Assembly (NCBI RefSeq): GCF_000455345.1
Contig: NZ_HG315690.1
Span: forward strand, 1,253,742 to 1,317,741
DNA: 64,000 bases
Direction of reading: 5' to 3'
From: Halopiger goleimassiliensis
Lineage (GTDB): Archaea > Halobacteriota > Halobacteria > Halobacteriales > Natrialbaceae
The stretch's first letter is position 1. Each line of letters begins with the position of its first letter. Of this stretch, positions 1 to 64,000 are shown piece after piece. Under the pieces are notes generated by a model. That model was not told the origin of the DNA, did not search any database, and worked only from the letters and a program-made list of their open reading frames with translations. The translations under genes and the position numbers were made by a program.

Positions 1-1
1 C

Positions 2-232
2 TACAAGGAAGCGCGCTTCTGCTCGATGTGCGGAGCCGAGTTCTGCTCGATGCGGATCGATCAGGACGCCCGCGCCGAGGGCGAGATGGCAGAACTGGAC
101 ACGAAGACCGACCTCGAGGCCTCCCCGGCCGCCGAGGTCAATCTGCCGCCGGTCGGAACCCACGACTCGGCCGAGTTGCCCACGCTCGAGGAGTGTGCCG
201 ACTATTCGGAGGAAGCGACCAGCGACGACTGA
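2..232 (+). CDS. thiC: Phosphomethylpyrimidine synthase ThiC, C-terminal end (partial)
   Basis: This is the last 76 codons of a gene that begins before the window. The residues C-S-M-C-G-A-E-F-C match the CxxCxxxxC motif that binds the 4Fe-4S cluster near the C terminus of ThiC. ThiC is a radical-SAM enzyme that turns aminoimidazole ribotide into the pyrimidine half of thiamine. The flanking sequence (YKEARF before it, MRIDQD after it) also fits the family. The tail after the cluster motif is acidic, as expected in a halophile. The gene ends at a TGA at 230-232. Confidence 0.93.
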   Translation, partial: YKEARFCSMCGAEFCSMRIDQDARAEGEMAELDTKTDLEASPAAEVNLPPVGTHDSAELPTLEECADYSEEATSDD

Positions 233-373
233 GTCGGTCACCTCGGCCAGCTCGAGCGGGTCGCCCATCGCCCCGATTCGGCTTCGTTACCTGGTTGGCC
301 TTCGGCTCTCCACCGGATCGTGTTCCGGGAACCGAAACGCTCTTTTCGTCGTTTTCGAAAAGTGATCGCATTC

Positions 374-1807
374 ATGACACGAACGCGGCGACGGGAACTC
401 CTCGCGACGATGACGGCGGCCACGGTCCCGGGGATCGCCGGCTGTACGGACCTCCTCGAGGAGGACACCGACGAGGAGACGCCCGCGGACGACGAACCGA
501 GCGACGACGGCGAATCTAGTGACACCGGGGACGGCAACGACGAAGCCGGAGAAGACGACGCCGAGGAGGAGCACCCGGAGACGATCGAGGAGGCCGCGAC
601 GCTGTTCGTCGAGGACGTCACGGACGAACGCTTCGCAGACGCGAGCGAACGGTTCCGTTCGACCGTTCGCGCCCGGGTGGGTGCGCCGGGGCGGATCGAA
701 CTCGTCTGGCTGGGGCTGACGGCGGTCGGCGGTGAGTTCGAAGCGATCGTCGGCACCGAAGCGACGGTCGTCAGCGGCTTCGACGCGGTGGACGTGCGAA
801 TGGCGTTCGAACGCGGGACGCACGCGCTCCGAGTCGTCGTGACGAGCGACCTCGAGGTACAGGACATCGGCATCGCCGACGACTACGAGCGGCCATCGTA
901 CGTCGACCTCGACGCCATCGACGAGGAGTCTGTTACCGTCGAGACCGGAAGCTGTCAGTTGAACGGCCTCGTGACGACGCCCGCGAACGCGGACGGCGAC
1001 GTGCCGGGCGTCGTGCTCGTCCACGGCTCCGGGCCGTCGGACATGGACGTCGACAACGGGGGCACGCGGCTGTTCCAGGACCTCGCCGAGGGGCTGGCGA
1101 GCAACGGCGTCGCCGCGCTCCGGTACGAGAAACGGAACCCGGCGTGTCCGCCCGACCTCGCCGACTACACGCTCGATACCGTCACCGTCGATCCCGCGCT
1201 GGCCGCCCTCGAGGAGCTTCGAACGGTCGAGGGCGTCGATCCGGACCGGATCGCCGTCGTCGGCCACAGCCTCGGCGGCATGGCGGTCCCGCGGCTCGCC
1301 GCTCGCGACGGGGACCTCGTCGGCGGCGTCGCCCTCGCCGCGCCCGCGCGGTCGTTCCACGACCTGACCGTCGACCAGGTCGAACACCAGGCGACGGTCA
1401 TCGACCACGAGTGGCCGCAACTGACCGCCCAGTACGAGGACTGGGTCGACCGCGTCGACCGTATCCGCGCGGGCGATTACAACCCCTCGGACCTCATCCT
1501 CGAGTACCCCGGTGCGTTCTGGGACAGCCTCGACGCCTACGATCATCTCGGGACTGCCCAGGAGATTGACGCGCCACTCTACTTCCTGCAGGGGGAGCGC
1601 GACTACCAGGTGACCCTCGAGGACGACTTCGAGCAGTGGCAGGAGGCCCTCGTGGAGCGGTCGGACATCGCGTTCGATCGCTACGACGGACTCAACCACC
1701 TGCTGATGTCGGGGGAAGGGCCGTCCGTCCCGACCGAGTATCCGGCGCGGAACAACGTGGACGAACGCGTCGTCGCCGACGTCGCCGGCTGGATCCGCGA
1801 GCGCTAG
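374..1807 (+). CDS. Secreted alpha/beta hydrolase lipoprotein with DUF3887-like N-domain
   Basis: 477 residues from the ATG at 374. The start was chosen because it gives a signal with an arginine cluster (TRTRRRE) and a lipobox ending I-A-G-C, the usual haloarchaeal Tat lipoprotein pattern. An Asp/Glu-rich linker follows, then a DUF3887-like domain (about residues 75-170), then an alpha/beta hydrolase domain. The nucleophile elbow G-H-S-L-G-G puts the catalytic Ser at residue 299. Asp410 (GERDYQV) and His442 (GLNHLL) complete the likely triad. The oxyanion-region motif VLVHGSG is at about 215-221. It is probably an esterase or dienelactone-hydrolase-like enzyme on the outer membrane face; the substrate is unknown. 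An in-frame ATG at 320 would spoil the signal peptide. Confidence 0.85.
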   Translation: MTRTRRRELLATMTAATVPGIAGCTDLLEEDTDEETPADDEPSDDGESSDTGDGNDEAGEDDAEEEHPETIEEAATLFVEDVTDERFADASERFRSTVRARVGAPGRIELVWLGLTAVGGEFEAIVGTEATVVSGFDAVDVRMAFERGTHALRVVVTSDLEVQDIGIADDYERPSYVDLDAIDEESVTVETGSCQLNGLVTTPANADGDVPGVVLVHGSGPSDMDVDNGGTRLFQDLAEGLASNGVAALRYEKRNPACPPDLADYTLDTVTVDPALAALEELRTVEGVDPDRIAVVGHSLGGMAVPRLAARDGDLVGGVALAAPARSFHDLTVDQVEHQATVIDHEWPQLTAQYEDWVDRVDRIRAGDYNPSDLILEYPGAFWDSLDAYDHLGTAQEIDAPLYFLQGERDYQVTLEDDFEQWQEALVERSDIAFDRYDGLNHLLMSGEGPSVPTEYPARNNVDERVVADVAGWIRER

Positions 1808-1849
1808 CGTCGGCCACAGAATTATGTCGCTCTATCGGGTAGCGCGGAT

Positions 1850-2470
1850 ATGGCACGGTTCTCGAGCCGGCGGAAACTGCTGGTCGGTGTCGGGGCGGCG
1901 GTCGGCGTCGCCGGCTGTCTCGACGATACGGGTTCGGCCGGCCCCGACGGCGATGGGGACTCGGACGGACCGGACGACGGGGGCGCGGCCGCCGGCGACG
2001 ACCAGGGGGACGAGGCGGCGACCGAGGACCTCGAGTGGCGCGAGGCCACGCTCGAGGACGTGCGAACCGGCGAGTCGTTTTCGATCGCCGGGATCGACGA
2101 CACGGTCCTGTTGCACACCTTCGCGTCGTACTGTCCGACCTGCGGGAGCCAGGAAACTGAACTCGCCGCGGTCGAACCGGAACGGGAGGACGTGACGGTC
2201 GTCGCGCTGGCGATCACGGGCGGCGACACGGCCGAAGGCGTCAGGGACCACGCCGCGGAGAACGGCTACGACTGGCGCTTCGCGATGGCCTCCGAGCCGC
2301 TGACGGGCGCGCTCGTCGAGGAGTTCGGCCGTGAGATGGCCATCCACGGCGAGTCCCCGGTCGTGGCCGTCTGCCCGGACGGCTCGACCGAACGGGCCGA
2401 GAAGGTCGCCTCGGAGACCGAGATCCGGCGGGCGCTCGAGGAGGGCTGCGGGGACGGGACCGAGGATTGA
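1850..2470 (+). CDS. Thioredoxin-like (TlpA/peroxiredoxin-type) lipoprotein
   Basis: 206 residues. The N terminus has S-R-R-K followed by a hydrophobic stretch and the lipobox V-A-G-C, so it is predicted to be Tat-exported and lipid-anchored. An acidic linker leads into a thioredoxin fold with C-P-T-C (Cys95 and Cys98) after a hydrophobic strand (VLLHTFASY), as in TlpA/AhpC-TSA proteins. Its role is probably thiol-disulfide exchange or reduction of oxidised extracellular proteins. It lies 42 bp after the hydrolase lipoprotein and 26 bp before the PhzF gene, on the same strand. Co-transcription is possible. Confidence 0.85.
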   Translation: MARFSSRRKLLVGVGAAVGVAGCLDDTGSAGPDGDGDSDGPDDGGAAAGDDQGDEAATEDLEWREATLEDVRTGESFSIAGIDDTVLLHTFASYCPTCGSQETELAAVEPEREDVTVVALAITGGDTAEGVRDHAAENGYDWRFAMASEPLTGALVEEFGREMAIHGESPVVAVCPDGSTERAEKVASETEIRRALEEGCGDGTED

Positions 2471-2496
2471 TACGGCGGTCTTCCCACGGTCTCCGT

Positions 2497-3396
2497 ATGG
2501 AGACGATTCGGGTGCTGCAGGTCGACGCGTTCACGGACGAACCGCTGTCGGGCAACCCCGCCGGCGTGGTGCCCGACGCCGACGGACTCACGGACGAGCA
2601 GATGCAAGCGATCGCCGCCGAGATGGCCGTCAGCGAGACCGCGTTTCTCCGCTCGAGCGACGACGCCGACCGGCGGATCCGCTACTTCACCCCCACGCAG
2701 GAGGTCGACCTCTGCGGCCACGCGACCATCGGGACGTTCGCCCACCGCTATGACGAGGGCCTCGACCCGGGGACGACGACCCTCGAGACGAACGTCGGCG
2801 TCCTCGAGATCGACGTCGACGCCGACGGTACCGCCTGGATGACCCAGGACGCCCCGCAGGTCCGGGAAGTCGACGTCGGCTACGACCGCGTCGCGGACGC
2901 CCTCGGCGTCGATCGCGCGGCCCTCGAGGGGGCCAGCGCCGATCTGCCGCTCGCGGTGTCCTCGACGGGGCTGCCCTTCCTGATCGTCCCGATCACGTAC
3001 CTCTCGGACGTCGGCGGGGCCGATCCCGACATGAACGCGATCGAGGCGCTGACCGACGACCTCGAGGCGACCGGCGTCTACCTCTTCTCGTTCGACGCGC
3101 TCGAGGCCGAGTCGACGCTGCACGGCCGGATGTTCGCCCCCGGCGCGGGCGTCCCGGAGGATCCGGTCACCGGCACTGCCAGCGGTGCGGTCGGCGCGTA
3201 TCTGGACCGCTTCGGCGCGTTCGACGACGAGTTCCCCGACGAACTCCGCCTCGAGCAGGGCCACTACGTCGATCGCCCGGGACTGGTCCGGGTGCAGGTT
3301 GCGGACCGCGTTCGGGTCGGCGGCCGGGGCGTGACCGTACTCGACGGCTCGCTCGCGGTTCCGGCGAGCGACGACGACGACATCATCGAGGCCTGA
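2497..3396 (+). CDS. PhzF family isomerase/epimerase
   Basis: 299 residues, the usual PhzF size. The start at 2497 (METIRVLQVDAF) matches the conserved first strand of the family. GNPAGVV, the catalytic-type Glu in S-E-T-A-F (Glu47), the TPTQEVDLCGHAT segment, and the second-lobe motif G-V-P-E-D-P-V-T-G-T-A-S-G are all present. PhzF proteins have a diaminopimelate-epimerase-like double-hotdog fold. Most members outside phenazine producers have no known substrate, and no phenazine genes are nearby, so only the family is named. Confidence 0.92.
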   Translation: METIRVLQVDAFTDEPLSGNPAGVVPDADGLTDEQMQAIAAEMAVSETAFLRSSDDADRRIRYFTPTQEVDLCGHATIGTFAHRYDEGLDPGTTTLETNVGVLEIDVDADGTAWMTQDAPQVREVDVGYDRVADALGVDRAALEGASADLPLAVSSTGLPFLIVPITYLSDVGGADPDMNAIEALTDDLEATGVYLFSFDALEAESTLHGRMFAPGAGVPEDPVTGTASGAVGAYLDRFGAFDDEFPDELRLEQGHYVDRPGLVRVQVADRVRVGGRGVTVLDGSLAVPASDDDDIIEA

Positions 3397-3655
3397 GGGT
3401 GTTCGAGGTCGGCGACTCCGCCGACGGGCGGGTATCGTGGAGAGCGGCATACGTGGACGAATTGAAAATAGTTAACTGCGATCGTTTTCGTAGATAGTTT
3501 AAGCCGAGTCGGTCCGTCACCGGCGGCTGGTCGACGGACGGGTGATCGGCTGGGGGACGCTTGAGTATGATGCAACCACGTTCGACCGCGACGAATCGAC
3601 CGGAAACAGCTACTCGAGGGCACAAACCGACCGACGGCTCCGAGGTGATCCGCAA

Positions 3656-5542
3656 ATGAGTGCGATCGGACGACAGTATCGGCTGGCGCGTCGCTCGCTG
3701 GGCATCGTCGCCTCGTCACCGCAGGTACTGTTGAATCCGATCCTGTTCCTGATCGTCGGGTTCACCTATCCGATCGTGGCGTACTCGGTGCTCGGGATGG
3801 GCGCGTTCGGCTGGCTGTTCACGTTCCTGACGACCGTCGCCGTCGCATCGTTCGCGTGGTCGTTCTTCATGGTCGGCTACATCTACGAACTCAACGAACT
3901 GTTCGACGGCCGCGAACCGTCGTTGGGCGAGGGACTGGGGGTCGCCGCCGACCGCGCTCGGATGGTCGGAATCGCCGCGCTCGTGTTCGGTCCCGGACGG
4001 TACCTCCTCCAGAGTTCGGTCGCACGGATCATTCCGGGTGCCGATCGGTTCGTCGGCGTGGGTTTCGACACCGCCAGCGTCTTCGCGTTCCCGATCGCCG
4101 CGCTCTCGCCCGCGGACCAGTCGCTCGAGGACGCGCTCTCGGAACTCTCCGAAGCGGTCCGATCGAAGTTCGGGACGGCCGCGTTCGCGACGGTCGGCAT
4201 CCGCGCGTTCGCGGCGACGCTCACCCTGGCGGGCTTCGTCACGGCCTTCGGCCTGCTCGCGGCCTGGATCTACCAGGGCGTCGACATCGCCGTCGGTCCG
4301 CTTGGACCGTTCACGCTGCCGATCCTCGCCCTGTTCGGCTGCGTCACCGTCGCGGCCGTCACGGTCGTGATCGTCTCCGGCATCGTCCGCACCGCGCTGT
4401 ATCGCTACGCGGTCGACGACGAACTGCCGCCGGAACTCGGCGTCGACGCCGACGACCTCGTCTACGACAGTTCGCAGATCATCGACCCCGCCGAAGCCGG
4501 CCGACTGGCCTGGGTGCGCCTCGGTGCCCACCAGGCCCGACGGGCCGCGGCCAGCCTCTCGCTGTGGGTGCTCGCCGTCTCGATGGCGGTGCTCGCGGCC
4601 CTCGTCACGCGCTTCGTCGTCCCCTTCTACGAGAGCCTGCTCGGGGACGGCATCGACGCCGCCCGGGAGATCCAGGGCCAGGCGTCGCTCCAGGAGGTCG
4701 CCGAGGTCGACGAACTCGAGGCGCTGGAACTGGTCTTCGGCGTCGATCCCAGCTGGGGTGACGTGATCGGAGCCCTCGAGGCGTTGCAGTCCTCGGGCGA
4801 CGTGTTCGGCGTCGGCCTGCTCTCGGCGCTGGTGCTGTCGCTCGGGCCGATGCTCGGCCTGCTCGTGACCGTCCCCGCGATCCTTCGGGGTCGACGCAAC
4901 GGGAGCTACGAGCGGCTCGTCGAGGCAGGGTACAGCGCTCGCGAGGTCGTTCTCGGCGTCTTCCTCGGCCGCCTGGCCGCGGCGTCGGTCGTCATCGTGG
5001 TGCCGGCGCTGGCGATCGCCGGGGTGGTCTGGAACCGACAGGCGAGCGTCGGACTCCCGTACGTCGTCGCGACGCTGTTCGCGATCGCCTGTATCGGCAT
5101 CTTCGTCGCGCTCGGCGTCCTCGTCGGCTCCGTCGCGAAGGGATGGATCTCGGCGGCCGTCGGCAGCCTCGGCGTCTGGCTGCTACCGTTCGTCCTGTCG
5201 GGCAACCCGCTCGGGATCGTCGGCATCCCCAACCGGGAGACCGTCATCGAGGCCGTGATCACGCCGCCGTGGGACTTCCTCCCCGCCGTACTGACCCGGT
5301 TCAACCTCTACAACGTCATCACCGACGGGATGCACTTCGCGACCCTCTCGAGCGTCGTCGACTCGCTGCCCCGGCTCTCGCGGGTCTCGCTCGAGACGGT
5401 ACTCACGAGCGACCTGCCGCCCCAGGAGGCCGCCGCGGAGTTGCCGTTCTACCTCCACCAGTACCTCGCCTACCCGGCGGTACTGCTGTGGATCGTCGTG
5501 CCCCTCGTGGCGGCGGTCGTCTGGTTCGACCCAGAGTGGTAA
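3656..5542 (+). CDS. Large polytopic membrane protein: DUF6159-like domain fused to ABC-2-type permease
   Basis: 628 residues from the ATG at 3656. Residues 1 to about 270 form a hydrophobic domain with several membrane segments resembling DUF6159 proteins (starts GRQYRLARRSLG). After a short soluble stretch (DELPPELGVDADD) comes a second half beginning with A-W-V-R-L-G-A-H-Q-A-R-R and a membrane segment, a long soluble loop (about 325-395), then R-R-N-G-S-Y-E-R-L-V and five or so further membrane segments. This second half looks like a haloarchaeal ABC-2 permease. No ATPase gene is adjacent. Function unknown; it may be a membrane-remodelling or export component. The fusion reading rests on recall of the families. 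Confidence 0.6.
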   Translation: MSAIGRQYRLARRSLGIVASSPQVLLNPILFLIVGFTYPIVAYSVLGMGAFGWLFTFLTTVAVASFAWSFFMVGYIYELNELFDGREPSLGEGLGVAADRARMVGIAALVFGPGRYLLQSSVARIIPGADRFVGVGFDTASVFAFPIAALSPADQSLEDALSELSEAVRSKFGTAAFATVGIRAFAATLTLAGFVTAFGLLAAWIYQGVDIAVGPLGPFTLPILALFGCVTVAAVTVVIVSGIVRTALYRYAVDDELPPELGVDADDLVYDSSQIIDPAEAGRLAWVRLGAHQARRAAASLSLWVLAVSMAVLAALVTRFVVPFYESLLGDGIDAAREIQGQASLQEVAEVDELEALELVFGVDPSWGDVIGALEALQSSGDVFGVGLLSALVLSLGPMLGLLVTVPAILRGRRNGSYERLVEAGYSAREVVLGVFLGRLAAASVVIVVPALAIAGVVWNRQASVGLPYVVATLFAIACIGIFVALGVLVGSVAKGWISAAVGSLGVWLLPFVLSGNPLGIVGIPNRETVIEAVITPPWDFLPAVLTRFNLYNVITDGMHFATLSSVVDSLPRLSRVSLETVLTSDLPPQEAAAELPFYLHQYLAYPAVLLWIVVPLVAAVVWFDPEW

Positions 5543-5624
5543 CCCGATGGACTCCGGCAAGTTCTGACGGGCCGCGAGATCCTCATTCGAGGGCGAGTAC
5601 AGACTCGTCGCAAACGTTCGCAAC

Positions 5625-5636
5625 CTTCTTTATTCG
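5625..5636 (+). promoter_or_regulatory. TATA-like promoter of ppsA
   Basis: CTTCTTTATTC lies about 25-30 nt before the ppsA ATG at 5660, in an otherwise GC-rich gap. This spacing fits a leaderless archaeal transcript. No Shine-Dalgarno sequence is seen. Confidence 0.5.
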
Positions 5637-5659
5637 CTCCCCTGTCCCTCCAAACAGCA

Positions 5660-8038
5660 ATGGCTGTACTCTGGCTGGACGAGATCAGCGCCGACGACCT
5701 CGAGACGGTCGGCGGCAAAGGTGCCTCCCTGGGCGAACTCACCGGAGCCGGGCTGCCAGTTCCGCCGGGGTTCGTGGTGACCGCCGGAACCTACCGATCG
5801 TTCATCGAAGCGGCCGAGATCGACGACGAACTGTTCGAGGTCGTCGACGTCGACGCCGACGACTCCACCGCGCTCGCCGAAGCCGCCGAGCGCGCACAGG
5901 AGCTCATCCTCGAGACCCCCTTCCCCGAGGACCTCCGCGAGGAGATCGTGGCGTCCTACCGCGAGATCGGCACGGACGGGTCGAACCCGTCCGATCGCGG
6001 AACGTCGTCCCGCGCGGGCGAGGCCTTCGTCGCGGTGCGCTCGTCGGCCACGGCCGAGGACCTGCCCGACGCCTCCTTCGCCGGCCAGCAGGAGACCTTC
6101 CTGAACGTCACGGAGGAGGACCTCCTCGACCGCGTCCGGGAGTGTTGGGCCTCGCTGTTTACGCAGCGCGCGATCTACTACCGCCAGGAGCAGGGGTTCG
6201 ACCATTCGGCCGTAAACATCGCGGTCGTCGTCCAGCAGATGGTCGACGCCGACAAGTCCGGCGTCATGTTCACCAGCCACCCCTCGACGGGCGAACCGAC
6301 GATGATCATCGAGGCCGCGTGGGGGCTCGGTGAGGCGGTCGTCTCCGGGGCCGTCTCCCCCGACAACTACGTCGTCCCCCGCGACGGCGGCGACGTCGAC
6401 GTGACCGTCGCCGAGAAGAAGGTAATGTACGTCAAAGACGAGGAGACCGGCGAGACGATCGAGCGTGCGGTCCCCGAGGACAGACGCGAGGCACGCGTCA
6501 TCGACGACGACGAGATCGACGAACTCGTCGCGCTCGGCGAGCGCGTCGAGGACCACTACGACGACCCCCAGGACGTCGAGTGGGCCATCGCCGACGGGGA
6601 GGTCTACATGCTCCAGTCGCGGCCGATCACCACCATCGACGACGCCGAGGCCGACGCGGGCGATCCGACCGACGCGACCGTCGATCCAGCCAAGGGCGTC
6701 ACCGACGGCAGCGGCGGGACGCAGACGGCCTCGAGCGGAGCGACGAGCGACGCTACCGGTGGCGGTGACGTCATCGTCGACGGCCTCGGCTCGAGCCCCG
6801 GCACCGTCTCCGGGCCGGCCAAGATCGTCACCAAACTCGACGACCTCGCGAAGGTCAGCGACGGCGACGTCATCGTCACCGAGATGACGATGCCCGACAT
6901 GGTCCCCGCGATGAAACGCGCCTCGGGGATCATCACCGACGAGGGCGGCATGACCAGCCACGCCGCGATCGTCTCCCGCGAACTCGGCGTCCCCGCCATC
7001 GTCGGCACGGGCGACGCCACCTCGGTGCTCTCGGACGGCCAGGTCGTCACGCTCGACGGCGACAAGGGCGCGGTGCTCGAGGGCCAGGAAGTCGACCCCG
7101 ACGAGGAGACCGAACCCGTCGAGGAGGTCCGGCCGAAGTCGCCGGTCAAGCCGATGACCGCGACCGAGGTGAAGGTCAACGTCTCTATCCCCGAGGCCGC
7201 CGAACGCGCGGCCGCCACGGGTGCCGACGGCGTCGGCCTCCTGCGGACCGAGCACATGATCCTCTCGCTGAATCAGACGCCCGAGAAGTTCATCGAGAAC
7301 AACGGCCCCGACGCCTACACGACGGAACTCGTCGACGGCATCCGCGGCGTCGCCGACGAGTTCTACCCCCGTCCCGTTCGCGTCCGGACCCTCGACGCGC
7401 CGACCGACGAGTTCCGCCAGCTCGAGGGCGGCGAGGACGAACCCCACGAGCACAACCCGATGCTCGGCTACCGCGGGATCCGGCGCTCGCTGGATCGCCC
7501 CGAGGTGTTCGGTTACGAACTCGAGGCGTTCCGCCGGCTCTACGAGATGGGCTACGACAACGTCGAGATCATGTTCCCGCTGGTCAACGACGCCGAGGAC
7601 GTCTACCGGGCCAAAAACCGGATGCGCGAGGCAGGGATCGACCCCGACAAGCGCAAGTGGGGCGTGATGATCGAGACCCCCGCCTCGGCGCTGTCCGTGG
7701 AGGAGATGGCCGACGCGGGCATCGACTTCGCCTCGTTCGGCACCAACGACCTCACCCAGTACACGCTCGCCGTCGACCGGAACAACGAGAACGTCGCCGA
7801 CCGCTTCGACGAACTTCACCCCTCCGTCCTCCGGCTGATCGGGGACGTCATCGAGACCTGCCGGGAACACGGCGTCGACACGAGCATCTGCGGCCAGGCC
7901 GGCTCCAAGCCGGAGATGGTCCAGTTCCTCGTCAACGAGGGGATCAGTTCGATCTCCGCGAACATCGACGCCGTCCGGGACGTCCAACACGAGGTCAAGC
8001 GGGTCGAACAGAAACTGTTGCTCGATTCGGTGCGCTGA
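5660..8038 (+). CDS. ppsA: Phosphoenolpyruvate synthase (pyruvate, water dikinase)
   Basis: 792 residues, normal for PpsA. It converts pyruvate, ATP and water to PEP, AMP and phosphate, the entry step of gluconeogenesis. The N-terminal ATP-grasp-like domain has G-G-K-G-A-S-L-G-E and the ATP-binding [10 protein letters not shown]. The phosphohistidine swivel domain has G-G-M-T-S-H-A-A with the catalytic His at about residue 434. The C-terminal TIM barrel ends with the C-G-Q-A motif. A low-complexity Gly/Ser/Thr linker (about residues 345-370) separates the first two domains. The next gene starts 125 bp downstream with its own promoter. Confidence 0.96.
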
Positions 8039-8130
8039 GTTCGTCAGCGGACGGCGACTCACGGTCGTCGACTCGACCGGTCCGGTGGCTCCGTGCGGGA
8101 ATTCGGAGGCGGTCGCTGCCGTCGAACGGA

Positions 8131-8163
8131 AGTAATAAGCCGTTGATCACGTACCTTCGTGAT
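8131..8163 (+). promoter_or_regulatory. mfnA promoter with 6-bp inverted repeat at the start site
   Basis: AGTAATAAGC at 8131-8140 is a TATA-like element about 27 nt before the ATG at 8164, so the mRNA is probably leaderless. The inverted repeat ATCACG (8146-8151) and CGTGAT (8158-8163) abuts the start codon. It could be a short operator or the first hairpin of the transcript. Confidence 0.35.
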
Positions 8164-9330
8164 ATGCAAGAAGAGCCGCAGGCGTTCGACCGGGTGCTGT
8201 CGTCGATGTGTACGGAACCCCACCCGGTAGCGCGCGAGGCGGCCGAACGGTTTCTCGCGACGAACCCCGGTGACCCGGCCACCTACCAGAGCGTCGCCGG
8301 CCTCGAGGACGAGGCCATCGCCATGCTCGGGGAGATCGCGGGCCTCGACGAGCCGGCGGGGTACGTCGCGAGCGGGGGGACGGAAGCGAACATCCAGGCG
8401 ATGCGGATCGCCCGGGAGCGGGCCGACACCGACGATCCGAACGTCGTCATGCCCGAGTCCGCCCACTTCAGCTTCCAGAAAGCCGCCGACATTCTCGGGC
8501 TCGAACTCCGGATCGTGCCGACCGACGCCGACCACCGGGCCGACCTCGAGGCCGTCCGGGCCAGCGTCGACGCGGACACCGCGGCGGTCGTCGGCGTCGC
8601 GGGAACGACGGAGTACGGCCGCGTCGACCCGATTCCGGAACTCGGTGCGATTGCGGAGTCGGTCGACGCCTCGTTCCACGTCGACGCCGCGTGGGGTGGC
8701 TTCGTCCTTCCCTTTACGGACTACGAGTGGAACTTCGCCCACGCCCCCGTCGACACGATGGCCATCGACCCCCACAAGATGGGCCAGGCCGCGATCCCCG
8801 CCGGCGGGTTGCTGGTCCGCTCGGAATCGTATCTCGACGCGCTCGCCGTCGACACCCCCTACCTCGAGTCGACGGCGCAGGCGACGCTGACGGGGACCCG
8901 CTCGGGAGCGGGCGTCGCCAGCGCCGTCGCCGCCATGGAGGAACTGTGGCCGACGGGCTACCGCACGCAGTACCACCGCTCGCAGAACAACGCCGAGTGG
9001 CTCGCCGACGCGCTCGAGAAGCGGGGCTACCAGGTCGCCGAGCCGACGCTCCCGCTGGTCGCCGCGGACGTGCCGCGCTCGACGTTCGACGCGCTCCGCC
9101 GGAAGGGGTGGCGCATCTCCCGCACCGCGAGCGACGAACTCCGAGTGGTCTGTATGCCCCACGTCACCCGGGAGATGCTCGCCGCGTTCGTCGCCGACCT
9201 GGATCGGCTCGAGGTCCGTGCGAGCGTTCCGGTGGCCCGCGAGAACGATCGCGGCCCCACGGTACCGAACTCCCACTGCCCGATGCCGGCCGACCTCGGG
9301 GACCCCGGCGAGATCTGGACGTGGCGATAA
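8164..9330 (+). CDS. mfnA: L-tyrosine/L-aspartate decarboxylase MfnA
   Basis: 388 residues. This is a PLP enzyme of the group II decarboxylase family. The PLP lysine is in D-P-H-K-M-G-Q (Lys205), and the H-V-D-A-A-W-G-G motif holds the Asp that contacts the pyridine nitrogen. The [10 protein letters not shown] phosphate-binding region is also clear. In haloarchaea this protein is thought to act mainly as aspartate decarboxylase, giving beta-alanine for coenzyme A, because they lack bacterial PanD and methanofuran. The start was chosen from the TATA spacing and because upstream in-frame sequence is the ppsA shadow frame. The C terminus runs about 25 residues longer than typical. Confidence 0.9.
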
Positions 9331-9401
9331 CGTTCTGACCGGTCATCTCGGCGGCCGCGCGGATCCGATACGCGTTAGGGGACTGACCGCGAGCGTCGCG
9401 T

Positions 9402-9734
9402 ATGGGACTGGATCGGATCGACGCCGTCGCGATGGTCGGCGTCGGCGGACTGCTCTCGACCGCGACGGCCCTCGAGACGGCCGTCGTCGCGGCGGCGCTG
9501 GGCGGGTTCCTCTTCTCGGTGGCCGCATGGCGTCTCTACGGCGGCCGTCCCTGGGAGGCCGCGGGCTGGCTCTGCTGGGTCGGGGCCGCCGTCAGTGCCG
9601 GCCTCGGTGCCGACACTCCCGCCGTTCTCGTGGCCGTCGTCGGGTTCGTCGTACTCGGAATCGTCCTCCTGCTGGGCGGCAGAACCGGCGTCCTCGTCGA
9701 CGTCTGGAGCATCGAGCAGGAACCGAACCGGTGA
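9402..9734 (+). CDS. Small four-helix membrane protein, uncharacterised
   Basis: 110 residues with roughly four hydrophobic segments (about 10-28, 29-45, 52-68 and 70-92) and a charged C terminus (VWSIEQEPNR). No family was recognised. It stands between mfnA and another small membrane protein on the same strand. High GC and acidic/alanine-rich codon use match the surroundings. Confidence 0.7.
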   Translation: MGLDRIDAVAMVGVGGLLSTATALETAVVAAALGGFLFSVAAWRLYGGRPWEAAGWLCWVGAAVSAGLGADTPAVLVAVVGFVVLGIVLLLGGRTGVLVDVWSIEQEPNR

Positions 9735-9845
9735 CCGAGGGGTGGGCAACGGGATCGACCGCGGGGATCGCATCGCGACTCGCGAGCCGACGTCACCGAC
9801 GACCGGTTGGAAAAGAAATACGTCCACGAAGCTCGAACGTAACCC

Positions 9846-10124
9846 ATGGCAGAATCAAACGGGCCGCTTCCGCGGTTGAACGCGTACGGCGTCCTGTTCG
9901 TCGCGAGTCTCCTGGCAGCGGTCGGACTCGCGATCGTCGACGGATTCGGGACGGGACCGGCGATCCTCGTCGTGATCGCGTTCCTCGTGGCCGTCGTGGC
10001 GATGTATCGGACCGATTCCGAAACGGAAGCCGCGCCGGGCGAGGAGCGCGACGAAGACGACGGGGAGGACCTCGACAAGAAAGCGCAAGGAATGGTCGGG
10101 GGCGGTGTGGACACCAGCCTGTGA
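9846..10124 (+). CDS. Small membrane protein with acidic C-terminal tail
   Basis: 92 residues. Two hydrophobic segments (about 14-32 and 36-56) are followed by an Asp/Glu-rich cytoplasmic-type tail (E-R-D-E-D-D-G-E-D) and a short end, K-A-Q-G-M-V-G-G-G-V. Function unknown. The gene ends 15 bp before the stop codon of the convergent transporter gene. Confidence 0.7.
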   Translation: MAESNGPLPRLNAYGVLFVASLLAAVGLAIVDGFGTGPAILVVIAFLVAVVAMYRTDSETEAAPGEERDEDDGEDLDKKAQGMVGGGVDTSL

Positions 10125-10139
10125 ACCGAGGAGCGGCGA

Positions 10140-11510
10140 TCAGAACGTCTCCCCGATCCAGTCCGCGAACGGGCCGGTCAGGAAGTCGTAGTACTCGAGG
10201 ATACCGAGGGTGAGCGCGACGATCAACACGACGATGACGGGCAGTCGGACGGCCCAGATCCAGGCGCGCCCGAGCGACCCGAGGTCGCCGATCCCCCGCG
10301 AGAGTTCGTCGATCGCGACGTCGGCAAGCAGCCAGCCGACGATGATCATCAACAGGAGCCCGCCGAGGACCAGCAGGATCTGGTCGGCGAACAGGTCGAA
10401 CAGATCCAGCAGGACCAGGTCGGTCGCGGAGGGAACCCCGAGCAGGAACATCCCGCCGCCGACGACGAGCGCAGCGGGCGCGCGATCGACGCCGCGCTCG
10501 TCGATGACGTAGGCGACGACGACTTCCATCAGGCTGATCGCGCTCGAGAGCGCGGCGATGGCGACGGTGGCGAAGAAGACGAAGCCGACGAGCCAGCCCA
10601 GCGTCAGATCGCCGAAGGCGGCCGCGAGCGAGACGAAAATCGCGCCCGCGCCGGGGTCGGCCGGATCGACGCCGGCGGTAAAGAGGATGGGGAAGACGAT
10701 CAGCCCCGTCACGAAGGCGATCGCAGTGTCGAAGCCGATGATGATGACGCCGTCCTCGGCGAGATTCCGATCCTCCCCGAGGTAGGAGGCGTAGGTGATC
10801 ATCACCCCCATCCCGAGCGAGAGGGTGAAGAACGCCTGGCCCGCGGCCGCGGGGAGGATGCTCGTCCACTCCGCGGCGATGGTGCCGAACTCGGGCGAGA
10901 GGTAGTACGAGTACGCTTCGCTCGCGCCCTCGAGCGTGAACGCGTAGACGGCCATCCCGGCGGTGATGAGGACGATCGCCGGCACCATCACCTTCACCGC
11001 GAGTTCGATCCCCCGCTGGATCCCCAGGGCGACGATGGCGATCACGATCGCCATGAAGACGGCGTGGAGGGCGATCGCCTCCAGACCGCTCGCGAGGTCG
11101 ACGAACTGGCCCTCGGACTCGGCGGCGTCGGCGAGGTAGCCGTCCTGAAGACCCAGAATCGCGTAGCGAATCGTCCACCCCGCGACGACGCTGTAGTACG
11201 AGAGGATGACGAAGCCGGTGGCGATGAACACCCAACCGACGTAGCTCCAGACGCCGCCGGCGATCTCCTTCAGAGCGCCGACGGGGTTGCGTTCGGTGCG
11301 ACGGCCGACGACGAACTCGACGAGGATCGCCGGAAAACCCACGAGGACGATGAACAGCAGGTAGATCAACAGGAACGCTGCTCCGCCTTCCTGTCCGACC
11401 TGGAACGGAAACCGCCAGATGTTCCCGAGGCCGACGGCGCTCCCGACCGCCGCGAGGATGAACCCGGCGCGGGTCGCCCACGTCTCCCGTGGCGCGTCAC
11501 CGATACCCAT
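10140..11510 (-). CDS. Sodium-dependent transporter, SNF (neurotransmitter:sodium symporter) family
   Basis: 456 residues and about 11-12 membrane segments. The start at 11510 (MGIGDAPRETW) gives the family hallmark at the N terminus: R-A-G-F-I-L-A-A-V-G-S-A-V-G-L-G-N-I-W-R-F-P, the unwound TM1 that binds substrate and Na+. G-M-G-V-M-I-T-Y-A-S-Y is the TM6 region. Bacterial and archaeal members take up amino acids with sodium. The substrate cannot be read from sequence. An upstream in-frame start at 11639 would add a basic non-membrane extension and is unlikely. Confidence 0.92.
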   Translation of the reverse strand: MGIGDAPRETWATRAGFILAAVGSAVGLGNIWRFPFQVGQEGGAAFLLIYLLFIVLVGFPAILVEFVVGRRTERNPVGALKEIAGGVWSYVGWVFIATGFVILSYYSVVAGWTIRYAILGLQDGYLADAAESEGQFVDLASGLEAIALHAVFMAIVIAIVALGIQRGIELAVKVMVPAIVLITAGMAVYAFTLEGASEAYSYYLSPEFGTIAAEWTSILPAAAGQAFFTLSLGMGVMITYASYLGEDRNLAEDGVIIIGFDTAIAFVTGLIVFPILFTAGVDPADPGAGAIFVSLAAAFGDLTLGWLVGFVFFATVAIAALSSAISLMEVVVAYVIDERGVDRAPAALVVGGGMFLLGVPSATDLVLLDLFDLFADQILLVLGGLLLMIIVGWLLADVAIDELSRGIGDLGSLGRAWIWAVRLPVIVVLIVALTLGILEYYDFLTGPFADWIGETF

Positions 11511-11668
11511 AGGCCGAGCCACGAGAAGGTGTGTCAAAAGCCCGTACGACTGTCTCCGGTGGTAACTCTCGTTTGGGAACCGTAGTGAGCCGCTAGCACG
11601 GGTCGCGAGAGCCGTCCCGAGCCGTCGGTGGTCGTCCACAGTTCGGGACGATTCCAGTCCACAACGGT

Positions 11669-11700
11669 CGTCTCAGTCCAGTGAACGCTGGATTGAGACG
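11669..11700. repeat. 13-bp inverted repeat (hairpin)
   Basis: CGTCTCAGTCCAG at 11669-11681 pairs with CTGGATTGAGACG at 11688-11700 through a 6-nt loop. The one non-Watson-Crick pair is a G-U wobble if transcribed rightward. There is no T-run on either side, so it is not a classic intrinsic terminator. Its role is unknown. Confidence 0.6.
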
Positions 11701-11733
11701 GACAGTGCGAGGTGTAGCCACGGGATAGGAAGG

Positions 11734-11823
11734 ATTATACGATCGGATCGAGACGATTCGCGTATGTCGAGGCGTGCTGTCGTCGGCGGCTGTTCTCGTT
11801 CGATGCGATCGTAGCGACAGCAC
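11734..11823 (+). ncRNA. Candidate small RNA or leaderless micro-ORF with own promoter
   Basis: A TATA-like ATTATAC (11734-11740) sits about 24-30 nt before an ATG at 11764 that opens a 16-codon ORF (MSRRAVVGGCSRSMRS, stop 11812-11814). Overlapping it, GTGCTGTCG (11774-11782) pairs perfectly with CGACAGCAC (11815-11823). The pattern fits a short structured transcript, either a small RNA or a micro-protein. This is an inference from spacing and pairing only. Confidence 0.3.
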
Positions 11824-11946
11824 CACCCCGGGAGGAGCGCCGCGTCGCGTCCGGTCATACGGATCCATCGCGGCGGCGAAACCCGGTCCGAACCGATCAC
11901 CTGCGAGCGGCGCGTATCGTGCGACGACCGATCGCGACGGAAAACC

Positions 11947-11965
11947 GGCGGGTTTTACGCCCGCC
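11947..11965 (+). promoter_or_regulatory. metG promoter: TATA-like TTTTAC inside a palindrome
   Basis: GGCGGG (11947-11952) and CCCGCC (11960-11965) flank TTTTACG, which lies about 26-30 nt before the metG ATG at 11983. A factor binding the palindrome would cover the TATA box. It could equally be chance in GC-rich DNA. Confidence 0.35.
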
Positions 11966-11982
11966 ACCGACAGACCACGAAT

Positions 11983-14073
11983 ATGAGCACACACGACGAC
12001 GACTTTCCGACGGACGACCCCGCCGTCGTGACCTGCGGGCTCCCCTACGCGAACGGGGACCTCCACATCGGTCACCTGCGGGGCTACATCGGCGCGGACG
12101 CGTTCAGCCGCGCCCTCGAGACGCTCGGCCAGCAAACCGCCTACGTTTGCGGCTCGGACATGCACGGCACCCCGGTCGCCGTCTACGCTGAGCAGGAGGG
12201 CGTCGACCCCGAAGAGTTCGCGCTGGAGTGGCACGAACAGTACGAAGAGACGTTCCCCAAGTTCAACGTCGAGTTCGACAACTACGGGCACACCCACGAC
12301 GAGACCAACACCGAACTCACCCAGGAGATCGTCCGCACGTTAGACGAGGAGGGGTACGTCTACGAGAAGGAGATCCAGGTCGCCTACGACCCCCAGGCCG
12401 ACCAGTACCTCCCCGACCGCTACGTCGAAGGCACCTGCCCCTACTGCGGCGAGAAGGCCCGCGGCGACGAGTGCGACGAGGGCTGTCAGCGCCACCTCGA
12501 GCCGGGCGAGATCGAGGATCCAAAGAGTACGATCACGGGCAACCCGGCCGAGTACCGCGAGCGCACCCACAAGTTCTTCGAGGTCTCGGAGTTTTCCGAC
12601 TTCCTGACGGAGTTCCTCGACGGCCTCGAGGGAACCTCGAACGCGCGCAATCAGCCCCGGCAGTGGATCGAGGACGGCCTGCAGGACTGGTGTATCACCC
12701 GCGACATGGACTGGGGGATCGACTACCCCGGGGAAGGCGGCGAGGACCTCGTCCTCTACGTCTGGGTCGACGCGCCGATCGAGTACGTCGCGAGCACGAA
12801 ACAGTACAGCGAACGCGTCGGAACGGACGAGTACGACTGGGAGGAGGTCTGGAAGGACAGCGGCGACATCGTCCACGTCATCGGACGGGACATCATCCAG
12901 CACCACACGATCTTCTGGCCCGCGATGCTCGAGGGCGTCGGCTACAACAAGCCCCGCGGCATCGCCGCGACCGGGTTCATCACGATCAACGGCAAAGGCC
13001 TCTCGACCAGCCGCAACCGGGCTATCTGGGCGAAGGAGTACCTCGAGGAGGGGTTCCACCCCGACCTGCTGCGGTACTACCTGACGACGACCGGCGGCCT
13101 CCAGCAGGACGTCGACTTCTCCTGGGACGCCTTCCAGGAGAAGGTCAACGGCGAACTCGTCGGAACGGTCGGCAACTTCTGGTACCGCTCGCTGCTGTTC
13201 GCCTACCGCAACTACGAGGGGACGCCGGAAGCGGACGTCTCCGAAGAGGTCTACGAGCGCATCCGGGACGCCATCGCCGAGGTCCGCGCGGCGGTCAACG
13301 ACTACGACCTGCGGGGCATCGGCCAGGCAGCCGTCCAGCTAGCCCAGTTCGGCAACGAGTACATCCAGCGCCACGAACCCTGGAAGCTCACCGACGACGA
13401 CCCCGAGACGGCAGCCCAGGTCATCCGCGACTGTGTCCAGCTCTCGAAGGCCGTCGCCGTCCTCCTCGAGCCGATCACCCCGGACAAATCCCAGACCCTC
13501 TGGGAGCAACTCGGCGAGGACGGGACGGTCGCCGAGGCCGAACTCGAGGCCGCCCTCGAGGCCCCACCCCGGAACTTCGACGAACCCGGCGAACTCTTCG
13601 CGAAGATCGAGGACGACCGCGTCGCGGAACTCAACGAGAAACTCGAGGAGCGCGTCGCCGCGGCGTCGGACGACGAGGAAACCGAAAGCGACGACACCGA
13701 CGCGGACGAATCGAGCGATATGACGGACGTTGACGACCTCGAGCCGCTCGCAGAGGAGCGAATCAGCTTCGAGGACTTCCAGGAACTGGACATCCGCGTC
13801 GGCCGCATCGAGTCGGCCGAAGGGATCGAGGGTGCCGACGACCTCGCCCGCCTCGAGGTCGACATCGGCTTCGAGACGCGCCAGGTCGTCGCCGGCATCA
13901 AGCAACTCCACGACCTCGAGGAACTGCCCGGCGAGAAGTGCGTACTGCTGGCGAACATGGAGAAGGCCGAACTGTTCGGCGTCGAGTCCAACGGAATGAT
14001 CCTCGCGGCCGGCGAGGAAGCCGACCTGCTCACCACTCACGGCGACGCCGAGGTCGGCGAGAAGATCCGCTGA
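11983..14073 (+). CDS. metG: Methionyl-tRNA synthetase
   Basis: 696 residues. It charges tRNA-Met. The class I signature HIGH (H-I-G-H-L-R-G) is at residues 27-30. The KMSKS equivalent is degenerate (K-G-L-S-T-S-R-N, near residue 337), as in many archaeal MetRS. A zinc knuckle with C-P-Y-C and later Cys pairs lies at about 150-168. An acidic hinge (about 565-585) joins a C-terminal EMAPII/Trbp111-like tRNA-binding OB domain (about 592-696, D-I-R-V-G-R-I). The full-length fused form is thus present. The gene stands alone with its own promoter. Confidence 0.97.
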   Translation: MSTHDDDFPTDDPAVVTCGLPYANGDLHIGHLRGYIGADAFSRALETLGQQTAYVCGSDMHGTPVAVYAEQEGVDPEEFALEWHEQYEETFPKFNVEFDNYGHTHDETNTELTQEIVRTLDEEGYVYEKEIQVAYDPQADQYLPDRYVEGTCPYCGEKARGDECDEGCQRHLEPGEIEDPKSTITGNPAEYRERTHKFFEVSEFSDFLTEFLDGLEGTSNARNQPRQWIEDGLQDWCITRDMDWGIDYPGEGGEDLVLYVWVDAPIEYVASTKQYSERVGTDEYDWEEVWKDSGDIVHVIGRDIIQHHTIFWPAMLEGVGYNKPRGIAATGFITINGKGLSTSRNRAIWAKEYLEEGFHPDLLRYYLTTTGGLQQDVDFSWDAFQEKVNGELVGTVGNFWYRSLLFAYRNYEGTPEADVSEEVYERIRDAIAEVRAAVNDYDLRGIGQAAVQLAQFGNEYIQRHEPWKLTDDDPETAAQVIRDCVQLSKAVAVLLEPITPDKSQTLWEQLGEDGTVAEAELEAALEAPPRNFDEPGELFAKIEDDRVAELNEKLEERVAAASDDEETESDDTDADESSDMTDVDDLEPLAEERISFEDFQELDIRVGRIESAEGIEGADDLARLEVDIGFETRQVVAGIKQLHDLEELPGEKCVLLANMEKAELFGVESNGMILAAGEEADLLTTHGDAEVGEKIR

Positions 14074-14165
14074 TCGCTCGATCGAAACGACGACACGTTT
14101 TTCACCGCGTAATGGGCGACTGGGACGGGAGTTAGACGCTCCGAACGGCGGCCAGTACGGCCGGA

Positions 14166-14939
14166 TTAGACGTTCCGGGCGACGGTCAGATACCCCGTGT
14201 GACCGACGGGAGCCGTCGAGGGGCGCGAGCCACGGTCGTCGAACTGCATCTCGCGCTGGATCGTCTCGCGGGTGCGGACGTCCGCGAGGTCGGCCTCCCG
14301 GGCGGCCTCGACGACGTCGCGAGTCGACTCGATAAAGGGACTGTACACCGCGACGAACCCACCCTCGACCAGCAGGTCGGGCGCGTGGCCGACGACGTCG
14401 GCCGCGTCGCCCGTATCGAGCGTGAGCACGTCGAACGACGACGGCTCGAGGTCGGTCACCTCCTCGGTCAGGTCGCCCGTTCGCACGTCGACCCGGTCCG
14501 TGACGCCGCCCAATCGCATGTTCTCGCGGGCGACGTCGGCGAACTCGGGGTCGCGCTCGTAGGTGACCACCGACGCGCCGGCGCGGGCCATCGACGCCGC
14601 GAGGACGCCCGTCCCGGTGCCGGCGTCGAGGACGCGGTCGCCCTGCGCGACGCCGGTCTCGCCGATGACGAGACCGACGTCGCGGGGCACCATCGGCGCG
14701 CCGGTCCGCTCGAAGTGGTGGAAGAGATCCGGCCCTCGTAGCCGGCGAACCGTAAAGGCCTCGCCGAGATGCGTCTCGATCGTGTCGCCGGGATCGACGT
14801 CCGCCGGTACCTCGAGGACGCCCAGATCGGTCCCCATCTCCTCGCCCGGCTGGACCAGAAACTCCCGGTCGCCCCGGACGAGCAACACGGGAACGTCGTC
14901 CGCGTCGCCGTCGTCGCCGTCGCCGTCGGCTCCGGTCAC
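14166..14939 (-). CDS. trmI: tRNA (adenine-N1) methyltransferase, TrmI family
   Basis: 257 residues from a GTG start at 14939, chosen because it lies 7 nt after the nac stop codon and gives the family length. The N-terminal beta domain (L-V-R-G-D-R-E-F-L-V) leads into the Rossmann methyltransferase domain with the SAM motif V-L-D-A-G-T-G-T-G-V-L and the acidic loop V-T-Y-E-R-D. TrmI makes m1A at position 57/58 of archaeal tRNA. The order PUA protein-nac-trmI is a conserved haloarchaeal arrangement by recall. An upstream ATG would lie inside nac and gives a non-halophile-like basic extension. Confidence 0.88.
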   Translation of the reverse strand: MTGADGDGDDGDADDVPVLLVRGDREFLVQPGEEMGTDLGVLEVPADVDPGDTIETHLGEAFTVRRLRGPDLFHHFERTGAPMVPRDVGLVIGETGVAQGDRVLDAGTGTGVLAASMARAGASVVTYERDPEFADVARENMRLGGVTDRVDVRTGDLTEEVTDLEPSSFDVLTLDTGDAADVVGHAPDLLVEGGFVAVYSPFIESTRDVVEAAREADLADVRTRETIQREMQFDDRGSRPSTAPVGHTGYLTVARNV

Positions 14940-14946
14940 GCCTGTC

Positions 14947-15324
14947 TCACTCGAGGTCGGCGATAGCCGCGGCGAGGTCGCCGTCGTTCTCCTCGAGGGC
15001 CTCGCGGGCCGCGTCCTCGTCGACGCCAGCGCGCTCGGCGACGAGTTCGACGTCCTCGTCGGGGACGCCAGCGTCGGCCTCGCTGCCGGCGTCGCCGCCG
15101 CCGGCCGCGCCCGACTCGACCTGTTCGGGCGAGCCGATGATCTGGTAGGTCTCCTGCCCCCGGGCATCCATCTTCGTGACCTCGGGGTCGTTGAAGACGA
15201 GGTCGTGTTCCTCGGTCCGAATGATTACTTCCTCGGCATCGATCTCGTCGACGTCGATGCCCATCTGCTGCATCATCTGCTCCATCTTGCGCGGATTGAG
15301 TCCGCCACCGCCTCCTCCGAACAT
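14947..15324 (-). CDS. nac: Nascent polypeptide-associated complex protein
   Basis: 125 residues from the ATG at 15324 ([22 protein letters not shown]). The Gly-rich start and the R-K-M helix are typical of archaeal NAC, which binds ribosomes and shields nascent chains as a homodimer. The NAC beta-barrel domain (about 25-75, [12 protein letters not shown]) is followed by an acidic linker and a C-terminal UBA domain (about 85-125, [13 protein letters not shown]). A GTG three codons upstream is possible but less likely. Confidence 0.95.
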
Positions 15325-15503
15325 AGGCGACACGTCGGCACGGACGGCCTTTTACTTTGTCGTTCTCCGGGAGAAATCGGAACCGGGCACCGGTCCGAAC
15401 CGTCCGCCAGGGTCGGTCTCGAGAACGGCAAACCAAACTGGGGCTTCGACCGGATCCCGCGACCGGGAGCCGACGATAATCGACTCCCCGGAGTCGGTCG
15501 CGA

Positions 15504-15989
15504 TTACTCCGCCGGTGCGCCCTCGCGGACGTCCACTGCCATCCCGGTCTCGAAGTCCGCGATGGCCTCGGCACCCAGTTCGGCCGTCCCGACCGCGATC
15601 AGTTCGCCCCGTTCGTGGACGACGAGCACCTCGTCGCCTGGCCGCACCTCGGGGCCGACCTCGAGGACGAACTTCGCGAAGACGTTCTTGCCCTCGCGGA
15701 CGAACGGCTCGCTCTCGTCGTCGACGACGACGCGATAGGCGGGCGGCTCGAGCGCGTCGAAGAGCCGATGGCCGCCCTCGAGGCCGAGGGTAAACCGGCC
15801 GTCCGTGCCGAACGACGCGATGCGACCCGTTTCGGCGTGGATCTGCTGGGGTCGCCCGGACGAGGTTCGTCGCACCGAAAGCGACTCCGTCGGGGGAAAC
15901 AGCGCTTCGCCGGCACCCGCACCGAACTGGTACGCCGCGATCGTCCGCAGGGTCGAGAGATCCGCGTGCCCGTCGACTGATTCGGTCAT
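15504..15989 (-). CDS. PUA domain protein
   Basis: 161 residues. The N-terminal part (TLRTIAAYQFGAGAGEALFP) and the C-terminal PUA fold (F-A-K-F-V-L-E-V-G-P-E-V-R-P-G-D-E-V, then G-T-A-E-L) match the RNA-binding PUA domain of archaeosine transglycosylases and pseudouridine synthases, without a catalytic domain. It probably binds tRNA or rRNA. It is the first gene of the leftward set with nac and trmI, although 179 bp separate it from nac. Confidence 0.85.
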   Translation of the reverse strand: MTESVDGHADLSTLRTIAAYQFGAGAGEALFPPTESLSVRRTSSGRPQQIHAETGRIASFGTDGRFTLGLEGGHRLFDALEPPAYRVVVDDESEPFVREGKNVFAKFVLEVGPEVRPGDEVLVVHERGELIAVGTAELGAEAIADFETGMAVDVREGAPAE

Positions 15990-16070
15990 CGGCCGAAGTT
16001 GGAACCGTCGGCTCGAAAGCCCTTCGACCCGGAGCAGACCAGACGGTGGCCGCCGGGATACAGCGGGGAG

Positions 16071-16079
16071 TATATATAC
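16071..16079 (+). promoter_or_regulatory. Strong TATA box TATATATAC
   Basis: TATATATAC begins 32 nt before the ATG at 16103, the expected distance for a leaderless haloarchaeal transcript of the small membrane protein gene. Confidence 0.6.
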
Positions 16080-16102
16080 GAGGGGTTGTAACTCGAGAGC
16101 GA

Positions 16103-16276
16103 ATGGATCTGACGCAGATCGCGTTCGGAATCGGGCTGCTGGCCGTCAGCGGCGTGACGTTCGCCGCACCGTCGGGACTGAACGCGACTTCGCTCACCCT
16201 GCTCGCCGGGACGGCGCTGATCGTGGGTGCCGGCGTCGCCGCCGTCAGCGTCGCCCGCGACGCCAGCGGCGTCTAG
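16103..16276 (+). CDS. Very small membrane protein (57 aa)
   Basis: 57 residues that are nearly all two hydrophobic segments (about 4-20 and 29-50) ending R-D-A-S-G-V. No family was recognised. The strong TATA box and leaderless start support a real gene. Its stop codon touches the stop codon of the convergent NYN gene with no bases between them. Confidence 0.65.
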   Translation: MDLTQIAFGIGLLAVSGVTFAAPSGLNATSLTLLAGTALIVGAGVAAVSVARDASGV

Positions 16277-16774
16277 TCAGAGCAGGAACGTCTCGGGCCG
16301 CTCGCCCAGATCGAGGAAAGCGTCGGCCGCCGCGATCAGTTCCTCGGCGGTCGATGATTCGAACGCCATGACCTCGACGCGGACCCCCTCGTGGCGCAGG
16401 TGTGAACACAGCCGCGAGAAGTCCCCGTCGCCGGTACAGAGGACGATCGTATCGACGTGGTTCGCCAGCGTCACCGCGTCGAGGCTCATGCCCACGTCCC
16501 AGTCGGCCTTCTTCGAACCGTCCGAGAACGTCTTGATGTTCTTGATCTTCGTCTCGAAGCCGATGTCCTCGAGTGCGTCGAAGAAACTCTCCTCCTCGGG
16601 TGCGTCGGCCCGGATGACGTACGCAATCGCGCGGGTGAGTTGCCGGTCCTGGACGGCCTTCTCGAGGAGCGCCGAGTAGTCGATGTTGCGGCTGTGGAGA
16701 CTCTGTGCCGTGTGATAGAGGTTCTGGGCGTCGACCTGCATAGCGACGCGCTGGCCCGGATGGATTTCGGTCAC
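16277..16774 (-). CDS. NYN domain protein (LabA/DUF88 family)
   Basis: 165 residues. V-D-A-Q-N-L-Y near the N terminus, K-A-D-W-D-V-G-M in the middle and C-T-G-D-G-D-F-S-R-L after it are the acidic metal-binding motifs of the NYN/PIN-like nuclease fold. Proteins of this family are predicted RNases, and the acidic residues for Mg2+ are intact here. The target is unknown. It ends directly against the convergent small membrane protein gene. Confidence 0.88.
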   Translation of the reverse strand: MTEIHPGQRVAMQVDAQNLYHTAQSLHSRNIDYSALLEKAVQDRQLTRAIAYVIRADAPEEESFFDALEDIGFETKIKNIKTFSDGSKKADWDVGMSLDAVTLANHVDTIVLCTGDGDFSRLCSHLRHEGVRVEVMAFESSTAEELIAAADAFLDLGERPETFLL

Positions 16775-16905
16775 GATTCTACTGTCGCAGGTGCGCGCCT
16801 AAAAACTGCGGCGTTCGATCCGTCCGCTCGAGGGGGCACTCACCGCCAGTGCTCGGTCGAACTGTCGTTCGCAACGATTATTTCAGTGAACGGTCGTCTT
16901 CGACT

Positions 16906-17376
16906 ATGCGTTGGTTCCATCGACCGTTCGCTGTCCGCCTCGAGCAGTTCGTCGTCGGTCTCCTCGCGCTCGGCGCTGGTAGCGGCGGCCTCTGGTTACT
17001 GGGGTCGCGTCTCGCACCGTCACATCCCGTCGTCGAGATTCCCGCGGTGATGACCGTGACGTGGCTCCTCGGAGCCGGGTCGCTGTACGTAACGGTGAAA
17101 GCGCCGAGTGCGCTCCGTGAACAAATCGACCAGAACGCCGTCACAGGTCCCGGGCCGATCGAGACGGTCGGAGTCGCCGTCGTCGGAGCGTGTCTCGTCC
17201 TCTCGGGCGTCGCGTTCCTGAACGCGGCGGCGTACTTCGCGCTCGAGCGCCAGTGGCCGATCACGCCGGCCCAGGTGGGCCAGGTCCAGTTCTGGCTGCT
17301 CGCCGGACTCGTCCTGACGCCCGTCGTCACGAGCGCACTCACGGGCGTCTGGACACTCACGACCGACAGCAGGTGA
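16906..17376 (+). CDS. Four-helix membrane protein, uncharacterised
   Basis: 156 residues from the ATG at 16906 (MRWFHRPFAVRLEQF). Four hydrophobic segments are visible (about 16-34, 46-64, 88-110 and 124-146). A TATA-like ATTATTTCAG lies about 28 nt upstream. The family was not recognised. It is convergent with htpX. Confidence 0.7.
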   Translation: MRWFHRPFAVRLEQFVVGLLALGAGSGGLWLLGSRLAPSHPVVEIPAVMTVTWLLGAGSLYVTVKAPSALREQIDQNAVTGPGPIETVGVAVVGACLVLSGVAFLNAAAYFALERQWPITPAQVGQVQFWLLAGLVLTPVVTSALTGVWTLTTDSR

Positions 17377-17439
17377 GGCCGTTCGACGGCGCTGGCGCTG
17401 GGCAGTCGAATCAACTGCGGAGAAAAGCGGCCGCCGAAT

Positions 17440-18273
17440 TCAGCTCCGAAGCTTCTCGATGCGCTTCTCGGTCGGCGGATGCGTCGACATGATCTGCTGG
17501 AGGGCACTCCGGTCGCCGTTGAAGATACACAGCGCGTTGACGCCGCTGTCCTGGACCGCGGATTCGCGGTTCTCGGCGCTCCGGGAGATCTTCTCGAGGG
17601 CGCGGGCGAGCGGATCGCCGCTGCCGACGTACTGGCGGGCGGTGTCGTCGGCGACGTACTCGCGGTACCGCGAGATGGCCATCACCAGCAGCATGACGAG
17701 GAAGTTCGCGACCATCGACGCGAGCCACGCGACGAGGAAGCCGGGGCCGTCCTCGCCCATCGCCTGGACGACGAAGAAGACGGCGTAGCTGACGACCGTC
17801 GCGATGGACTGGCCCAGCGTCATCATGACCGTGTCGCGGTTGTTGAGGTGGGCGAGTTCGTGGGCGACGACGCCCTCGAGTTCGTCGTCGTCGAGGATCC
17901 GCATGAGTTCCTCGGAGACGACGACGATGCCCGCGCCCTTCCGACCGGTCGCGAACGCGTTGGGGACGCCCATCTGGGCGACCATCAGCCGGGGCTTCTC
18001 CATGCCCATGTCGCGACAGAGGGATTCGGTCATCTGGTGGACCTTCCGGTAGCGGGGGTCGTCCTCCGGCATGTCCTCCGCGCCGGAGCTCCGGACGGCC
18101 AGCCACTTGCCGAGTTTGTACTGGCCGGCGGGCAGCAACACGATACTGAGCAACACCAGTATCATGAGGTCGATGTCGAACAGCAGGTGGAAGAACCACG
18201 CCGCGGCCAGGTAGAGGCCGAACAGGATGGATCCCACGACTGCCATCCGCAGTTGCAAACCGGTCTTGTTCAT
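17440..18273 (-). CDS. htpX: Membrane zinc metalloprotease HtpX
   Basis: 277 residues, usual for HtpX. Two N-terminal membrane segments (about 8-30 and 32-50) precede the M48 peptidase domain with H-E-L-A-H (His138, Glu139, His142). Two further hydrophobic segments follow, then the C-terminal S-T-H-P-P-T-E-K-R-I end typical of the family. HtpX degrades damaged membrane proteins with its active site in the cytoplasm. Confidence 0.95.
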   Translation of the reverse strand: MNKTGLQLRMAVVGSILFGLYLAAAWFFHLLFDIDLMILVLLSIVLLPAGQYKLGKWLAVRSSGAEDMPEDDPRYRKVHQMTESLCRDMGMEKPRLMVAQMGVPNAFATGRKGAGIVVVSEELMRILDDDELEGVVAHELAHLNNRDTVMMTLGQSIATVVSYAVFFVVQAMGEDGPGFLVAWLASMVANFLVMLLVMAISRYREYVADDTARQYVGSGDPLARALEKISRSAENRESAVQDSGVNALCIFNGDRSALQQIMSTHPPTEKRIEKLRS

Positions 18274-18404
18274 GTTCGCTCACTAGTTCGGATTCTATCC
18301 TATAAAGCCCCGCGGTCCGTCACGTGGATTGGGACGTTCCAACCGAACCGGTTCGGGACCCCCGATCGCCACGCTATTGGTCACCCGAGTGAATGTGTGC
18401 CGTG

Positions 18405-18911
18405 ATGACTACCGACACTGTCGGGCGGTTCGAGCGCGAACTCGAGGCCCTCCAGGTGGGCGTCGAGCGCGTTCGGGCGGCCGACGCGCGCGAAGCGATC
18501 GCATCGGCGCTCGAGGAACCAGCCGTCGGGACGCCGATACCGTACGAAGGGGTCTCGCTGCCGAGCGTGGTCACCGTCGACCCGACCCCGGCGGACCTCG
18601 TGGACGCGCAGACGGGCGTGACGCCGTCCCGGTTCGCCATCGCCGCGACCGGTACCGTCACGATACCGTCGCGTGCCGCGGGCGACGAAGCCGTCAGCCT
18701 CTACCCGGAGCGCCACGTCGCGGTCGTCGCCGAGAGCGACGTCGTGAGCGACCTGAACGCGGGGTTCGATCGGATCGCGACGGCGGTCGCCGCCGGCGAC
18801 GACAGCCTCGTCCTCGCGACCGGCCGCAGCGCAACCGCAGATATGGGCGGACTCGTCCACGGCGTTCACGGGCCTGGCGAGGTTCACGTCGTCGTCCTGG
18901 AGGACCGATAG
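18405..18911 (+). CDS. lutC: LUD domain protein, LutC-like lactate oxidation subunit
   Basis: 168 residues. The segment R-F-A-I-A-A-T-G-T-V and the C-terminal G-L-V-H-G-V-H-G-P-G-E-V-H-V-V match the LutC/YkgG (LUD) family, in which a G-P-x-E/G-x-H end is conserved. LutC works with LutA and LutB to oxidise L-lactate to pyruvate. Its stop codon is one base before the ATG of the LutB-LutA fusion gene, so they are translationally linked. An ATG at 18393 is an alternative start. Confidence 0.88.
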   Translation: MTTDTVGRFERELEALQVGVERVRAADAREAIASALEEPAVGTPIPYEGVSLPSVVTVDPTPADLVDAQTGVTPSRFAIAATGTVTIPSRAAGDEAVSLYPERHVAVVAESDVVSDLNAGFDRIATAVAAGDDSLVLATGRSATADMGGLVHGVHGPGEVHVVVLEDR

Positions 18912-18912
18912 C

Positions 18913-21207
18913 ATGGCCGGGCAAGCCGATTCCGGCGATCGAGTGGAGACCGCGGCCCGGTTGCGGCACCTGATGGAGACCGAGGGCGAAGCCGTCCACG
19001 CGACGGCCAGCGACTCGAACGTTCGTCGAGCGGAGGTCTACGCGGCGACCGACGATCTCGAGGAGCGCCGCACCGAGGCCCGGGCCATCAAGGAGGACGC
19101 CATCGAGCGCCTGCCGGAGTTGCTCGAGACCGTCCGCGACGCGGTCGAAGAGAACGGCGGCACCGTCTACGTCGCCGAGGACGCCGCCGACGCCAACGAC
19201 TACGTCGCGGACGTGGTCGAGACGGCGACCTCGAGCGACTCCGCGGCAGGATCCGCCGCCGCGGCGGAGCCGACCGTCGTCAAGAGCAAGTCGATGACGA
19301 CCGAGGAGATCGACCTCAACGACGCCCTCGAGGCCCGCGGTGCCGACGTCGTCGAGACCGACCTCGGCGAGTGGGTCCTCCAGATCGCCGACGACTCCCC
19401 CTCCCATCTCGTCGGGCCGGCGATGCACCTCTCCCGGGCGGAGATCGCCGACCTCCTCCGGGCGGAGTTCGACCTCGAGCGGGAGTTCCGCACGCCCGAA
19501 GAACTGACCCGATTCGCACGCGATCACCTCGGCGAGCGCATCCGCGAGGCCGACGTCGGAATCACGGGTGCGAACTTCGTCGCCGCCGAGACGGGAACGA
19601 TCGCGCTGGTCACCAACGAGGGCAACGCCCGCAAGTGCGCCGTCACGCCCGACACCCACGTCGCCGTCGCGGGCCTCGAGAAACTCGTCCCCTCGGTCCG
19701 CGATCTGGAGCCGTTCGTCGACCTGATCGCCAAGAGCGCGACCGGCCAACCGATCAGCCAGTACGTGACGATGCTGACGCCGCCGACCGACTCGCCGACG
19801 ATCGACTTCGATCGCCCCGACGACCCGATCGGCGACGCGGGCTCGGACGACCGCGAGTTCCACCTCGTTCTCCTCGACAACGGCCGCCGCGAGATGCGCG
19901 AAGACGAGCAGTTGCGGGAGACGCTGTACTGCATCCGCTGTGGCGCTTGCTCGAACGCGTGTGCCAACTTCCAGTCGGTGGGCGGCCACGGCTTCGGCGG
20001 CGAGACCTACTCGGGGGGCATCGCGACCGGCTGGGAGGCCGGCGTCCACGGCCGGGACAGCGCCGCCGACTTCAACGACCTCTGTACCGGCTGTACACGC
20101 TGTGTCGACGCCTGCCCGGTCGAGATCGACGTCCCCTGGATCAACACGGTCGTCCGGGACCGGATCAACCGCGGGCGGGATCCGGCGGTCTACGACCACC
20201 TCGTGGACGGCCTGACGCCGGACGCCGAGGAGGGCGGCCTCGACCTGGGGAAGCGGTTCTTCGGCAACGTCGGGACCGTCGCGAGGATCGCCAGCGCCAC
20301 CGCGCCCGTCTCGAACTGGCTCGCCGACGCCGACCCCGTCCGGGCGGTGCTCGAGCGCACCCTCGGGATCGACCGCCGGCGCGACCTCCCGACGTTCCGG
20401 CGGGAGACGCTGGTCGACTGGTTCGAGCAACGGGGCGGGGCAGAGGGCTCGAGACGGCGCGCAGAGCGAGCCGTCTCCAGGGGCAATGACGCCGGAATCG
20501 AGCGCGAGGCCGTCCTCTACCCGGACGTCTACACGAACCACGTCGACGTCGACCGCGGGAAGGCGGCCGTCCGCACGCTCGAGGCCCTCGGCGTGCCGGT
20601 GCGCGTGCCGGACCTCCCCGAGAGCGGTCGCGCCCCGCTCTCGCAGGGGATGGTCGCCACCGCCGACGAGCGGGCGAGCCAACTCTACGCGGCGGTCGCC
20701 GAGGACGTAGACGCCGGCCGCGACCTGGTCGTCGTCGAGCCGTCCGACCTGGCCGCCTTCCAGCGGGAGTACGAACGCTTGCTCCCGGAGCGGTCGTTCG
20801 AGCGACTCACCGAGCACAGCTACGAGATCTGCGAGTACGTCTACGGACTGCTCGAGAACGGTGCCGACCCAGCACCCCTTCAGACGGGGACGGGCGAGAC
20901 CCCCGTCACCTACCACTCCCACTGCCAGCAGCGTACCCTCGGCCTCGAGGCCCCGACGACGGCGCTACTCGAGCGCTGTGGTTACGCGCCGCAGACGACG
21001 AGCGCCGAGTGCTGTGGCATGGCCGGCTCGTTCGGCTACAAGCGCGAGTACTACGACGTGAGCGTCGACGTCGGCGAACGGCTGGCCGACGAGGTCGAGG
21101 GTACAGAACGGATCGTCGCGAGCGGGACCTCCTGTGGCGACCAGCTCGAGACGCTGCTCGAGCGCCCGGTCCCGCACCCGATCGAACTGCTAGCCCCGGA
21201 GACCTGA
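18913..21207 (+). CDS. LutB-LutA fusion: LUD, 4Fe-4S and CCG domains
   Basis: 764 residues. The N-terminal LUD domain (about 60-310, with T-G-A-N-F-V-A-A-E-T-G-T) and two 4Fe-4S motifs, C-I-R-C-G-A-C (from Cys340) and C-T-G-C-T-R-C (from Cys391), are LutB/LldF. It continues into Cys-rich CCG domains: H-S-H-C-Q at about 675 and E-C-C-G-M-A-G-S-F-G-Y (from about 700), which are LutA/LldE. The complex oxidises L-lactate (LldEFG/LutABC). Two separate bacterial subunits are thus one chain here. The first CCG half is degenerate: its Cys-Cys-Gly is not visible before residue 500-660. No lactate permease is adjacent. Confidence 0.88.
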   Translation: MAGQADSGDRVETAARLRHLMETEGEAVHATASDSNVRRAEVYAATDDLEERRTEARAIKEDAIERLPELLETVRDAVEENGGTVYVAEDAADANDYVADVVETATSSDSAAGSAAAAEPTVVKSKSMTTEEIDLNDALEARGADVVETDLGEWVLQIADDSPSHLVGPAMHLSRAEIADLLRAEFDLEREFRTPEELTRFARDHLGERIREADVGITGANFVAAETGTIALVTNEGNARKCAVTPDTHVAVAGLEKLVPSVRDLEPFVDLIAKSATGQPISQYVTMLTPPTDSPTIDFDRPDDPIGDAGSDDREFHLVLLDNGRREMREDEQLRETLYCIRCGACSNACANFQSVGGHGFGGETYSGGIATGWEAGVHGRDSAADFNDLCTGCTRCVDACPVEIDVPWINTVVRDRINRGRDPAVYDHLVDGLTPDAEEGGLDLGKRFFGNVGTVARIASATAPVSNWLADADPVRAVLERTLGIDRRRDLPTFRRETLVDWFEQRGGAEGSRRRAERAVSRGNDAGIEREAVLYPDVYTNHVDVDRGKAAVRTLEALGVPVRVPDLPESGRAPLSQGMVATADERASQLYAAVAEDVDAGRDLVVVEPSDLAAFQREYERLLPERSFERLTEHSYEICEYVYGLLENGADPAPLQTGTGETPVTYHSHCQQRTLGLEAPTTALLERCGYAPQTTSAECCGMAGSFGYKREYYDVSVDVGERLADEVEGTERIVASGTSCGDQLETLLERPVPHPIELLAPET

Positions 21208-21276
21208 GCCGGCTCGGTCCCCGTCGCGTTCCTCCGGCCGTTCCCGCCGCGTCGCTACCCCCGTTCAGCCTCGAGC

Positions 21277-22608
21277 CTACGCCCGTTCCGCCGCGATCGT
21301 CGCCGCCCGATTCCGCAACCGTTCGACGACCGACGGACGGCCCCGGCAGGTGATCGTGACCGTCTCACCTGCGTAGTCGACCCGCTCGACGGTCGTCCGG
21401 TCGTAGGCCCGCGAGACCAGCGCCATCGCCTCGTCGCCGTTCGGCACGTCCAGCGTCGCCGTCTCCGTCGGCAGTCGCTCGAGGATCGCCACCCGGAGCG
21501 CCTCGAAGTTTCGCCCCTCGTGAACGCTGATCGGGAGCGGCGCGGTCGTCGCCTCGGGCAGGGTCTCGATCGCGGTCTCCCGCCGACGATCCAACTCGGC
21601 CGCCGAGAGCCGATCGACCTTGTTCAGCGCGGGGACGATCCGGTCCGCCTCGACGCCCTGTGCGTCCAGCACCTCGAGGGAGACCGACAGTCGCTCCCGG
21701 ACGCGGTCGGCAGGATCGCTCGCGTCGACGAGGAGGACGACGGCGTCGGCCGCGGCCGCCTCCGAGAGCGTCGCGCTGAACGACGCCACCAGGTCGTGTG
21801 GCAGGTCGTCGACGAAGCCGACCGTGTCCGTCAGCAACACCGGTCGGCCGTCGAGGGTCGCCCGGCGGGTCGTCGTCTCGAGCGTCTCGAACAGGCGGTC
21901 GCGGACGCTCGCCGTGGCGTGCTCGCTCGACTGTTCCGGTGGCTCGTCGGCGGCCCCGTCGAGTGCCTCCTCGAGCGCGAGGTCGTCGGCGAGCCGGTGC
22001 AGCAGCGTCGACTTGCCGGCGTTCGTGTAGCCAGCGAGCGTGACGAGGTCGAACCCCTCCTCGCGGCGGCGTTCGCGGAACTGCTCGGCCGGATCGGGTA
22101 ACTCGTCGAGTTTTCGCTCGAGGTGGTCGATCCGGTCGCGAACGTCGTAGACCGGCGATCCCTTCTCGGTTCGCTGGTTCAGCAGTCCTTCGTCGGCCGA
22201 TTCGATCAGTCGCGGCAGGTCGTACCGGAGCTGGGCCAGTTCGACCTGGAGCTTCGCCCGCTGGGACCCCGCGCCCGCCTCGAAAATCTCGAGGACGAGC
22301 CGCTGTCGGTCGAGGACGGCGATTCCATCGGGCAACGCCGACTCGAGGCCGTGGTGCTGGCCCGGCGTCAGTTCGTCGTCGACGACCACGCGGGTCGCGT
22401 CCGTCTCGGCGACGGTCTCCGCGAGAGCCGCGAGCGTCCCGCTGCCGAGGTAGGTTCCCGGGTCGGGCGGACCGGGCTGGGTGACGGCGGCGACGACCTC
22501 GTCGCCGGCCGCCCGGACTAACGCCGCGAGCTCGTCCGTGTCGACGGGGGTGGTCGGGGCTCGGCTCGCGATAACTGTTCGGTTCGCTGTCGTTCGTCTT
22601 CGTGACAT
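21277..22608 (-). CDS. hflX: Ribosome-associated GTPase HflX
   Basis: 443 residues. The N-terminal HflX domain (G-T-Y-L-G-S-G and the V-V-D-D-E-L-T-P-Q-type segment) is followed by a coiled linker (Q-L-R-Y-D-L-P-R-L) and a GTPase domain: G1 G-Y-T-N-A-G-K-S-T, G3 D-T-V-G-F, G4 N-K-V-D. HflX splits stalled or stressed ribosomes in bacteria, and the archaeal role is inferred. An acidic insertion after G1 (A-D-E-P-P-E-Q-S-S-E) is halophile-like. Confidence 0.94.
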   Translation of the reverse strand: MSRRRTTANRTVIASRAPTTPVDTDELAALVRAAGDEVVAAVTQPGPPDPGTYLGSGTLAALAETVAETDATRVVVDDELTPGQHHGLESALPDGIAVLDRQRLVLEIFEAGAGSQRAKLQVELAQLRYDLPRLIESADEGLLNQRTEKGSPVYDVRDRIDHLERKLDELPDPAEQFRERRREEGFDLVTLAGYTNAGKSTLLHRLADDLALEEALDGAADEPPEQSSEHATASVRDRLFETLETTTRRATLDGRPVLLTDTVGFVDDLPHDLVASFSATLSEAAAADAVVLLVDASDPADRVRERLSVSLEVLDAQGVEADRIVPALNKVDRLSAAELDRRRETAIETLPEATTAPLPISVHEGRNFEALRVAILERLPTETATLDVPNGDEAMALVSRAYDRTTVERVDYAGETVTITCRGRPSVVERLRNRAATIAAERA

Positions 22609-22866
22609 AGCTGTGGCATGGCTGTGTGTACTCTGGCGTCGATACCGGCCCCGGATCGACCGCTCGAGCCGGGGTTACGCGGTCGATCGATCGCCGGCCC
22701 GTCCCGCCGCTATCGCGTCACCGTCGCGGACGGTGGCGGGGCGGACGCCGGCTCAGTAGAACGAAGGGGTCTCCATGGCCTCGTGTCACGGCTCGAGGAG
22801 GAACTACTAAGCTGTTGTGCCGGTGTGTGGACCAGTACCAAGGAACGGCCAGTCACGAACCGGGCG

Positions 22867-23130
22867 TCACTCCCCGAACAGGTCGTCGACGGCGTCGCGC
22901 GCGACGAGCGCGGCGTCGTCGGCGACCCGATCGGGATCGGGACCGTCCACGTCGTCCGGGACGTTCAGGTAGACGTCGACCTCGAGGACCCCGTCCTCGA
23001 AGGTGACGGTGACGTCGAGGTCGCGGACGTTCGACTGCTTGTACCGCGAGAAGACCAGTCCCTCTGCGGCCTCGGCGGCCGTGCGGACGACCTCCTCGTC
23101 GGTCGGTTCCTCGCGCGACGTCTCGTCCAT
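22867..23130 (-). CDS. DUF3194 family protein
   Basis: 87 residues with the conserved D-V-T-V-T-F-E-D-G-V-L-E-V-D-V-Y-L core of DUF3194. It starts 7 bp after the stop of the prefoldin beta gene on the same strand. In archaea these two are often neighbours by recall, which suggests a link to protein folding. Biochemical function is unknown. Confidence 0.85.
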   Translation of the reverse strand: MDETSREEPTDEEVVRTAAEAAEGLVFSRYKQSNVRDLDVTVTFEDGVLEVDVYLNVPDDVDGPDPDRVADDAALVARDAVDDLFGE

Positions 23131-23137
23131 GGCTCAG

Positions 23138-23533
23138 TTACGCGCCGCCAGCGCCCGGGCCGCCGGGACCCGTCGGGCCGCCCATGCCGCCACCGCCGAG
23201 CAGGTCCTCGAGTTCCTCCTGCAGGCTCTCGAACTGGTCCTGGACGCGGTCTTCCTGCTTCTCGAGGGTCTCGAGGCGCAGTTCCAGCGAGTCGACCTTC
23301 TCCTCTAAGTTCTCCTGGGCGTCGTCGTAGTCGGTCTCGACGAGCAGTTCGCCGACGTTGCGGTACATCGTCGTCTCCTCGTCGATCTCCTCGAGTTCCT
23401 CGAGGGCGTTTTCGGCCTCGGAGAGGCTCGATTCGGCCTCCTGCTTCTGGACGGCGACCTGCTGTGCGGTCTCCTGGAGATCCTGGAGTTGTTCGATCTT
23501 CTCCTGTGCTTCCGGCGGCAGGTTTCCTTGCAT
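23138..23533 (-). CDS. pfdB: Prefoldin subunit beta
   Basis: 131 residues. Two long coiled-coil helices (about 8-45 and 75-112) flank a short beta-hairpin region with [10 protein letters not shown], the pattern of the beta subunit. It forms the alpha2-beta4 jellyfish hexamer that hands unfolded proteins to the thermosome. The C terminus is a flexible Gly/Pro-rich tail ([15 protein letters not shown]). Operon with DUF3194. Confidence 0.95.
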
Positions 23534-23633
23534 GTTTCGACCGTCGCCTTCCGGCCTTAAAAAGTCAAGCTTTGTCGTCGATCCCGGCGCAGGCAGCCCC
23601 GAAGGCTATCGGTGCGGCCGGTGAGCGACCGCT

Positions 23634-24692
23634 ATGCGACGGCGTCGGGTACTGGCCGCCGGCGGTTCGCTGCTCGCGGGGCTGTCCGCCGGCTGTCTCG
23701 AGACGCTCCGCCGGGAGGACGCCTGGCGGGAACTCGTCGTCGATCCGCCCGAGGGCGTCTACGTCCCGCCCCACGCCGACGGGATGGTACGCTACGGATC
23801 GGCGACCGTCGAGGGCCTCGAGGCCTCGCTGTTCGCCTCCCGTCCCCACTCGTTCTGGCTCGTCTCTGGCACCGAGCGAAGCCGGGCAGACGTCCGCTCG
23901 CGCCACGACCTCCACCTGATGGTCGCCGTTCGCGACGCCGAGACGGGCACCGTCGTCCCGGCACCCGTTCGAACGACGATCCACACGCAGGCGGGCGACC
24001 GCGTCGACGAACGATCCCTCTGGCCGATGCTCTCCCAGCGGATGGGCGTCCACGCCGGCGACAACTGCTCGCTCGAGGGCGACGGCCGCTACGCCGTGAC
24101 CGTCGAGATCGGCGAGCCGAGCGCCACGATCCGCGGTGAACGCTCCGACCTACCGAACGCGACGAGCGTCGAGTTCGGGTTCGAGTACGCCGCCGACGAG
24201 ATCGAGGGTCTCGAGCGCCGGCTGTTCGACGAGGACGAAGGTCGGGGCGATCCCGGTGCGCTCGAGCCGATGGCTCACGCCCGCGACGATCACGACGACA
24301 GCACCCTCGACGAGGTCGAGGGCGACCGTACCCGGATCGGCTCCGCGAGGGTCGGCGACGTGACGGTCGTCGCGATCCGCGCGAATTCGACCGGCGAGGA
24401 GGGGACGGCGCTCGCAGTCGGGCTCCGCACGCCGTACAACGCGTATCCGCTCGTGCTCGCGTCGGTCTCCGCGAGCGTCGTCCGGGGAGACGAACGACTC
24501 GAGACGCGATCGCTCCAGGAGTCGGTCGGCCCGCACCTGGGGCATCACTACCGGACCGACCTCGAGCCAGCAGTCCTCGAGCGCGGCGACGCACTCGCGA
24601 TCGACCTCGAGACACCGCCGCAGGTGGCCCGCCACGAGGGGTACGAGACCGCCTTCCTCGAGCCGGAAACGGTGCGACTGGCGCTGGACTGA
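23634..24692 (+). CDS. Lipoprotein with P19/Tp34-like metal-binding domain
   Basis: 352 residues. M-R-R-R-R-V-L and a lipobox S-A-G-C make a Tat-type lipoprotein signal. The first domain (about 40-160) has H-D-L-H-L-M and later W-P-M-L-S-Q-R-M-G-V-H-A-G-D-N, resembling the Met/His copper-iron site of periplasmic P19 and Tp34 iron-uptake proteins. A second beta-rich domain (about 235-352) follows a His/Asp-rich linker (H-A-R-D-D-H-D-D). I believe relatives are annotated DUF7350. A role in iron or copper handling outside the cell is inferred. Confidence 0.7.
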   Translation: MRRRRVLAAGGSLLAGLSAGCLETLRREDAWRELVVDPPEGVYVPPHADGMVRYGSATVEGLEASLFASRPHSFWLVSGTERSRADVRSRHDLHLMVAVRDAETGTVVPAPVRTTIHTQAGDRVDERSLWPMLSQRMGVHAGDNCSLEGDGRYAVTVEIGEPSATIRGERSDLPNATSVEFGFEYAADEIEGLERRLFDEDEGRGDPGALEPMAHARDDHDDSTLDEVEGDRTRIGSARVGDVTVVAIRANSTGEEGTALAVGLRTPYNAYPLVLASVSASVVRGDERLETRSLQESVGPHLGHHYRTDLEPAVLERGDALAIDLETPPQVARHEGYETAFLEPETVRLALD

Positions 24693-24729
24693 CGGTAACC
24701 GTGCTGGGGTCGTCGGCTCGCCAGTTCTT

Positions 24730-25236
24730 TCACTCGAGGCCGCTCGCGTCCACCTCGGGATCGGCAGGAGCGACGGCCCGATCGGTCGACCACAGCAGGG
24801 CCAGCCCGAGGCCGAGCATGAGGACGCTGACCACGACCCAGTGTGGGTTCCACGCCTCGGTGCCGTGGACGACGTTGTGCAGGTCGAGCACGTAGTGGTC
24901 GACGATCCCGTCGTAGACGTTGAACACGCCCGCACCGACGACGATCGACCCGAGGAGGTACGTCGTCGAGAGCCGCCGACTCGTGCCGTTGACCAGCCGC
25001 CAGAGCAACGCGAGGCCGACGAGCGTGACGCCGAGGGTCGCGATCAGGAACAGGCCGTCGAAGAACACGTTCGTCCGGTAGCCGTCCAGACTGTACGGAT
25101 CGTAGTAACCCGACAGGAGGTGATGGGTCTGCAAGACGAGGTGGAAGAGCACGGTGTCGACGACGGCCCCGAGGCCGAACCCGACCGTCCCGCCCGCCAG
25201 CAGGAGTCGTCGTCGCAGGCTCTCGCGAGACGCCAT
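24730..25236 (-). CDS. DUF2243 membrane protein
   Basis: 168 residues with four membrane segments. The family hallmarks are G-F-G-L-G-A-V-V-D-T-V-L-F-H near the N terminus, Q-T-H-H-L-L-S, N-V-F-F-D-G-L-F, and V-Y-D-G-I-V-D-H-Y-V-L-D-L-H-N-V in the second half. The conserved His and Asp residues in the membrane suggest metal or haem-copper-oxidase links, but the function is unknown. It is convergent with the P19-like lipoprotein gene. Confidence 0.88.
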   Translation of the reverse strand: MASRESLRRRLLLAGGTVGFGLGAVVDTVLFHLVLQTHHLLSGYYDPYSLDGYRTNVFFDGLFLIATLGVTLVGLALLWRLVNGTSRRLSTTYLLGSIVVGAGVFNVYDGIVDHYVLDLHNVVHGTEAWNPHWVVVSVLMLGLGLALLWSTDRAVAPADPEVDASGLE

Positions 25237-25314
25237 ACCCCGACTTCGTTCGAGCCGCGCAAAAATCGCGAACCGGCACCTGCTACGTCCGCCGTGCGGG
25301 CGCTGGAAAGCGGC

Positions 25315-25578
25315 TTACCCCTCGAGCGCTGCCGCGCCGACGTCGGCGCTTCGTTCCGCGACGTCGACGAGCGTGAACCAGGTGTTCAGTGCCGCCCGCA
25401 ACGCGATCAGGTCCGCCGCGTCGATGGTGATGCGGACGCAGGCCCCGTCGCGTTCGATCGTCGTCCGCGAGCGGTCGTCGTCGATTTCGCCGACCTCGCG
25501 GGCGACGCTCTCGGCGACCAGCCGGGCACGTGACGCGTCCTCGTAGTCGAACTCGAGGGTCGCGTCGTGAGAAGACAC
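25315..25578 (-). CDS. pcc1: KEOPS complex subunit Pcc1
   Basis: 87 residues. The pattern L-E-F-D-Y-E-D-A near the start and I-T-I-D-A-A-D-L-I-A-L-R-A-A-L-N-T-W at the C-terminal helix is Pcc1. KEOPS (Kae1, Bud32, Cgi121, Pcc1) makes t6A at position 37 of ANN-decoding tRNAs, and Pcc1 dimerises and binds Kae1. It ends the L37Ae-RpoP-Pcc1 leftward operon, with only 3 bp between the rpoP stop and its start. Confidence 0.92.
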   Translation of the reverse strand: MSSHDATLEFDYEDASRARLVAESVAREVGEIDDDRSRTTIERDGACVRITIDAADLIALRAALNTWFTLVDVAERSADVGAAALEG

Positions 25579-25581
25579 GCG

Positions 25582-25716
25582 TTACTCGACGTCGACTTCC
25601 TTGACGTCGCGGCTGCGCTCCTTCAGGAGTACGCGGTGGCCGCAGTACGGACAGCGGACGCCGCCGTACTCGTCGAGCTGGACGTCGCGTTTACAGCGGG
25701 AGCACTTGTAGCTCAT
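25582..25716 (-). CDS. rpoP: DNA-directed RNA polymerase subunit P (Rpb12-like)
   Basis: 44 residues, found by reading the gap between L37Ae and Pcc1. It begins [10 protein letters not shown] and has a second pair C-P-Y-C-G-H-R, so the four zinc ligands of the Rpb12/RpoP ribbon are intact. The body V-L-L-K-E-R-S-R matches the conserved C-terminal part of the family. It lies 10 bp after L37Ae and 3 bp before pcc1, the classic archaeal order. Confidence 0.95.
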
Positions 25717-25726
25717 ACGGTGGGCG

Positions 25727-25999
25727 TTATTCGTCTCCGTCTTCGTCTTCGGCGAGGGCCGCGCGGATCGACCGCTTGACGGCCGTTCCGGCGGGAGTCT
25801 CCGGCCGGTACGCGCCGCCGGTGAAGACCTCGCCAGTCTCCTCGTTCTTCCAGATCCCGGTGCCGACGCGGGTGACGTCGTCCCCGTCGACCTCTGCGTT
25901 GTTCATCGCGTCTTCGATCTCGCTGACGCGTCGCCGCGCCACTCGGCCGTAGCGTGCGCCGAATCGGCCCGCGCTACCGACGATTCCTTTCTCGGCCAT
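25727..25999 (-). CDS. rpl37ae: 50S ribosomal protein L37Ae (eL43) lacking the zinc ribbon
   Basis: 90 residues. The ends are normal: [12 protein letters not shown] near the N terminus and [13 protein letters not shown] and R-S-I-R-A-A-L at the C terminus. The middle should hold CxxC...CxxC, but it has E-V-D-G-D-D and then K-N-E-E-T-G, and there is no cysteine anywhere. G-T-G-I-W between the two half-sites is kept. The fold must be held by other contacts. It heads the operon with rpoP and pcc1, and a TATA-like TTTAAGAAA lies about 27 nt upstream. Confidence 0.93.
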
Positions 26000-26042
26000 A
26001 GTACTGCTGTCTATCCCCGTCGATTTCTTAAACCTGTTGATG

Positions 26043-26115
26043 CGGGCTGTTGGAACGGTTTACGGTGCAACCGTGACCCACCTCGGTCGCATCGGAACCG
26101 ACTTGCAACAGCCCG
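26043..26115. ncRNA. Candidate structured RNA: Y-shaped three-stem element
   Basis: A perfect 10-bp outer stem (CGGGCTGTTG at 26043-26052 with CAACAGCCCG at 26106-26115) encloses two inner hairpins: ACGGTT/AACCGT (26055-26060 with 26069-26074) and TCGGT/ACCGA (26083-26087 with 26097-26101). It lies between the end of the TRAM gene and the L37Ae promoter. It could be a small RNA, a 3' UTR element or a terminator. Strand and expression are unknown. Confidence 0.35.
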
Positions 26116-26121
26116 GACGTA

Positions 26122-26478
26122 TCAGTTCCGTCCGACGTAGGCGGCCGTGGCCGAGGTGTGGCCCCGATTGAACGATCGGATTTCGACGTCGATCACGTCG
26201 CCCTCCTCGAGGTCGGCCGGCGCGTCCTCCACGAAGACGACGAACCCCTCGACCTTACAGACTGCGTGGCGCTCGCCCGTGTGATGCTCGGAGAAGTCGT
26301 GGACAGCGACGGTTCGCCGGTCACCCAGATCGACGGGCGGCTCTCGTTGCTGGGCCGCCTCGTGTCGCTTTCGCGACCGGCGTCGCTCGCGCGACCGACC
26401 GCGGAACCGCCGGACGACCCACGAGCCGAGGAGGAAGACCACGACGATACCGATGACGAGCGATGCTGTGCCGACCAT
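26122..26478 (-). CDS. Membrane-anchored TRAM domain protein
   Basis: 118 residues from the ATG at 26478 (MVGTASLVIG). One N-terminal membrane helix (about 3-22) is followed by a very basic stretch (R-R-F-R-G-R-S-R-E-R-R-R-S-R-K-R), then a TRAM beta-barrel (about 58-118) with V-E-G-F-V-V-F-V and G-D-V-I-D-V-E-I. TRAM domains bind RNA. Fusion to a membrane anchor places this RNA-binding domain at the cytoplasmic membrane face. Solo TRAM proteins are common in haloarchaea. Confidence 0.85.
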   Translation of the reverse strand: MVGTASLVIGIVVVFLLGSWVVRRFRGRSRERRRSRKRHEAAQQREPPVDLGDRRTVAVHDFSEHHTGERHAVCKVEGFVVFVEDAPADLEEGDVIDVEIRSFNRGHTSATAAYVGRN

Positions 26479-26638
26479 ACCACCGACTGTGTGGACTCGC
26501 TCCTTCGATGTTCTCATTCGCCCTCGGTATACCGATCTCCCACCGCCGGAAGCCGGTGGCGAGTGCCGCCCGCTCGGGACTGTTCACCGGGTGAAAATCA
26601 GCGGTGTGCTTTTCCGTACACGGCGGTTTAAGACGGCA

Positions 26639-26938
26639 ATGAATTCCTCCATAACCGACTCGACAACCGACCCGGACGGCATCAGCATGGCCGTCGTGGA
26701 CGCCGTTGCCGCCCGACGCTCCGTCGACCCGGTCGAGTTACCCCCGCTGTACGAGTGGATCGATCCCGAGGCCATCGACGCGTTGTTCGGTTCCTCGACG
26801 ACCGAGGAGGGCCGTCGTCTCGAGTTCGTCTACGACGGTCACGGGATCACGATCGACGACACCTCGACGTTGCGGATCCTCGTCGACGGAACGCCGGTCT
26901 CGGAGCGGGCCGACCCGCTCGAGGTCGACGAGCTGTAG
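26639..26938 (+). CDS. HalOD1 output-domain protein
   Basis: 99 residues from the ATG at 26639. The pattern V-V-D-A-V-A-A-R-R-S-V-D-P, P-P-L-Y-E-W-I-D-P-E-A-I-D-A-L-F and V-Y-D-G-H-G-I-T-I matches HalOD1, a haloarchaeal module found alone or at the end of response regulators. Its function as a signalling output is predicted only. No receiver or kinase gene is nearby. Confidence 0.88.
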   Translation: MNSSITDSTTDPDGISMAVVDAVAARRSVDPVELPPLYEWIDPEAIDALFGSSTTEEGRRLEFVYDGHGITIDDTSTLRILVDGTPVSERADPLEVDEL

Positions 26939-26964
26939 CCGGGACGGATCGTAGCCGCGAACGA

Positions 26965-28440
26965 TCAGTCCGCGGTGAGATCGACCAGCGACACGTCGTC
27001 GGGCACCCGCTCGAGGACCGACCGTGGCCAGCCCGCGTGACCGAGCGTCAGGTCCGCGTCGGGATTGGCCTCGGCGAGCGCGGCGACGCCGTCCGCCGCG
27101 GCCTCGAGGGCCGCCCGGTCGGTGCTGTCTGGCAGTTCGGCGGTCAGCGGATAGGTCTTCGACAGCGCCCGCGGGAAGGGGCCAAAGGGCGGCTCGACGC
27201 GCCAGGAGGCGTCGAACTCGTCGCTCCGCGGGGGCTGGCCCTCGGTGAGAAACAGCGAGTCGGGAACCGGGAGGCGCTCGAGTCGCCGGTGGTGACGCAG
27301 CACTTCGGGTCGGCGAGCGCTCTCGTGGGAGGTGTAGAAGAACGCGCCTTTCGAGACGGGATCCGAGGCCTCGAGTTGGGCGGCGTGATCGAGCAGCGTC
27401 CGGTAGCCGTCGAGCATCGTCGGGTGCGAGCGGGCCCGTTGTTCGACGAGTTCGAGCAGGTTCCCCGCGCGGATCGCTTGCTTGATCCGGCGCAGTTCCG
27501 CGAAGGAGACGTGGAGGTTGTGGGCAGCGAGTTCTTCCTCGCGTTCCTCGTCGGGGAGATTGCGGAGTTCATCGGGCGTGAAGTCGGCACAGACGGGACA
27601 CGAACAGGGCAGATACTCCAGATCCTCGAGGTGGCGGGTGCCCCGCACCGTGAGGTAGCGATCGTCGCGGGCGTACAGCGCGTACGCGGCGGAGTCGAAC
27701 AGGTCACAGCCCATCGCGACCCCGAGCGCGAACATCATGGGGTGGCCGGCACCGAAGAGGTGAACCGGTGCGTTGGCACCCAACCCGCGTTTCGCGGCCG
27801 TGACCACTTCGACCATATCGGCGTAGCGGTAGTCGTTCATCAGCGGGACGACCGCGCCGACGGGGAAGACGTCCAGCTCCGTCGCGTCGGCGTGGCGACC
27901 CGCCTCCTCGCGGAGATCCGGGTACGTCGATCCCTGGACGGGGGCGGTCACGAGCATGTCGCCGGTGTCGATCTCCTGGGCGCGCTCGAGTCGCTCCTGC
28001 GTGGTGGCGAGTTCGTCCTCGGCCCGCTCGCGGGGGACGTCCGGCGGCGTCGGGATGTCGACGGGCGTCCCGATGTCCGAGCCGATCCGGTACTGAAAGT
28101 CGAGGATCTCTTCGCTCGTGACGTCGATCTCGCCGTACTCCGAGAGCTGGAACGAGCCGGAGTCGGTCATGATCGCCCCGGGGAAATCGAGCATCGCGTG
28201 CAGTCCCTCCTCGAGGGCGCGTTCGCGGACGTCCTCGGTGCCGTGGATGATGTAGGAGTTGGTGATCAGGATCTCGGCACCGAACTCGTCGGCCAGGCGC
28301 TGCGGACTGATGGTATCCAGATTCGGATTGATCACCGGCAGCAACGCCGGCGTCTCGACGGTCGTCCCCGCCCGCGGAACGGAGAGATCGCCGATCCGCC
28401 CGCCGGCGTCGGCGTCCCGGATCTCGAAGTGCTCGCGCAT
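26965..28440 (-). CDS. tgtA: Archaeosine tRNA-guanine transglycosylase (TgtA)
   Basis: 491 residues from the ATG at 28440 ([11 protein letters not shown]). It swaps guanine 15 of tRNA for preQ0, the first step of archaeosine synthesis. The catalytic domain shows M-T-D-S-G-S-F-Q with the key Asp93. The zinc motif C-S-C-P-V-C lies near residue 280 with a following His. The C-terminal part is shorter than in thermophiles, because the PUA region is usually a separate protein in haloarchaea. RaSEA, a later enzyme of the pathway, is encoded at 52649-53749. An in-frame ATG at 28464 is less conserved. Confidence 0.95.
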
Positions 28441-28760
28441 CGACCGCCCGTTGGTCGCTGGCACGTAAGTCAGTGCAGGTTTCCCGCCGACGACCCGTTC
28501 GATAGCCCGGTCGTCGTGTCAACCCGGCTACGATAAGCGATCCGTTCTCCGTCAGGCATATATGCGACCGCGATTGCAAGCCCAACTGACAGTCCGCTCG
28601 AGCGAGGGTTCCGCTCGCACCCGACGCCTGACCGTCACACTCCGAACGAGATGAAAACGCCATTATCGACCGTTTCAGGCTTCAATCAGCGCACTTGACT
28701 GATCCAATCGCGAAACGGTCGGCTCGTTTTACCCGGTCGGCTCCCCGTAGCCTCGAGCGC
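28441..28760. other. 320-bp divergent intergenic region
   Basis: It lies between tgtA (leftward) and the first pentapeptide-island gene (rightward). It holds a 10-bp perfect palindrome GCATATATGC at 28556-28565 that could act as a TATA box in either direction, a short hairpin CGAGCG/CGCTCG near 28600, and the CTCGTTTTA promoter element at 28723-28731. No ORF with coding character was seen. Confidence 0.5.
28723..28731 (+). promoter_or_regulatory. Promoter element CTCGTTTTA of paralogue A
   Basis: The element ends 30 nt before the ATG at 28761. The same nonamer lies at the same distance before paralogue B (30492-30500), though the sequence between element and start differs. Conservation after duplication supports a functional TATA/BRE. 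Confidence 0.55.
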
Positions 28761-30176
28761 ATGGTTTCACGATCACAGACGCTCGGAGTGGTACTGGTCG
28801 CACTGATGGTCGCCCTCTCCGGAGGGCCGGCCCTGGCCGGTGCGGCCGCACCCGCGGACGATGGAACAGAGACGACAGTCACACTGCAAGATACCGACGT
28901 CCAGACGCTCGAACTCGACACCGTCACCGTCGAGAACGCGACGATCGAGGAGCTGACCGTCGAGCAGCTGGACGGCGACGCTGACCAGCTACAGGACGCC
29001 GTCGACGACGGTAGCGACGACGCGGGCGCTGCCGACGACGCTTCCGCAGACGAGGAAGACGGCGCGATGGACGACGAAGACGAGAGCGACGCCGACGAAG
29101 ACGCCGGCGTCGAGAGCGACGACAACGCCAGCGACGGCGAGGAGGTCACGCTCTCGGACGTCGAGATCGAACAGCTCGAGCTCGAGGACGTGAGCCTCGA
29201 GGAGCTCGAGACCGGCGGACAGGACGACGAGAACGCCACTGCCGACGACGAAGACGACGCGATGGATGACAGCGACGTCGGCGAGGACGACGCGATGGGC
29301 GACGAGGACGACGGGACGAACGACACCGCGACTGACGACACCGAAACCGAGACCGACGACGTTCTGGTCGACGAGGACACCGAGGAGGTCACCGTCCAGG
29401 ACCTCACCATCGAGACCATGGACGTCGAACAACTGACGATCGAGGACGTCTCGATCGAGGACGGAGAGACCGACGCCGCGGACGACGAGACCGGCGTCGA
29501 TAGCGAGGACGACGCTGACGCCGAAAACGCCACGACCGACGACGAAGACGATGCCACTGCCGACGAGGACGACGCGATGGGTACCGATGACGACGCAACC
29601 GACGCAGAAGACGACGCCACTGCCGACGACGAAGACGCGATGGAAGACGACGAGACCCAGGCCAGTGGCGAAGAGTACGAGGAACTCACCGTCGAGCAGT
29701 TCGACGTCGAGGAGATGACGATCGAGTCCATGACCGTCGAGTCGGTCGACGCCGCCGACGAGACCGACGACGCGATGGACGACACCGAGACCGACGACAC
29801 GATGGGCGACGACACCGAGACCGACGCGGCCGACGCCGAAGACGGCGACATGGCCTCCGACGCCGAGGACGATACCGGCGTCGGCGACGAAGACGCCACG
29901 ACCGACGACGCCGAGAACGGCCTCGACGACGAGACCGACGGGGAGACCATCGAGGAGCTGTCCGCATCGACGGTCGATATCGGCGACGCGACCGCCGAGT
30001 CGTTCGTCATCGGCGAGGCGGAGGGCCTCGAGGACGCCGGTGAGGACGACACCGAAACGGAGGACGCCGGCGGCGACGGCGTCCTCGACGACGGGAACGA
30101 GACCGACGACGAAAACGAGACTGACGACGAGCAAGAGGACGATGATGGCTTCCTCGCCGTCCCCGTCCTGAGCTAA
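28761..30176 (+). CDS. Secreted acidic protein with five pentapeptide-repeat islands (paralogue A)
   Basis: 471 residues. A signal peptide (1 to about 30, ending A-L-A-G-A-A-A) is followed by five short islands with a five-residue period of the form hydrophobic-Thr/Asp/Ser-Val/Ile-Glu-x (for example L-T-V-E-Q, F-D-V-E-E, M-T-I-E-S), at about 39-70, 129-150, 210-233, 309-330 and 396-420. Between them are long Asp/Glu/Thr linkers with D-D-A-M-D-D-type repeats. The islands would suit a right-handed quadrilateral beta-helix. No catalytic motif, anchor or cysteine is seen. The next gene is its paralogue. Function unknown; a cell-surface or biofilm-type role is speculation. Confidence 0.75.
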   Translation: MVSRSQTLGVVLVALMVALSGGPALAGAAAPADDGTETTVTLQDTDVQTLELDTVTVENATIEELTVEQLDGDADQLQDAVDDGSDDAGAADDASADEEDGAMDDEDESDADEDAGVESDDNASDGEEVTLSDVEIEQLELEDVSLEELETGGQDDENATADDEDDAMDDSDVGEDDAMGDEDDGTNDTATDDTETETDDVLVDEDTEEVTVQDLTIETMDVEQLTIEDVSIEDGETDAADDETGVDSEDDADAENATTDDEDDATADEDDAMGTDDDATDAEDDATADDEDAMEDDETQASGEEYEELTVEQFDVEEMTIESMTVESVDAADETDDAMDDTETDDTMGDDTETDAADAEDGDMASDAEDDTGVGDEDATTDDAENGLDDETDGETIEELSASTVDIGDATAESFVIGEAEGLEDAGEDDTETEDAGGDGVLDDGNETDDENETDDEQEDDDGFLAVPVLS

Positions 30177-30529
30177 TCGAACGACGTCCGCGACCGGAAC
30201 TGCCCGCTCGGTACCCGATTCGATTCACCGCGGCTTTTTCGACGTACTCACGCACTCCACCGATCACCGGACCGTCGTCTCGCCGCCCGGACCTGTCAGC
30301 GGTAACCACTCGTTCCCGGTTGCCCGACATAATCAGGTAGCGACGGCAAGCGAAACCCAGTTGCTGGGCGATCTGAGACCTGCGATAGGCGCGACTGACG
30401 ATCACGCCGACTGAGATGATGAACGCGTGATTAGCGAACTCGGCGTGCGAGCCAACTCGTCCTTTCCCGGAGACAACGCTGTAACAGTCGCCTCGTTTTA
30501 GCGGGCCGACAGTCGGTAGTGTCGGGCGC
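30177..30529. other. 353-bp intergenic region between the two paralogues
   Basis: No coding ORF was recognised. The only clear element is CTCGTTTTA at 30492-30500 before paralogue B. The rest has somewhat lower GC than coding DNA but no strong repeat. It is not a copy of the region upstream of paralogue A except for the last 40 bp or so. Confidence 0.5.
30492..30500 (+). promoter_or_regulatory. Promoter element CTCGTTTTA of paralogue B
   Basis: Identical to the element before paralogue A and likewise ending 30 nt before the ATG (30530). See that entry. Confidence 0.55.
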
Positions 30530-31840
30530 ATGGTCTCACGATCACAGACGCTATCAGTGGCCGTCGTCGCACTGCTGGTCGCCCTCTCCGGCGGCCCCGC
30601 TATGGCGGGTGCGGCGTCGACCACAGCGGACACACAGGAGACGAGCGCAACGCTCGAGAACGTACAGGTCGGCGAACTCGAACTCGAGAGCGCTACCGTC
30701 GAGAACGCCACCATCGAGGAACTGAACGTCTCGGAGCTCGAACTCGAGGCCCAGCAACTCGAGGAACAACTCGAACAGCAGGAAGGCGAGCAGAACCAGA
30801 CACAGGACGAAGAGACCGAAGAGACCGGAATGCAGGCCAACGAGACCGAGGAGGACCAGGAGGGCACCGAGGCGGACAGCCAGGAGCTCGAGCAGGCCCA
30901 GGACGTGACGATCTCCGACATCGAAATCGAACAACTGGAACTGTCGACGGTCACGTACGAGGAGCTCCAGACCGGTGAGGACGGAGCGACCAACGAGACC
31001 GAAAACGCCACTGAGACCGACGGCGGGGAGGAAGAAACAAACGAGACGGACGACGAGATGGGTGACGAGAACGCCACCGCCGACGCGACGGCGCAGGCCG
31101 GAACCCAGGACGACGCGATGGACGGCGGGCAGGAACTGTTCGACGAGAACGCCGACGAAGTTACCGTCCAGGACCTCACCATCGAGACGATGGACGTCGA
31201 ACGGATGACGATCGAGGACCTCTCCGTCGAGGAGGGCGGGATCCTCAATCAGATCGGTGACTGGTTCAGCGGCCTGTTCGGTGGCGACGACGGCGGTGGA
31301 GAGGAGACCGACAACGAGACGGCCGGACAGGAGAACGAAACCGCCCAGGAAGACGGAGGCGACGAGGAGACGACCACCCAGGAGATCGACGAACTCACCA
31401 TCGAACAGTTCGACGTCGAGAGCATCTCGATCACCTCGATGACCATCGAGACCCTCGAAGAGGCCGGCGAAAGCGACGGCGAGAACACCACGACCGACGA
31501 GTCCGGTAACGAGACCGAGACGGCCGACGAATCGGCCAGCGTCGCCGCCGCACAGGAAGACGAAACCGAGGGCGACACGATGGACGACGGGGCGGCCACC
31601 AACGAGACCGAAGACGGCACGACCGAGACGGTCTCCCAGGCCAACGCAACCGCGATCTCCATCGACGACGTGACCGCCAACACCGTGACCCTCGGCGACG
31701 CGCAGGACCTCGAGCAGATCACCGAACAGAACGCCACTGAGACGACCGACGGGACCGAGAACGACACCGCCACCGAGGACGGTACGACCGAGGACACCGA
31801 CAACGAATCGGAACAGCCGTCGATCGCCGTCGGTCGGTAA
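30530..31840 (+). CDS. Secreted acidic, sequon-rich protein with five pentapeptide-repeat islands (paralogue B)
   Basis: 436 residues. Its signal peptide is almost the same as in paralogue A (starts MVSRSQTL). The five islands align with those of A: V-T-V-Q-D-L-T-I-E-T-M-D-V-E is identical in both, and I-E-Q-F-D-V-E-S closely follows V-E-Q-F-D-V-E-E. The linkers are unrelated: here they are Glu/Asn/Thr-rich and carry at least 15 N-x-S/T sequons, so heavy N-glycosylation is possible. An amphipathic insert with I-L-N-Q-I-G-D-W-F-S-G-L-F follows island three and is absent from A. No cysteine is present. Function unknown. Confidence 0.75.
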   Translation: MVSRSQTLSVAVVALLVALSGGPAMAGAASTTADTQETSATLENVQVGELELESATVENATIEELNVSELELEAQQLEEQLEQQEGEQNQTQDEETEETGMQANETEEDQEGTEADSQELEQAQDVTISDIEIEQLELSTVTYEELQTGEDGATNETENATETDGGEEETNETDDEMGDENATADATAQAGTQDDAMDGGQELFDENADEVTVQDLTIETMDVERMTIEDLSVEEGGILNQIGDWFSGLFGGDDGGGEETDNETAGQENETAQEDGGDEETTTQEIDELTIEQFDVESISITSMTIETLEEAGESDGENTTTDESGNETETADESASVAAAQEDETEGDTMDDGAATNETEDGTTETVSQANATAISIDDVTANTVTLGDAQDLEQITEQNATETTDGTENDTATEDGTTEDTDNESEQPSIAVGR

Positions 31841-31961
31841 CGAACCGACCACCCTCGATCGCCGACTCACGACGTCGGGTTCGAACGACGAACCGGGATC
31901 ACACCGTTTTCTCTCGAACGACTGACCAGCGCTGCATCGAACCTCGACGGTTGCGAGCGAC

Positions 31962-32519
31962 TCAGTCGTCGCTCGAGTCGAACAGACGGTAGTAGGAGAC
32001 GGCCAGCACCGTCCGCCCGTCGCGGACCTCGCCCGCACGGACGGCCTCGAGCAACGTCTCGAACGGGGTCGGCTCCACGCGAATGCTCTCGTCGGGGTCG
32101 AGTTGCTGGTCGCCGGTCGGCCGGCAGTCGTGTGCCACGAAGAAGTGCAGGACTGAATCGGCGATCCCGTTGGTCGGTTCGACGGTTACCAGCGACTCGA
32201 GGCGGTCGGCCTCGTGGCCGGTCTCCTCGGCGAGTTCGCGCCGGGCGGCGGCCTCGAGGTCGTCGTCGTCGGGTTCCGTGGTGCCGACGGGGAGGCCGCG
32301 GTTGACCCGGGAGACGGCCTGTCGCCACTCCTCGATGCAGACGACGTCGCCGTCCGGACGGAACGGGAGAACGCAGACCCCGGCGGGTTCGGAGAGGTAG
32401 TCGAACTCGGTTTCGGTACCGTCGGGAAGGCGAACCGTCTCGTTCACGACGTCGAAACCGGGGCAACTGTAGGCGGTCTCGCGCTCGAGCGTCTCCCAGG
32501 CGAGGGGATCGGACGACAT
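31962..32519 (-). CDS. Nudix hydrolase, ADP-ribose pyrophosphatase-like
   Basis: 185 residues from the ATG at 32519. The Nudix box is visible as G-T-T-E-P-D-x4-L-E-A-A-A-R-R-E-L-A-E-E-T-G-H, with the metal-binding E-L-A-E-E-T-G intact and a slightly long spacing from the first Gly. The preceding strands (V-C-V-L-P-F, V-V-C-I-E-E-W-R-Q) resemble ADP-ribose pyrophosphatases. The substrate is likely a nucleoside diphosphate sugar, not determined. Confidence 0.88.
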   Translation of the reverse strand: MSSDPLAWETLERETAYSCPGFDVVNETVRLPDGTETEFDYLSEPAGVCVLPFRPDGDVVCIEEWRQAVSRVNRGLPVGTTEPDDDDLEAAARRELAEETGHEADRLESLVTVEPTNGIADSVLHFFVAHDCRPTGDQQLDPDESIRVEPTPFETLLEAVRAGEVRDGRTVLAVSYYRLFDSSDD

Positions 32520-32701
32520 ACCGGCCCGTAGGGAAGGGGCTGTCAAAAACGCCCCGTCATCGCGGGGGCGAAATCGGTGCCGAACGGTGGATAACCCGGG
32601 AGATACGCGCCCTACGCGGTCCGTTCGGTCGGATCGCCGGACCGTACCACGCCTATAACAAAACCACGAATCGGTGAAGGTCGGTATTCAGAGGATGATC
32701 C

Positions 32702-32977
32702 ATGGACGAACTCACCGGATTTCAGCGTGACCTCCTGTACGTGATCGCTGGCAAAGACCGTCCGTCCGGCCAGGAGATTCTCGACGACATCAACAGCTAC
32801 ATCGACCAGCCGGTTACCCACGGCCGGCTGTATCCGAACCTCGATACGCTCGTCGAGAAAGACCTGGTCGAGAAAGGGCAACTCGACCGACGGACGAACT
32901 ACTACGCCCTGACGCCCAAGGGACGACGCGCGCTCCAGCGCCGCCAGGAGTGGGTCGACCAGTACGTCGACGTCTAA
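32702..32977 (+). CDS. PadR family transcriptional regulator
   Basis: 91 residues, a single winged-helix domain. F-Q-R-D-L-L-Y-V-I-A-G and G-R-L-Y-P-N-L-D-T-L-V-E-K-D-L-V are the PadR recognition helix and following helix, and the wing is T-N-Y-Y-A-L-T-P-K-G. It lacks the long C-terminal dimerisation helices of larger PadR proteins. The target is unknown. A strong hairpin follows at 33001-33034. Confidence 0.92.
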   Translation: MDELTGFQRDLLYVIAGKDRPSGQEILDDINSYIDQPVTHGRLYPNLDTLVEKDLVEKGQLDRRTNYYALTPKGRRALQRRQEWVDQYVDV

Positions 32978-33396
32978 TACGGACTGCCGTCCCGAGTTCC
33001 CGGCGCAACCGCCGCTCGGGTCGCGGTTGCGCCGAAACCGACGTACAGAAGACCGTCTCACTCCTGGCGACGGCGTTCGTACGGAACGTCTCGAGCGGCG
33101 ACGTTGCTATTGCTCCCGGCGGCACCAGTCGACGAACGGCCCGCTCGACGGCACAGAGCAGGCTGTAGGTAGTCGTGACCACGGCTGTAAGCAGCCGTGA
33201 ACCACAGAACGGACGGCGTACGGCCGATCGCGGTCCGACGCCGTACAAAACTGTCACGGCGGAATCGAACGCGACTGAGACCAGCACACGGGCAACGTGC
33301 GGGTCTCGAACGACGGACAGCCGCTCGTCCGGACCGTCGCCGATTCGGTCGGGTGCGACACTGGCGATCGATCGTCGGTGGTAGAGACGGGGTCGC
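32978..33396. other. 419-bp convergent intergenic region with two hairpins
   Basis: It lies between the padR stop and the stop of the leftward DUF4397 gene. It contains the conserved hairpin at 33001-33034 and an 8-bp hairpin CACGGCTG/CAGCCGTG with a TAAG loop at 33180-33199. No gene was recognised in the remainder. Confidence 0.5.
33001..33034. repeat. 12-bp perfect hairpin, copy A of a dispersed element
   Basis: CGGCGCAACCGC (33001-33012) pairs fully with GCGGTTGCGCCG (33023-33034) around the loop CGCTCGGGTC. The flanks and loop resemble copy B at 43547-43582, where a paired position changes compensatorily. It lies 23 bp after padR, so it may end that transcript, but no T-run follows. Confidence 0.6.
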
Positions 33397-34710
33397 TTAC
33401 GAGCCGCCCCTCGAGTCCGCTCCGTGTCCGTCCTCGTACCCCTCTTCGTTGGTCAGGGGCTGATCCGGCCCGACGTCGGAATCGTCGTCGTGAACGTCGC
33501 GATCCCCGTGGGCGTCACGGTCGCCGTGGCCTTCGCGGTCGTCATCGTGGCCTTCGCGGTCGTCATCGTGGCCTTCGCGGTCGCCGTGACCTTCGCGGTC
33601 GTCACCGTGGCCTTCGCGGTCCTCGTGGTCGCCATCGGGTTCGACGTCGCCGGTTTCCGGCTCGAGATCGTCGTCGGCGTCGTTGGTCCCGTCGATAGCG
33701 AGAGTGACCGTGAACGACCGATCCCCGACGTCGTCGTCGCGCTCGTCGCCCTCGTGCTCGCCAACGTCGTCGTGGTCCGGTCTCCCCTCCAGATAGCCGA
33801 TCGCATAGCCCGTGTAGACGGTCCCGGCCTCGAGGTCGAGATCGACGGACGCGGCCGGATCCTCGGGCCTGATCACGTCGTCGGGCACGTCGACGGCCCC
33901 CGGGTAATCGGCGTCGGCTTCCTCCGGTCGATCGTCGGTCCCCTCTCGATCACCGTCCGACTCGTAGGGATAGAGTTCGAGAGTACGTTCGCCGGCCACG
34001 ACGGGGGCGTAGCCGCTGGGTTCGGTGAACGAAACGTCCTCGAAGAGGATCGTTCCGGTCTCCCCGTCGGCGATCTCGACCGTCGGCGCGTCGGGGGCGG
34101 CGTGCACGAGTCGCAGGTGGGCAGTGTCGTCCTCCTCGATGGCGTCGGGTTGGCGGTCGACGAGGAACAGGAGTTCGAAGGTGCCGGGACCGTCGCTCGG
34201 TTCCGCCGCGTCGCCGTCGTCGTCGGCCCCGTCGTCCATCTCGTCGCCCCCGTGATCGTCCGCCGCGGCGTGGTCCTCGTCGTGTGCCGCGTCGGGGCTG
34301 TCCTCGTCATCTTCGTCGTGGGCCTCGTCGGCCTCGAGTTCGCCGATCGCGGCGGCGGTGTAGTACTCCGTATCGACCGAGATATGTCGCTGGTAGACGA
34401 CGGTCTCGGGATCGTCCGCGGGCGTGATCGTCACCTTGTAGTCGCCGGGAACGATCTCGAGGTACGGGGAGCGTTCGTCGTAGCCGAGACCGGCGAGGAT
34501 TCGGTCGTCGTCGACGTAGACGTCCACCTCGGGTGCGTCAGGCGAGAAGTGAGCGACCCGGATCGCACCCATCTCCGCGTCGTCGGGGACCGCCTCGGGG
34601 TCCCGTTCGTCGTCTTCGTGTTGGTTGACCGCCAGAACGGTGCCGGAGAGCGTCGAACCGGCACCGACGACACCGATCGCCTTGATCGTGGATCGTCGTG
34701 ATAGCGTCAT
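33397..34710 (-). CDS. Secreted protein with two DUF4397-like domains and a His/Asp-rich repeat tail
   Basis: 437 residues from the ATG at 34710. S-R-R-S-T-I-K-A-I-G is a Tat signal. Two DUF4397-like beta domains start at about 49 (V-A-H-F-S-P-D-A-P) and 199 (L-V-H-A-A-P-D-A-P), separated by a His/Asp-rich linker (about 130-165). The C-terminal stretch 361-410 is a tandem repeat of D-R-E-G-H-G-D and D-R-E-G-H-D-D-D units with about 8 His, which could bind metal ions. DUF4397 proteins are usually cell-surface. A GTG two codons upstream is a weaker start. Confidence 0.82.
   Translation of the reverse strand: MTLSRRSTIKAIGVVGAGSTLSGTVLAVNQHEDDERDPEAVPDDAEMGAIRVAHFSPDAPEVDVYVDDDRILAGLGYDERSPYLEIVPGDYKVTITPADDPETVVYQRHISVDTEYYTAAAIGELEADEAHDEDDEDSPDAAHDEDHAAADDHGGDEMDDGADDDGDAAEPSDGPGTFELLFLVDRQPDAIEEDDTAHLRLVHAAPDAPTVEIADGETGTILFEDVSFTEPSGYAPVVAGERTLELYPYESDGDREGTDDRPEEADADYPGAVDVPDDVIRPEDPAASVDLDLEAGTVYTGYAIGYLEGRPDHDDVGEHEGDERDDDVGDRSFTVTLAIDGTNDADDDLEPETGDVEPDGDHEDREGHGDDREGHGDREGHDDDREGHDDDREGHGDRDAHGDRDVHDDDSDVGPDQPLTNEEGYEDGHGADSRGGS
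33481..33630. repeat. Tandem coding repeat (about 18-24 bp units)
   Basis: Units of the type GTCATCGTGGCCTTCGCG recur several times inside the 3' part of the DUF4397 gene and encode the D-R-E-G-H repeats. Unit number is likely to vary between strains by slippage. Confidence 0.7.
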
Positions 34711-35114
34711 CGGCACCCGGAACGGGGACCGACGATCCGAAAAACGGCTCAGTCAGTTAGCCGGATTTTCCTCTCCTTTCCACCGACGGGCGAACCCAAG
34801 GATTCCCATAACTCGTCGAAATCGGTTCCTACAACCGGACTCTCCGGCGTGAACCCGGGCGGTCACCACGAGACGAGCGGGTCGCCGAACGCGGCGGCGT
34901 CACCCCCGCTCGAACCGGTCGAGGATCGTCTCGAGGCCGGCAGTACGGCGTCGATACGCGGACGCTTCTCGCCGTAATTCCGCCGTACGGGGCAGTTAGG
35001 CACTCGATTCGGACACCGTCACCGTCGCCCGCTCGAGAATCAGTGCGACCACGTGCGGGGACCGCCGATCCGTGACCGCCCGGCTCGACGGTCGGCCACA
35101 CTGGCCAATGGAGA
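34711..35114. other. 404-bp intergenic region
   Basis: It lies upstream of the DUF4397 gene and downstream of a small lipoprotein gene. A weak inverted repeat GTACGGCG/CGCCGTAC (34943-34950, 34981-34988) was seen. Nothing else was recognised. Confidence 0.4.
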
Positions 35115-35393
35115 TCAGGATTCGCTGTCGTTTCCGTCGTCTTCGCCGATCTCGTTTTCGTCGCCGTTGACCTCCTCGTTCCCGTTCTCCTCGTCGCCGT
35201 CCTCCTCGGTTCCGGGACCGGTCTCGTCGTCCTCGAGGTCCTGTCCGTTGCCGGTTCCCTCTTCCGACTCGGGGACGTCATCACCTCCCGACTCCTCCTC
35301 TCCCGGGCCGCCACAGCCGGCGACGAGGGCCGCCGTGGCGGCTCCGGCGGTCGCGAGCAGTCGCCGTCGCGTCGATCGCGTCGATCGAGCCAT
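35115..35393 (-). CDS. Small acidic lipoprotein
   Basis: 92 residues. M-A-R-S-T-R-S-T-R-R-R-L-L and the lipobox L-V-A-G-C form a Tat-type lipoprotein signal. The mature part is only about 66 residues of Asp/Glu/Gly/Asn with no hydrophobic core, so it is likely disordered and lipid-anchored. Function unknown. It has no recognisable homologue beyond the general acidic lipoprotein type. Confidence 0.7.
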   Translation of the reverse strand: MARSTRSTRRRLLATAGAATAALVAGCGGPGEEESGGDDVPESEEGTGNGQDLEDDETGPGTEEDGDEENGNEEVNGDENEIGEDDGNDSES

Positions 35394-35556
35394 ACCCCGA
35401 GTCCACTCTCGAGTGAAATAAGCGTCGAGCCGACATACGCGCGGTACACCCGCCGGTTTCGACCGGTCTCGCGGCCACACCACGCGGCCGGCAGGCGTCA
35501 GCCAGGTGCGAAATTCGACCCGAGGGTTCAATTGGTCTCGGTCGATAGGAGGGGGT

Positions 35557-35907
35557 ATGGAGTTCGCCGTTTCGCGCGACGTCACGACCCTCGTCACCCT
35601 CCACGGGGGATCGGATACGACCGCCTGCGACGAGGCCAGCGACGAACTGGCCGACGGCCTCGCGTCCCTGACCGCGGCCGGGACGGTCGCCGACTGGGAT
35701 ATCGTCGACGCCACCGTCCACGAACACCCCACGGCACCGTTCGACCCGTACACGATCACCGTCGAGTTCACCGTCACCGTCGTCGTCGAGGCCGACGACG
35801 CGAGCGAGGCCGAGACGATCGGCGCGACCGCGATCGACGACGCCCTCGCGGACGCCGGTCTCGACGGCGTCTCGTACACCTCCGCGCCGGCCGCCTCGAC
35901 GGCCTGA
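35557..35907 (+). CDS. Uncharacterised small acidic protein
   Basis: 116 residues from the ATG at 35557. It alternates strands and helices (T-L-V-T-L-H-G-G, I-T-V-E-F-T-V-T-V-V-V-E-A), giving a ferredoxin-like or ACT-like impression. The family is not known to me. It lies 29 bp before the SAMP1 gene on the same strand and may be co-transcribed with it. Confidence 0.65.
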   Translation: MEFAVSRDVTTLVTLHGGSDTTACDEASDELADGLASLTAAGTVADWDIVDATVHEHPTAPFDPYTITVEFTVTVVVEADDASEAETIGATAIDDALADAGLDGVSYTSAPAASTA

Positions 35908-35936
35908 TTTATACGCCGCGCGGACGAGACACCGGT

Positions 35937-36215
35937 ATGGAGATCGATCTGCGATTCTTCGCGACCTTCCGGGACGCCGTCGGCGAGAAGGAGCGCACGC
36001 GGACGGTCGGCGACGACGCGACCGTCGGCGACCTGCTCGCGGCCCTCGAGGACGAGTACGACGGCCTCGAGGGGCGGTTGCTCGAGGACGGCGCGATCGC
36101 ACCCCAACTGAGCGTGCTGAAAAACGGCCGCGACGTTACCCACCTGAACGGTCCGGAGACGACGCTCGAGGAGGGCGACGTGGTGTCGGTGTTCCCACCG
36201 GTCGCCGGCGGATAA
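35937..36215 (+). CDS. samp1: Ubiquitin-like small archaeal modifier protein (SAMP1/MoaD type)
   Basis: 92 residues with a beta-grasp fold and the C-terminal di-glycine (P-V-A-G-G) needed for adenylation by the E1-like UbaA. Core: I-D-L-R-F-F-A-T-F-R-D, then V-F-P-P-V-A-G-G. In Haloferax SAMP1 is attached to lysines of target proteins and also acts as the sulfur carrier in molybdopterin synthesis. A TATA-like TTTATAC at 35908-35914 gives a leaderless-type spacing. Confidence 0.9.
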   Translation: MEIDLRFFATFRDAVGEKERTRTVGDDATVGDLLAALEDEYDGLEGRLLEDGAIAPQLSVLKNGRDVTHLNGPETTLEEGDVVSVFPPVAGG

Positions 36216-36305
36216 GACGGACGTCCAGTACCGGGAGCGACGACGTCGGACGATCGTTCCGGTTCCGAGATCGATTTAGGGCTCGGGGATCGGAGAGGCG
36301 AGTAG

Positions 36306-37079
36306 ATGGCCCCAGAGCAGGACTCGAGCGAGACGACTCCGACGGACGACGCCGACGGCCCACCCGGCGAATCGGTGACGTTCGACCGGGAGGGGATCCG
36401 GGCCGGCTTTCTCACCTGCGTTCCGGTCGCGGTCGGCGTCGGGGGGTACGGCGTGGCCTTCGGCGTGCTGGCCAGGCAGGCCGGGCTGAGCGTCGCGGAA
36501 GCCGCCCTGATGAGCGCGACCGTTTTCGCCGGGGCCGCCCAGATCGTCGCGGTCGAGCTCTGGCCCGATCCGCTTCCCGTTCTCTGGGCCGACCCGTTGC
36601 CCGTTCTCACCATCGTCGCCACGGTGTTCGCTATCAATCTCCGGTACTCGTTGATGGGGGCGGCGCTCCAGCCCTGGTTCAGGTACCTCGATCCCCGACA
36701 GGTGTACGCCAGCCTGGTGCTGATGGCCGACGAGAACTGGGCGCTGACGATGCGCGAATTCCAGTCCGGGAGCCGCCACGGTGCGTTCCTGTTCGGCACT
36801 GGCGTCGCGCTGTGGCTCTTCTGGGTCGGTTCGACGGTCGTGGGCGCGGTCGCCGGCGGCGTCGTCGGCGATCCGGCGACCTACGGGGCGGACTTCATCC
36901 TGGCTGCGGTGTTCGTCGCGCTCGCGGTCGAACTCTGGGACGGCCGCTCCTCGATCGTGCCGTGGTTCGTCGCGCTCGCCGTCGCCGTCGGGACCGCGTC
37001 GCTCGTGCCCGGTCGGTGGTACATCCTGCTGGGCGGGCTGGCGGCAGCCCTCGTCGAGGTGATCCGGTATGACGGCTGA
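36306..37079 (+). CDS. azlC: AzlC family permease subunit
   Basis: 257 residues with about seven membrane segments. F-L-T-C-V-P-V-A-V-G-V-G-G-Y-G-V-A-F-G and S-A-T-V-F-A-G-A-A-Q are the AzlC signature. AzlC and AzlD form an exporter of branched-chain amino acids. The start of azlD at 37069 overlaps the end of azlC by 11 bp, so they are translationally coupled. Confidence 0.93.
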   Translation: MAPEQDSSETTPTDDADGPPGESVTFDREGIRAGFLTCVPVAVGVGGYGVAFGVLARQAGLSVAEAALMSATVFAGAAQIVAVELWPDPLPVLWADPLPVLTIVATVFAINLRYSLMGAALQPWFRYLDPRQVYASLVLMADENWALTMREFQSGSRHGAFLFGTGVALWLFWVGSTVVGAVAGGVVGDPATYGADFILAAVFVALAVELWDGRSSIVPWFVALAVAVGTASLVPGRWYILLGGLAAALVEVIRYDG

Positions 37080-37446
37080 CGGGCTCCTCGCGGGCCTCGT
37101 TGCCGAGGCGACGCTGCTCTCGCTCGAGGGGGCCGCCGACGCCCTCTCGCTCGATCCGTTCGTCGTCGGCGTCGTCGTCGCGATGGCCGCCGTGACCGCC
37201 CTCACGAAGGTCGGGGGGATCTGGCTGGTTCGCCACGTCGAGTTGAGCGATCGTCTCGAGGCCGGCATGGAAGTCCTGCCGGGAGCGATCGTGATCGCGA
37301 TTCTGGGCCCGGAACTGGCCGAGGGCGGGCCGGCCGAGTGGGCCGCGGCCGGACTGGTTCTGCTGGTGATGCACCGCACCGGGAACATCCTGCTGTCGCT
37401 GATCGTCGGCGTCCTCGGCGTCGTCGGCTTTCGGTCGGTCGTCTGA
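37069..37446 (+). CDS. azlD: AzlD domain protein
   Basis: 125 residues with four membrane segments. A-A-V-T-A-L-T-K-V-G-G and the L-P-G-A-I-V-I-A-I-L-G-P-E-L motif are AzlD. It is the partner subunit of AzlC in branched-chain amino acid export. The gene overlaps azlC and converges on the ABC permease gene. Confidence 0.92.
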   Translation: MTADGLLAGLVAEATLLSLEGAADALSLDPFVVGVVVAMAAVTALTKVGGIWLVRHVELSDRLEAGMEVLPGAIVIAILGPELAEGGPAEWAAAGLVLLVMHRTGNILLSLIVGVLGVVGFRSVV

Positions 37447-37460
37447 GAGGGCGTCGGGAG

Positions 37461-39104
37461 CTACGTTTGCAGCCACCGATGAGCCAGCGCGGCCGCCAGC
37501 GCGAGGACGCCGACGGCCCCGAACGCGAACGGGATCGCGGTCCCGGCGGTCTCGCCGGTCGCGCCGGCGAAGTCGAGCGCCACTGCACCGTTGAGGGGGC
37601 CAGCGTACCACAGTACCAGGTAGGTGAGTTCGAACACCCGACGGGTTCGACTCCAGAGGCCGAACGCCTGGGCGATCGACGGGACGAACGCCACCGCTCC
37701 GGCGAGAACCGACGCGCCGGCGACCCCGGACTCGAGGACGGTCGGCCACAGCGCGACGCCGAAGAACGCGGCCGTCAGGACTGCGCCGGCGGCCCACTCC
37801 GCGACCAACTGACGATAGGGCTGTTTCGAGGAGACGATGAAGGGGGTGATCCGGTGGGCGACCGTTCGATGGCCCATCGCCGACCAGCAAAACAGCGGCC
37901 AGATCGCCGCGCTCGAGCCGATCGCGGCGGGCGGCGCGGATCCGGAGAGGCCGACGACGGCGATGACGGCCGCGCCGGCGTACCACCACCAGGGGTGTCC
38001 GCGCACGAGCAACCGCCACTCCTGTAAGAACAGGCGGCCGAACCCGCCGGCCGATCGATCGGACACCGGCGTCAGCGAGACGGTCGCTGGATCGGTCGCC
38101 TCGAGGTCGACGTCGTCCTCGCGAGCACCGACGAACGGGAGGACCGAGCGGACGCGAGCGAGGCGGTCGCCGAACGTCCGTCCCGTCGAGCCGGTTCGCG
38201 TGGCGTATCGGTCGTAGGGAACGGTTGCAACGATCGCCAGCCCGACGCCGACGACCGCCAGCAACAGCCGGTTCGCGTAGAACCAGCCGGGGAACGAGCC
38301 GCCGTTCCAGACGAAGGTGACCTCCTCGCCGCCGGTCGCGCCGGCCCCGTAGTTCGCGATCGGGATCCCGTCGTACGACGGCGCGACCTCGAGCAGCGCG
38401 TCGATCGTCATCTCGCCTCCGGCAAACAGTCCGATCACGTCGCCGAACCGGAGCCAGAGCGGTATCGTCTCCGTTTCCTGTGCCGCCGCAGCGGGAGCGA
38501 TCGCCATCCCCGTCACTGCGGCGAAGAAGTAGACGCCGTTGCCGAGCGTGCCACGCAGCCGATCGATCGACTGGAAGACGAGCGTCACACCGGCGACGAA
38601 GCAGCCGACGGGAACGCCGATCAACAGGACGGGGCCGACGATCCAGATCGGGTCGGTCGTGCCGACCCCGTGAAGGAGGTGGTTGACGATCGCAGCCCCG
38701 GCGAGCGTCGTCAGGAGCAGGGCGACGACGCCGACGTGGCTCAGCCACTTGCCCAGCAGATAGGTGCGGTCACCGGTGGGCGTACTCGCGCGGAGTTCGT
38801 CGAACCCGGTCGATCGGTCGTACCGGAGCGATCGTCCGAGGACGTAGTAGCCGGCGAGCAGCAGGACCATCGCCCCCGTAAGCCCCGTCGTCAGCCCGAC
38901 GTAGGGTGCGGTCGGCTCCCCCAGGTAGTCGACGGTCGTCCCGTCGACGGTGTCCTGATAGAACAGCGCGAACGTGCCGACGTTCAGCTGATAGCCGACG
39001 ACCGCGACGAGCGCCAGGACGACCAACAATCGACGCGAGCGAACGCGCTGGCGGAAACCCGCCCGCGCCACAGCGAGGACGGTCGCGAGCGTTCGCCGGC
39101 CCAT
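37461..39104 (-). CDS. ABC-2-type exporter permease
   Basis: 547 residues with about 12 hydrophobic segments. The start (MGRRTLATVLAVARAGFRQRVRSRRLLV) is a cytoplasmic basic leader before TM1, as in ABC-2 permeases. A soluble loop at about 300-345 divides it into two six-helix halves. Its start codon directly follows the stop of the ATPase gene, so they form one two-gene transporter. The substrate is unknown. Confidence 0.85.
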   Translation of the reverse strand: MGRRTLATVLAVARAGFRQRVRSRRLLVVLALVAVVGYQLNVGTFALFYQDTVDGTTVDYLGEPTAPYVGLTTGLTGAMVLLLAGYYVLGRSLRYDRSTGFDELRASTPTGDRTYLLGKWLSHVGVVALLLTTLAGAAIVNHLLHGVGTTDPIWIVGPVLLIGVPVGCFVAGVTLVFQSIDRLRGTLGNGVYFFAAVTGMAIAPAAAAQETETIPLWLRFGDVIGLFAGGEMTIDALLEVAPSYDGIPIANYGAGATGGEEVTFVWNGGSFPGWFYANRLLLAVVGVGLAIVATVPYDRYATRTGSTGRTFGDRLARVRSVLPFVGAREDDVDLEATDPATVSLTPVSDRSAGGFGRLFLQEWRLLVRGHPWWWYAGAAVIAVVGLSGSAPPAAIGSSAAIWPLFCWSAMGHRTVAHRITPFIVSSKQPYRQLVAEWAAGAVLTAAFFGVALWPTVLESGVAGASVLAGAVAFVPSIAQAFGLWSRTRRVFELTYLVLWYAGPLNGAVALDFAGATGETAGTAIPFAFGAVGVLALAAALAHRWLQT

Positions 39105-40010
39105 CTACGCCACCTCGCGCGACTCGAGGTGGCCGACGTCGACGTCTCGTGCGCCGACGTGGTAGAGGTACGCGTCCTCGAGCGTCGGCGTGACCGGTTC
39201 GGCCTCGGGCCGGGGCGGCTCGTCGGCGATGAGTCGCACCCGGACGCCGTCGGCCCGCTGGACGGTGCTCGAAACCTGGTACGCCTCGCGGAGGTCCGAG
39301 AGGGCCGCGCTCGGGGCGAGGAACTCGTAGACCTTGCCGTCGGTCTCGGCGACGAGCGACTCGGGATCGGTGTGGGCCAGCAGTTCGCCGTCGTCCAGGA
39401 GCGCCACGCGGTGGGCCGTCGCCTCGACGTCGGGGACGATGTGCGTCGAGAGGAGGACGACCCGGTCGTCGGCGACCGACGAGAGCAGATTCCGGATCTG
39501 CACCCGCTTTTCGGGATCGAGTCCGACGGTCGGTTCGTCGACGACCAGCAGGTCGGGGTCGTTGACAAGTGCCTGCGCGATGCCGACGCTCTGTCGCATC
39601 CCGCCCGAGAAGGTTCTGATCTTCCGGTCCTGAACGTCCTCGATGCCCGTCAGGGCGAGCAGTTCGTCGATGCGGTCGCGCGCGGTCGCTCGATCGACCC
39701 CTCGCAGGGCGGCGACGTACTCGAGGAACTCACGTGCCGTGAGGTCCGGATAGACGCCGAAATCCTGAGGTAGATACCCCAGCACCTCGCGGACGGCGTC
39801 GGGCGAGCTCGCGACGTCGGTCCCGTTCCAGGTGACGGTCCCCGTCGTCGGCTCCATGACCGTCGTCACGATGCGCATCAGGGTCGACTTGCCGGCCCCG
39901 TTCGGTCCGAGCAGGCCGTGAACACCGTCCTCGAGTTCGAGGTCGATGTCGCGAACGCCCCAGACGTCCTCGCCGTAGCGTTTGCCGACGCCGTCCAGCC
40001 GTACCGTCAT
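39105..40010 (-). CDS. ABC transporter ATP-binding protein
   Basis: 301 residues. Walker A G-P-N-G-A-G-K-S-T, signature F-S-G-G-M-R-Q, and Walker B L-L-V-V-D-E-P-T-V-G-L-D are intact, in the CcmA-type group of export ATPases. A C-terminal extension of about 80 residues follows. It is the first gene of the pair with the permease. A-T-rich DNA (AAATAAAAACG, about 40033-40043) upstream is a likely promoter. Confidence 0.94.
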   Translation of the reverse strand: MTVRLDGVGKRYGEDVWGVRDIDLELEDGVHGLLGPNGAGKSTLMRIVTTVMEPTTGTVTWNGTDVASSPDAVREVLGYLPQDFGVYPDLTAREFLEYVAALRGVDRATARDRIDELLALTGIEDVQDRKIRTFSGGMRQSVGIAQALVNDPDLLVVDEPTVGLDPEKRVQIRNLLSSVADDRVVLLSTHIVPDVEATAHRVALLDDGELLAHTDPESLVAETDGKVYEFLAPSAALSDLREAYQVSSTVQRADGVRVRLIADEPPRPEAEPVTPTLEDAYLYHVGARDVDVGHLESREVA

Positions 40011-40112
40011 TGACGAAGACAGGGACCGCTCGAAATAAAAACGTTATCGTACACTGACACCACGGTGTCGAATCGCCCCCGGATTTATTCAGGTGCGACG
40101 CGAACGAATCGT

Positions 40113-40373
40113 ATGGAACGGCGGATCGAGCGATCCTTCCGGGGCATCACAGAACGGCTCGCGGTGCGGTACCTGACCAACCTGGGGGGCGAGCGCGTCG
40201 CCGAGGACCGCGTGCGCGGCGACGGGTGGGTCGCGACGCTCACTTCGCGGTCGGTCGAGGTCGGCCCGTCGCTGTCGGTGACGGAGGTGACCCTGGTGTT
40301 CGAAGGCGAGGCCGAGACCGTAGAGCCGCTCGTCGAGCAGTTCGAACGGAAGGCGATGCGTGCGGGCGGCTGA
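40113..40373 (+). CDS. MoaD-related C-terminal-like small protein
   Basis: 86 residues. The pattern R-Y-L-T-N-L-G-G-E-R, W-x-A-T-L and V-E-V-G-P-S-L-S-V-T-E-V is that of the small domain annotated as molybdopterin cofactor biosynthesis MoaD-related C-terminal in haloarchaea. It has no di-glycine tail, although it ends A-G-G. Function is unproven. A TATA-like GGATTTATTC at 40081-40090 gives about 25 nt spacing. Confidence 0.6.
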   Translation: MERRIERSFRGITERLAVRYLTNLGGERVAEDRVRGDGWVATLTSRSVEVGPSLSVTEVTLVFEGEAETVEPLVEQFERKAMRAGG

Positions 40374-40571
40374 TAGGGGGGATCGTAGGAGTCTATAGTT
40401 GCTCCCCGATGAATGGTGGCACCGCGTCGACAGACGACTTCGGCTTCTGCGGTTGGCTACGATACCCCCTATGAGTCGCCGCTCGCGCGCCGTCGACGGC
40501 CCCGCCCGGTTGCGCTCGTAGTCGATGACAACGCTAAAGGCACTGATGCCCCATTGAACGCCCACTGAGAG

Positions 40572-41024
40572 ATGGCTATCAACCAGGAAGTCGAAATGAC
40601 CGACGCGGAGATCGACGAGTTCCTCGGTCGGCACGAGACCGGGGTACTGTCGCTCGCGCGGACGGACGACCCCTACGCGATCCCGATCTCCTACGGCTAC
40701 GACCCGGACGAGCGGGTCTTCTACATGCGACTGGTCTCGACGCCGGAGAGCGAGAAACGGCAGTTCCTCGAGTCCTCGCCGGCCGGCCGTCTGGTCGTCT
40801 ACGACGAGAACGATTCCACCTACCGGAGCGTCGTCGCTACGGGCACGCTCGAGGCTATTCCGCCAGCGGAGCTGACGCCGGAGCAGATCGCACAGTACGG
40901 GCAGGCGAAGCGACCGCTGTTCGAAATCTGGGCCCAGGGGAAAGACGAACTCGACATCGAACTGTACCGGCTCGATCCGGACACCCTCGACGGACGGCGG
41001 ACGGAAGTCGACCGCGACGCGTAG
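40572..41024 (+). CDS. Pyridoxamine 5'-phosphate oxidase-like flavin protein
   Basis: 150 residues. A split-barrel fold: G-V-L-S-L-A-R-T-D-D-P-Y-A-I-P-I-S-Y-G-Y near the start, V-Y-D-E-N-D-S-T-Y-R-S-V-V-A-T-G-T-L, then an acidic C terminus. Members bind FMN or F420. The short haloarchaeal ones have no assigned substrate. Confidence 0.9.
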   Translation: MAINQEVEMTDAEIDEFLGRHETGVLSLARTDDPYAIPISYGYDPDERVFYMRLVSTPESEKRQFLESSPAGRLVVYDENDSTYRSVVATGTLEAIPPAELTPEQIAQYGQAKRPLFEIWAQGKDELDIELYRLDPDTLDGRRTEVDRDA

Positions 41025-41060
41025 GACCGCCGTATCCGGCCGAGCGGGAGAGAGATCGAT

Positions 41061-41207
41061 CTAGTTGGGACGTTTCTCCGCGAAGGCCGTCGTGCCCACG
41101 TCAGCGCCACAGACCGGACAGCCGTGGGTCAGCGTCGCCTCGCGCATCGATTCGTTCACTTCGATCTCCTGGCCACACTCCGGGCACGTGAATACGTATC
41201 TACTCAT
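41061..41207 (-). CDS. Small zinc-finger protein (48 aa)
   Basis: 48 residues read from the gap. C-P-E-C-G near the N terminus and C-P-V-C-G later form a double CxxC zinc ribbon, with T-F-A-E-K-R-type end (T-T-A-F-A-E-K-R). Such tiny zinc-finger proteins are abundant in haloarchaea and some act in regulation. A TATATATA box at 41262-41270 lies about 55 nt upstream of the start. Confidence 0.8.
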   Translation of the reverse strand: MSRYVFTCPECGQEIEVNESMREATLTHGCPVCGADVGTTAFAEKRPN

Positions 41208-41319
41208 GTCGAGGGTCCTATCGCACAGGGTACGCTGATTACGAGTAAAGGTGTGCGTCCGATATATATAGGGTTGGGGTTCGCTTCTGCACCGTTGAAG
41301 TTTCCGATGGGTTCTTGTA

Positions 41320-41982
41320 CTATCGGGTGCCGGTCTCGAGGATCGCGTCGAGGAGCTTCGTCTGTGCGGCCGCGAGGTGCTCGGTGAACGTCGTTCCCGT
41401 GATCCCGAGTTCGGCGGCGACCTCGCCCGCGTTGGCCCGTTTGGGGTGTTCGAAGTAGCCCATCCGGTGGGCCGTCTCGAGCACCTCGAGCTGGCGGTCG
41501 GTGAGCTGGCTGCGGTCGACGAAGACGAGGTTGCGCTCGTCGTGTTCCTGCTGGGACTGCAACAGCCGCTTGACGTCGAGATCGTACTCGGCCGTCAGCG
41601 CGCCGATGATCGACTGCAGTCCCTCCATGTCCGGCGCGTGGAACGTGAGGTGTAACGACGCTCCACGCGCGCGAACGTTCGTGACCGGACAGTCGAACCC
41701 CTCGATGACCTCGCAGGGACAGCCCCGACCCAGTTCGCGCTCGAACCGGTAGACCGAACTCGAGCCGTACGAGAACAGTTCCGTCGGCTCCGGGTCGAGG
41801 TCGAAGCCGTCGGGATAGGACTCGGCCTCGAGCATGAACTCCTCGGTGACGCGCTCGGGGGCGTCCGGGTTGGTGCTCTTCGAGACCGACTGGACCGTCC
41901 CGCTGGCCTCGACGGCGGCCCCCGTGACGACGCAGTCCGGTGGGTCCTCGATCTTCACTTCCGCGCGGATCCCCGAGGGCAT
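41320..41982 (-). CDS. Bat-type helix-turn-helix transcriptional regulator
   Basis: 220 residues from the ATG at 41982 (MPSGIRAEVKI), which matches how homologues begin. An N-terminal sensor-like domain ends near C-P-C-E-V-I-E-G-F-D-C-P-V. The C-terminal HTH-10 domain has L-T-D-R-Q-L-E-V-L-E-T-A-H-R-M-G-Y-F and A-E-L-G-I-T-G-T-T-F-T-E-H-L. It belongs to the bacterio-opsin activator group. Several cysteines (C-x-C and C-P-V) in the middle may bind metal. It is divergent from the winged-helix gene at 42135. Confidence 0.85.
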   Translation of the reverse strand: MPSGIRAEVKIEDPPDCVVTGAAVEASGTVQSVSKSTNPDAPERVTEEFMLEAESYPDGFDLDPEPTELFSYGSSSVYRFERELGRGCPCEVIEGFDCPVTNVRARGASLHLTFHAPDMEGLQSIIGALTAEYDLDVKRLLQSQQEHDERNLVFVDRSQLTDRQLEVLETAHRMGYFEHPKRANAGEVAAELGITGTTFTEHLAAAQTKLLDAILETGTR

Positions 41983-42134
41983 TGCTGTCCGACCGATGGA
42001 CGCCGACGCTCCTAAACCCTGTGTCCTCCCGTCGTCACCCGCGTCGGCGGCCAAGTTATCCGACCCCATATAAAGAGCCCTGTATTTATTGGGACTCATT
42101 TGGAGGGGAACCGACCGGTACTAGAGAGTGAACG

Positions 42135-42524
42135 ATGTCCGCTACGAACCCCAACTCGCTGCGTGGATGGTCTACTGACGAAGAACCCGCCGACCCCCAA
42201 GCCGTGCTCGCCGCCCTCGAGGACGACGCCTGTCGAGCCATCCTGGAGGCGACGAGCGAGGAGTCGCTCACCGCGACGGAACTCTCCGAGCGGTGTGACA
42301 TCCCCATGTCGACGGCCTACCGGAAAGTCGAGAAGCTCACGGAGGCGGACCTCGTCGACGAGAAGGTCCGGATCAACACCTCCGGCAAGCACGCCACCGA
42401 GTATCGCAAGGGCTTCGACGACGTCGTCGTCTCGGTGGCCGACGCCGGCGGCATCGAGGTCCAGATCACGGAACCCGACGCGGGCGACGCCACAGGCTCG
42501 GCGTTCGCGACTGCGGACGACTGA
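42135..42524 (+). CDS. ArsR-like winged-helix regulator
   Basis: 129 residues. L-E-D-D-A-C-R-A-I-L-E-A-T-S-E-E, then T-A-T-E-L-S-E-R-C-D-I-P-M-S-T-A-Y-R-K-V-E-K-L-T-E-A-D-L-V, is the haloarchaeal ArsR-type HTH. Divergent pairs of Bat-type and ArsR-like regulators recur in haloarchaea. TATA-like TGTATTTATT is at 42084-42093, and the two promoters overlap in about 150 bp. Confidence 0.88.
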   Translation: MSATNPNSLRGWSTDEEPADPQAVLAALEDDACRAILEATSEESLTATELSERCDIPMSTAYRKVEKLTEADLVDEKVRINTSGKHATEYRKGFDDVVVSVADAGGIEVQITEPDAGDATGSAFATADD

Positions 42525-42873
42525 TCGACGACCGAATCCCGTCGACACAGGTCGTAGCGGACGAGTTTCCGTCCGTCATCCGTTCGGTGGGACAGTTCTT
42601 CCGCTCGCTCGTCACCAACGAGCCACTGCGTCGTTTCGTCTTCCGCCGCCTTCGACCGTCGCTTCTCCCGACCTCGACTCGGTACCTCGAGAGCACCGCC
42701 GCTGCGAGGCCGCTAACACAGCCAGAATAGCGTCGATTCCCGGCCCCGATCGGCGACGACCGGGACTCGAGTGCGATAGGTGGTCGCACCCCCCAGCCTC
42801 CGATACGACGACGGGACGAATAACCCTCCGCCAACCGGAGTGAAAGTAAAACTGGACGGCCGCCGACGCTCGA
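42525..42873. other. 349-bp intergenic region
   Basis: It lies between the winged-helix regulator and the stop of the leftward YdjM-like gene. No coding ORF, tRNA or strong repeat was recognised. Confidence 0.4.
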
Positions 42874-43443
42874 TTATCGCGGAACTGACCCCGACCCGAG
42901 GAGACGCTCGAGCAGGGCGGCGATGGGCCGGCGCAGGACGGCGTACCCGATCGAGACGACGAGTGAGGCGACGACGAGTCGCCGGACGGCGGGGTCGAAG
43001 ACCAGCAGCGACGGAACGGCCAGGACGGCCGCAAGCGCCAGGTCGCCCGGCGAGCCGTCGTAGGCGATCCACCGTCGCGCCGCGAGCCAGCGCCCGTGGT
43101 AGTGGCTGTAGACGGCGCGGTCGCGCCGGCCGGTCCAGGGTTCGAGTTCGTGACTGCCGCCGAGCGCGTCCGACAGGGAGTGGCAGGCGGCCGCCAGGAA
43201 GAACGTCGCCAGGGCGACCGTCACCGCGCTCGGCCGTGCGACCGCGAGGACGCTCGAGAGGCCGGCGACGGGCCAGTAGTAGACCGGATAGTGGAGCGTC
43301 CAGCGGTGGGTCGCCACGACGTCGACGTCCGGGAAGAGCCCACCGAGGACGGCCCCGATCGCCGCGGCGGTACCCACGTCCGGTGCGACGAGCGCGACGG
43401 CCCCCGCGAGGACGAGTCCGACGAACACGTGGGTCGTGGCCAT
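42874..43443 (-). CDS. YdjM/DUF457-like membrane-bound metal-dependent hydrolase
   Basis: 189 residues with about five membrane segments. M-A-T-T-H-V-F-V-G, F-P-D-V-D-V, H-R-W-T-L-H-Y-P and the H-S-L-S-D-A...H-E-L-E-P-W series place conserved His and Asp as in the YdjM family, predicted zinc-dependent membrane hydrolases. An ATG one codon upstream (43446) is equally possible. Confidence 0.85.
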   Translation of the reverse strand: MATTHVFVGLVLAGAVALVAPDVGTAAAIGAVLGGLFPDVDVVATHRWTLHYPVYYWPVAGLSSVLAVARPSAVTVALATFFLAAACHSLSDALGGSHELEPWTGRRDRAVYSHYHGRWLAARRWIAYDGSPGDLALAAVLAVPSLLVFDPAVRRLVVASLVVSIGYAVLRRPIAALLERLLGSGSVPR

Positions 43444-43546
43444 CATCGGTCGTCGGTTCGAAGGGAGATGCTATAGGTTCGTCGGACCTGTAGTTCCAGA
43501 ACGGGCGAACGACACCGGCCCTCATCCGGTTTCCTGTCCGTCAGTT

Positions 43547-43582
43547 CCGGCACACCCGCCGGCCGGGTCGCGGGTGCGCCGG
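43547..43582. repeat. 13-bp hairpin, copy B of a dispersed element
   Basis: CCGGCACACCCGC (43547-43559) pairs with GCGGGTGCGCCGG (43570-43582) with one mismatch around CGGCCGGGTC. The loop matches copy A (33013-33022) in 8 of 10 positions and the flanks are similar. It lies just after the end of the aldehyde oxidoreductase gene on the leftward strand. Confidence 0.6.
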
Positions 43583-43604
43583 TACGTCGGTCCAGCGATC
43601 CGTC

Positions 43605-45530
43605 TCAGTCGTCACCCGCGGCCGAGGCACCGCCGTCGCCCGCGCTGACGCCCGTTCCGGGGCCGATTTCGATACCGAGGTCGTCGAGTTTCTCGTCCGG
43701 CACGACCCCGTCGATCCAGCCGCGGTGGTCGTAGTACTCCGCTTTCATCTCCTCGAGTTCGCAGTACTCGCCCTCGCTGGCCCCCTGACCGGCGATGCCG
43801 TCCTCGAGGAACCGGTCGGGCAGCGAGTCGTCCTCGCCGTCGAAGCCAGCGAGGTTGTTGTAGTAGCGCTCGAGGTTGTAGATCCGCTCGCCGGCCGCCA
43901 GCAGGTCCTCCTCGTCGACGTCGCGGCCGGTGATCCCGTTGTACTGGAGGACGTACTCCTCGATGCCCTCGGCGAAGGCGTTGAACTTGCAGATGTCGAA
44001 GCTGTCGGAGATGGCGTGCAGATCCTGGAACTCGGCGGCGAGTTCGCCCTTCCCCTCCCACTCGTAGGGATCGACCTTCTCGGGGACGCCCAGGATCTCG
44101 GCGGCGGGCGTGTACGCCCGCAGGTGGCAAGCGCCACGGTTCGAGGTCGCGTAGCCGATGCCCATCCCCTTCATGCAGCGCGGATCGTACGCGGGGATGG
44201 TCTGGCCCTTGACCGCCAGCGAGTTGTCGTGGGCGTCCATCGCCTCGGCGACGCGGCGCGGGCCTTCGGCGAGCAGGTCCGCGAGATCGCCCTCCCGGCG
44301 GCCGATCTTCTCGAGCAACTCGATCATCGTCTCGGTGTCGCCCCACTCGAGTCCGAGGTCGTCGAGTTTGCCCTCCTCGGTCATCTCCATGGCCATCGCG
44401 AGCATGTTGCCGGCCTCGATGGTGTCGATACCCATGTCGTTACAGCGGTCGATCATCACGGCCACGGCGTCGCGGTCGTCGTTCATCGAGTTCGGCCCGA
44501 GCGCGTAGGCCGACTCGTACTCGAAGCTCTCCATCCGGACGTTCATCTCCTCGCCCTTGTGCCGGTGGGTGACCTCGACCTCCTTCTTGCAGGCGACCGG
44601 ACAGGAGTGACAGGTCGGCTCGTCGACGAGGATGTTCTCGCGGACGTTCTCGCCCGAGACGCGCTCGGCGTCGAGGTCGCCGCCCTCGGACTCGCGGGCG
44701 CTTCGGGTGCTCGTGTACTCGCCGTTGCGCGTCGGCAGGCCGTCCATCTCCTCGGTGACGTTCATCAGGACGTTGGTGCCGAACTGCGAGAGACCACCCT
44801 CGTTGGGTGCAGTCACCTCGGACTCCTGAATGGCCTGCATGGCCTGCTGGTGGCCCTCCCTGAACGTCTCGGGATCGGCCGGTTTCGGCATCTCCGTTCC
44901 GGATTTGACGACGACCGCCTTGAGGTTCTTCGAGCCCATCACACAGCCCGTGCCGCCGCGACCGGAGGCCCGGTCGTCCTCGTTCATGATACAGGCGTAC
45001 CGCACCTGGTTCTCGCCGCCCGGTCCGATCCCCATGATCGAGAGGTTCTTCCCGTACTCGCCCTCGAGTTCGTCCTCGATGGCGTCGCGGGCGTCGTGAA
45101 AGCCCTCGCCCCAGAGGTGGGAGGCGTCCCGGAGTTCGACCTCGCCGTCCTCGACGTAGGCGTAGACCGGCTCGTCGGCCTGCCCGTCGAACAGCAGGCC
45201 GTCGAAGCCGGCCCACTTCAGCCGTGCGCCGGACCAGCCCCCGTGGTGGCTGTCGGTGACCGTCCCCGTCAGCGGCGACTTCGTACAGACGGCGATCCGG
45301 CCGCTCATCGTGGTCTGCGTGCCCGAGAGCGGCCCGTTCACGAACGCGAGCAGGTTCTCCGGGCCGAGCGGATCGACGTCCGGTCCCTGCTCGAAGACGT
45401 ACTTGACCCCGAGGCCCCGTGCGCCGATGTACTTCGTCGCGTCCTCGTCGTCGATCGATTCGTAGTCGACCGACCCCTCGGAGAGATCGATGCGTGCGAC
45501 CCGGTCCTGGAACCCGCCGAGCGTTGTCAT
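43605..45530 (-). CDS. aor: Aldehyde ferredoxin oxidoreductase (tungstopterin)
   Basis: 641 residues, normal for the AOR family. It oxidises aldehydes to acids with ferredoxin as acceptor. The N-terminal pterin-binding domain includes R-G-L-G-V-K-Y and G-P-L-S-G-T. The 4Fe-4S motif is C-H-S-C-P-V-A-C at about 303-310, with the fourth Cys at about 515 (F-D-I-C-K-F). No accessory gene is adjacent, but SAMP1 and MoaD-like genes for pterin synthesis are about 8 and 3 kb away. Confidence 0.94.
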   Translation of the reverse strand: MTTLGGFQDRVARIDLSEGSVDYESIDDEDATKYIGARGLGVKYVFEQGPDVDPLGPENLLAFVNGPLSGTQTTMSGRIAVCTKSPLTGTVTDSHHGGWSGARLKWAGFDGLLFDGQADEPVYAYVEDGEVELRDASHLWGEGFHDARDAIEDELEGEYGKNLSIMGIGPGGENQVRYACIMNEDDRASGRGGTGCVMGSKNLKAVVVKSGTEMPKPADPETFREGHQQAMQAIQESEVTAPNEGGLSQFGTNVLMNVTEEMDGLPTRNGEYTSTRSARESEGGDLDAERVSGENVRENILVDEPTCHSCPVACKKEVEVTHRHKGEEMNVRMESFEYESAYALGPNSMNDDRDAVAVMIDRCNDMGIDTIEAGNMLAMAMEMTEEGKLDDLGLEWGDTETMIELLEKIGRREGDLADLLAEGPRRVAEAMDAHDNSLAVKGQTIPAYDPRCMKGMGIGYATSNRGACHLRAYTPAAEILGVPEKVDPYEWEGKGELAAEFQDLHAISDSFDICKFNAFAEGIEEYVLQYNGITGRDVDEEDLLAAGERIYNLERYYNNLAGFDGEDDSLPDRFLEDGIAGQGASEGEYCELEEMKAEYYDHRGWIDGVVPDEKLDDLGIEIGPGTGVSAGDGGASAAGDD

Positions 45531-45725
45531 GGTAAGCGCTAGGACTAGAATAGGACGGCTACCACGTTAGTTGTTAGCACCCATACGTAACCACATCCAA
45601 TTACGAGCAATCGCACGTCGATAGCCGTCACGGACGGATTACCCTCGCCGCTGTCGGCAAAATACGCGTGACTCGAGCTGGCAAACGTTGCGCGTTCGTA
45701 ATCGCTTCTCGGTCGTCCGCCGCGG

Positions 45726-45914
45726 CTACAACAGGAGGGCGACGATGGCCAGCACGATGAAGATCAGCACGAAGATCCGTGCGATCTCCATCGAGATACC
45801 GGCCACGCCGCGGGCACCCACGGCGGCCGCCAGGATCGCGAGGACGAAGAACACGATCGCCCAGTACAGGAAATCGCCACCGCCGAGCTGTAACGGGAGT
45901 GCGAACGCGTGCAT
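45726..45914 (-). CDS. DUF1328-like small membrane protein
   Basis: 62 residues from the ATG at 45914. Two hydrophobic helices, [19 protein letters not shown] and [11 protein letters not shown], are the DUF1328 pattern. Function unknown. Its gene is isolated, with about 190-220 bp on each side. Confidence 0.85.
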
Positions 45915-46105
45915 GCGACCCGCTACCACGACGCCGCACATAAACGCCCGACACCGTCCGCTACGTGGGGGTCCGGTAATCGCGGACTACAGATCGGAAC
46001 CCCGAACGGTCCGAGTGGTCACACGACGGAGCGGCTTTCGAGAGCTGTATCGGTCCCGATAACCGGTTTCTCAACTGAACGGTCTCGCGATCGGGCGAAT
46101 CACGA

Positions 46106-46137
46106 GTGTTATTAGCTACCGCGTTGTACGTTAACAC
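46106..46137 (+). promoter_or_regulatory. Promoter and inverted repeat before the HVO_0649-like gene
   Basis: GTGTTATTAGC (46106-46116) is a TATA-like element about 25 nt before the ATG at 46138. GTGTTA (46106-46111) and TAACAC (46132-46137) form a 6-bp inverted repeat that brackets the promoter and the start codon. Confidence 0.35.
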
Positions 46138-46332
46138 ATGTCTGTGTACCAGTCACCGTTCGAGCGGCTCCGGCGGACGTTCGACGAGGAGGATCTCGAG
46201 TGCCGCCACTGTGGCTACCGGAACACCGACGGCGACTGGCGGGTGACGACCTCCGGCAGTCGCGTCCGGTACCAGCTCGTCTGTCCCGCCTGTGACGCCG
46301 TCGAAACCCGGGAGTTGCGGCTCGGGTCGTAG
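46138..46332 (+). CDS. HVO_0649-family zinc-finger protein
   Basis: 64 residues. S-P-F-E-R-L-R near the start, C-R-H-C-G and C-P-A-C-D as zinc ligands, and the arrangement G-D-W-R-V-T-T-S-G-S-R-V-R-Y match the haloarchaeal HVO_0649 family by recall. Function unknown. Confidence 0.82.
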   Translation: MSVYQSPFERLRRTFDEEDLECRHCGYRNTDGDWRVTTSGSRVRYQLVCPACDAVETRELRLGS

Positions 46333-46454
46333 TCAGTACGCCGCTCGTAGCGATCCGTCGGTTGGCCAGTTCTGCTGTCGCTGTCGTCGGCAGTACCGCC
46401 GCGTATTGGCCGGTAGCGAGGGGTTGTTAGGCCTGGCTCCACCAACGTCCGCGC

Positions 46455-47693
46455 ATGATCGACCTCGACCGGGAACGCCTCGTGGAACTGATGACCGAAC
46501 AGGCCGAGATCGGTACGACCGCCGACGGCGGCCTGGACCGGCAGGCGCTTACCGACGCGGATCGGGACGCCCGAGACTGGTTTCGCGACCGACTCGAGGA
46601 GGCGGGTCTCGAGGTCCGAATCGACGCCATCGGGAACGTCTTCGGACGCCGGGAGGGAACGGACCCCGACGCCGCGCCGATCCTCGTCGGGTCGCACCTC
46701 GACTCCCAGCCCAACGGGGGGATCTACGACGGCGCGCTGGGCGTCGTCGCGGCCCTCGAACTCGTCTTCGCGCTGAACGACGCGGGAATCGAGACCGTCC
46801 ACCCGATCGAGGTCGTCGACTGGACGAACGAGGAGGGGACGCGCTTTCAGCCGGGCTTGCAGGGCAGCGGCGTCTGGGTCGGGGAGTACGACCTCGAGAC
46901 CCAGTACGAGACGACCGACGCGGAGGGGCGGCGACTGGAGGACGAACTCGAACGGATCGGCTACCTGGGTGAGACCCCCGCCGAACCGCAGGAACCCTAC
47001 GAGGCCTACCTCGAATTGCACGTCGAACAGGGGCCACGGCTGGATCGCTCGAGCGCGGACGTCGGCGTCGTCACCGGGGTCGTCGGCATCACCTGGGGCG
47101 AACTCACGTTCCAGGGCGAGGCGAACCACTCGGGGACGACCCCCATGCACTACCGCAACGACGCGCTGGTGGCCGCGGCCGACGTGGCGACGGCCGTCCG
47201 CCGGATCGCCGCCTCGCTGGGGTCCGACACCGTCGGAACCGTCGGCTCCGTCGACGTCGCGCCGAACTCGATCAACGTCGTCCCCGGCGAGGTGACGATG
47301 ACGTGGGGGTTCCGGGACCCGGACGACGGGGTGATCGAACGGGCACGCGAGGAGGTCGTTGCGGAGGCGAACCGCGCCGCCGACCGAGAGGGCGTCGCTC
47401 TCGAATACGAGGAGACGATGCGGACCTCGAGTGTCGACTTCGCGGATCGGTGCGTGGAGACCGTCGACGCGGTCGCCGAGGACCTCGGCTACGAGCGCCT
47501 GCGGCTGGAGTCGGGCGCGGGCCACGACGCCATGCACCTGGCGTCGGTGACCGACGCGGGGATGGTCTTCGCCGTCAGCGAGGACGGCGTGAGCCACTCG
47601 CCCGAGGAGTACACGAGCTGGGACGACTGCTACGCGGCGGCCGAGACGCTGGCGAACGCCGCGGTTCGGCTGGCCGAGCCGGTGACGGACTAG
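46455..47693 (+). CDS. M20 family zinc hydrolase (N-carbamoyl-amino acid/allantoate amidohydrolase type)
   Basis: 412 residues, right for the carbamoylase/ureidoglycolate group. Metal-site motifs: G-S-H-L-D-S-Q (His and Asp), D-G-A-L-G-V, D-W-T-N-E-E-G-T-R-F (Glu), H-V-E-Q-G-P, and a C-terminal S-G-A-G-H-D-A-M. These cleave N-carbamoyl amino acids or allantoate to release ammonia and CO2. The gene converges on and overlaps the creatininase-family gene by 4 bp. Context suggests degradation of hydantoins or related amides. Confidence 0.88.
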   Translation: MIDLDRERLVELMTEQAEIGTTADGGLDRQALTDADRDARDWFRDRLEEAGLEVRIDAIGNVFGRREGTDPDAAPILVGSHLDSQPNGGIYDGALGVVAALELVFALNDAGIETVHPIEVVDWTNEEGTRFQPGLQGSGVWVGEYDLETQYETTDAEGRRLEDELERIGYLGETPAEPQEPYEAYLELHVEQGPRLDRSSADVGVVTGVVGITWGELTFQGEANHSGTTPMHYRNDALVAAADVATAVRRIAASLGSDTVGTVGSVDVAPNSINVVPGEVTMTWGFRDPDDGVIERAREEVVAEANRAADREGVALEYEETMRTSSVDFADRCVETVDAVAEDLGYERLRLESGAGHDAMHLASVTDAGMVFAVSEDGVSHSPEEYTSWDDCYAAAETLANAAVRLAEPVTD

Positions 47694-48490
47694 ACGACCG
47701 ACTGCCCCGCCTCGAGCGCTTCCACGAGGTCGGTCACCTGTGAGACCGCGTTCTCGAGCAGTTTCGCGCCCGTCTCCTCGGTGGCGGCGGTCGGATCGCC
47801 GACGTTGCCGGCCTCGGTGAGTCGTTCCATGTCCGTCGCCGACAGCGCCCAGCCGACGCGGTTGTCGCCGTAGGCGTCGTAGGCCGTCAGCGGGAGCGCC
47901 TCCTCGGGTGGATCGACCCGCTCGGCCTCGTCCATCCGCACGAGGTCGGGCCGCAGCGAGAGCATCAGGCTCGTCTCGAACTCGGAACCGTGGAAGGAGA
48001 CCTCGGTCGTGCGGTGTTCGTTCGCCGCGTCCTCGAAGACCGAGACGAGGGGGACGTGGAACGCCTGGACGTCGCGTTTCGTCCGCAGTTCGCGGACGAC
48101 GACGTCGAGTTCCGGATCCTGGGCGAGGTAGTGCCCGTTGACCAGCAACACGTTCTCGACGCCCCACTCGCTGGCGGACGCGCAGATATCGAAGACGTAC
48201 CGCTGGAACGTCTCCGACTCGACGGTGAACGTGCCCGGTTTGAACGTGTGGTGCGGCGAGACCCCGTACCAGACCGGCGGCGCGACCAGACAGTCGGTTC
48301 GCTCGCCGACCCGCTCGCAGATCCCCTCCGGCATGAACACGTCGACGCCGAGGGGCATGTGGTGGCCGTGTTGTTCCGTGCTGCCGACCGGCAGCAGCAA
48401 CGTCTCGGTCTCCTCGAGGGCGGCCTCGACGTCCCGCCAGGTCATCTCGTCGAGCCGGTACGGTCGCTCGATGGCATCGTCGCCAGTCAT
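47690..48490 (-). CDS. Creatininase family protein
   Basis: 266 residues. L-L-P-V-G-S-T-E-Q-H-G-H-H and G-V-D-V-F provide the His/Asp metal ligands. V-L-L-V-N-G-H-Y and S-F-H-G-S-E-F-E-T-S are the later active-site motifs, although the usual N-G-H-G-G-N is here N-G-H-Y, so the exact substrate may differ from creatinine. Members open cyclic amides (creatinine, formamidopyrimidines). Convergent with the carbamoylase gene. Confidence 0.87.
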   Translation of the reverse strand: MTGDDAIERPYRLDEMTWRDVEAALEETETLLLPVGSTEQHGHHMPLGVDVFMPEGICERVGERTDCLVAPPVWYGVSPHHTFKPGTFTVESETFQRYVFDICASASEWGVENVLLVNGHYLAQDPELDVVVRELRTKRDVQAFHVPLVSVFEDAANEHRTTEVSFHGSEFETSLMLSLRPDLVRMDEAERVDPPEEALPLTAYDAYGDNRVGWALSATDMERLTEAGNVGDPTAATEETGAKLLENAVSQVTDLVEALEAGQSVV

Positions 48491-48576
48491 GGCCGCCCGT
48501 AGTCCTCGCACCGTCTTGGGGTTACGGGTAGCGGACGCCCGGGCCGTTCGGTGGACGGACCGAGAGCCGGGCGACG

Positions 48577-49293
48577 TCAGTGCTCGAACAGCGTGCCGAG
48601 CGAAACCTCCGCGTCGTCGACCCCCATCGTCCGGAGCGCGTCCCACAGCGTCGCCTGGTTGCTCGTGACGACCGGTTTCCCCAGGTCGGCCTCGAGCGGT
48701 TCGACGATCGGTGCCGTATGGTAGCCCGTACAGCTGATGAACACGCAGTCGGCGTCCGCGTGATCGAGGGCGCGCGCCTGCCGATAGGCAGTCTCGGGCG
48801 ACTGGCGTCCGAACTCGGTGTCCGTCTCCAGGCCGAGACCGTCGACGTCGACGACGACGTAGCCGGAATCCTCGAGAAACTCACGTTCGCGCGCGTTGAG
48901 GTCGTCGACGTACGGCGTCGCGACGGCGATCGAGGTGGCCTCGAGCGCGTCGAACGCGCGCTTGATCGAGGCCGCCGTCGCGACGCTCGGTACGTCCGCG
49001 GTCTCGGCGATGCGGTCCTCGATCGACCGTTCGTAGCCGACGCCTTCGACGAGACTCCCGGTCGTACACGCGTACGCGATGACGTCTGGTTCGACCGTCG
49101 CGAGTAACTCGGCGCTGCGATCGATCCCGTCGTTCATCCCCTCGAGGGAGTCGGCGTCCACGACGCCGTCCTCGAGGAAAATCCGCGACGAATGCACTGC
49201 GACGCCGTCGGGACAGTTGTTCGCGAACTCGGCTTCACAGGTCCCGTCGGAGGACGGGACGATCAGTCCGATCCGACCGCGCCACCCGAACAT
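48577..49293 (-). CDS. Asp/Glu racemase superfamily (maleate isomerase/arylmalonate decarboxylase-like)
   Basis: 238 residues. The two catalytic cysteines of this superfamily are visible in Y-A-C-T-T-G-S (N-terminal half) and F-I-S-C-T-G-Y-H-T (C-terminal half). The N terminus I-G-L-I-V-P-S-S-D and conserved G-x-N spacing match maleate cis-trans isomerase-like proteins rather than glutamate racemase. With the amidohydrolases on either side it may be a racemase of hydantoin or carbamoyl amino acids; this is inferred. Confidence 0.88.
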   Translation of the reverse strand: MFGWRGRIGLIVPSSDGTCEAEFANNCPDGVAVHSSRIFLEDGVVDADSLEGMNDGIDRSAELLATVEPDVIAYACTTGSLVEGVGYERSIEDRIAETADVPSVATAASIKRAFDALEATSIAVATPYVDDLNAREREFLEDSGYVVVDVDGLGLETDTEFGRQSPETAYRQARALDHADADCVFISCTGYHTAPIVEPLEADLGKPVVTSNQATLWDALRTMGVDDAEVSLGTLFEH

Positions 49294-49409
49294 ACCGTCA
49301 CGTCGCGCGGCGCGGCTAAAGAGGTGGCGGTCGTCTGAACCGCCGTCCGTCGGTTCCGGTGGGCTCGCGGCCCGTTACGGGGCGTCGATGGTCAGCACGA
49401 CCGGCCGCG

Positions 49410-50615
49410 TTAGAGCGAGCCCACGACGTCGATAACCGTGTTGAGGCCGAGCCAGATGACGAACAGCGCGACCAGTCCGCCGAGCACGTTCTGGGTCGCG
49501 CTGTTTACGTACTCGTCGAGGAGGTCCCGATCGTTGAGCACGTACAGCAGGAAGATCGCGAGGATCGGCAGGAGCAAGCCGTTGGCGACCTGCGCGAAGA
49601 TGATCGCCGAGACGGGTTCGAAGCCGACCGTCGTGGCGAACAGGCCGAACCCGACGATCGACATCCAGATCGCGCGGAACTTCGGTGCCTTGAGGTCCTG
49701 CTCCCAGTTCATGATACCACAGATAGCGTAAGAGGCACCGAGGGGTGCGGTCATCCCGCTCGAGAGGCCGGCGGCGAACAGCCCGATGCCGAACAGCGTC
49801 TGGGCGTAGGAGCCGACGAGCGGTTCGATCTGGTCGGCCATCTCGCCGACGCCGCTGATCTCGGTTCCGGTGGGGAACGCCGCGGCGGCGGTGATCATAA
49901 TCGCGACCATGATCAGCCCGCCGACGCCGATCGAGAGGATCGTGTCGGTGCGGGCATCACGGAGGTTGCCCGATCCACCCCAGCGTTCGTTCGCGGAACT
50001 GGCGTGCAGGAAGAGGTTGTAGCCGACGATCTGGGTCCCCATGATACCGGTTACCAGATAGAGACCACCCTCGGGAATTCCGGTAGGGATGAATCCGGTC
50101 GCGATGCTGGCGATCGACGGTCCGGCGAGGACGGCCGCACCCAGGAACGAGAACGCCATCAGCGCGACCATTCCGACGAGCACGCGCTCGACGAGTTTGT
50201 AGCGACCGACGAAGAGTACGATCGCGATCGTCAGGCCCATCAGCGGTCCCCAGTAGCCCTCGGAGATGCCGGTCAGCGAGGTCAGTCCGCCGGCACCGCC
50301 GATGAGGTCGCCGGCCTGGTACGACGCGGCACCGATACCGATCGCACCGACGACCAAAAGCGCCATCCCCCAGTGGGAGATCGGGTTATCGAACTGGCCC
50401 TCCATCGCCTCGCCGAGGCCCTCGTTCGTGACGATCCCGACGCGAACGGCCATCTCCTGGAGAACGATCGTCCCGAGGGTCGCTACCAGCACTGCCCACA
50501 GCAGAACGTAGTCGAAACTCGCCCCCGTGACGCTGGCCGTCGTGACCGTGCCCGGCCCGGTGAACGAGGCCGCGATTATCGCACCCGGTCCGATGTTTTT
50601 CAACCGCTCGATCAT
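49410..50615 (-). CDS. Nramp-like transporter with non-canonical substrate site
   Basis: 401 residues, 11 membrane segments. The overall sequence is Nramp (A-S-F-T-G-P-G then L-L-W-A-V-L-V-A-T-L-G-T-I-V-L-Q-E). TM1 D-P-G-N is G-P-G-T at residues 20-23, losing the Asp and Asn that bind Mn2+/Fe2+. TM6 M-P-H-N is V-G-Y-N at 197-200, losing the Met. N-L-F-L-H-A-S after it is kept. Such changes occur in Nramp relatives that carry other ions or organics. Its neighbours are amide and guanidine-type hydrolases. TATA-like CTTAAATG lies about 80 nt upstream. Confidence 0.85.
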   Translation of the reverse strand: MIERLKNIGPGAIIAASFTGPGTVTTASVTGASFDYVLLWAVLVATLGTIVLQEMAVRVGIVTNEGLGEAMEGQFDNPISHWGMALLVVGAIGIGAASYQAGDLIGGAGGLTSLTGISEGYWGPLMGLTIAIVLFVGRYKLVERVLVGMVALMAFSFLGAAVLAGPSIASIATGFIPTGIPEGGLYLVTGIMGTQIVGYNLFLHASSANERWGGSGNLRDARTDTILSIGVGGLIMVAIMITAAAAFPTGTEISGVGEMADQIEPLVGSYAQTLFGIGLFAAGLSSGMTAPLGASYAICGIMNWEQDLKAPKFRAIWMSIVGFGLFATTVGFEPVSAIIFAQVANGLLLPILAIFLLYVLNDRDLLDEYVNSATQNVLGGLVALFVIWLGLNTVIDVVGSL

Positions 50616-50920
50616 CGCTTCTCACCCGGTTCGTCCGTCCGTAGCGAACTGCTCTCGCCCATCACACCCAACAGACAGCATTCACTGCATTTAAGAGCTT
50701 TGGAAGATATTAGAATCAGTCCAACGTATTAGCGAATATAGCGATTACTGTCCGAAGAAAATCCGAAAATATAGAACAATTTGGGAAATTTGCCGCATTC
50801 TATGACGAACCAGCACTACACAGTAGACAATGTGGAATATAGTCGAAGAATCAAAGATTTATTGGATTGCCTCCTATCTAAGAGAAGATTTTTACCCATT
50901 AGACAAAGACGTGGTGTCAT
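50616..50920. other. 305-bp AT-rich divergent regulatory region
   Basis: It has far lower GC than the rest of the window. It contains a leftward TATA-like element near 50693 for the Nramp-like gene and a rightward ATTTTTACCC at about 50888-50897 for the ureohydrolase gene. No real ORF is supported: short frames at 50781 and 50830 run into the downstream gene out of frame. Confidence 0.6.
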
Positions 50921-51943
50921 ATGCGATCGGAAACAGCCACGAAATCGTCCAGTCTATCGGACGAGACGGCCGCATTGCTCTCGCCGTACGAGGGATACAG
51001 CATCGACATCGACGACGAGTACGAGACCAACGTCGGGGAACTCATTGCCGATGCCCACGACGCCGATCTCGAGGCGGCCGACGTCGGCCTGCTCGGCATC
51101 CCCTCCGACACCGGCTGCGTCGCCGGCGCTCGTGGCTCGCGGTTCGGCCCGGACGGGGTTCGGGACAACCTCACGCACGGCACCTGCTACAATCCCGAAC
51201 TCGACATCGACATCAGTTCCGGGCTGAACGTCGTCGACTTCGGCGACGTCTCGGTCGCCCACACCGACCTCCTCGAGACCCACGACCGGGTCGAGCGGGT
51301 CCTGACCGAGGTCACCGAGCGCGGGATCTTCCCGATCAGCATCGGCGGCGACCACTCGCTGACCTACCCGACCGCCAAGGCCCTGATGAACGCGACCGAC
51401 GGGAACATCGGCGTCGTCAACGTCGACGCCCACCACGACGTTCGCCACTCCCACGGCGGCGAACTCTCGGCCGGAACGCCGTTCCGCCGCCTGCTCGAGG
51501 ACGACTCGGGCAAACTCGACCACGAGAACTTCGTCGAACTCGGTCTCTCGGGCTGGCACAACACCAAAGAGTACGTCGACTGGGTCCGGGACAACGGTGC
51601 GGAGATCGTCACCGCGCGCGAGGTCCACCGCGACGGCGTCGATCCCGCCGTCGAACGCGCGCTCGAGGTCGCCACCGACGGCACCGACGCCGTCTTCGTC
51701 TCCATCGACATCGACGTCCTCGATCCGGCGGCCGCACCCGGAACCTGTGCGCCCAGCCCCGGCGGCCTGCTCAACCACCAGGTGCTCGAGATCGCCTACC
51801 AGCTGGGACGCGACGAACGGGTCAAGGGCGCAGATCTGATGGAGGTCGCCCCGCCCCTCGAGAGCGACGACATCACGGCCCAGATGGGCGCGGCCGTCGT
51901 AACCCAACTGTTCGGTGCCCGGAAGGAAGCGCTCGAGGCGTAA
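50921..51943 (+). CDS. speB: Ureohydrolase (agmatinase/arginase family)
   Basis: 340 residues. Mn2+ ligand motifs are intact: G-G-D-H-S (about 143-147), N-V-D-A-H-H-D-V-R (about 168-176) and S-I-D-I-D-V-L-D-P (about 260-268). It hydrolyses a guanidino or amidino compound to urea plus amine. Agmatine, guanidinobutyrate and formimidoylglutamate are all possible. A divergent promoter is shared with the Nramp-like gene, and an Lrp regulator lies just downstream on the other strand. The leaderless start was chosen from the TATA spacing. Confidence 0.9.
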   Translation: MRSETATKSSSLSDETAALLSPYEGYSIDIDDEYETNVGELIADAHDADLEAADVGLLGIPSDTGCVAGARGSRFGPDGVRDNLTHGTCYNPELDIDISSGLNVVDFGDVSVAHTDLLETHDRVERVLTEVTERGIFPISIGGDHSLTYPTAKALMNATDGNIGVVNVDAHHDVRHSHGGELSAGTPFRRLLEDDSGKLDHENFVELGLSGWHNTKEYVDWVRDNGAEIVTAREVHRDGVDPAVERALEVATDGTDAVFVSIDIDVLDPAAAPGTCAPSPGGLLNHQVLEIAYQLGRDERVKGADLMEVAPPLESDDITAQMGAAVVTQLFGARKEALEA

Positions 51944-51971
51944 CCGACCAAAAACGGCCGTCGCGACGGCG

Positions 51972-52472
51972 CTACTCGTCGTCCAGTTCGACGTCGTGGG
52001 CCGCGGCGAGGGTCTCGATGTCGTAGTTCGCGAGGACGTTGCCCCCGTCCTCGATCGTCGAGATGATGTACTGGGAGCTCGTCCGCTCGACCTCGTCGAT
52101 CGACTCGAACGCGCTGATCAGGTCCTCGACGTGATCCTGGCTCGGGAGGTGCGAGATGACGATGAAGTCCGTATCCCCCATCATGAAATACACCTGCGTC
52201 ACGCCGTCGATGTCGGCGAGTTTCTCGCCGACCGTTTGATGGTAATCCTCCTCGAAGACGGCCATGACCTCCGAGATGACGGTGATCCCGAGCCCCGCGG
52301 CCTCCTTGTCGAGGTCGAAGATCTCGTTGCGGATGATCCCGTCCTCTTTCATCTTGTCGATCCGGTAGTAGATGGTCGATTTCGGGATGTCCGTCTCCGC
52401 CTCGATGTCGTTCGGACTGACCGTCCCGTGGTCGGCCATCGCCTTCAGGATCCGAATGTCGGTCTCGTCCAT
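51972..52472 (-). CDS. Lrp/AsnC family transcriptional regulator
   Basis: 166 residues. N-terminal HTH (D-E-T-D-I-R-I-L-K-A-M-A...I-P-K-S-T-I-Y-Y-R-I-D-K-M) and a RAM/ASNC ligand domain (A-V-F-E-E-D-Y, Y-F-M-M-G-D-T-D-F-I-V) are both present. It is convergent with the ureohydrolase gene (28 bp between stops), so it may respond to an amino acid or amine and control this neighbourhood. Confidence 0.92.
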   Translation of the reverse strand: MDETDIRILKAMADHGTVSPNDIEAETDIPKSTIYYRIDKMKEDGIIRNEIFDLDKEAAGLGITVISEVMAVFEEDYHQTVGEKLADIDGVTQVYFMMGDTDFIVISHLPSQDHVEDLISAFESIDEVERTSSQYIISTIEDGGNVLANYDIETLAAAHDVELDDE

Positions 52473-52503
52473 CGGCTGACAGTTCGTTCAACGACTTCAA
52501 ATA

Positions 52504-52524
52504 GGTTCGGTATAGTGTCGAACC
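52504..52524. promoter_or_regulatory. Candidate operator GGTTCG-N9-CGAACC
   Basis: GGTTCG (52504-52509) and CGAACC (52519-52524) form a 6-bp inverted repeat with a 9-nt A-T-rich spacer, about 32-52 nt before the Lrp gene start (52472), where its promoter should be. An autoregulatory Lrp site is plausible. Confidence 0.35.
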
Positions 52525-52648
52525 AGTGATAAAGCGGCTGGACGTGCGACGAATCAGTCGAGACGCCCCAGCAATGGCAGGGTCGGCTCCGGCGCAACCG
52601 ACCGGTCCAACGAAGGCGCTTTAGGCCCTGACCCGCTTTCCACACCTA

Positions 52649-53749
52649 ATGAGTAAACCCACGCCCGAAGTCTACGAGCAGGGCAAGGGGATGGACGCCC
52701 ACAACCAGGTCATGCGCGAGATCCGCTCGCGCAAGGAGGCCAGTTACGATCCCCACGAACCGACCCGCGTCTGGCTCGACGAGGACAACACCCCCGACGG
52801 GGTCAAAGAGAGCCTGACGATCATCCTCAACACCGGCGGCTGTCGCTGGGCTCGCGCCGGCGGCTGTACCATGTGCGGCTACGTCGCCGAGAGCGTCGAC
52901 GGCGGCTCCGTCTCCCACGAGGCCCTGCTGGACCAGATCGAGGTCTGTCTCGAGCACGAAGAAGAAAACGCCGACGAGCCCGCCGGCCTCATCAAGATCT
53001 ACACCTCCGGTTCCTTCCTCGACGAGCGCGAGGTCGGCGCGGAGACCCGGGCGGCCATCGCCGAGACGTTCGCCGACCGCGACCGCATCGTCGTCGAGTC
53101 GCTCCCCGACTTCGTCGACCGCGAGAAGATCGCCGACTTCACCCAACGTGGGCTGGATACGGACGTCGCGATCGGCCTCGAGACGGCGACCGACCGCGTA
53201 CGCCACGACTGCGTGAACAAGTACTTCGACTTCGCGGACTTCGAGGACGCCTGTGCCGAGGCCGCGGCCGCGGACGCAGAAGCAGGCGACGGTGTCGAGG
53301 CGGGAATCAAGGCCTACCTCCTGATGAAACCGCCCTTCCTCACCGAATCGGAGGCCGTCGCGGACATGATTTCCTCGATCGAGCGCTGTGCCGACGTCTC
53401 CGGCTGTCACACCGTCTCGATGAACCCCTGTAACGTCCAGCGCTACACGATGGTCGACGACCTCTACTTCGAGGACGGCTACCGCCCGCCGTGGCTCTGG
53501 TCGGTCGCCCACGTCCTCGAGGAGACCGCCGACGTCGACGCCATCGTCGTCTCGGACCCCGTCGGCCACGGCTCCGACCGCGGCCCGCACAACTGCGGCG
53601 AGTGCGACGACCTCGTCCAGAAGGCGATCAAGGACTTCGACCTCCGGCAGGATCCCTCCGTCTTCGAGCAGGTCTCCTGCGACTGTGAACTCACCTGGGA
53701 GACCGTCATGGAGCGCGAGCGGAGTTTCAACCAGCCGCTGACGCGCTAA
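52649..53749 (+). CDS. raSEA: Archaeosine synthase radical-SAM subunit RaSEA
   Basis: 366 residues. The radical-SAM cysteines are in C-R-W-A-R-A-G-G-C-T-M-C-G-Y (Cys65, Cys73, Cys76), a longer CX7CX2C form known for RaSEA. With ArcS it converts the preQ0-lysine on tRNA position 15 to archaeosine. Further Cys pairs near the C terminus (H-N-C-G-E-C, S-C-D-C) are typical. tgtA, the earlier enzyme, is in the same window at 26965-28440. Confidence 0.93.
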   Translation: MSKPTPEVYEQGKGMDAHNQVMREIRSRKEASYDPHEPTRVWLDEDNTPDGVKESLTIILNTGGCRWARAGGCTMCGYVAESVDGGSVSHEALLDQIEVCLEHEEENADEPAGLIKIYTSGSFLDEREVGAETRAAIAETFADRDRIVVESLPDFVDREKIADFTQRGLDTDVAIGLETATDRVRHDCVNKYFDFADFEDACAEAAAADAEAGDGVEAGIKAYLLMKPPFLTESEAVADMISSIERCADVSGCHTVSMNPCNVQRYTMVDDLYFEDGYRPPWLWSVAHVLEETADVDAIVVSDPVGHGSDRGPHNCGECDDLVQKAIKDFDLRQDPSVFEQVSCDCELTWETVMERERSFNQPLTR

Positions 53750-53804
53750 CTCTCGCCTTCTGCTTCGCGGACCTCCCCCGACACCCCATTACTCGGTTCT
53801 GGAC

Positions 53805-54380
53805 GTGAAAGTACGGTCCGTGAGAAGTGACGACACCGCCGTCGCGCCGATCCTCGAGTCGGTCCTCGAGACACTCCCGCCGGGCCGGGCGCTGGATCTC
53901 GCGACGGGAACCGGCCGCAACGCCGTCTACCTCGCCGACCGCGGCTGGCGCGTCGACGCCCTCGATATCTCGAGGACCCAACTCGAGCGGGCGCGCGAGC
54001 GAGCGGCCGAACGGGGCGTCGCCGACGGAATCGAGTGGCTCCTCGCGGACGCCGACCGCCACGCCTTCCCCGAGAAGACGTACGACCTCGTTACGATCAG
54101 CTTCTTCGACGCGCTGGATCGGCTCCCCGCCGTGAAGTGCGCGCTCGCACCCGGTGGCGTCCTCGTCTACGAACACTACCTCGAGTCTGCGACCGACGGG
54201 GCGGGACCGGGCGACCGGTTCCGGTTCGCGCCGAACGAACTGCTGTCGGCGTGTGCGGACCTCCGGGTGCTGTACTACGCCGAAACGGCGGTCGACGGAG
54301 AGCCGCACGTGACCCTCGTCGGGCGGATACCGACGGCGGACGGTTCCGATGGCCTTCCGTCGCTGGCCGCTCTCGAGTGA
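53805..54380 (+). CDS. Class I SAM-dependent methyltransferase (TehB-like)
   Basis: 191 residues from a GTG at 53805 (GTG at 53820 is an alternative). The SAM motif A-L-D-L-A-T-G-T-G-R-N and D-A-L-D-I-S define a Rossmann methyltransferase. The substrate is unknown. It has no other strong context. Confidence 0.85.
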   Translation: MKVRSVRSDDTAVAPILESVLETLPPGRALDLATGTGRNAVYLADRGWRVDALDISRTQLERARERAAERGVADGIEWLLADADRHAFPEKTYDLVTISFFDALDRLPAVKCALAPGGVLVYEHYLESATDGAGPGDRFRFAPNELLSACADLRVLYYAETAVDGEPHVTLVGRIPTADGSDGLPSLAALE

Positions 54381-54407
54381 CCGTCGGGTCCGGTTGGTCG
54401 CCCGATC

Positions 54408-55058
54408 TCAGCGAGCGTCGCTCGAGTCGGCCCGTCGAAAGGTCCTGACGCGGTCCCGTCGGGTTGCAGTCGCGTCGACCTCGACGAATCCACGGTCGGT
54501 GAACACGGCGTTCCAGTCGCGATAGTAGAGGGGGAACTCGTCGTCGACGTAGCTCACGTCCGTCTCGTCCGCCCGTTCGCGGTCGGCGTTCGACTCGCCG
54601 GGCTCGCGTTCGATCTCCGCAGTGACGAGGGTGTCGGCGACGATCCGGGCGAGTTCGTCGAACACCCATTCGGCGTCCGGATGCAGGTGCTGGAGCGTCT
54701 CCACGGAGTAGACCGCGTCGAACCGATCGGTCTCGAAATCCTCGACGACGTCCTCGATGGCGGCCTCGGAGAACTCGCCGGCGGCCGCGAGGTCGGGATA
54801 CGCGTCGGCCATCACCGCAAAGGACTGGGAATTGAGGTCGATCCCCGCCAGGTTCTCGAAGCCGTGATCGTGCAGGTGCGCCAGGTGACGTCCGGAGCTA
54901 CAGCCCAGTTCCAGCACGGACGCCGTTCGACCGACGCGGCGCTCGAGAACCTCGCGGAGCACCTGGCTCGTCTCGTTCGGGCCGTAATACGCGTAGTACT
55001 CCGGCGAGTACGCGCCGGATCGATCCGCCCATCGACGCCGAACGTCGGTCGAATTCAC
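54408..55058 (-). CDS. Class I SAM-dependent methyltransferase
   Basis: 216 residues from a GTG start at 55058, chosen because upstream in-frame sequence is a shadow of the ABC ATPase gene. V-L-E-L-G-C-S-S-G-R-H-L-A-H-L and N-L-A-G-I-D-L-N are the SAM-binding motifs. A W-A-D-R-S-G-A-Y-S-P-E-Y-Y-A-Y-Y N-terminal helix precedes it. Substrate unknown. Convergent with the TehB-like gene (27 bp between stops). Confidence 0.82.
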   Translation of the reverse strand: MNSTDVRRRWADRSGAYSPEYYAYYGPNETSQVLREVLERRVGRTASVLELGCSSGRHLAHLHDHGFENLAGIDLNSQSFAVMADAYPDLAAAGEFSEAAIEDVVEDFETDRFDAVYSVETLQHLHPDAEWVFDELARIVADTLVTAEIEREPGESNADRERADETDVSYVDDEFPLYYRDWNAVFTDRGFVEVDATATRRDRVRTFRRADSSDAR

Positions 55059-55262
55059 GTCTAGTCCTGTACGGGGAGCCGTATAGTCCCTCGGAGTGTC
55101 GGCCGCGGTGACCGTCTGTCTCGCTGTACCGGAGTTGCAACTGCCGACGATCCATCGGGTGTCTGCGTCGGCGTCTCGATCCCGGTCGGGAGCGGCGACG
55201 GCCGTCGTAAGCACCGCATAGCCGGTGGCGGGATTATGTGGATCGATCGCATGGGAGCGCCC

Positions 55263-56174
55263 ATGGCCGCCATCGAGGTGGAGCGCGTCTCGAAGCGTTA
55301 CGGGACAGTCACGGCCCTCGACCGGATCGACCTGACGGTCGCGGAGGGGGAGATCTTCGGCTTCCTGGGCCCCAACGGCGCGGGCAAGTCGACGATGATC
55401 AACGTCTTCCTGGACTTCGTGCGACCCGACGAGGGGACAGCGACGGTGTTCGACGCCGACTGCCAGCGCGAGGGCGTCCGCGCGCGGAGCCACATGGGCG
55501 TCCTGCCCGAAGGGTACGACGTCTACGATCGGTTGACCGGTCGCCAGCACGTCGAGTACGCCATCGATTCGAAGGACGCGAGCGACGATCCGCTCGACCT
55601 CCTCGAGCGCGTCGGCATCGAGAGCGAGGCCGATCGGACGGCCGGCGGCTACTCGAAGGGGATGGCCCAGCGACTGGTGCTGGCGATGGCGCTGGCCGGC
55701 GATCCCGACCTGCTCGTACTCGACGAACCCACCACCGGCCTGGACCCCAACGGTGCCCGGGAGATGCGCTCGATCATCCGCGAGGAAAACGAGCGGGGGG
55801 CAACCGTCTTCTTCTCGAGTCACATCTTAGAGCAGGTCGAGGCCGTCTGCGACCGCGTCGGGATCCTGAACGACGGCGAACTCGTCGCGATCGATACGAT
55901 CGCGGGACTCCGGCGCTCCCTCGGCGGCGAGACCAAACTGGTCATCACCGTCGACGTCGTCACCGACGCCGCGCTCGAGGCGGTCGACTCGATCGACGGC
56001 GTCGAGAGCGCCTGGGTGGACGACGACGGTGACCGTCTCGATGTCACTTGCACGAACGACGCCAAACTCGACGTCCTGGTCGCCCTCGACGAGGCCGGCG
56101 TCGACGTCGAGAACTTCCAGACCGAGGAGGCCTCGCTCGAGGACATGTTCGCCGAGTACACGGGTGGGTCGTGA
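55263..56174 (+). CDS. ABC transporter ATP-binding protein
   Basis: 303 residues from the ATG at 55263 (MAAIEVERVSKRYG). Walker A G-P-N-G-A-G-K-S-T, a signature G-Y-S-K-G-M-A-Q in place of L-S-G-G-Q, Walker B L-L-V-L-D-E-P-T-T-G-L-D, and the switch His after F-F-S-S-H. It is the first gene of a three-gene exporter operon, and its stop TGA overlaps the next start ATG by one base. Confidence 0.94.
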   Translation: MAAIEVERVSKRYGTVTALDRIDLTVAEGEIFGFLGPNGAGKSTMINVFLDFVRPDEGTATVFDADCQREGVRARSHMGVLPEGYDVYDRLTGRQHVEYAIDSKDASDDPLDLLERVGIESEADRTAGGYSKGMAQRLVLAMALAGDPDLLVLDEPTTGLDPNGAREMRSIIREENERGATVFFSSHILEQVEAVCDRVGILNDGELVAIDTIAGLRRSLGGETKLVITVDVVTDAALEAVDSIDGVESAWVDDDGDRLDVTCTNDAKLDVLVALDEAGVDVENFQTEEASLEDMFAEYTGGS

Positions 56175-56995
56175 TGGCCTGGACGCCGATCGCCCGAAAG
56201 GACCACCTCGAGATGCGGGATTCCCGGCTCGTTCGCTGGCTGGTCTACCTGTTCGTGGTGGTCTGTCTGCTCGGCGGCTACGTCTTCCCGGTCGTCACGG
56301 GCGGGGCGGTGACGACCGACCGGTTCGCGGGTTTCATGACCGAGTCGATCGGCCTGCTCCTGCCGTTGCTCGGGATCCTGTTCGGCTACAACGCCATCGT
56401 CGGCGAACGGGAGTCCGGACGGCTGACGCTGGTGCTGTCGATGCCACACGATCGAGCGGACGTCGTCCTCGGCAAAGTGGCGGGCCGCGGCGGCTACCTC
56501 GTCGTCGCCGTCGTCGCCGGACTCGTCGGTGCCGCCGCGCTGGTCGTCTACCCGTTCGGATCGCTCTCGGTCGGCCCCTACCTCGTCTTCCTCCTCCTGA
56601 CGCTGGGATTTGCCGGCATCTACTTCGGGATCGGGCTGGCCATCTCGACGTGGACCCGCTCGAAACAACGAGCCACCATCGTCGCGTTCGGCGTCTTCTT
56701 CCTGTTCGTGGTCGTCTGGGACGCCGTCCGGGAGATCGTCGCGTTCGGACTCGAGCAACTGGGCGTGGCGAACGGGGACCTGCCGAACCCGGTCCTGTTC
56801 CTCCACGGTGCCGAACCGGGACTGCTCTACGACCGCCTCGTCACTGCGTTCGTCGCGGGCGGCGAGGGCGGCCCGTACCTCGAGCCGACGGCCCCCTGGT
56901 ATCTCGGCGAGTGGGTCGGTCTGGTGCTCTTTTGTAGCTGGCTGGTCGTCCCGATCGCCGCCGGATACAGACGCTTCGCGAGGACGGACCTATGA
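56174..56995 (+). CDS. ABC-2 permease subunit 1
   Basis: 273 residues with six membrane segments. A-R-K-D-H-L-E-M-R-D-S-R-L at the start and G-Y-N-A-I-V-G-E-R-E-S-G-R-L-T-L-V-L-S are standard for haloarchaeal ABC-2 permeases (NosY-like). It is translationally coupled to the ATPase gene. Substrate unknown. Confidence 0.9.
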   Translation: MAWTPIARKDHLEMRDSRLVRWLVYLFVVVCLLGGYVFPVVTGGAVTTDRFAGFMTESIGLLLPLLGILFGYNAIVGERESGRLTLVLSMPHDRADVVLGKVAGRGGYLVVAVVAGLVGAAALVVYPFGSLSVGPYLVFLLLTLGFAGIYFGIGLAISTWTRSKQRATIVAFGVFFLFVVVWDAVREIVAFGLEQLGVANGDLPNPVLFLHGAEPGLLYDRLVTAFVAGGEGGPYLEPTAPWYLGEWVGLVLFCSWLVVPIAAGYRRFARTDL

Positions 56996-57023
56996 TCGAG
57001 GCATCGTCAGGGGGTGATCGCGC

Positions 57024-57842
57024 GTGACTCGCAGCGCCGTCGTCCGGAAAGATTTCCGGGATTCGCTCCGGTCGCGGACGCTCTGGGTCCTGATCGTCGC
57101 CTTCGCACTCCTCCTGAGTCTCACCGCGTACGCCTCGCAACTGGGCGAGGGAGCGACCGTCACGGAGTTCGTCGATCTGACCGCGGAGACGTTCGGTCTC
57201 CTCGTCCCGCTGGTGGGCATCGTCCTCGGGTACAAATCGATCGTCGACGAGCGGGAGTCGGGAACGATCGCGCTCGCCCTCTCCGTCCCCACCTCACGGT
57301 GGGCGTTCGTCTCCGGGAAGTTCCTAGGGCGCTCGCTCGTGCTCGCCCTCCCGGTGCTGATCGGAATGGTCGTCACGGTCGGCGTCGTGATTGTGCTCTA
57401 CGACCAGGTGCCGCTAGGTCGGTATCTCCTGTTCGCGGCGCTGAACGTCCTCTACGGCCTCGCGTTTCTCTCGATCGCGCTCGCCCTCTCGACGAGTCTG
57501 GCGACCGGCCGACGGGTCACGACCGGTGCGTTCGGCGCGTACGTCCTGCTGGTGATGTTCTGGTCGGAACTGGTCGATCTGACCGTGCTCGTCCTCTGGC
57601 GGTTCGACTTCGCCATCCTCGCCAACCGCCCGGACTGGTCGTGGCTGCTCGAGTTGGCCTCGCCGGCGGAGTCGTACGACCGCCTCGTCACGGCCCTCTT
57701 CGACTCGGACCGCGGCGCGGCCTACGCCGTCGCCGACGCCCCCTGGTACGTCGACTGGTGGGTCGCCGTGGTGCTGCTGGTCGGGTGGGTCGTCCTGCCG
57801 CTCGTGGTCGGCTACGCGCGGTTCAGACGGGCGGAACTGTGA
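57024..57842 (+). CDS. ABC-2 permease subunit 2
   Basis: 272 residues, GTG start, six membrane segments. It is a paralogue of the preceding permease: R-K-D-F-R-D-S-L-R-S-R-T-L near the start, G-Y-K-S-I-V-D-E-R-E-S-G-T-I-A-L-A-L-S. It probably pairs with subunit 1 as a heterodimer on one ATPase. Confidence 0.9.
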   Translation: MTRSAVVRKDFRDSLRSRTLWVLIVAFALLLSLTAYASQLGEGATVTEFVDLTAETFGLLVPLVGIVLGYKSIVDERESGTIALALSVPTSRWAFVSGKFLGRSLVLALPVLIGMVVTVGVVIVLYDQVPLGRYLLFAALNVLYGLAFLSIALALSTSLATGRRVTTGAFGAYVLLVMFWSELVDLTVLVLWRFDFAILANRPDWSWLLELASPAESYDRLVTALFDSDRGAAYAVADAPWYVDWWVAVVLLVGWVVLPLVVGYARFRRAEL

Positions 57843-57849
57843 CCGATCG

Positions 57850-57976
57850 ACAGTGATAGGACTGCGCTGATTTCCTGACGATCTCGAGGGGAAAACGGGG
57901 AAGTCTAGGCCGGGATGTCAACTGCTCCGACCGTCAGCAGGTGGAGCTTGTCAGTGAACGCTACCTCGGCCGACAG
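57850..57976 (-). other. Likely right end/omega-RNA region of the TnpB element
   Basis: About 125 bp follow the tnpB stop on its strand. The sequence holds short self-complementary segments (for example CTCC and GGAG around ACCTGCTGACGGTC) and then a T-run (GTTTTCCCCTC). In IS200/IS605 elements the guide omega-RNA overlaps this end. The exact element end was not fixed. Confidence 0.35.
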
Positions 57977-59194
57977 TTAGCCGGCCGGAACGAATCCCCG
58001 ATTCGGTTTCACCGTTCCTGACTTCAGGGCGAGTTGACCGTCGCCCGTCCGCCGCGAGGACTGTTGCCCGCGGCGGACGTATCGCAAGCCGACGTTTTTC
58101 GCACCGACGTAATCCGCGTTCGCCGTCGCACCGCAGTAATTACACTCGAACTCCGCCTGCGTGACGCGGTTGTTCTCGCTCGTGTGTCCACACTCGGGAC
58201 ACCGGCGGCTCGTGTTCGCAGGCGACACGAAGTCGACAGTGATGGCTTCGGCGGCCGCCTTGTACTCCACCAGATCGACGAGTTTTCGGTGTGCCCACTG
58301 GTGGAACTCCTTCACCGGCGGTGCGCGCTCGCGGATGTGGGTCAGATTCTCGAACGCGATACACGTGCAGTCGTGTTCGAGTGCCTCCGCAACGAGATCG
58401 TTCGCGACGCGATGCAGTACGTCTCGAACGTAGCGAGATTCTCGACCGCTCAGTCGCTGGATCGTCCGGTGAGCGGATCGTGTACCGGTCCGCTGAAGGT
58501 CGGCACGGATCCGTTCGAACTCCCGATGGCGGTGATGAAGTTGCCTCCCGGACGCGAAGTAAGCCGTCGAGGTGGTCGCGATGTTGACGATACCGAGATC
58601 CACACCGAGAACTGTCCTGTCCTCGGGGTCGGTTCCCGTATCGGTACTCGAGTCGGGTTCGGGGTTGCGGAAGCCGAGATGGAGATAGTAGTCACCGCCC
58701 CGTTTCGACAGCGTCGACTCGGTGAGTTCCCAGTCGTCGTCCTCGAGGTACTGATACTGATAGCCATCTTCGTCCGCTGGGAGTACGAGATCGCACCTGA
58801 TGCGTTCGTCGACCGTCGATAGCGACACGGTTCCGTCGTCGAACAGCGTCATCGTTCGCGAATCGTATTTCAGCGTATCGCTGGTAAACGTCGGCCGTGA
58901 GGTCTCGTACGGTTCGTCGAGTTCCTCGATCTCCTCGACCCCGGAGAGCGCCGCAGCGGCTTGATGCGTGGCCAGAACCGCGTGTTGACTCCCGAGACGT
59001 GTTTGCTCACGCACGACCTCGTAGGCGAGGGCCTGAAGTTGACGGGCTCGCGTTTCCCCGGCCTCCCAGCCGATTCGACTGCTGACGTTGCAGGCGGTTT
59101 GCCACTCGCCGATCGTCGAATCCACCAGCTGGCGTTGCTCGGGGGTAAGAACGAGCCGCGTAATCGCTGTCCGTCGCAGATAGCCGCCTGCCAC
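57977..59194 (-). CDS. tnpB: TnpB-like RNA-guided endonuclease of an IS200/IS605-family element
   Basis: 405 residues, GTG start. The RuvC triad is complete: Asp199 (G-V-D-L-G-I), Glu282 (F-E-N-L-T-H-I) and Asp361 (N-A-D-Y-V-G-A). The zinc ribbon has C-P-E-C (Cys332, Cys335) and C-N-Y-C (Cys351, Cys354). This is an intact TnpB of the haloarchaeal type. No tnpA gene is nearby, so it is a solo or remnant element. It is inserted 49 bp past the 3' end of tRNA-Thr. Confidence 0.92.
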   Translation of the reverse strand: MAGGYLRRTAITRLVLTPEQRQLVDSTIGEWQTACNVSSRIGWEAGETRARQLQALAYEVVREQTRLGSQHAVLATHQAAAALSGVEEIEELDEPYETSRPTFTSDTLKYDSRTMTLFDDGTVSLSTVDERIRCDLVLPADEDGYQYQYLEDDDWELTESTLSKRGGDYYLHLGFRNPEPDSSTDTGTDPEDRTVLGVDLGIVNIATTSTAYFASGRQLHHRHREFERIRADLQRTGTRSAHRTIQRLSGRESRYVRDVLHRVANDLVAEALEHDCTCIAFENLTHIRERAPPVKEFHQWAHRKLVDLVEYKAAAEAITVDFVSPANTSRRCPECGHTSENNRVTQAEFECNYCGATANADYVGAKNVGLRYVRRGQQSSRRTGDGQLALKSGTVKPNRGFVPAG

Positions 59195-59243
59195 AGTATT
59201 TGTTCGACCGTCTTCTTACTTAAAACAACAGCAACACGACGAA

Positions 59244-59315
59244 AGCCTGAGGCGGGAATTGAACCCGCGGTCTCGTCCTTACCAAGGACGCGCTTTACCG
59301 CTAAGCTACCCAGGC
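59244..59315 (-). tRNA. tRNA-Thr (GGU anticodon)
   Basis: 72 nt with discriminator U. Acceptor GCCTGGG pairs with CTCAGGC (one G-U). The D-arm GCTT/AAGC, anticodon stem CGTCC/GGACG with loop TTGGTAA (anticodon GGT), and T-arm GCGGG/CCCGC with TTCAATT are complete. No intron and no encoded CCA. Confidence 0.97.
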
Positions 59316-59395
59316 GCGCACTCGTTGGTTGTCTCGAGTCGTCTTTATGGGTTTCGATTCGGCCGGGCCGTGAGTCGGTTTGTCGGGGACGGCGG

Positions 59396-60106
59396 TCAGG
59401 GATCGGTGGCCGAGGTGGCCCGATCGGTCGGCCCGTCCTCGAGGGTCGTCTCGAGCGGCGGCGTCTCGAGGTCGGCGAGACACTCCTCGGCCGGGGGGAA
59501 CGAGGGGCCGACGTCTCGGGCGAGGTCGTCGGCGATCGCGAGCAGCCGCGGGGAGGGCGGTTCGTCGACGCTGGCGGCACCGGTGCGGACGGCCAGTTCG
59601 AGGACGTCCCGTTCCAGGTTGGCGTCGAGTGCGGCCGGGTCGCCGTCGGTCCGTCCCCGAACGATGTCGTCGCGGGCCGTCTGGTCGTGGCCGAAGTTCC
59701 GGACCGTGCGGACGGCCTTGTCCGCAGCGTCGGTCCGGGCCAGCAGGTAGAACCCCCGCGCGACGAGGATGTCGGCCGCGAGGATCTCGAGGTCGGCACT
59801 GCCGGCGTCGCCGTCGGTCCACGGTTCCTCGTGGGCGATCGTCCGCGTGAGTCTGAGCCCCTCGTAGATGAGCTGGACGCCGGCGGCGTGGGTGAGAACG
59901 CTCCCCCGACCTGCCGGGAACTCGCCGGTCGATTCCTCGAGGGCAAACTCGTCGGTGGCTGCCCTCGCTGCACTCTCGAGTGTCAACGCCCCGGGGACCA
60001 TCGATGCACCCTTGAGAACGGAGTCGACGAGGTCGTGCAACCGCGGTGGTTCGACGTCCGCAACGGCTTCGACGGCGGCACGCCGACAACTGTCGGCCGG
60101 ATCCAT
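59396..60106 (-). CDS. Haloarchaeal DUF7114-type protein, distantly polyprenyl synthetase-like
   Basis: 236 residues. R-L-H-D-L-V-D-S-V-L-K-G-A-S-M-V-P-G-A-L-T is a conserved patch that faintly recalls polyprenyl synthetases, but no D-D-x-x-D metal motif is visible. Relatives are, I believe, annotated DUF7114. Function unknown. The C terminus is acidic and low in complexity. Confidence 0.6.
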   Translation of the reverse strand: MDPADSCRRAAVEAVADVEPPRLHDLVDSVLKGASMVPGALTLESAARAATDEFALEESTGEFPAGRGSVLTHAAGVQLIYEGLRLTRTIAHEEPWTDGDAGSADLEILAADILVARGFYLLARTDAADKAVRTVRNFGHDQTARDDIVRGRTDGDPAALDANLERDVLELAVRTGAASVDEPPSPRLLAIADDLARDVGPSFPPAEECLADLETPPLETTLEDGPTDRATSATDP

Positions 60107-60166
60107 TGGCTGAAGATTACGAGGGCGGAAGCAAAGGCCTTTGGAAAGGGCCGACCGACTCCGCCC

Positions 60167-60877
60167 ATGATCGACGTCACGATCGACGACGACCGATCGA
60201 TCCGGACCGTCGCCCTCGATCGCCCCGCAGCGCGGAACGCGCTCACCGTCGCGGGCCTCGAGTCGCTCGAGGCGGCGATCGCCGACGCCGACGAATCCGT
60301 GATCTATCTCACGGGGAACGGCCCGGCCTTCTGTGCGGGAGCGGATCTCGAGGCGGTCGCGGATCTCGACGGGGACCGCGATCGGGCACGGGAGTTCGCC
60401 CGCCTGGGCCAGCGAGTCGCCCGCAGGATCGAGGCGTCGCCGGCGGTCGTCGTCGCCGGGATCGACGGGGCCGCACGCGGGGGCGGACTCGAACTCGCGC
60501 TGGCCTGCGACGTCCGCGTCGGCACGCCGGAGTCGACCTACGGCGAGCCCGGCGTCACGTTCGGGCTGTTCGGTGCCTGGGGCGGGACCGTTCGGCTCCC
60601 TCGCGTGCTCGGCGAGGGCAACGCCCTCGAGTTCGCCCTCTCGGGGCGGACGGTCGACGCCGAGGAGGCCCTGCAGCTGGGACTGATCTCGCGGCTCGAG
60701 GACGATCCCCGGAGCGTCGCCGCGGAGATCGCGTCAAACGCCCACGACGCGCTGTCGGCGCTCAAACGCCGCATCAGGGACGACGCCGAGCGAGCGACGC
60801 AGGAACGTCGCGAGGCGGCGGCGTTCGCCGACCTCCTCGAAGCCCACGCCGACGACGTCGACGCCGTCCTCGAGTGA
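60167..60877 (+). CDS. Enoyl-CoA hydratase/isomerase family protein
   Basis: 236 residues, somewhat short (usual about 260). The crotonase motifs V-A-L-D-R-P-A-A-R-N-A-L-T, F-C-A-G-A-D-L (oxyanion hole) and A-R-G-G-G-L-E-L-A-L-A-C-D (second oxyanion Gly) are intact, and Glu in Y-G-E-P-G matches one acid position. Substrate not assigned. The start overlaps a TTGGAAAGG stretch without a clear TATA. Confidence 0.9.
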   Translation: MIDVTIDDDRSIRTVALDRPAARNALTVAGLESLEAAIADADESVIYLTGNGPAFCAGADLEAVADLDGDRDRAREFARLGQRVARRIEASPAVVVAGIDGAARGGGLELALACDVRVGTPESTYGEPGVTFGLFGAWGGTVRLPRVLGEGNALEFALSGRTVDAEEALQLGLISRLEDDPRSVAAEIASNAHDALSALKRRIRDDAERATQERREAAAFADLLEAHADDVDAVLE

Positions 60878-60954
60878 CCGTCTGCTGTCGACCGGATGTC
60901 AGATGGTGGCACGCTACAATGACCTTTTTCATCGGGCCTTCGAAACGAAGTGGT

Positions 60955-61497
60955 ATGCCTAATACGACCTTTCTCTCCGGCGAGCGCGTCGACTTGCGGC
61001 CGATCGAGGAGGACGACCTCGAGTTCCTTCGGGACGCGATCAACGATCCACGGGTCTGGCGACCGATCGGCGGCTCGCGTCCGCTTAACCTCGAGCAGGA
61101 ACGGGAGTTCTTCGAGAACGTCGTCACAGACGACGAGTCGGTGAACCTGCTGATCGTCGCCGATTCGGACCCGGTCGGGACGATCGAGATCCGACGAATC
61201 GACTGGGAATCCGGCACCGGTGAGGTCGGCTACTGGATCGAACCCGACGAACACGGCCAGGGGTACGGCACTGAAGCGGCGGAGTTGGTCGTCGGGTACG
61301 CCTTCGACCAGCTCGGTCTCCACCGCATCAGGGCTCACGTCTTCGAGTTCAACGACGCCTCACAGCGGCTCCTCGAGTCGATCGGCTTCATGAGGGAGGG
61401 AACCGAGCGCGAATCCCAGTTCATCGACGGCGAATACTGGGACACCCACTGGTACGGCCTCCTCGAGGACGAGTGGCGCGAATCAACTGGCGACTAG
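60955..61497 (+). CDS. GNAT family acetyltransferase (RimJ/RimL type)
   Basis: 180 residues from the ATG at 60955. L-R-P-I-E-E-D-D-L-E-F-L-R-D-A-I-N-D-P-R-V, then G-Y-W-I-E-P-D-E-H-G-Q-G-Y-G-T-E-A (acetyl-CoA loop Q-G-x-G-T), then F-N-D-A-S-Q-R-L-L-E-S-I-G-F: the classic RimL-like order. The target (protein N terminus or small amine) is unknown. Confidence 0.93.
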   Translation: MPNTTFLSGERVDLRPIEEDDLEFLRDAINDPRVWRPIGGSRPLNLEQEREFFENVVTDDESVNLLIVADSDPVGTIEIRRIDWESGTGEVGYWIEPDEHGQGYGTEAAELVVGYAFDQLGLHRIRAHVFEFNDASQRLLESIGFMREGTERESQFIDGEYWDTHWYGLLEDEWRESTGD

Positions 61498-61512
61498 CGA
61501 CTGACGGGGGGC

Positions 61513-62307
61513 TCACTCGAGCGGCTCCGGTGCCGGCGGGGCCGCGCGTTTGTGCGCGCTGGCCTCGTACATCGCCCGGACCCGCTCGACGGTGTCGGCG
61601 TCGACCTCGAGGACGCGAGCGGTGGCGTCGACCGACAGCGGGCCGTCGACGTGGGTCGCGAGGATCGAATCGAGCGTCTCGTAGCTGATACCCAGTTCCT
61701 CCTCGTCGGTCTGGCCGGTCCACAGTTCGGCCGTGGCGGTCTTCGACGCGAGGTCCTCGGGAACGCCGACGTGGCGCGCGAGTTGTCGCACCTGGGCCTT
61801 GTAGAGGTTCCCGATCGGGTGGCAGTCGACCGCGCCGTCGCCGTACTTGGTGAAGTAGCCGACCGCGGCCTCGCTCCGGTTGCCGGTGCCGACGACCAGC
61901 CGGTTCTCGTGGTTCGCGACGAGGTAGTTCAGCACCGCTCGCACGCGTGCTCGAGCGTTGCCGACGGCCTCGCGGTCGCCCTCGACTTCGGGATAGGCCT
62001 CGAGCAGTGAGTCGACGATCGGTTCGATCTCGAGTACGTCGTAGCTGATCTCGAGGTCCTGGGCGACGCGCTCGGCGTCGCTCATGTTGTCCTCGGTGCT
62101 GACCGTCGCCGGGAGGACGAGCCCGTGGACGTTCTCCGCACCGAGTGCCTCGACGGTCAGGTGTGCCGTCAGCGTGCTGTCGATTCCCCCGGAGAGGCCG
62201 AGTACAGCGCCGTCGGCCCCCGCAGCGTCGACTTGCTCGCGGATGAACTCCGTGATGTGTTCGCGTCGCTGCTCCAGTTCCGCCTCCGAGAACCGAACGT
62301 CAATCAT
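61513..62307 (-). CDS. nadE: NAD+ synthase
   Basis: 264 residues from the ATG at 62307. The PP-loop S-G-G-I-D-S-T-L and later T-K-Y-G-D-G-A and N-L-Y-K-A-Q-V motifs place it as ammonia-dependent NadE, which amidates deamido-NAD. It has no glutaminase domain. The last gene before the tRNA-Gly recombination region. Confidence 0.95.
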   Translation of the reverse strand: MIDVRFSEAELEQRREHITEFIREQVDAAGADGAVLGLSGGIDSTLTAHLTVEALGAENVHGLVLPATVSTEDNMSDAERVAQDLEISYDVLEIEPIVDSLLEAYPEVEGDREAVGNARARVRAVLNYLVANHENRLVVGTGNRSEAAVGYFTKYGDGAVDCHPIGNLYKAQVRQLARHVGVPEDLASKTATAELWTGQTDEEELGISYETLDSILATHVDGPLSVDATARVLEVDADTVERVRAMYEASAHKRAAPPAPEPLE

Positions 62308-62445
62308 TGCGATGGGATACGGTTCCCCCTCCCTAATAGCCTCCCCTCGAGGCGAAAAAGTGGACACGTGTTAGGTTTCTTACCGGGACCGGCGTCGCTC
62401 GAGAGCGCTACGTTGAAGTGCGATCGGTGGGTAAACTCACGGTGC

Positions 62446-62583
62446 CGAAGCGCGCCGGTGCTGAGACGGACGACGTCCGTCGAAGTACGGCGTGAACGAA
62501 GTGAGTGAGCGCCGGTGGTGAGCAAATCCGACGGATTTGCGATCCTCGGCGAGCGAGGAACGCAGTGACGAAGCGCGCCGGTG
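62446..62583. repeat. Partial tRNA-Gly 5' copies upstream of the tRNA gene
   Basis: A 15-nt direct repeat CGAAGCGCGCCGGTG (62446-62460 and 62569-62583) and GCGCCGGTGGT (62509-62519, identical to tRNA positions 1-11 at 62575-62585) give three copies of the tRNA 5' end. These look like remnants of recombination at this tRNA gene. Confidence 0.6.
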
Positions 62584-62645
62584 GTCTAGTGGTAGGACAT
62601 GAGCTTCCCAAGCTCATAGCCCGGGTTCAATTCCCGGCCGGCGCA
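62575..62645 (+). tRNA. tRNA-Gly (CCC anticodon)
   Basis: 71 nt with discriminator A. Acceptor GCGCCGG/CCGGCGC is fully paired, anticodon stem TGAGC/GCTCA has loop TTCCCAA (anticodon CCC), and T-arm CCGGG/CCCGG has TTCAATT. No intron and no encoded CCA. Its 3' 24 nt recur at 62740-62763. Confidence 0.97.
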
Positions 62646-62763
62646 TGTTGCGACGAACAGCCGTGAGTCGCAACTGCGGCAAAAGGGAATTGAAGTACGG
62701 AAGACGCAGCGCGATCGGAGTGAGCGACCGTCTTCAGGTGGTTCAATTCCCGGCCGGCGCATG
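62624..62763 (+). repeat. 24-nt direct repeat of the tRNA-Gly 3' end (att-like)
   Basis: GGTTCAATTCCCGGCCGGCG plus CATG occurs at 62624-62647 (inside and just past tRNA-Gly) and again at 62740-62763, 116 nt later. This is the footprint left by tRNA-targeting integrases (attL/attR). The 92 nt between them hold no gene, so the element was lost or shrank. GGGAATTGAA (62685-62694) is an inverted piece of the same T-arm. Confidence 0.7.
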
Positions 62764-62849
62764 GGAGACGCGAACGCAGTGAGCGTCTCCAAGTTTCGAA
62801 CGGCGAGCAATGCGAGCCGTGAGATGGCGAACATCCGTGAGTCGCAACT
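62654..62849. repeat. 22-nt imperfect direct repeat
   Basis: CGAACAGCCGTGAGTCGCAA plus CT (62654-62675) matches CGAACATCCGTGAGTCGCAA plus CT (62828-62849) with one difference. It spans the second att-like repeat and may mark another recombination. Confidence 0.6.
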
Positions 62850-62912
62850 ATGTGGCGTCTTGCCGCTGGTACTCGAGCGTACCCGACGAGTAGCGATCGG
62901 TGAGCGCTGCCC

Positions 62913-63578
62913 TTACTCGTCTTCCCGACTGACGATTTCGTCGATGTTCTCGAGGACGAGGTCGTGACCGCGGCTCTCGCCGGGGAGGATGTCCCCCAGT
63001 GCCGCGCCGAACGCGGCCGCCGACCAGACGACGGTGATCCGCGAGAGGACCTCGAGCGTGCCGGCGGGGTCGTCGGCGGTGTGGCGACCCCAGAGGAACA
63101 GCAGGAACGTCGCGGTGAGAAACGAGACGGCGAGGACGCCGACGAGGCGTCGGGGGATGACCCCGAACAGCGGATCGGTCACCTGGACGTCACGAATGTC
63201 GGACCAGTAGATGAGCCCGATCGTCAGGAATACGACGAACGCGACGTTGGCGACGAAGAAGACGGGAACCCCGGCGACGGTCGTCTGGAGGAACCACCGG
63301 GCGATCTCGAAGACGCCGTCCTCGACGAGCATCGGCAGCGAGAAGGCGATCCCGCCGACAAACGCCTCGGCGACGTCCCGGCCGGTGAACTTCTGGATTC
63401 GCTCCTCGAACCCGCCGACGTGGGCCAGCCGCCGCGCGGCGGACATCGTCCGGCGGACCTCCTCGCGTTCGTCGGGTTCGTCGACCGTCTCCTCAAGCGT
63501 CTCGAGTCGGTGCATGAGGTAGTCGACGTCGGGGTCGTCGGGCGGGACGTACTCCCCGTCGGGCTCGGTATCGGACAT
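62913..63578 (-). CDS. DUF2391 family membrane protein
   Basis: 221 residues from the ATG at 63578. An acidic N-terminal region with a helix H-R-L-E-T-L-E-E-T-V is followed by about five membrane segments, with G-R-D-V-A-E-A-F-V-G-G-I-A-F-S and the late G-D-I-L-P-G-E-S-R-G typical of DUF2391. Function unknown. Confidence 0.83.
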   Translation of the reverse strand: MSDTEPDGEYVPPDDPDVDYLMHRLETLEETVDEPDEREEVRRTMSAARRLAHVGGFEERIQKFTGRDVAEAFVGGIAFSLPMLVEDGVFEIARWFLQTTVAGVPVFFVANVAFVVFLTIGLIYWSDIRDVQVTDPLFGVIPRRLVGVLAVSFLTATFLLFLWGRHTADDPAGTLEVLSRITVVWSAAAFGAALGDILPGESRGHDLVLENIDEIVSREDE

Positions 63579-63644
63579 AGCGGAGGGAGGGGGCCGAGAG
63601 CCGATAAAAGCCATCGGTACGCGAAGGGGACGCAGACGACCAGC

Positions 63645-64000
63645 TCAGAGGTAGCCGAGCAGCGTGCCGACGAGCACCAGCGTCCAGAGGACGAGGCCGA
63701 CGACGAGCAGGTCGTTTATTCGCGACTCCCTGGTTGCCCGTCGGGCCGCGCCCGCGGCGATCAATCCGAGCGCGAGGACGACGAGCGCGCGCTGGAGGAT
63801 CACGTCGATCGGGAGGACGTCGACGCCCAACAGCGCGTAATCGAGCCAGATCGCCGCGGCCAGCGAGACCGACGCGGCGACGGCGGCGTCCAGTCGTCGC
63901 TCGAGTCCGCTGGCGACGACGTAGGTCGCGACCGGGAGGCCGACGGCGATGAACGGGTAGAGCACGCCGGCGATGGCGTGGACGCCCAGGGCGTCGACGG
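63645..64000 (-). CDS. Polytopic membrane protein, 5' end beyond window (partial)
   Basis: At least 118 residues; the reading frame continues past 64000 without a stop or clear start. Hydrophobic segments alternate with a short R-R-A-T-R-E-S-R loop (about four membrane helices in view). No family was recognised. It ends 67 bp after the DUF2391 gene start on the same strand. Confidence 0.65.
   Translation of the reverse strand, partial: VDALGVHAIAGVLYPFIAVGLPVATYVVASGLERRLDAAVAASVSLAAAIWLDYALLGVDVLPIDVILQRALVVLALGLIAAGAARRATRESRINDLLVVGLVLWTLVLVGTLLGYL

Follow-up and report, generated by a model that had tools for sequence, protein, structure and literature searches.

Tandem genes for predicted Sec-exported proteins of an uncharacterised haloarchaeal family with five pentapeptide-repeat-like islands, possibly the rungs of a single beta-solenoid

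Pentapeptide repeat proteins (PF00805/PF13599) form a right-handed quadrilateral beta-helix and, as set out in passages of PMC8145042, have eight or more repeats in an unbroken run, four to each coil, a consensus in which Leu or Phe occupies the centre, and loops of 6-24 residues. The proteins A and B encoded in the window (the whole stretch of 64,000 nucleotides that was analysed) and their relatives share with them the period of five, the spacing of two between inward-facing residues, a turn of about four pentads and weak matches to Pfam. Among 1696 pentads of the A/B family the preferences were h-T-(V/I)-E-x, and the centre residue was Val (37%) or Ile (37%) in 74% and Leu (20%) or Phe (5%) in 25%; the first position was usually large (Leu/Val/Met), whereas it is small in pentapeptide repeat proteins, and the loops between turns are of 20-122 residues. 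Runs are of 3-7 pentads; the longest is seven in B island 1 and five in A, and the islands of distant members hold six or fewer. PF13599 (Pentapeptide_4) was matched weakly in 12 of 82 members (best E 0.0046), and by the distant member L123 with E 2.5e-4 and 21.5 bits against a cutoff of 38. Canonical membership was rejected because of the short runs, the Val/Ile centre and the Pfam scores below cutoff; the family probably works like a pentapeptide solenoid, yet it is not classed as a member. The SV2 luminal domain, a further comparison, is a glycan-bearing pentapeptide solenoid outside the cytoplasm with only about five turns (four-and-a-half to five coils), but it lies within a 12-TM transporter, its coils are without long disordered loops between each and its sequence is unrelated. 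As the first-pass annotation had supposed, no named family was recognised for A and B, which are without Pfam hits and gave no Pfam or NCBIfam match above threshold. Sequence searches of the PDB returned nothing above threshold, the papers searched on haloarchaeal pentapeptide repeats and acidic secreted proteins contained no description of the family, and a plasmid or phage origin was rejected, with no match in either collection.

Judged from their sequences, A and B are paralogues in tandem that belong to an uncharacterised family of haloarchaeal proteins with predicted Sec export (Table 1). They align over their length with 40% identity (E 3e-42), and no further copies were found in their own genome. 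The first-pass annotation had described two adjacent paralogues with a common signal peptide and five islands of strict five-residue period in the same order, island 3 being nearly identical, and this description was borne out, the genes lying at exactly the positions given: the signal peptide is of Sec type and recurs in the family alignment, the islands consist of strict h-x-h-x-x pentads, and island 3 is the same at 20 of 25 positions. Pentads in runs of at least three numbered 17 in A and 19 in B; in 2000 shuffles the mean was 0.07 for A and 0.04 for B, and the highest count was 4 for A and 6 for B. The different linker chemistries that had been claimed were also found; A is 27% Asp and B 21% Glu. 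The N-x-S/T count of B, put earlier at 15 or more, was 17 against 4.3 expected; A has seven sequons (1.2 expected). A hydrophobic core, an AxA-like cleavage region and the absence of a Tat motif and a lipobox were judged by eye for the signal peptides, of which the pattern MVSR.Q..GVVFVALLVALSGGPALAGA is kept across the family alignment.

Table 1. Positions of the tandem genes, their parts and their neighbours in the window.
Feature	Position	Strand	Description	Basis
Upstream element of A	28713..28731	+	Family-specific, AAACGGTCGGCTCGTTTTA, about 30-48 nt before the ATG, TTTTA TATA-like core	
Gene A	28761..30176	+	471 aa, tgtA-proximal (A-type) paralogue, Asp-rich linkers	Sequence, alignment, synteny
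Signal peptide of A	28761..28844	+	Predicted Sec-type, about 28 aa, lacking a twin arginine and a lipobox cysteine	Sequence, family alignment
A island 1	28878..28970	+	aa 40-70	Pentad-run analysis
A island 2	29145..29210	+	aa 129-150	Pentad-run analysis
A island 3	29388..29462	+	aa 210-234	Pentad-run analysis
A island 4	29685..29747	+	aa 309-329	Pentad-run analysis
A island 5	29958..30023	+	aa 400-421	Pentad-run analysis
Upstream element of B	30482..30500	+	Family-specific, TAACAGTCGCCTCGTTTTA	
Gene B	30530..31840	+	436 aa, B-type (NUDIX-proximal) paralogue with 17 sequons, linkers rich in Glu/Asn/Thr	
Signal peptide of B	30530..30613	+	Predicted Sec-type	Sequence, family alignment
B island 1	30647..30751	+	aa 40-74	Pentad runs; model strand aa 55-72
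B island 2	30905..30967	+	aa 126-146	Pentad runs; model strand aa 126-148
B island 3	31160..31234	+	aa 211-235	Pentad runs; model strand aa 210-233
Amphipathic helix segment of B	31238..31279	+	Predicted, GILNQIGDWFSGLF, aa 237-250	AlphaFold model, family comparison
B island 4	31394..31456	+	aa 289-309	Pentad runs; model strand aa 283-311
B island 5	31640..31702	+	aa 371-391	Family pentad analysis; model strand aa 365-388
tRNA-guanine transglycosylase	26965..28464	-	tgtA-like, PF01702, divergent conserved neighbour	
NUDIX hydrolase	31962..32546	-	PF00293, convergent conserved neighbour	
DUF4397 acidic protein	33397-34716	-	TAT-like signal	

Relatives were found by protein searches in 99 of 125 Natrialbaceae genomes. 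A profile search of 394 genomes from a sample of the order gave matches in 106, four other families included; outside Natrialbaceae the family is rarer and is present in other Halobacteriales, and no match beyond Halobacteriales was obtained in a phylum sample of 394 genomes. Named carriers include Natrinema, Haloterrigena, Natronorubrum, Natrarchaeobius, Halopiger and Halorussus. The presence of the family in most Natrialbaceae genomes suggests importance at the cell surface, and exported proteins that have no Pfam or NCBIfam name, lie behind an upstream element nearly exclusive to their genes and occur in about four fifths of the Natrialbaceae genomes probably have a general role at the haloarchaeal surface. 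The member set comprised 89 complete or near-complete sequences, to which about ten distant members were added. In three of the latter, which come from other families (L047, L119 and L123), additional sequence follows or surrounds the islands and matches Ig-like domain families such as BatD and Transglut_C weakly, and the linkers of L047 and L123 are Thr/Glu-rich. A giant relative of 815 aa with greatly expanded linkers was seen in the A position (L057:6163-8607).

The synteny, the distribution of the amphipathic segment and the upstream element are new here. The gene order tgtA(-), A(+), B(+), NUDIX(-) is widely kept in related genomes; the two copies are separated in several Natrinema-type genomes, with one copy by tgtA and the other by NUDIX, and many genomes have a single copy. 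A segment like GI(L/V/I)xxIxDFFxGLF follows island 3 in every NUDIX-proximal copy and in nearly all single-copy genes, and it is absent from every tgtA-proximal copy of a pair and from two single-copy A-like genes (L055 and L087). The distant members L120 and L121 have a similar segment, so an ancestral origin with loss in A is probable. In quick gene trees the A-type sequences did not form one clade, A-type monophyly was not rejected (p-AU 0.75), and a single duplication behind the A-type and the B-type would be allowed by these trees.

The upstream element, AACAGTCNNCTCGTTTTAGCC, lies about 27-48 nt before the ATG and was found almost only ahead of A/B-family genes. Alignment of 89 upstream regions gave the conserved block (G)TAACAGTC-NN-CTCG-TTTTA-GCC, of which distant members keep a looser TTTA-like core only. 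With a 21-base pattern and at most two mismatches, 128 hits were obtained in the 125 Natrialbaceae genomes; by comparison of their positions with the gene searches, about 123 were placed immediately ahead of family genes and the other five at unrelated sites. The reversed pattern gave one hit in the 125 genomes, and the window holds both copies of the element against 0.03 expected. No regulon sharing the element was found in the own genome and the 125 family genomes, the off-site hits being near unrelated or no reading frames. By what is general for haloarchaeal promoters, the spacing is that of a leaderless transcript if TTTTA is taken as the TATA-like core, and we infer that the element is the promoter of the family genes. 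An orphan element was observed on the minus strand of L141 (genome G015), at about position 1221 of the reverse strand, on the contig stretch that holds tgtA and NUDIX; this stretch has no detectable family gene, and the family gene of the genome is at L146.

Mean pairwise identity was 0.68, 0.58, 0.59, 0.63 and 0.47 for islands 1-5, respectively, and 0.19-0.24 for linkers 1-5, the latter values depending on the alignment of low-complexity sequence; the claim that the islands evolve more slowly than the linkers survives this comparison. The further statement that conservation is confined to the islands was too narrow, as the signal peptide, the upstream element and the B-type amphipathic segment are conserved as well. 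Islands 2-5 differ in length by at most one residue, whereas the linkers span 20-122 aa. All five islands, each with at least three pentads and in the same order, were present in 71 of 92 members, four in 20 and three in one. Lag-5 autocorrelation of the hydrophobicity profile over 82 homologues was 0.99-1.00 for islands 1-4 and 0.70 for island 5.

The reading that we prefer, and to which we give about an even chance, is that the five islands are the rungs of one short pentapeptide-repeat-like beta-solenoid, with the linkers and the tail as long disordered loops. The AlphaFold model of B, run with 82 family sequences, had a pTM of 0.50 and confident strand in all islands, with islands 2-5 mostly at pLDDT 67-92 and the linkers mostly low. 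A second model, of the shortest-linker orthologue (L050:5535-6563, 343 aa, 92 sequences), reached a pTM of 0.64, its island blocks lying for the most part at pLDDT 86-96 and about a third of its residues below 50; such values are read with the caveat that a periodic sequence can bias AlphaFold toward solenoids. Taken over the models, pLDDT was 84-96 in islands and mostly under 50-60 in linkers. By DSSP, nearly every island residue was strand or bridge in both models; the first two pentads of island 1 were highly conserved and yet below pLDDT 50 in the L050:5535-6563 model. With five residues to a face, an island of 20-25 residues completes about one turn, so that strand throughout it points to pairing with other islands, and a pTM of 0.64 is near the ceiling set by the ordered part, so that mutually free islands are not expected. 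Going by the pTM and DSSP results, the most likely arrangement is a single solenoid of about five rungs, built of the stacked islands, from which the linkers loop out.

The first-pass annotation had taken the islands as structured and beta-helix-like and the linkers as disordered, with which the pLDDT values agree, and each island as a small module of its own, over which one shared core is favoured. Separate small beta modules on a disordered chain, or binding motifs that fold only on a partner, would suit islands that are each short and up to 122 residues apart; this arrangement is nevertheless probably wrong and is considered unlikely, since 4-6 pentads make about one turn and would have no neighbouring turn to pair with, strand runs through islands 2-5, the pTM of 0.64 is near what the ordered fraction allows, and island number and order are near-constant although modules of this kind typically duplicate and shuffle freely. 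Foldseek against the PDB and viral models gave nothing significant (best E 1.8, TM <0.1), and most of the weak structural hits in the PDB were to right-handed beta-helices, to pentapeptide proteins and to the luminal pentapeptide domain of SV2; alignment with the fold libraries probably fails because of the long loops.

Uncapped solenoids can stack end to end, and a self-assembling fibre subunit was considered, in which solenoid ends or islands would stack between chains (A with B or end-to-end) and the product would be a surface filament or a matrix amyloid-like fibre decorated by polyanionic loops. Co-expression of matching subunits is plausible, as A and B are mostly in tandem and have the same upstream element where both are present. 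The single copy in many genomes speaks against such a fibre, as do the short helices predicted after islands 1 and 5, which could be caps, and we regard it as rather improbable.

Linker chemistry varies between lineages. Linker Asp plus Glu averages 47-54% and reaches 76% in single members, and it falls to 9-16% in sequon-rich orthologues; across orthologues, sequon number and acidity were correlated with r = -0.81. At least ten sequons were counted in 42 members (4.3 times expectation) and fewer than five in 44 members (0.59 times expectation), with up to 53 in one protein of Haloterrigena salina. An acidic protein binding Mg2+ or Ca2+ or interacting with mineral through linkers of about 50% Asp/Glu, the islands being mere spacers, would account for the average acidity but is very improbable given the low acidity of the sequon-rich orthologues. 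As these orthologues swap out much of the acid, what the family conserves is the islands and not charge by itself. Natronorubrum, Natrarchaeobius and Natronobiforma, which we take to be soda-lake alkaliphiles, are Asp-rich, Natrinema and Haloterrigena are sequon-rich and Natronoglomus is intermediate; a link of linker chemistry with pH is a possible lead, confounded by phylogeny. The loci compared were L034, L038-L041 and L044 (sequon-rich) against L035, L037, L042 and L046 (Asp-rich). The family thereby offers a natural experiment, in which one core carries acidic loops or sequon-rich loops according to the lineage. The linker sequons may be used as N-glycosylation sites.

On the single-solenoid reading, each island of about 4-5 pentads would make about one four-sided turn, and the four linkers and the tail, polyacidic or rich in N-glycosylation sequons, would loop out. 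The rigid core might then carry a hydrated brush, anionic or of glycans, in the space beneath the S-layer or surrounding it, which is the weakest step. B may lie on the membrane or another partner via its amphipathic helix, and A, without this helix, may be a soluble or matrix form. A surface role is plausible from the signal peptide and the sequons, whereas the results have no bearing on the decoy role that the first-pass annotation had raised as speculation. For a secreted or peripheral surface protein whose solenoid shows polyanionic or glycosylated loops, the architecture is moderately likely and the role itself is a guess. The fuller proposal, a display scaffold of spaced rungs with loops switching between polyacidic and N-glycan-rich in different lineages and driven by a dedicated upstream element, is in our estimate as probable as not. 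If the fold is right, a solenoid tolerates long disordered insertions between every turn.

The neighbouring DUF4397 protein resembles A and B in being exported, in its acidic disordered stretches and in its conserved neighbourhood, and differs in its domain (PF14344), its weak TAT-like signal match and its lack of pentad islands. Its acidic stretches are long and include a REGHDDD-type repeat, and it is often found near the pair in related genomes.
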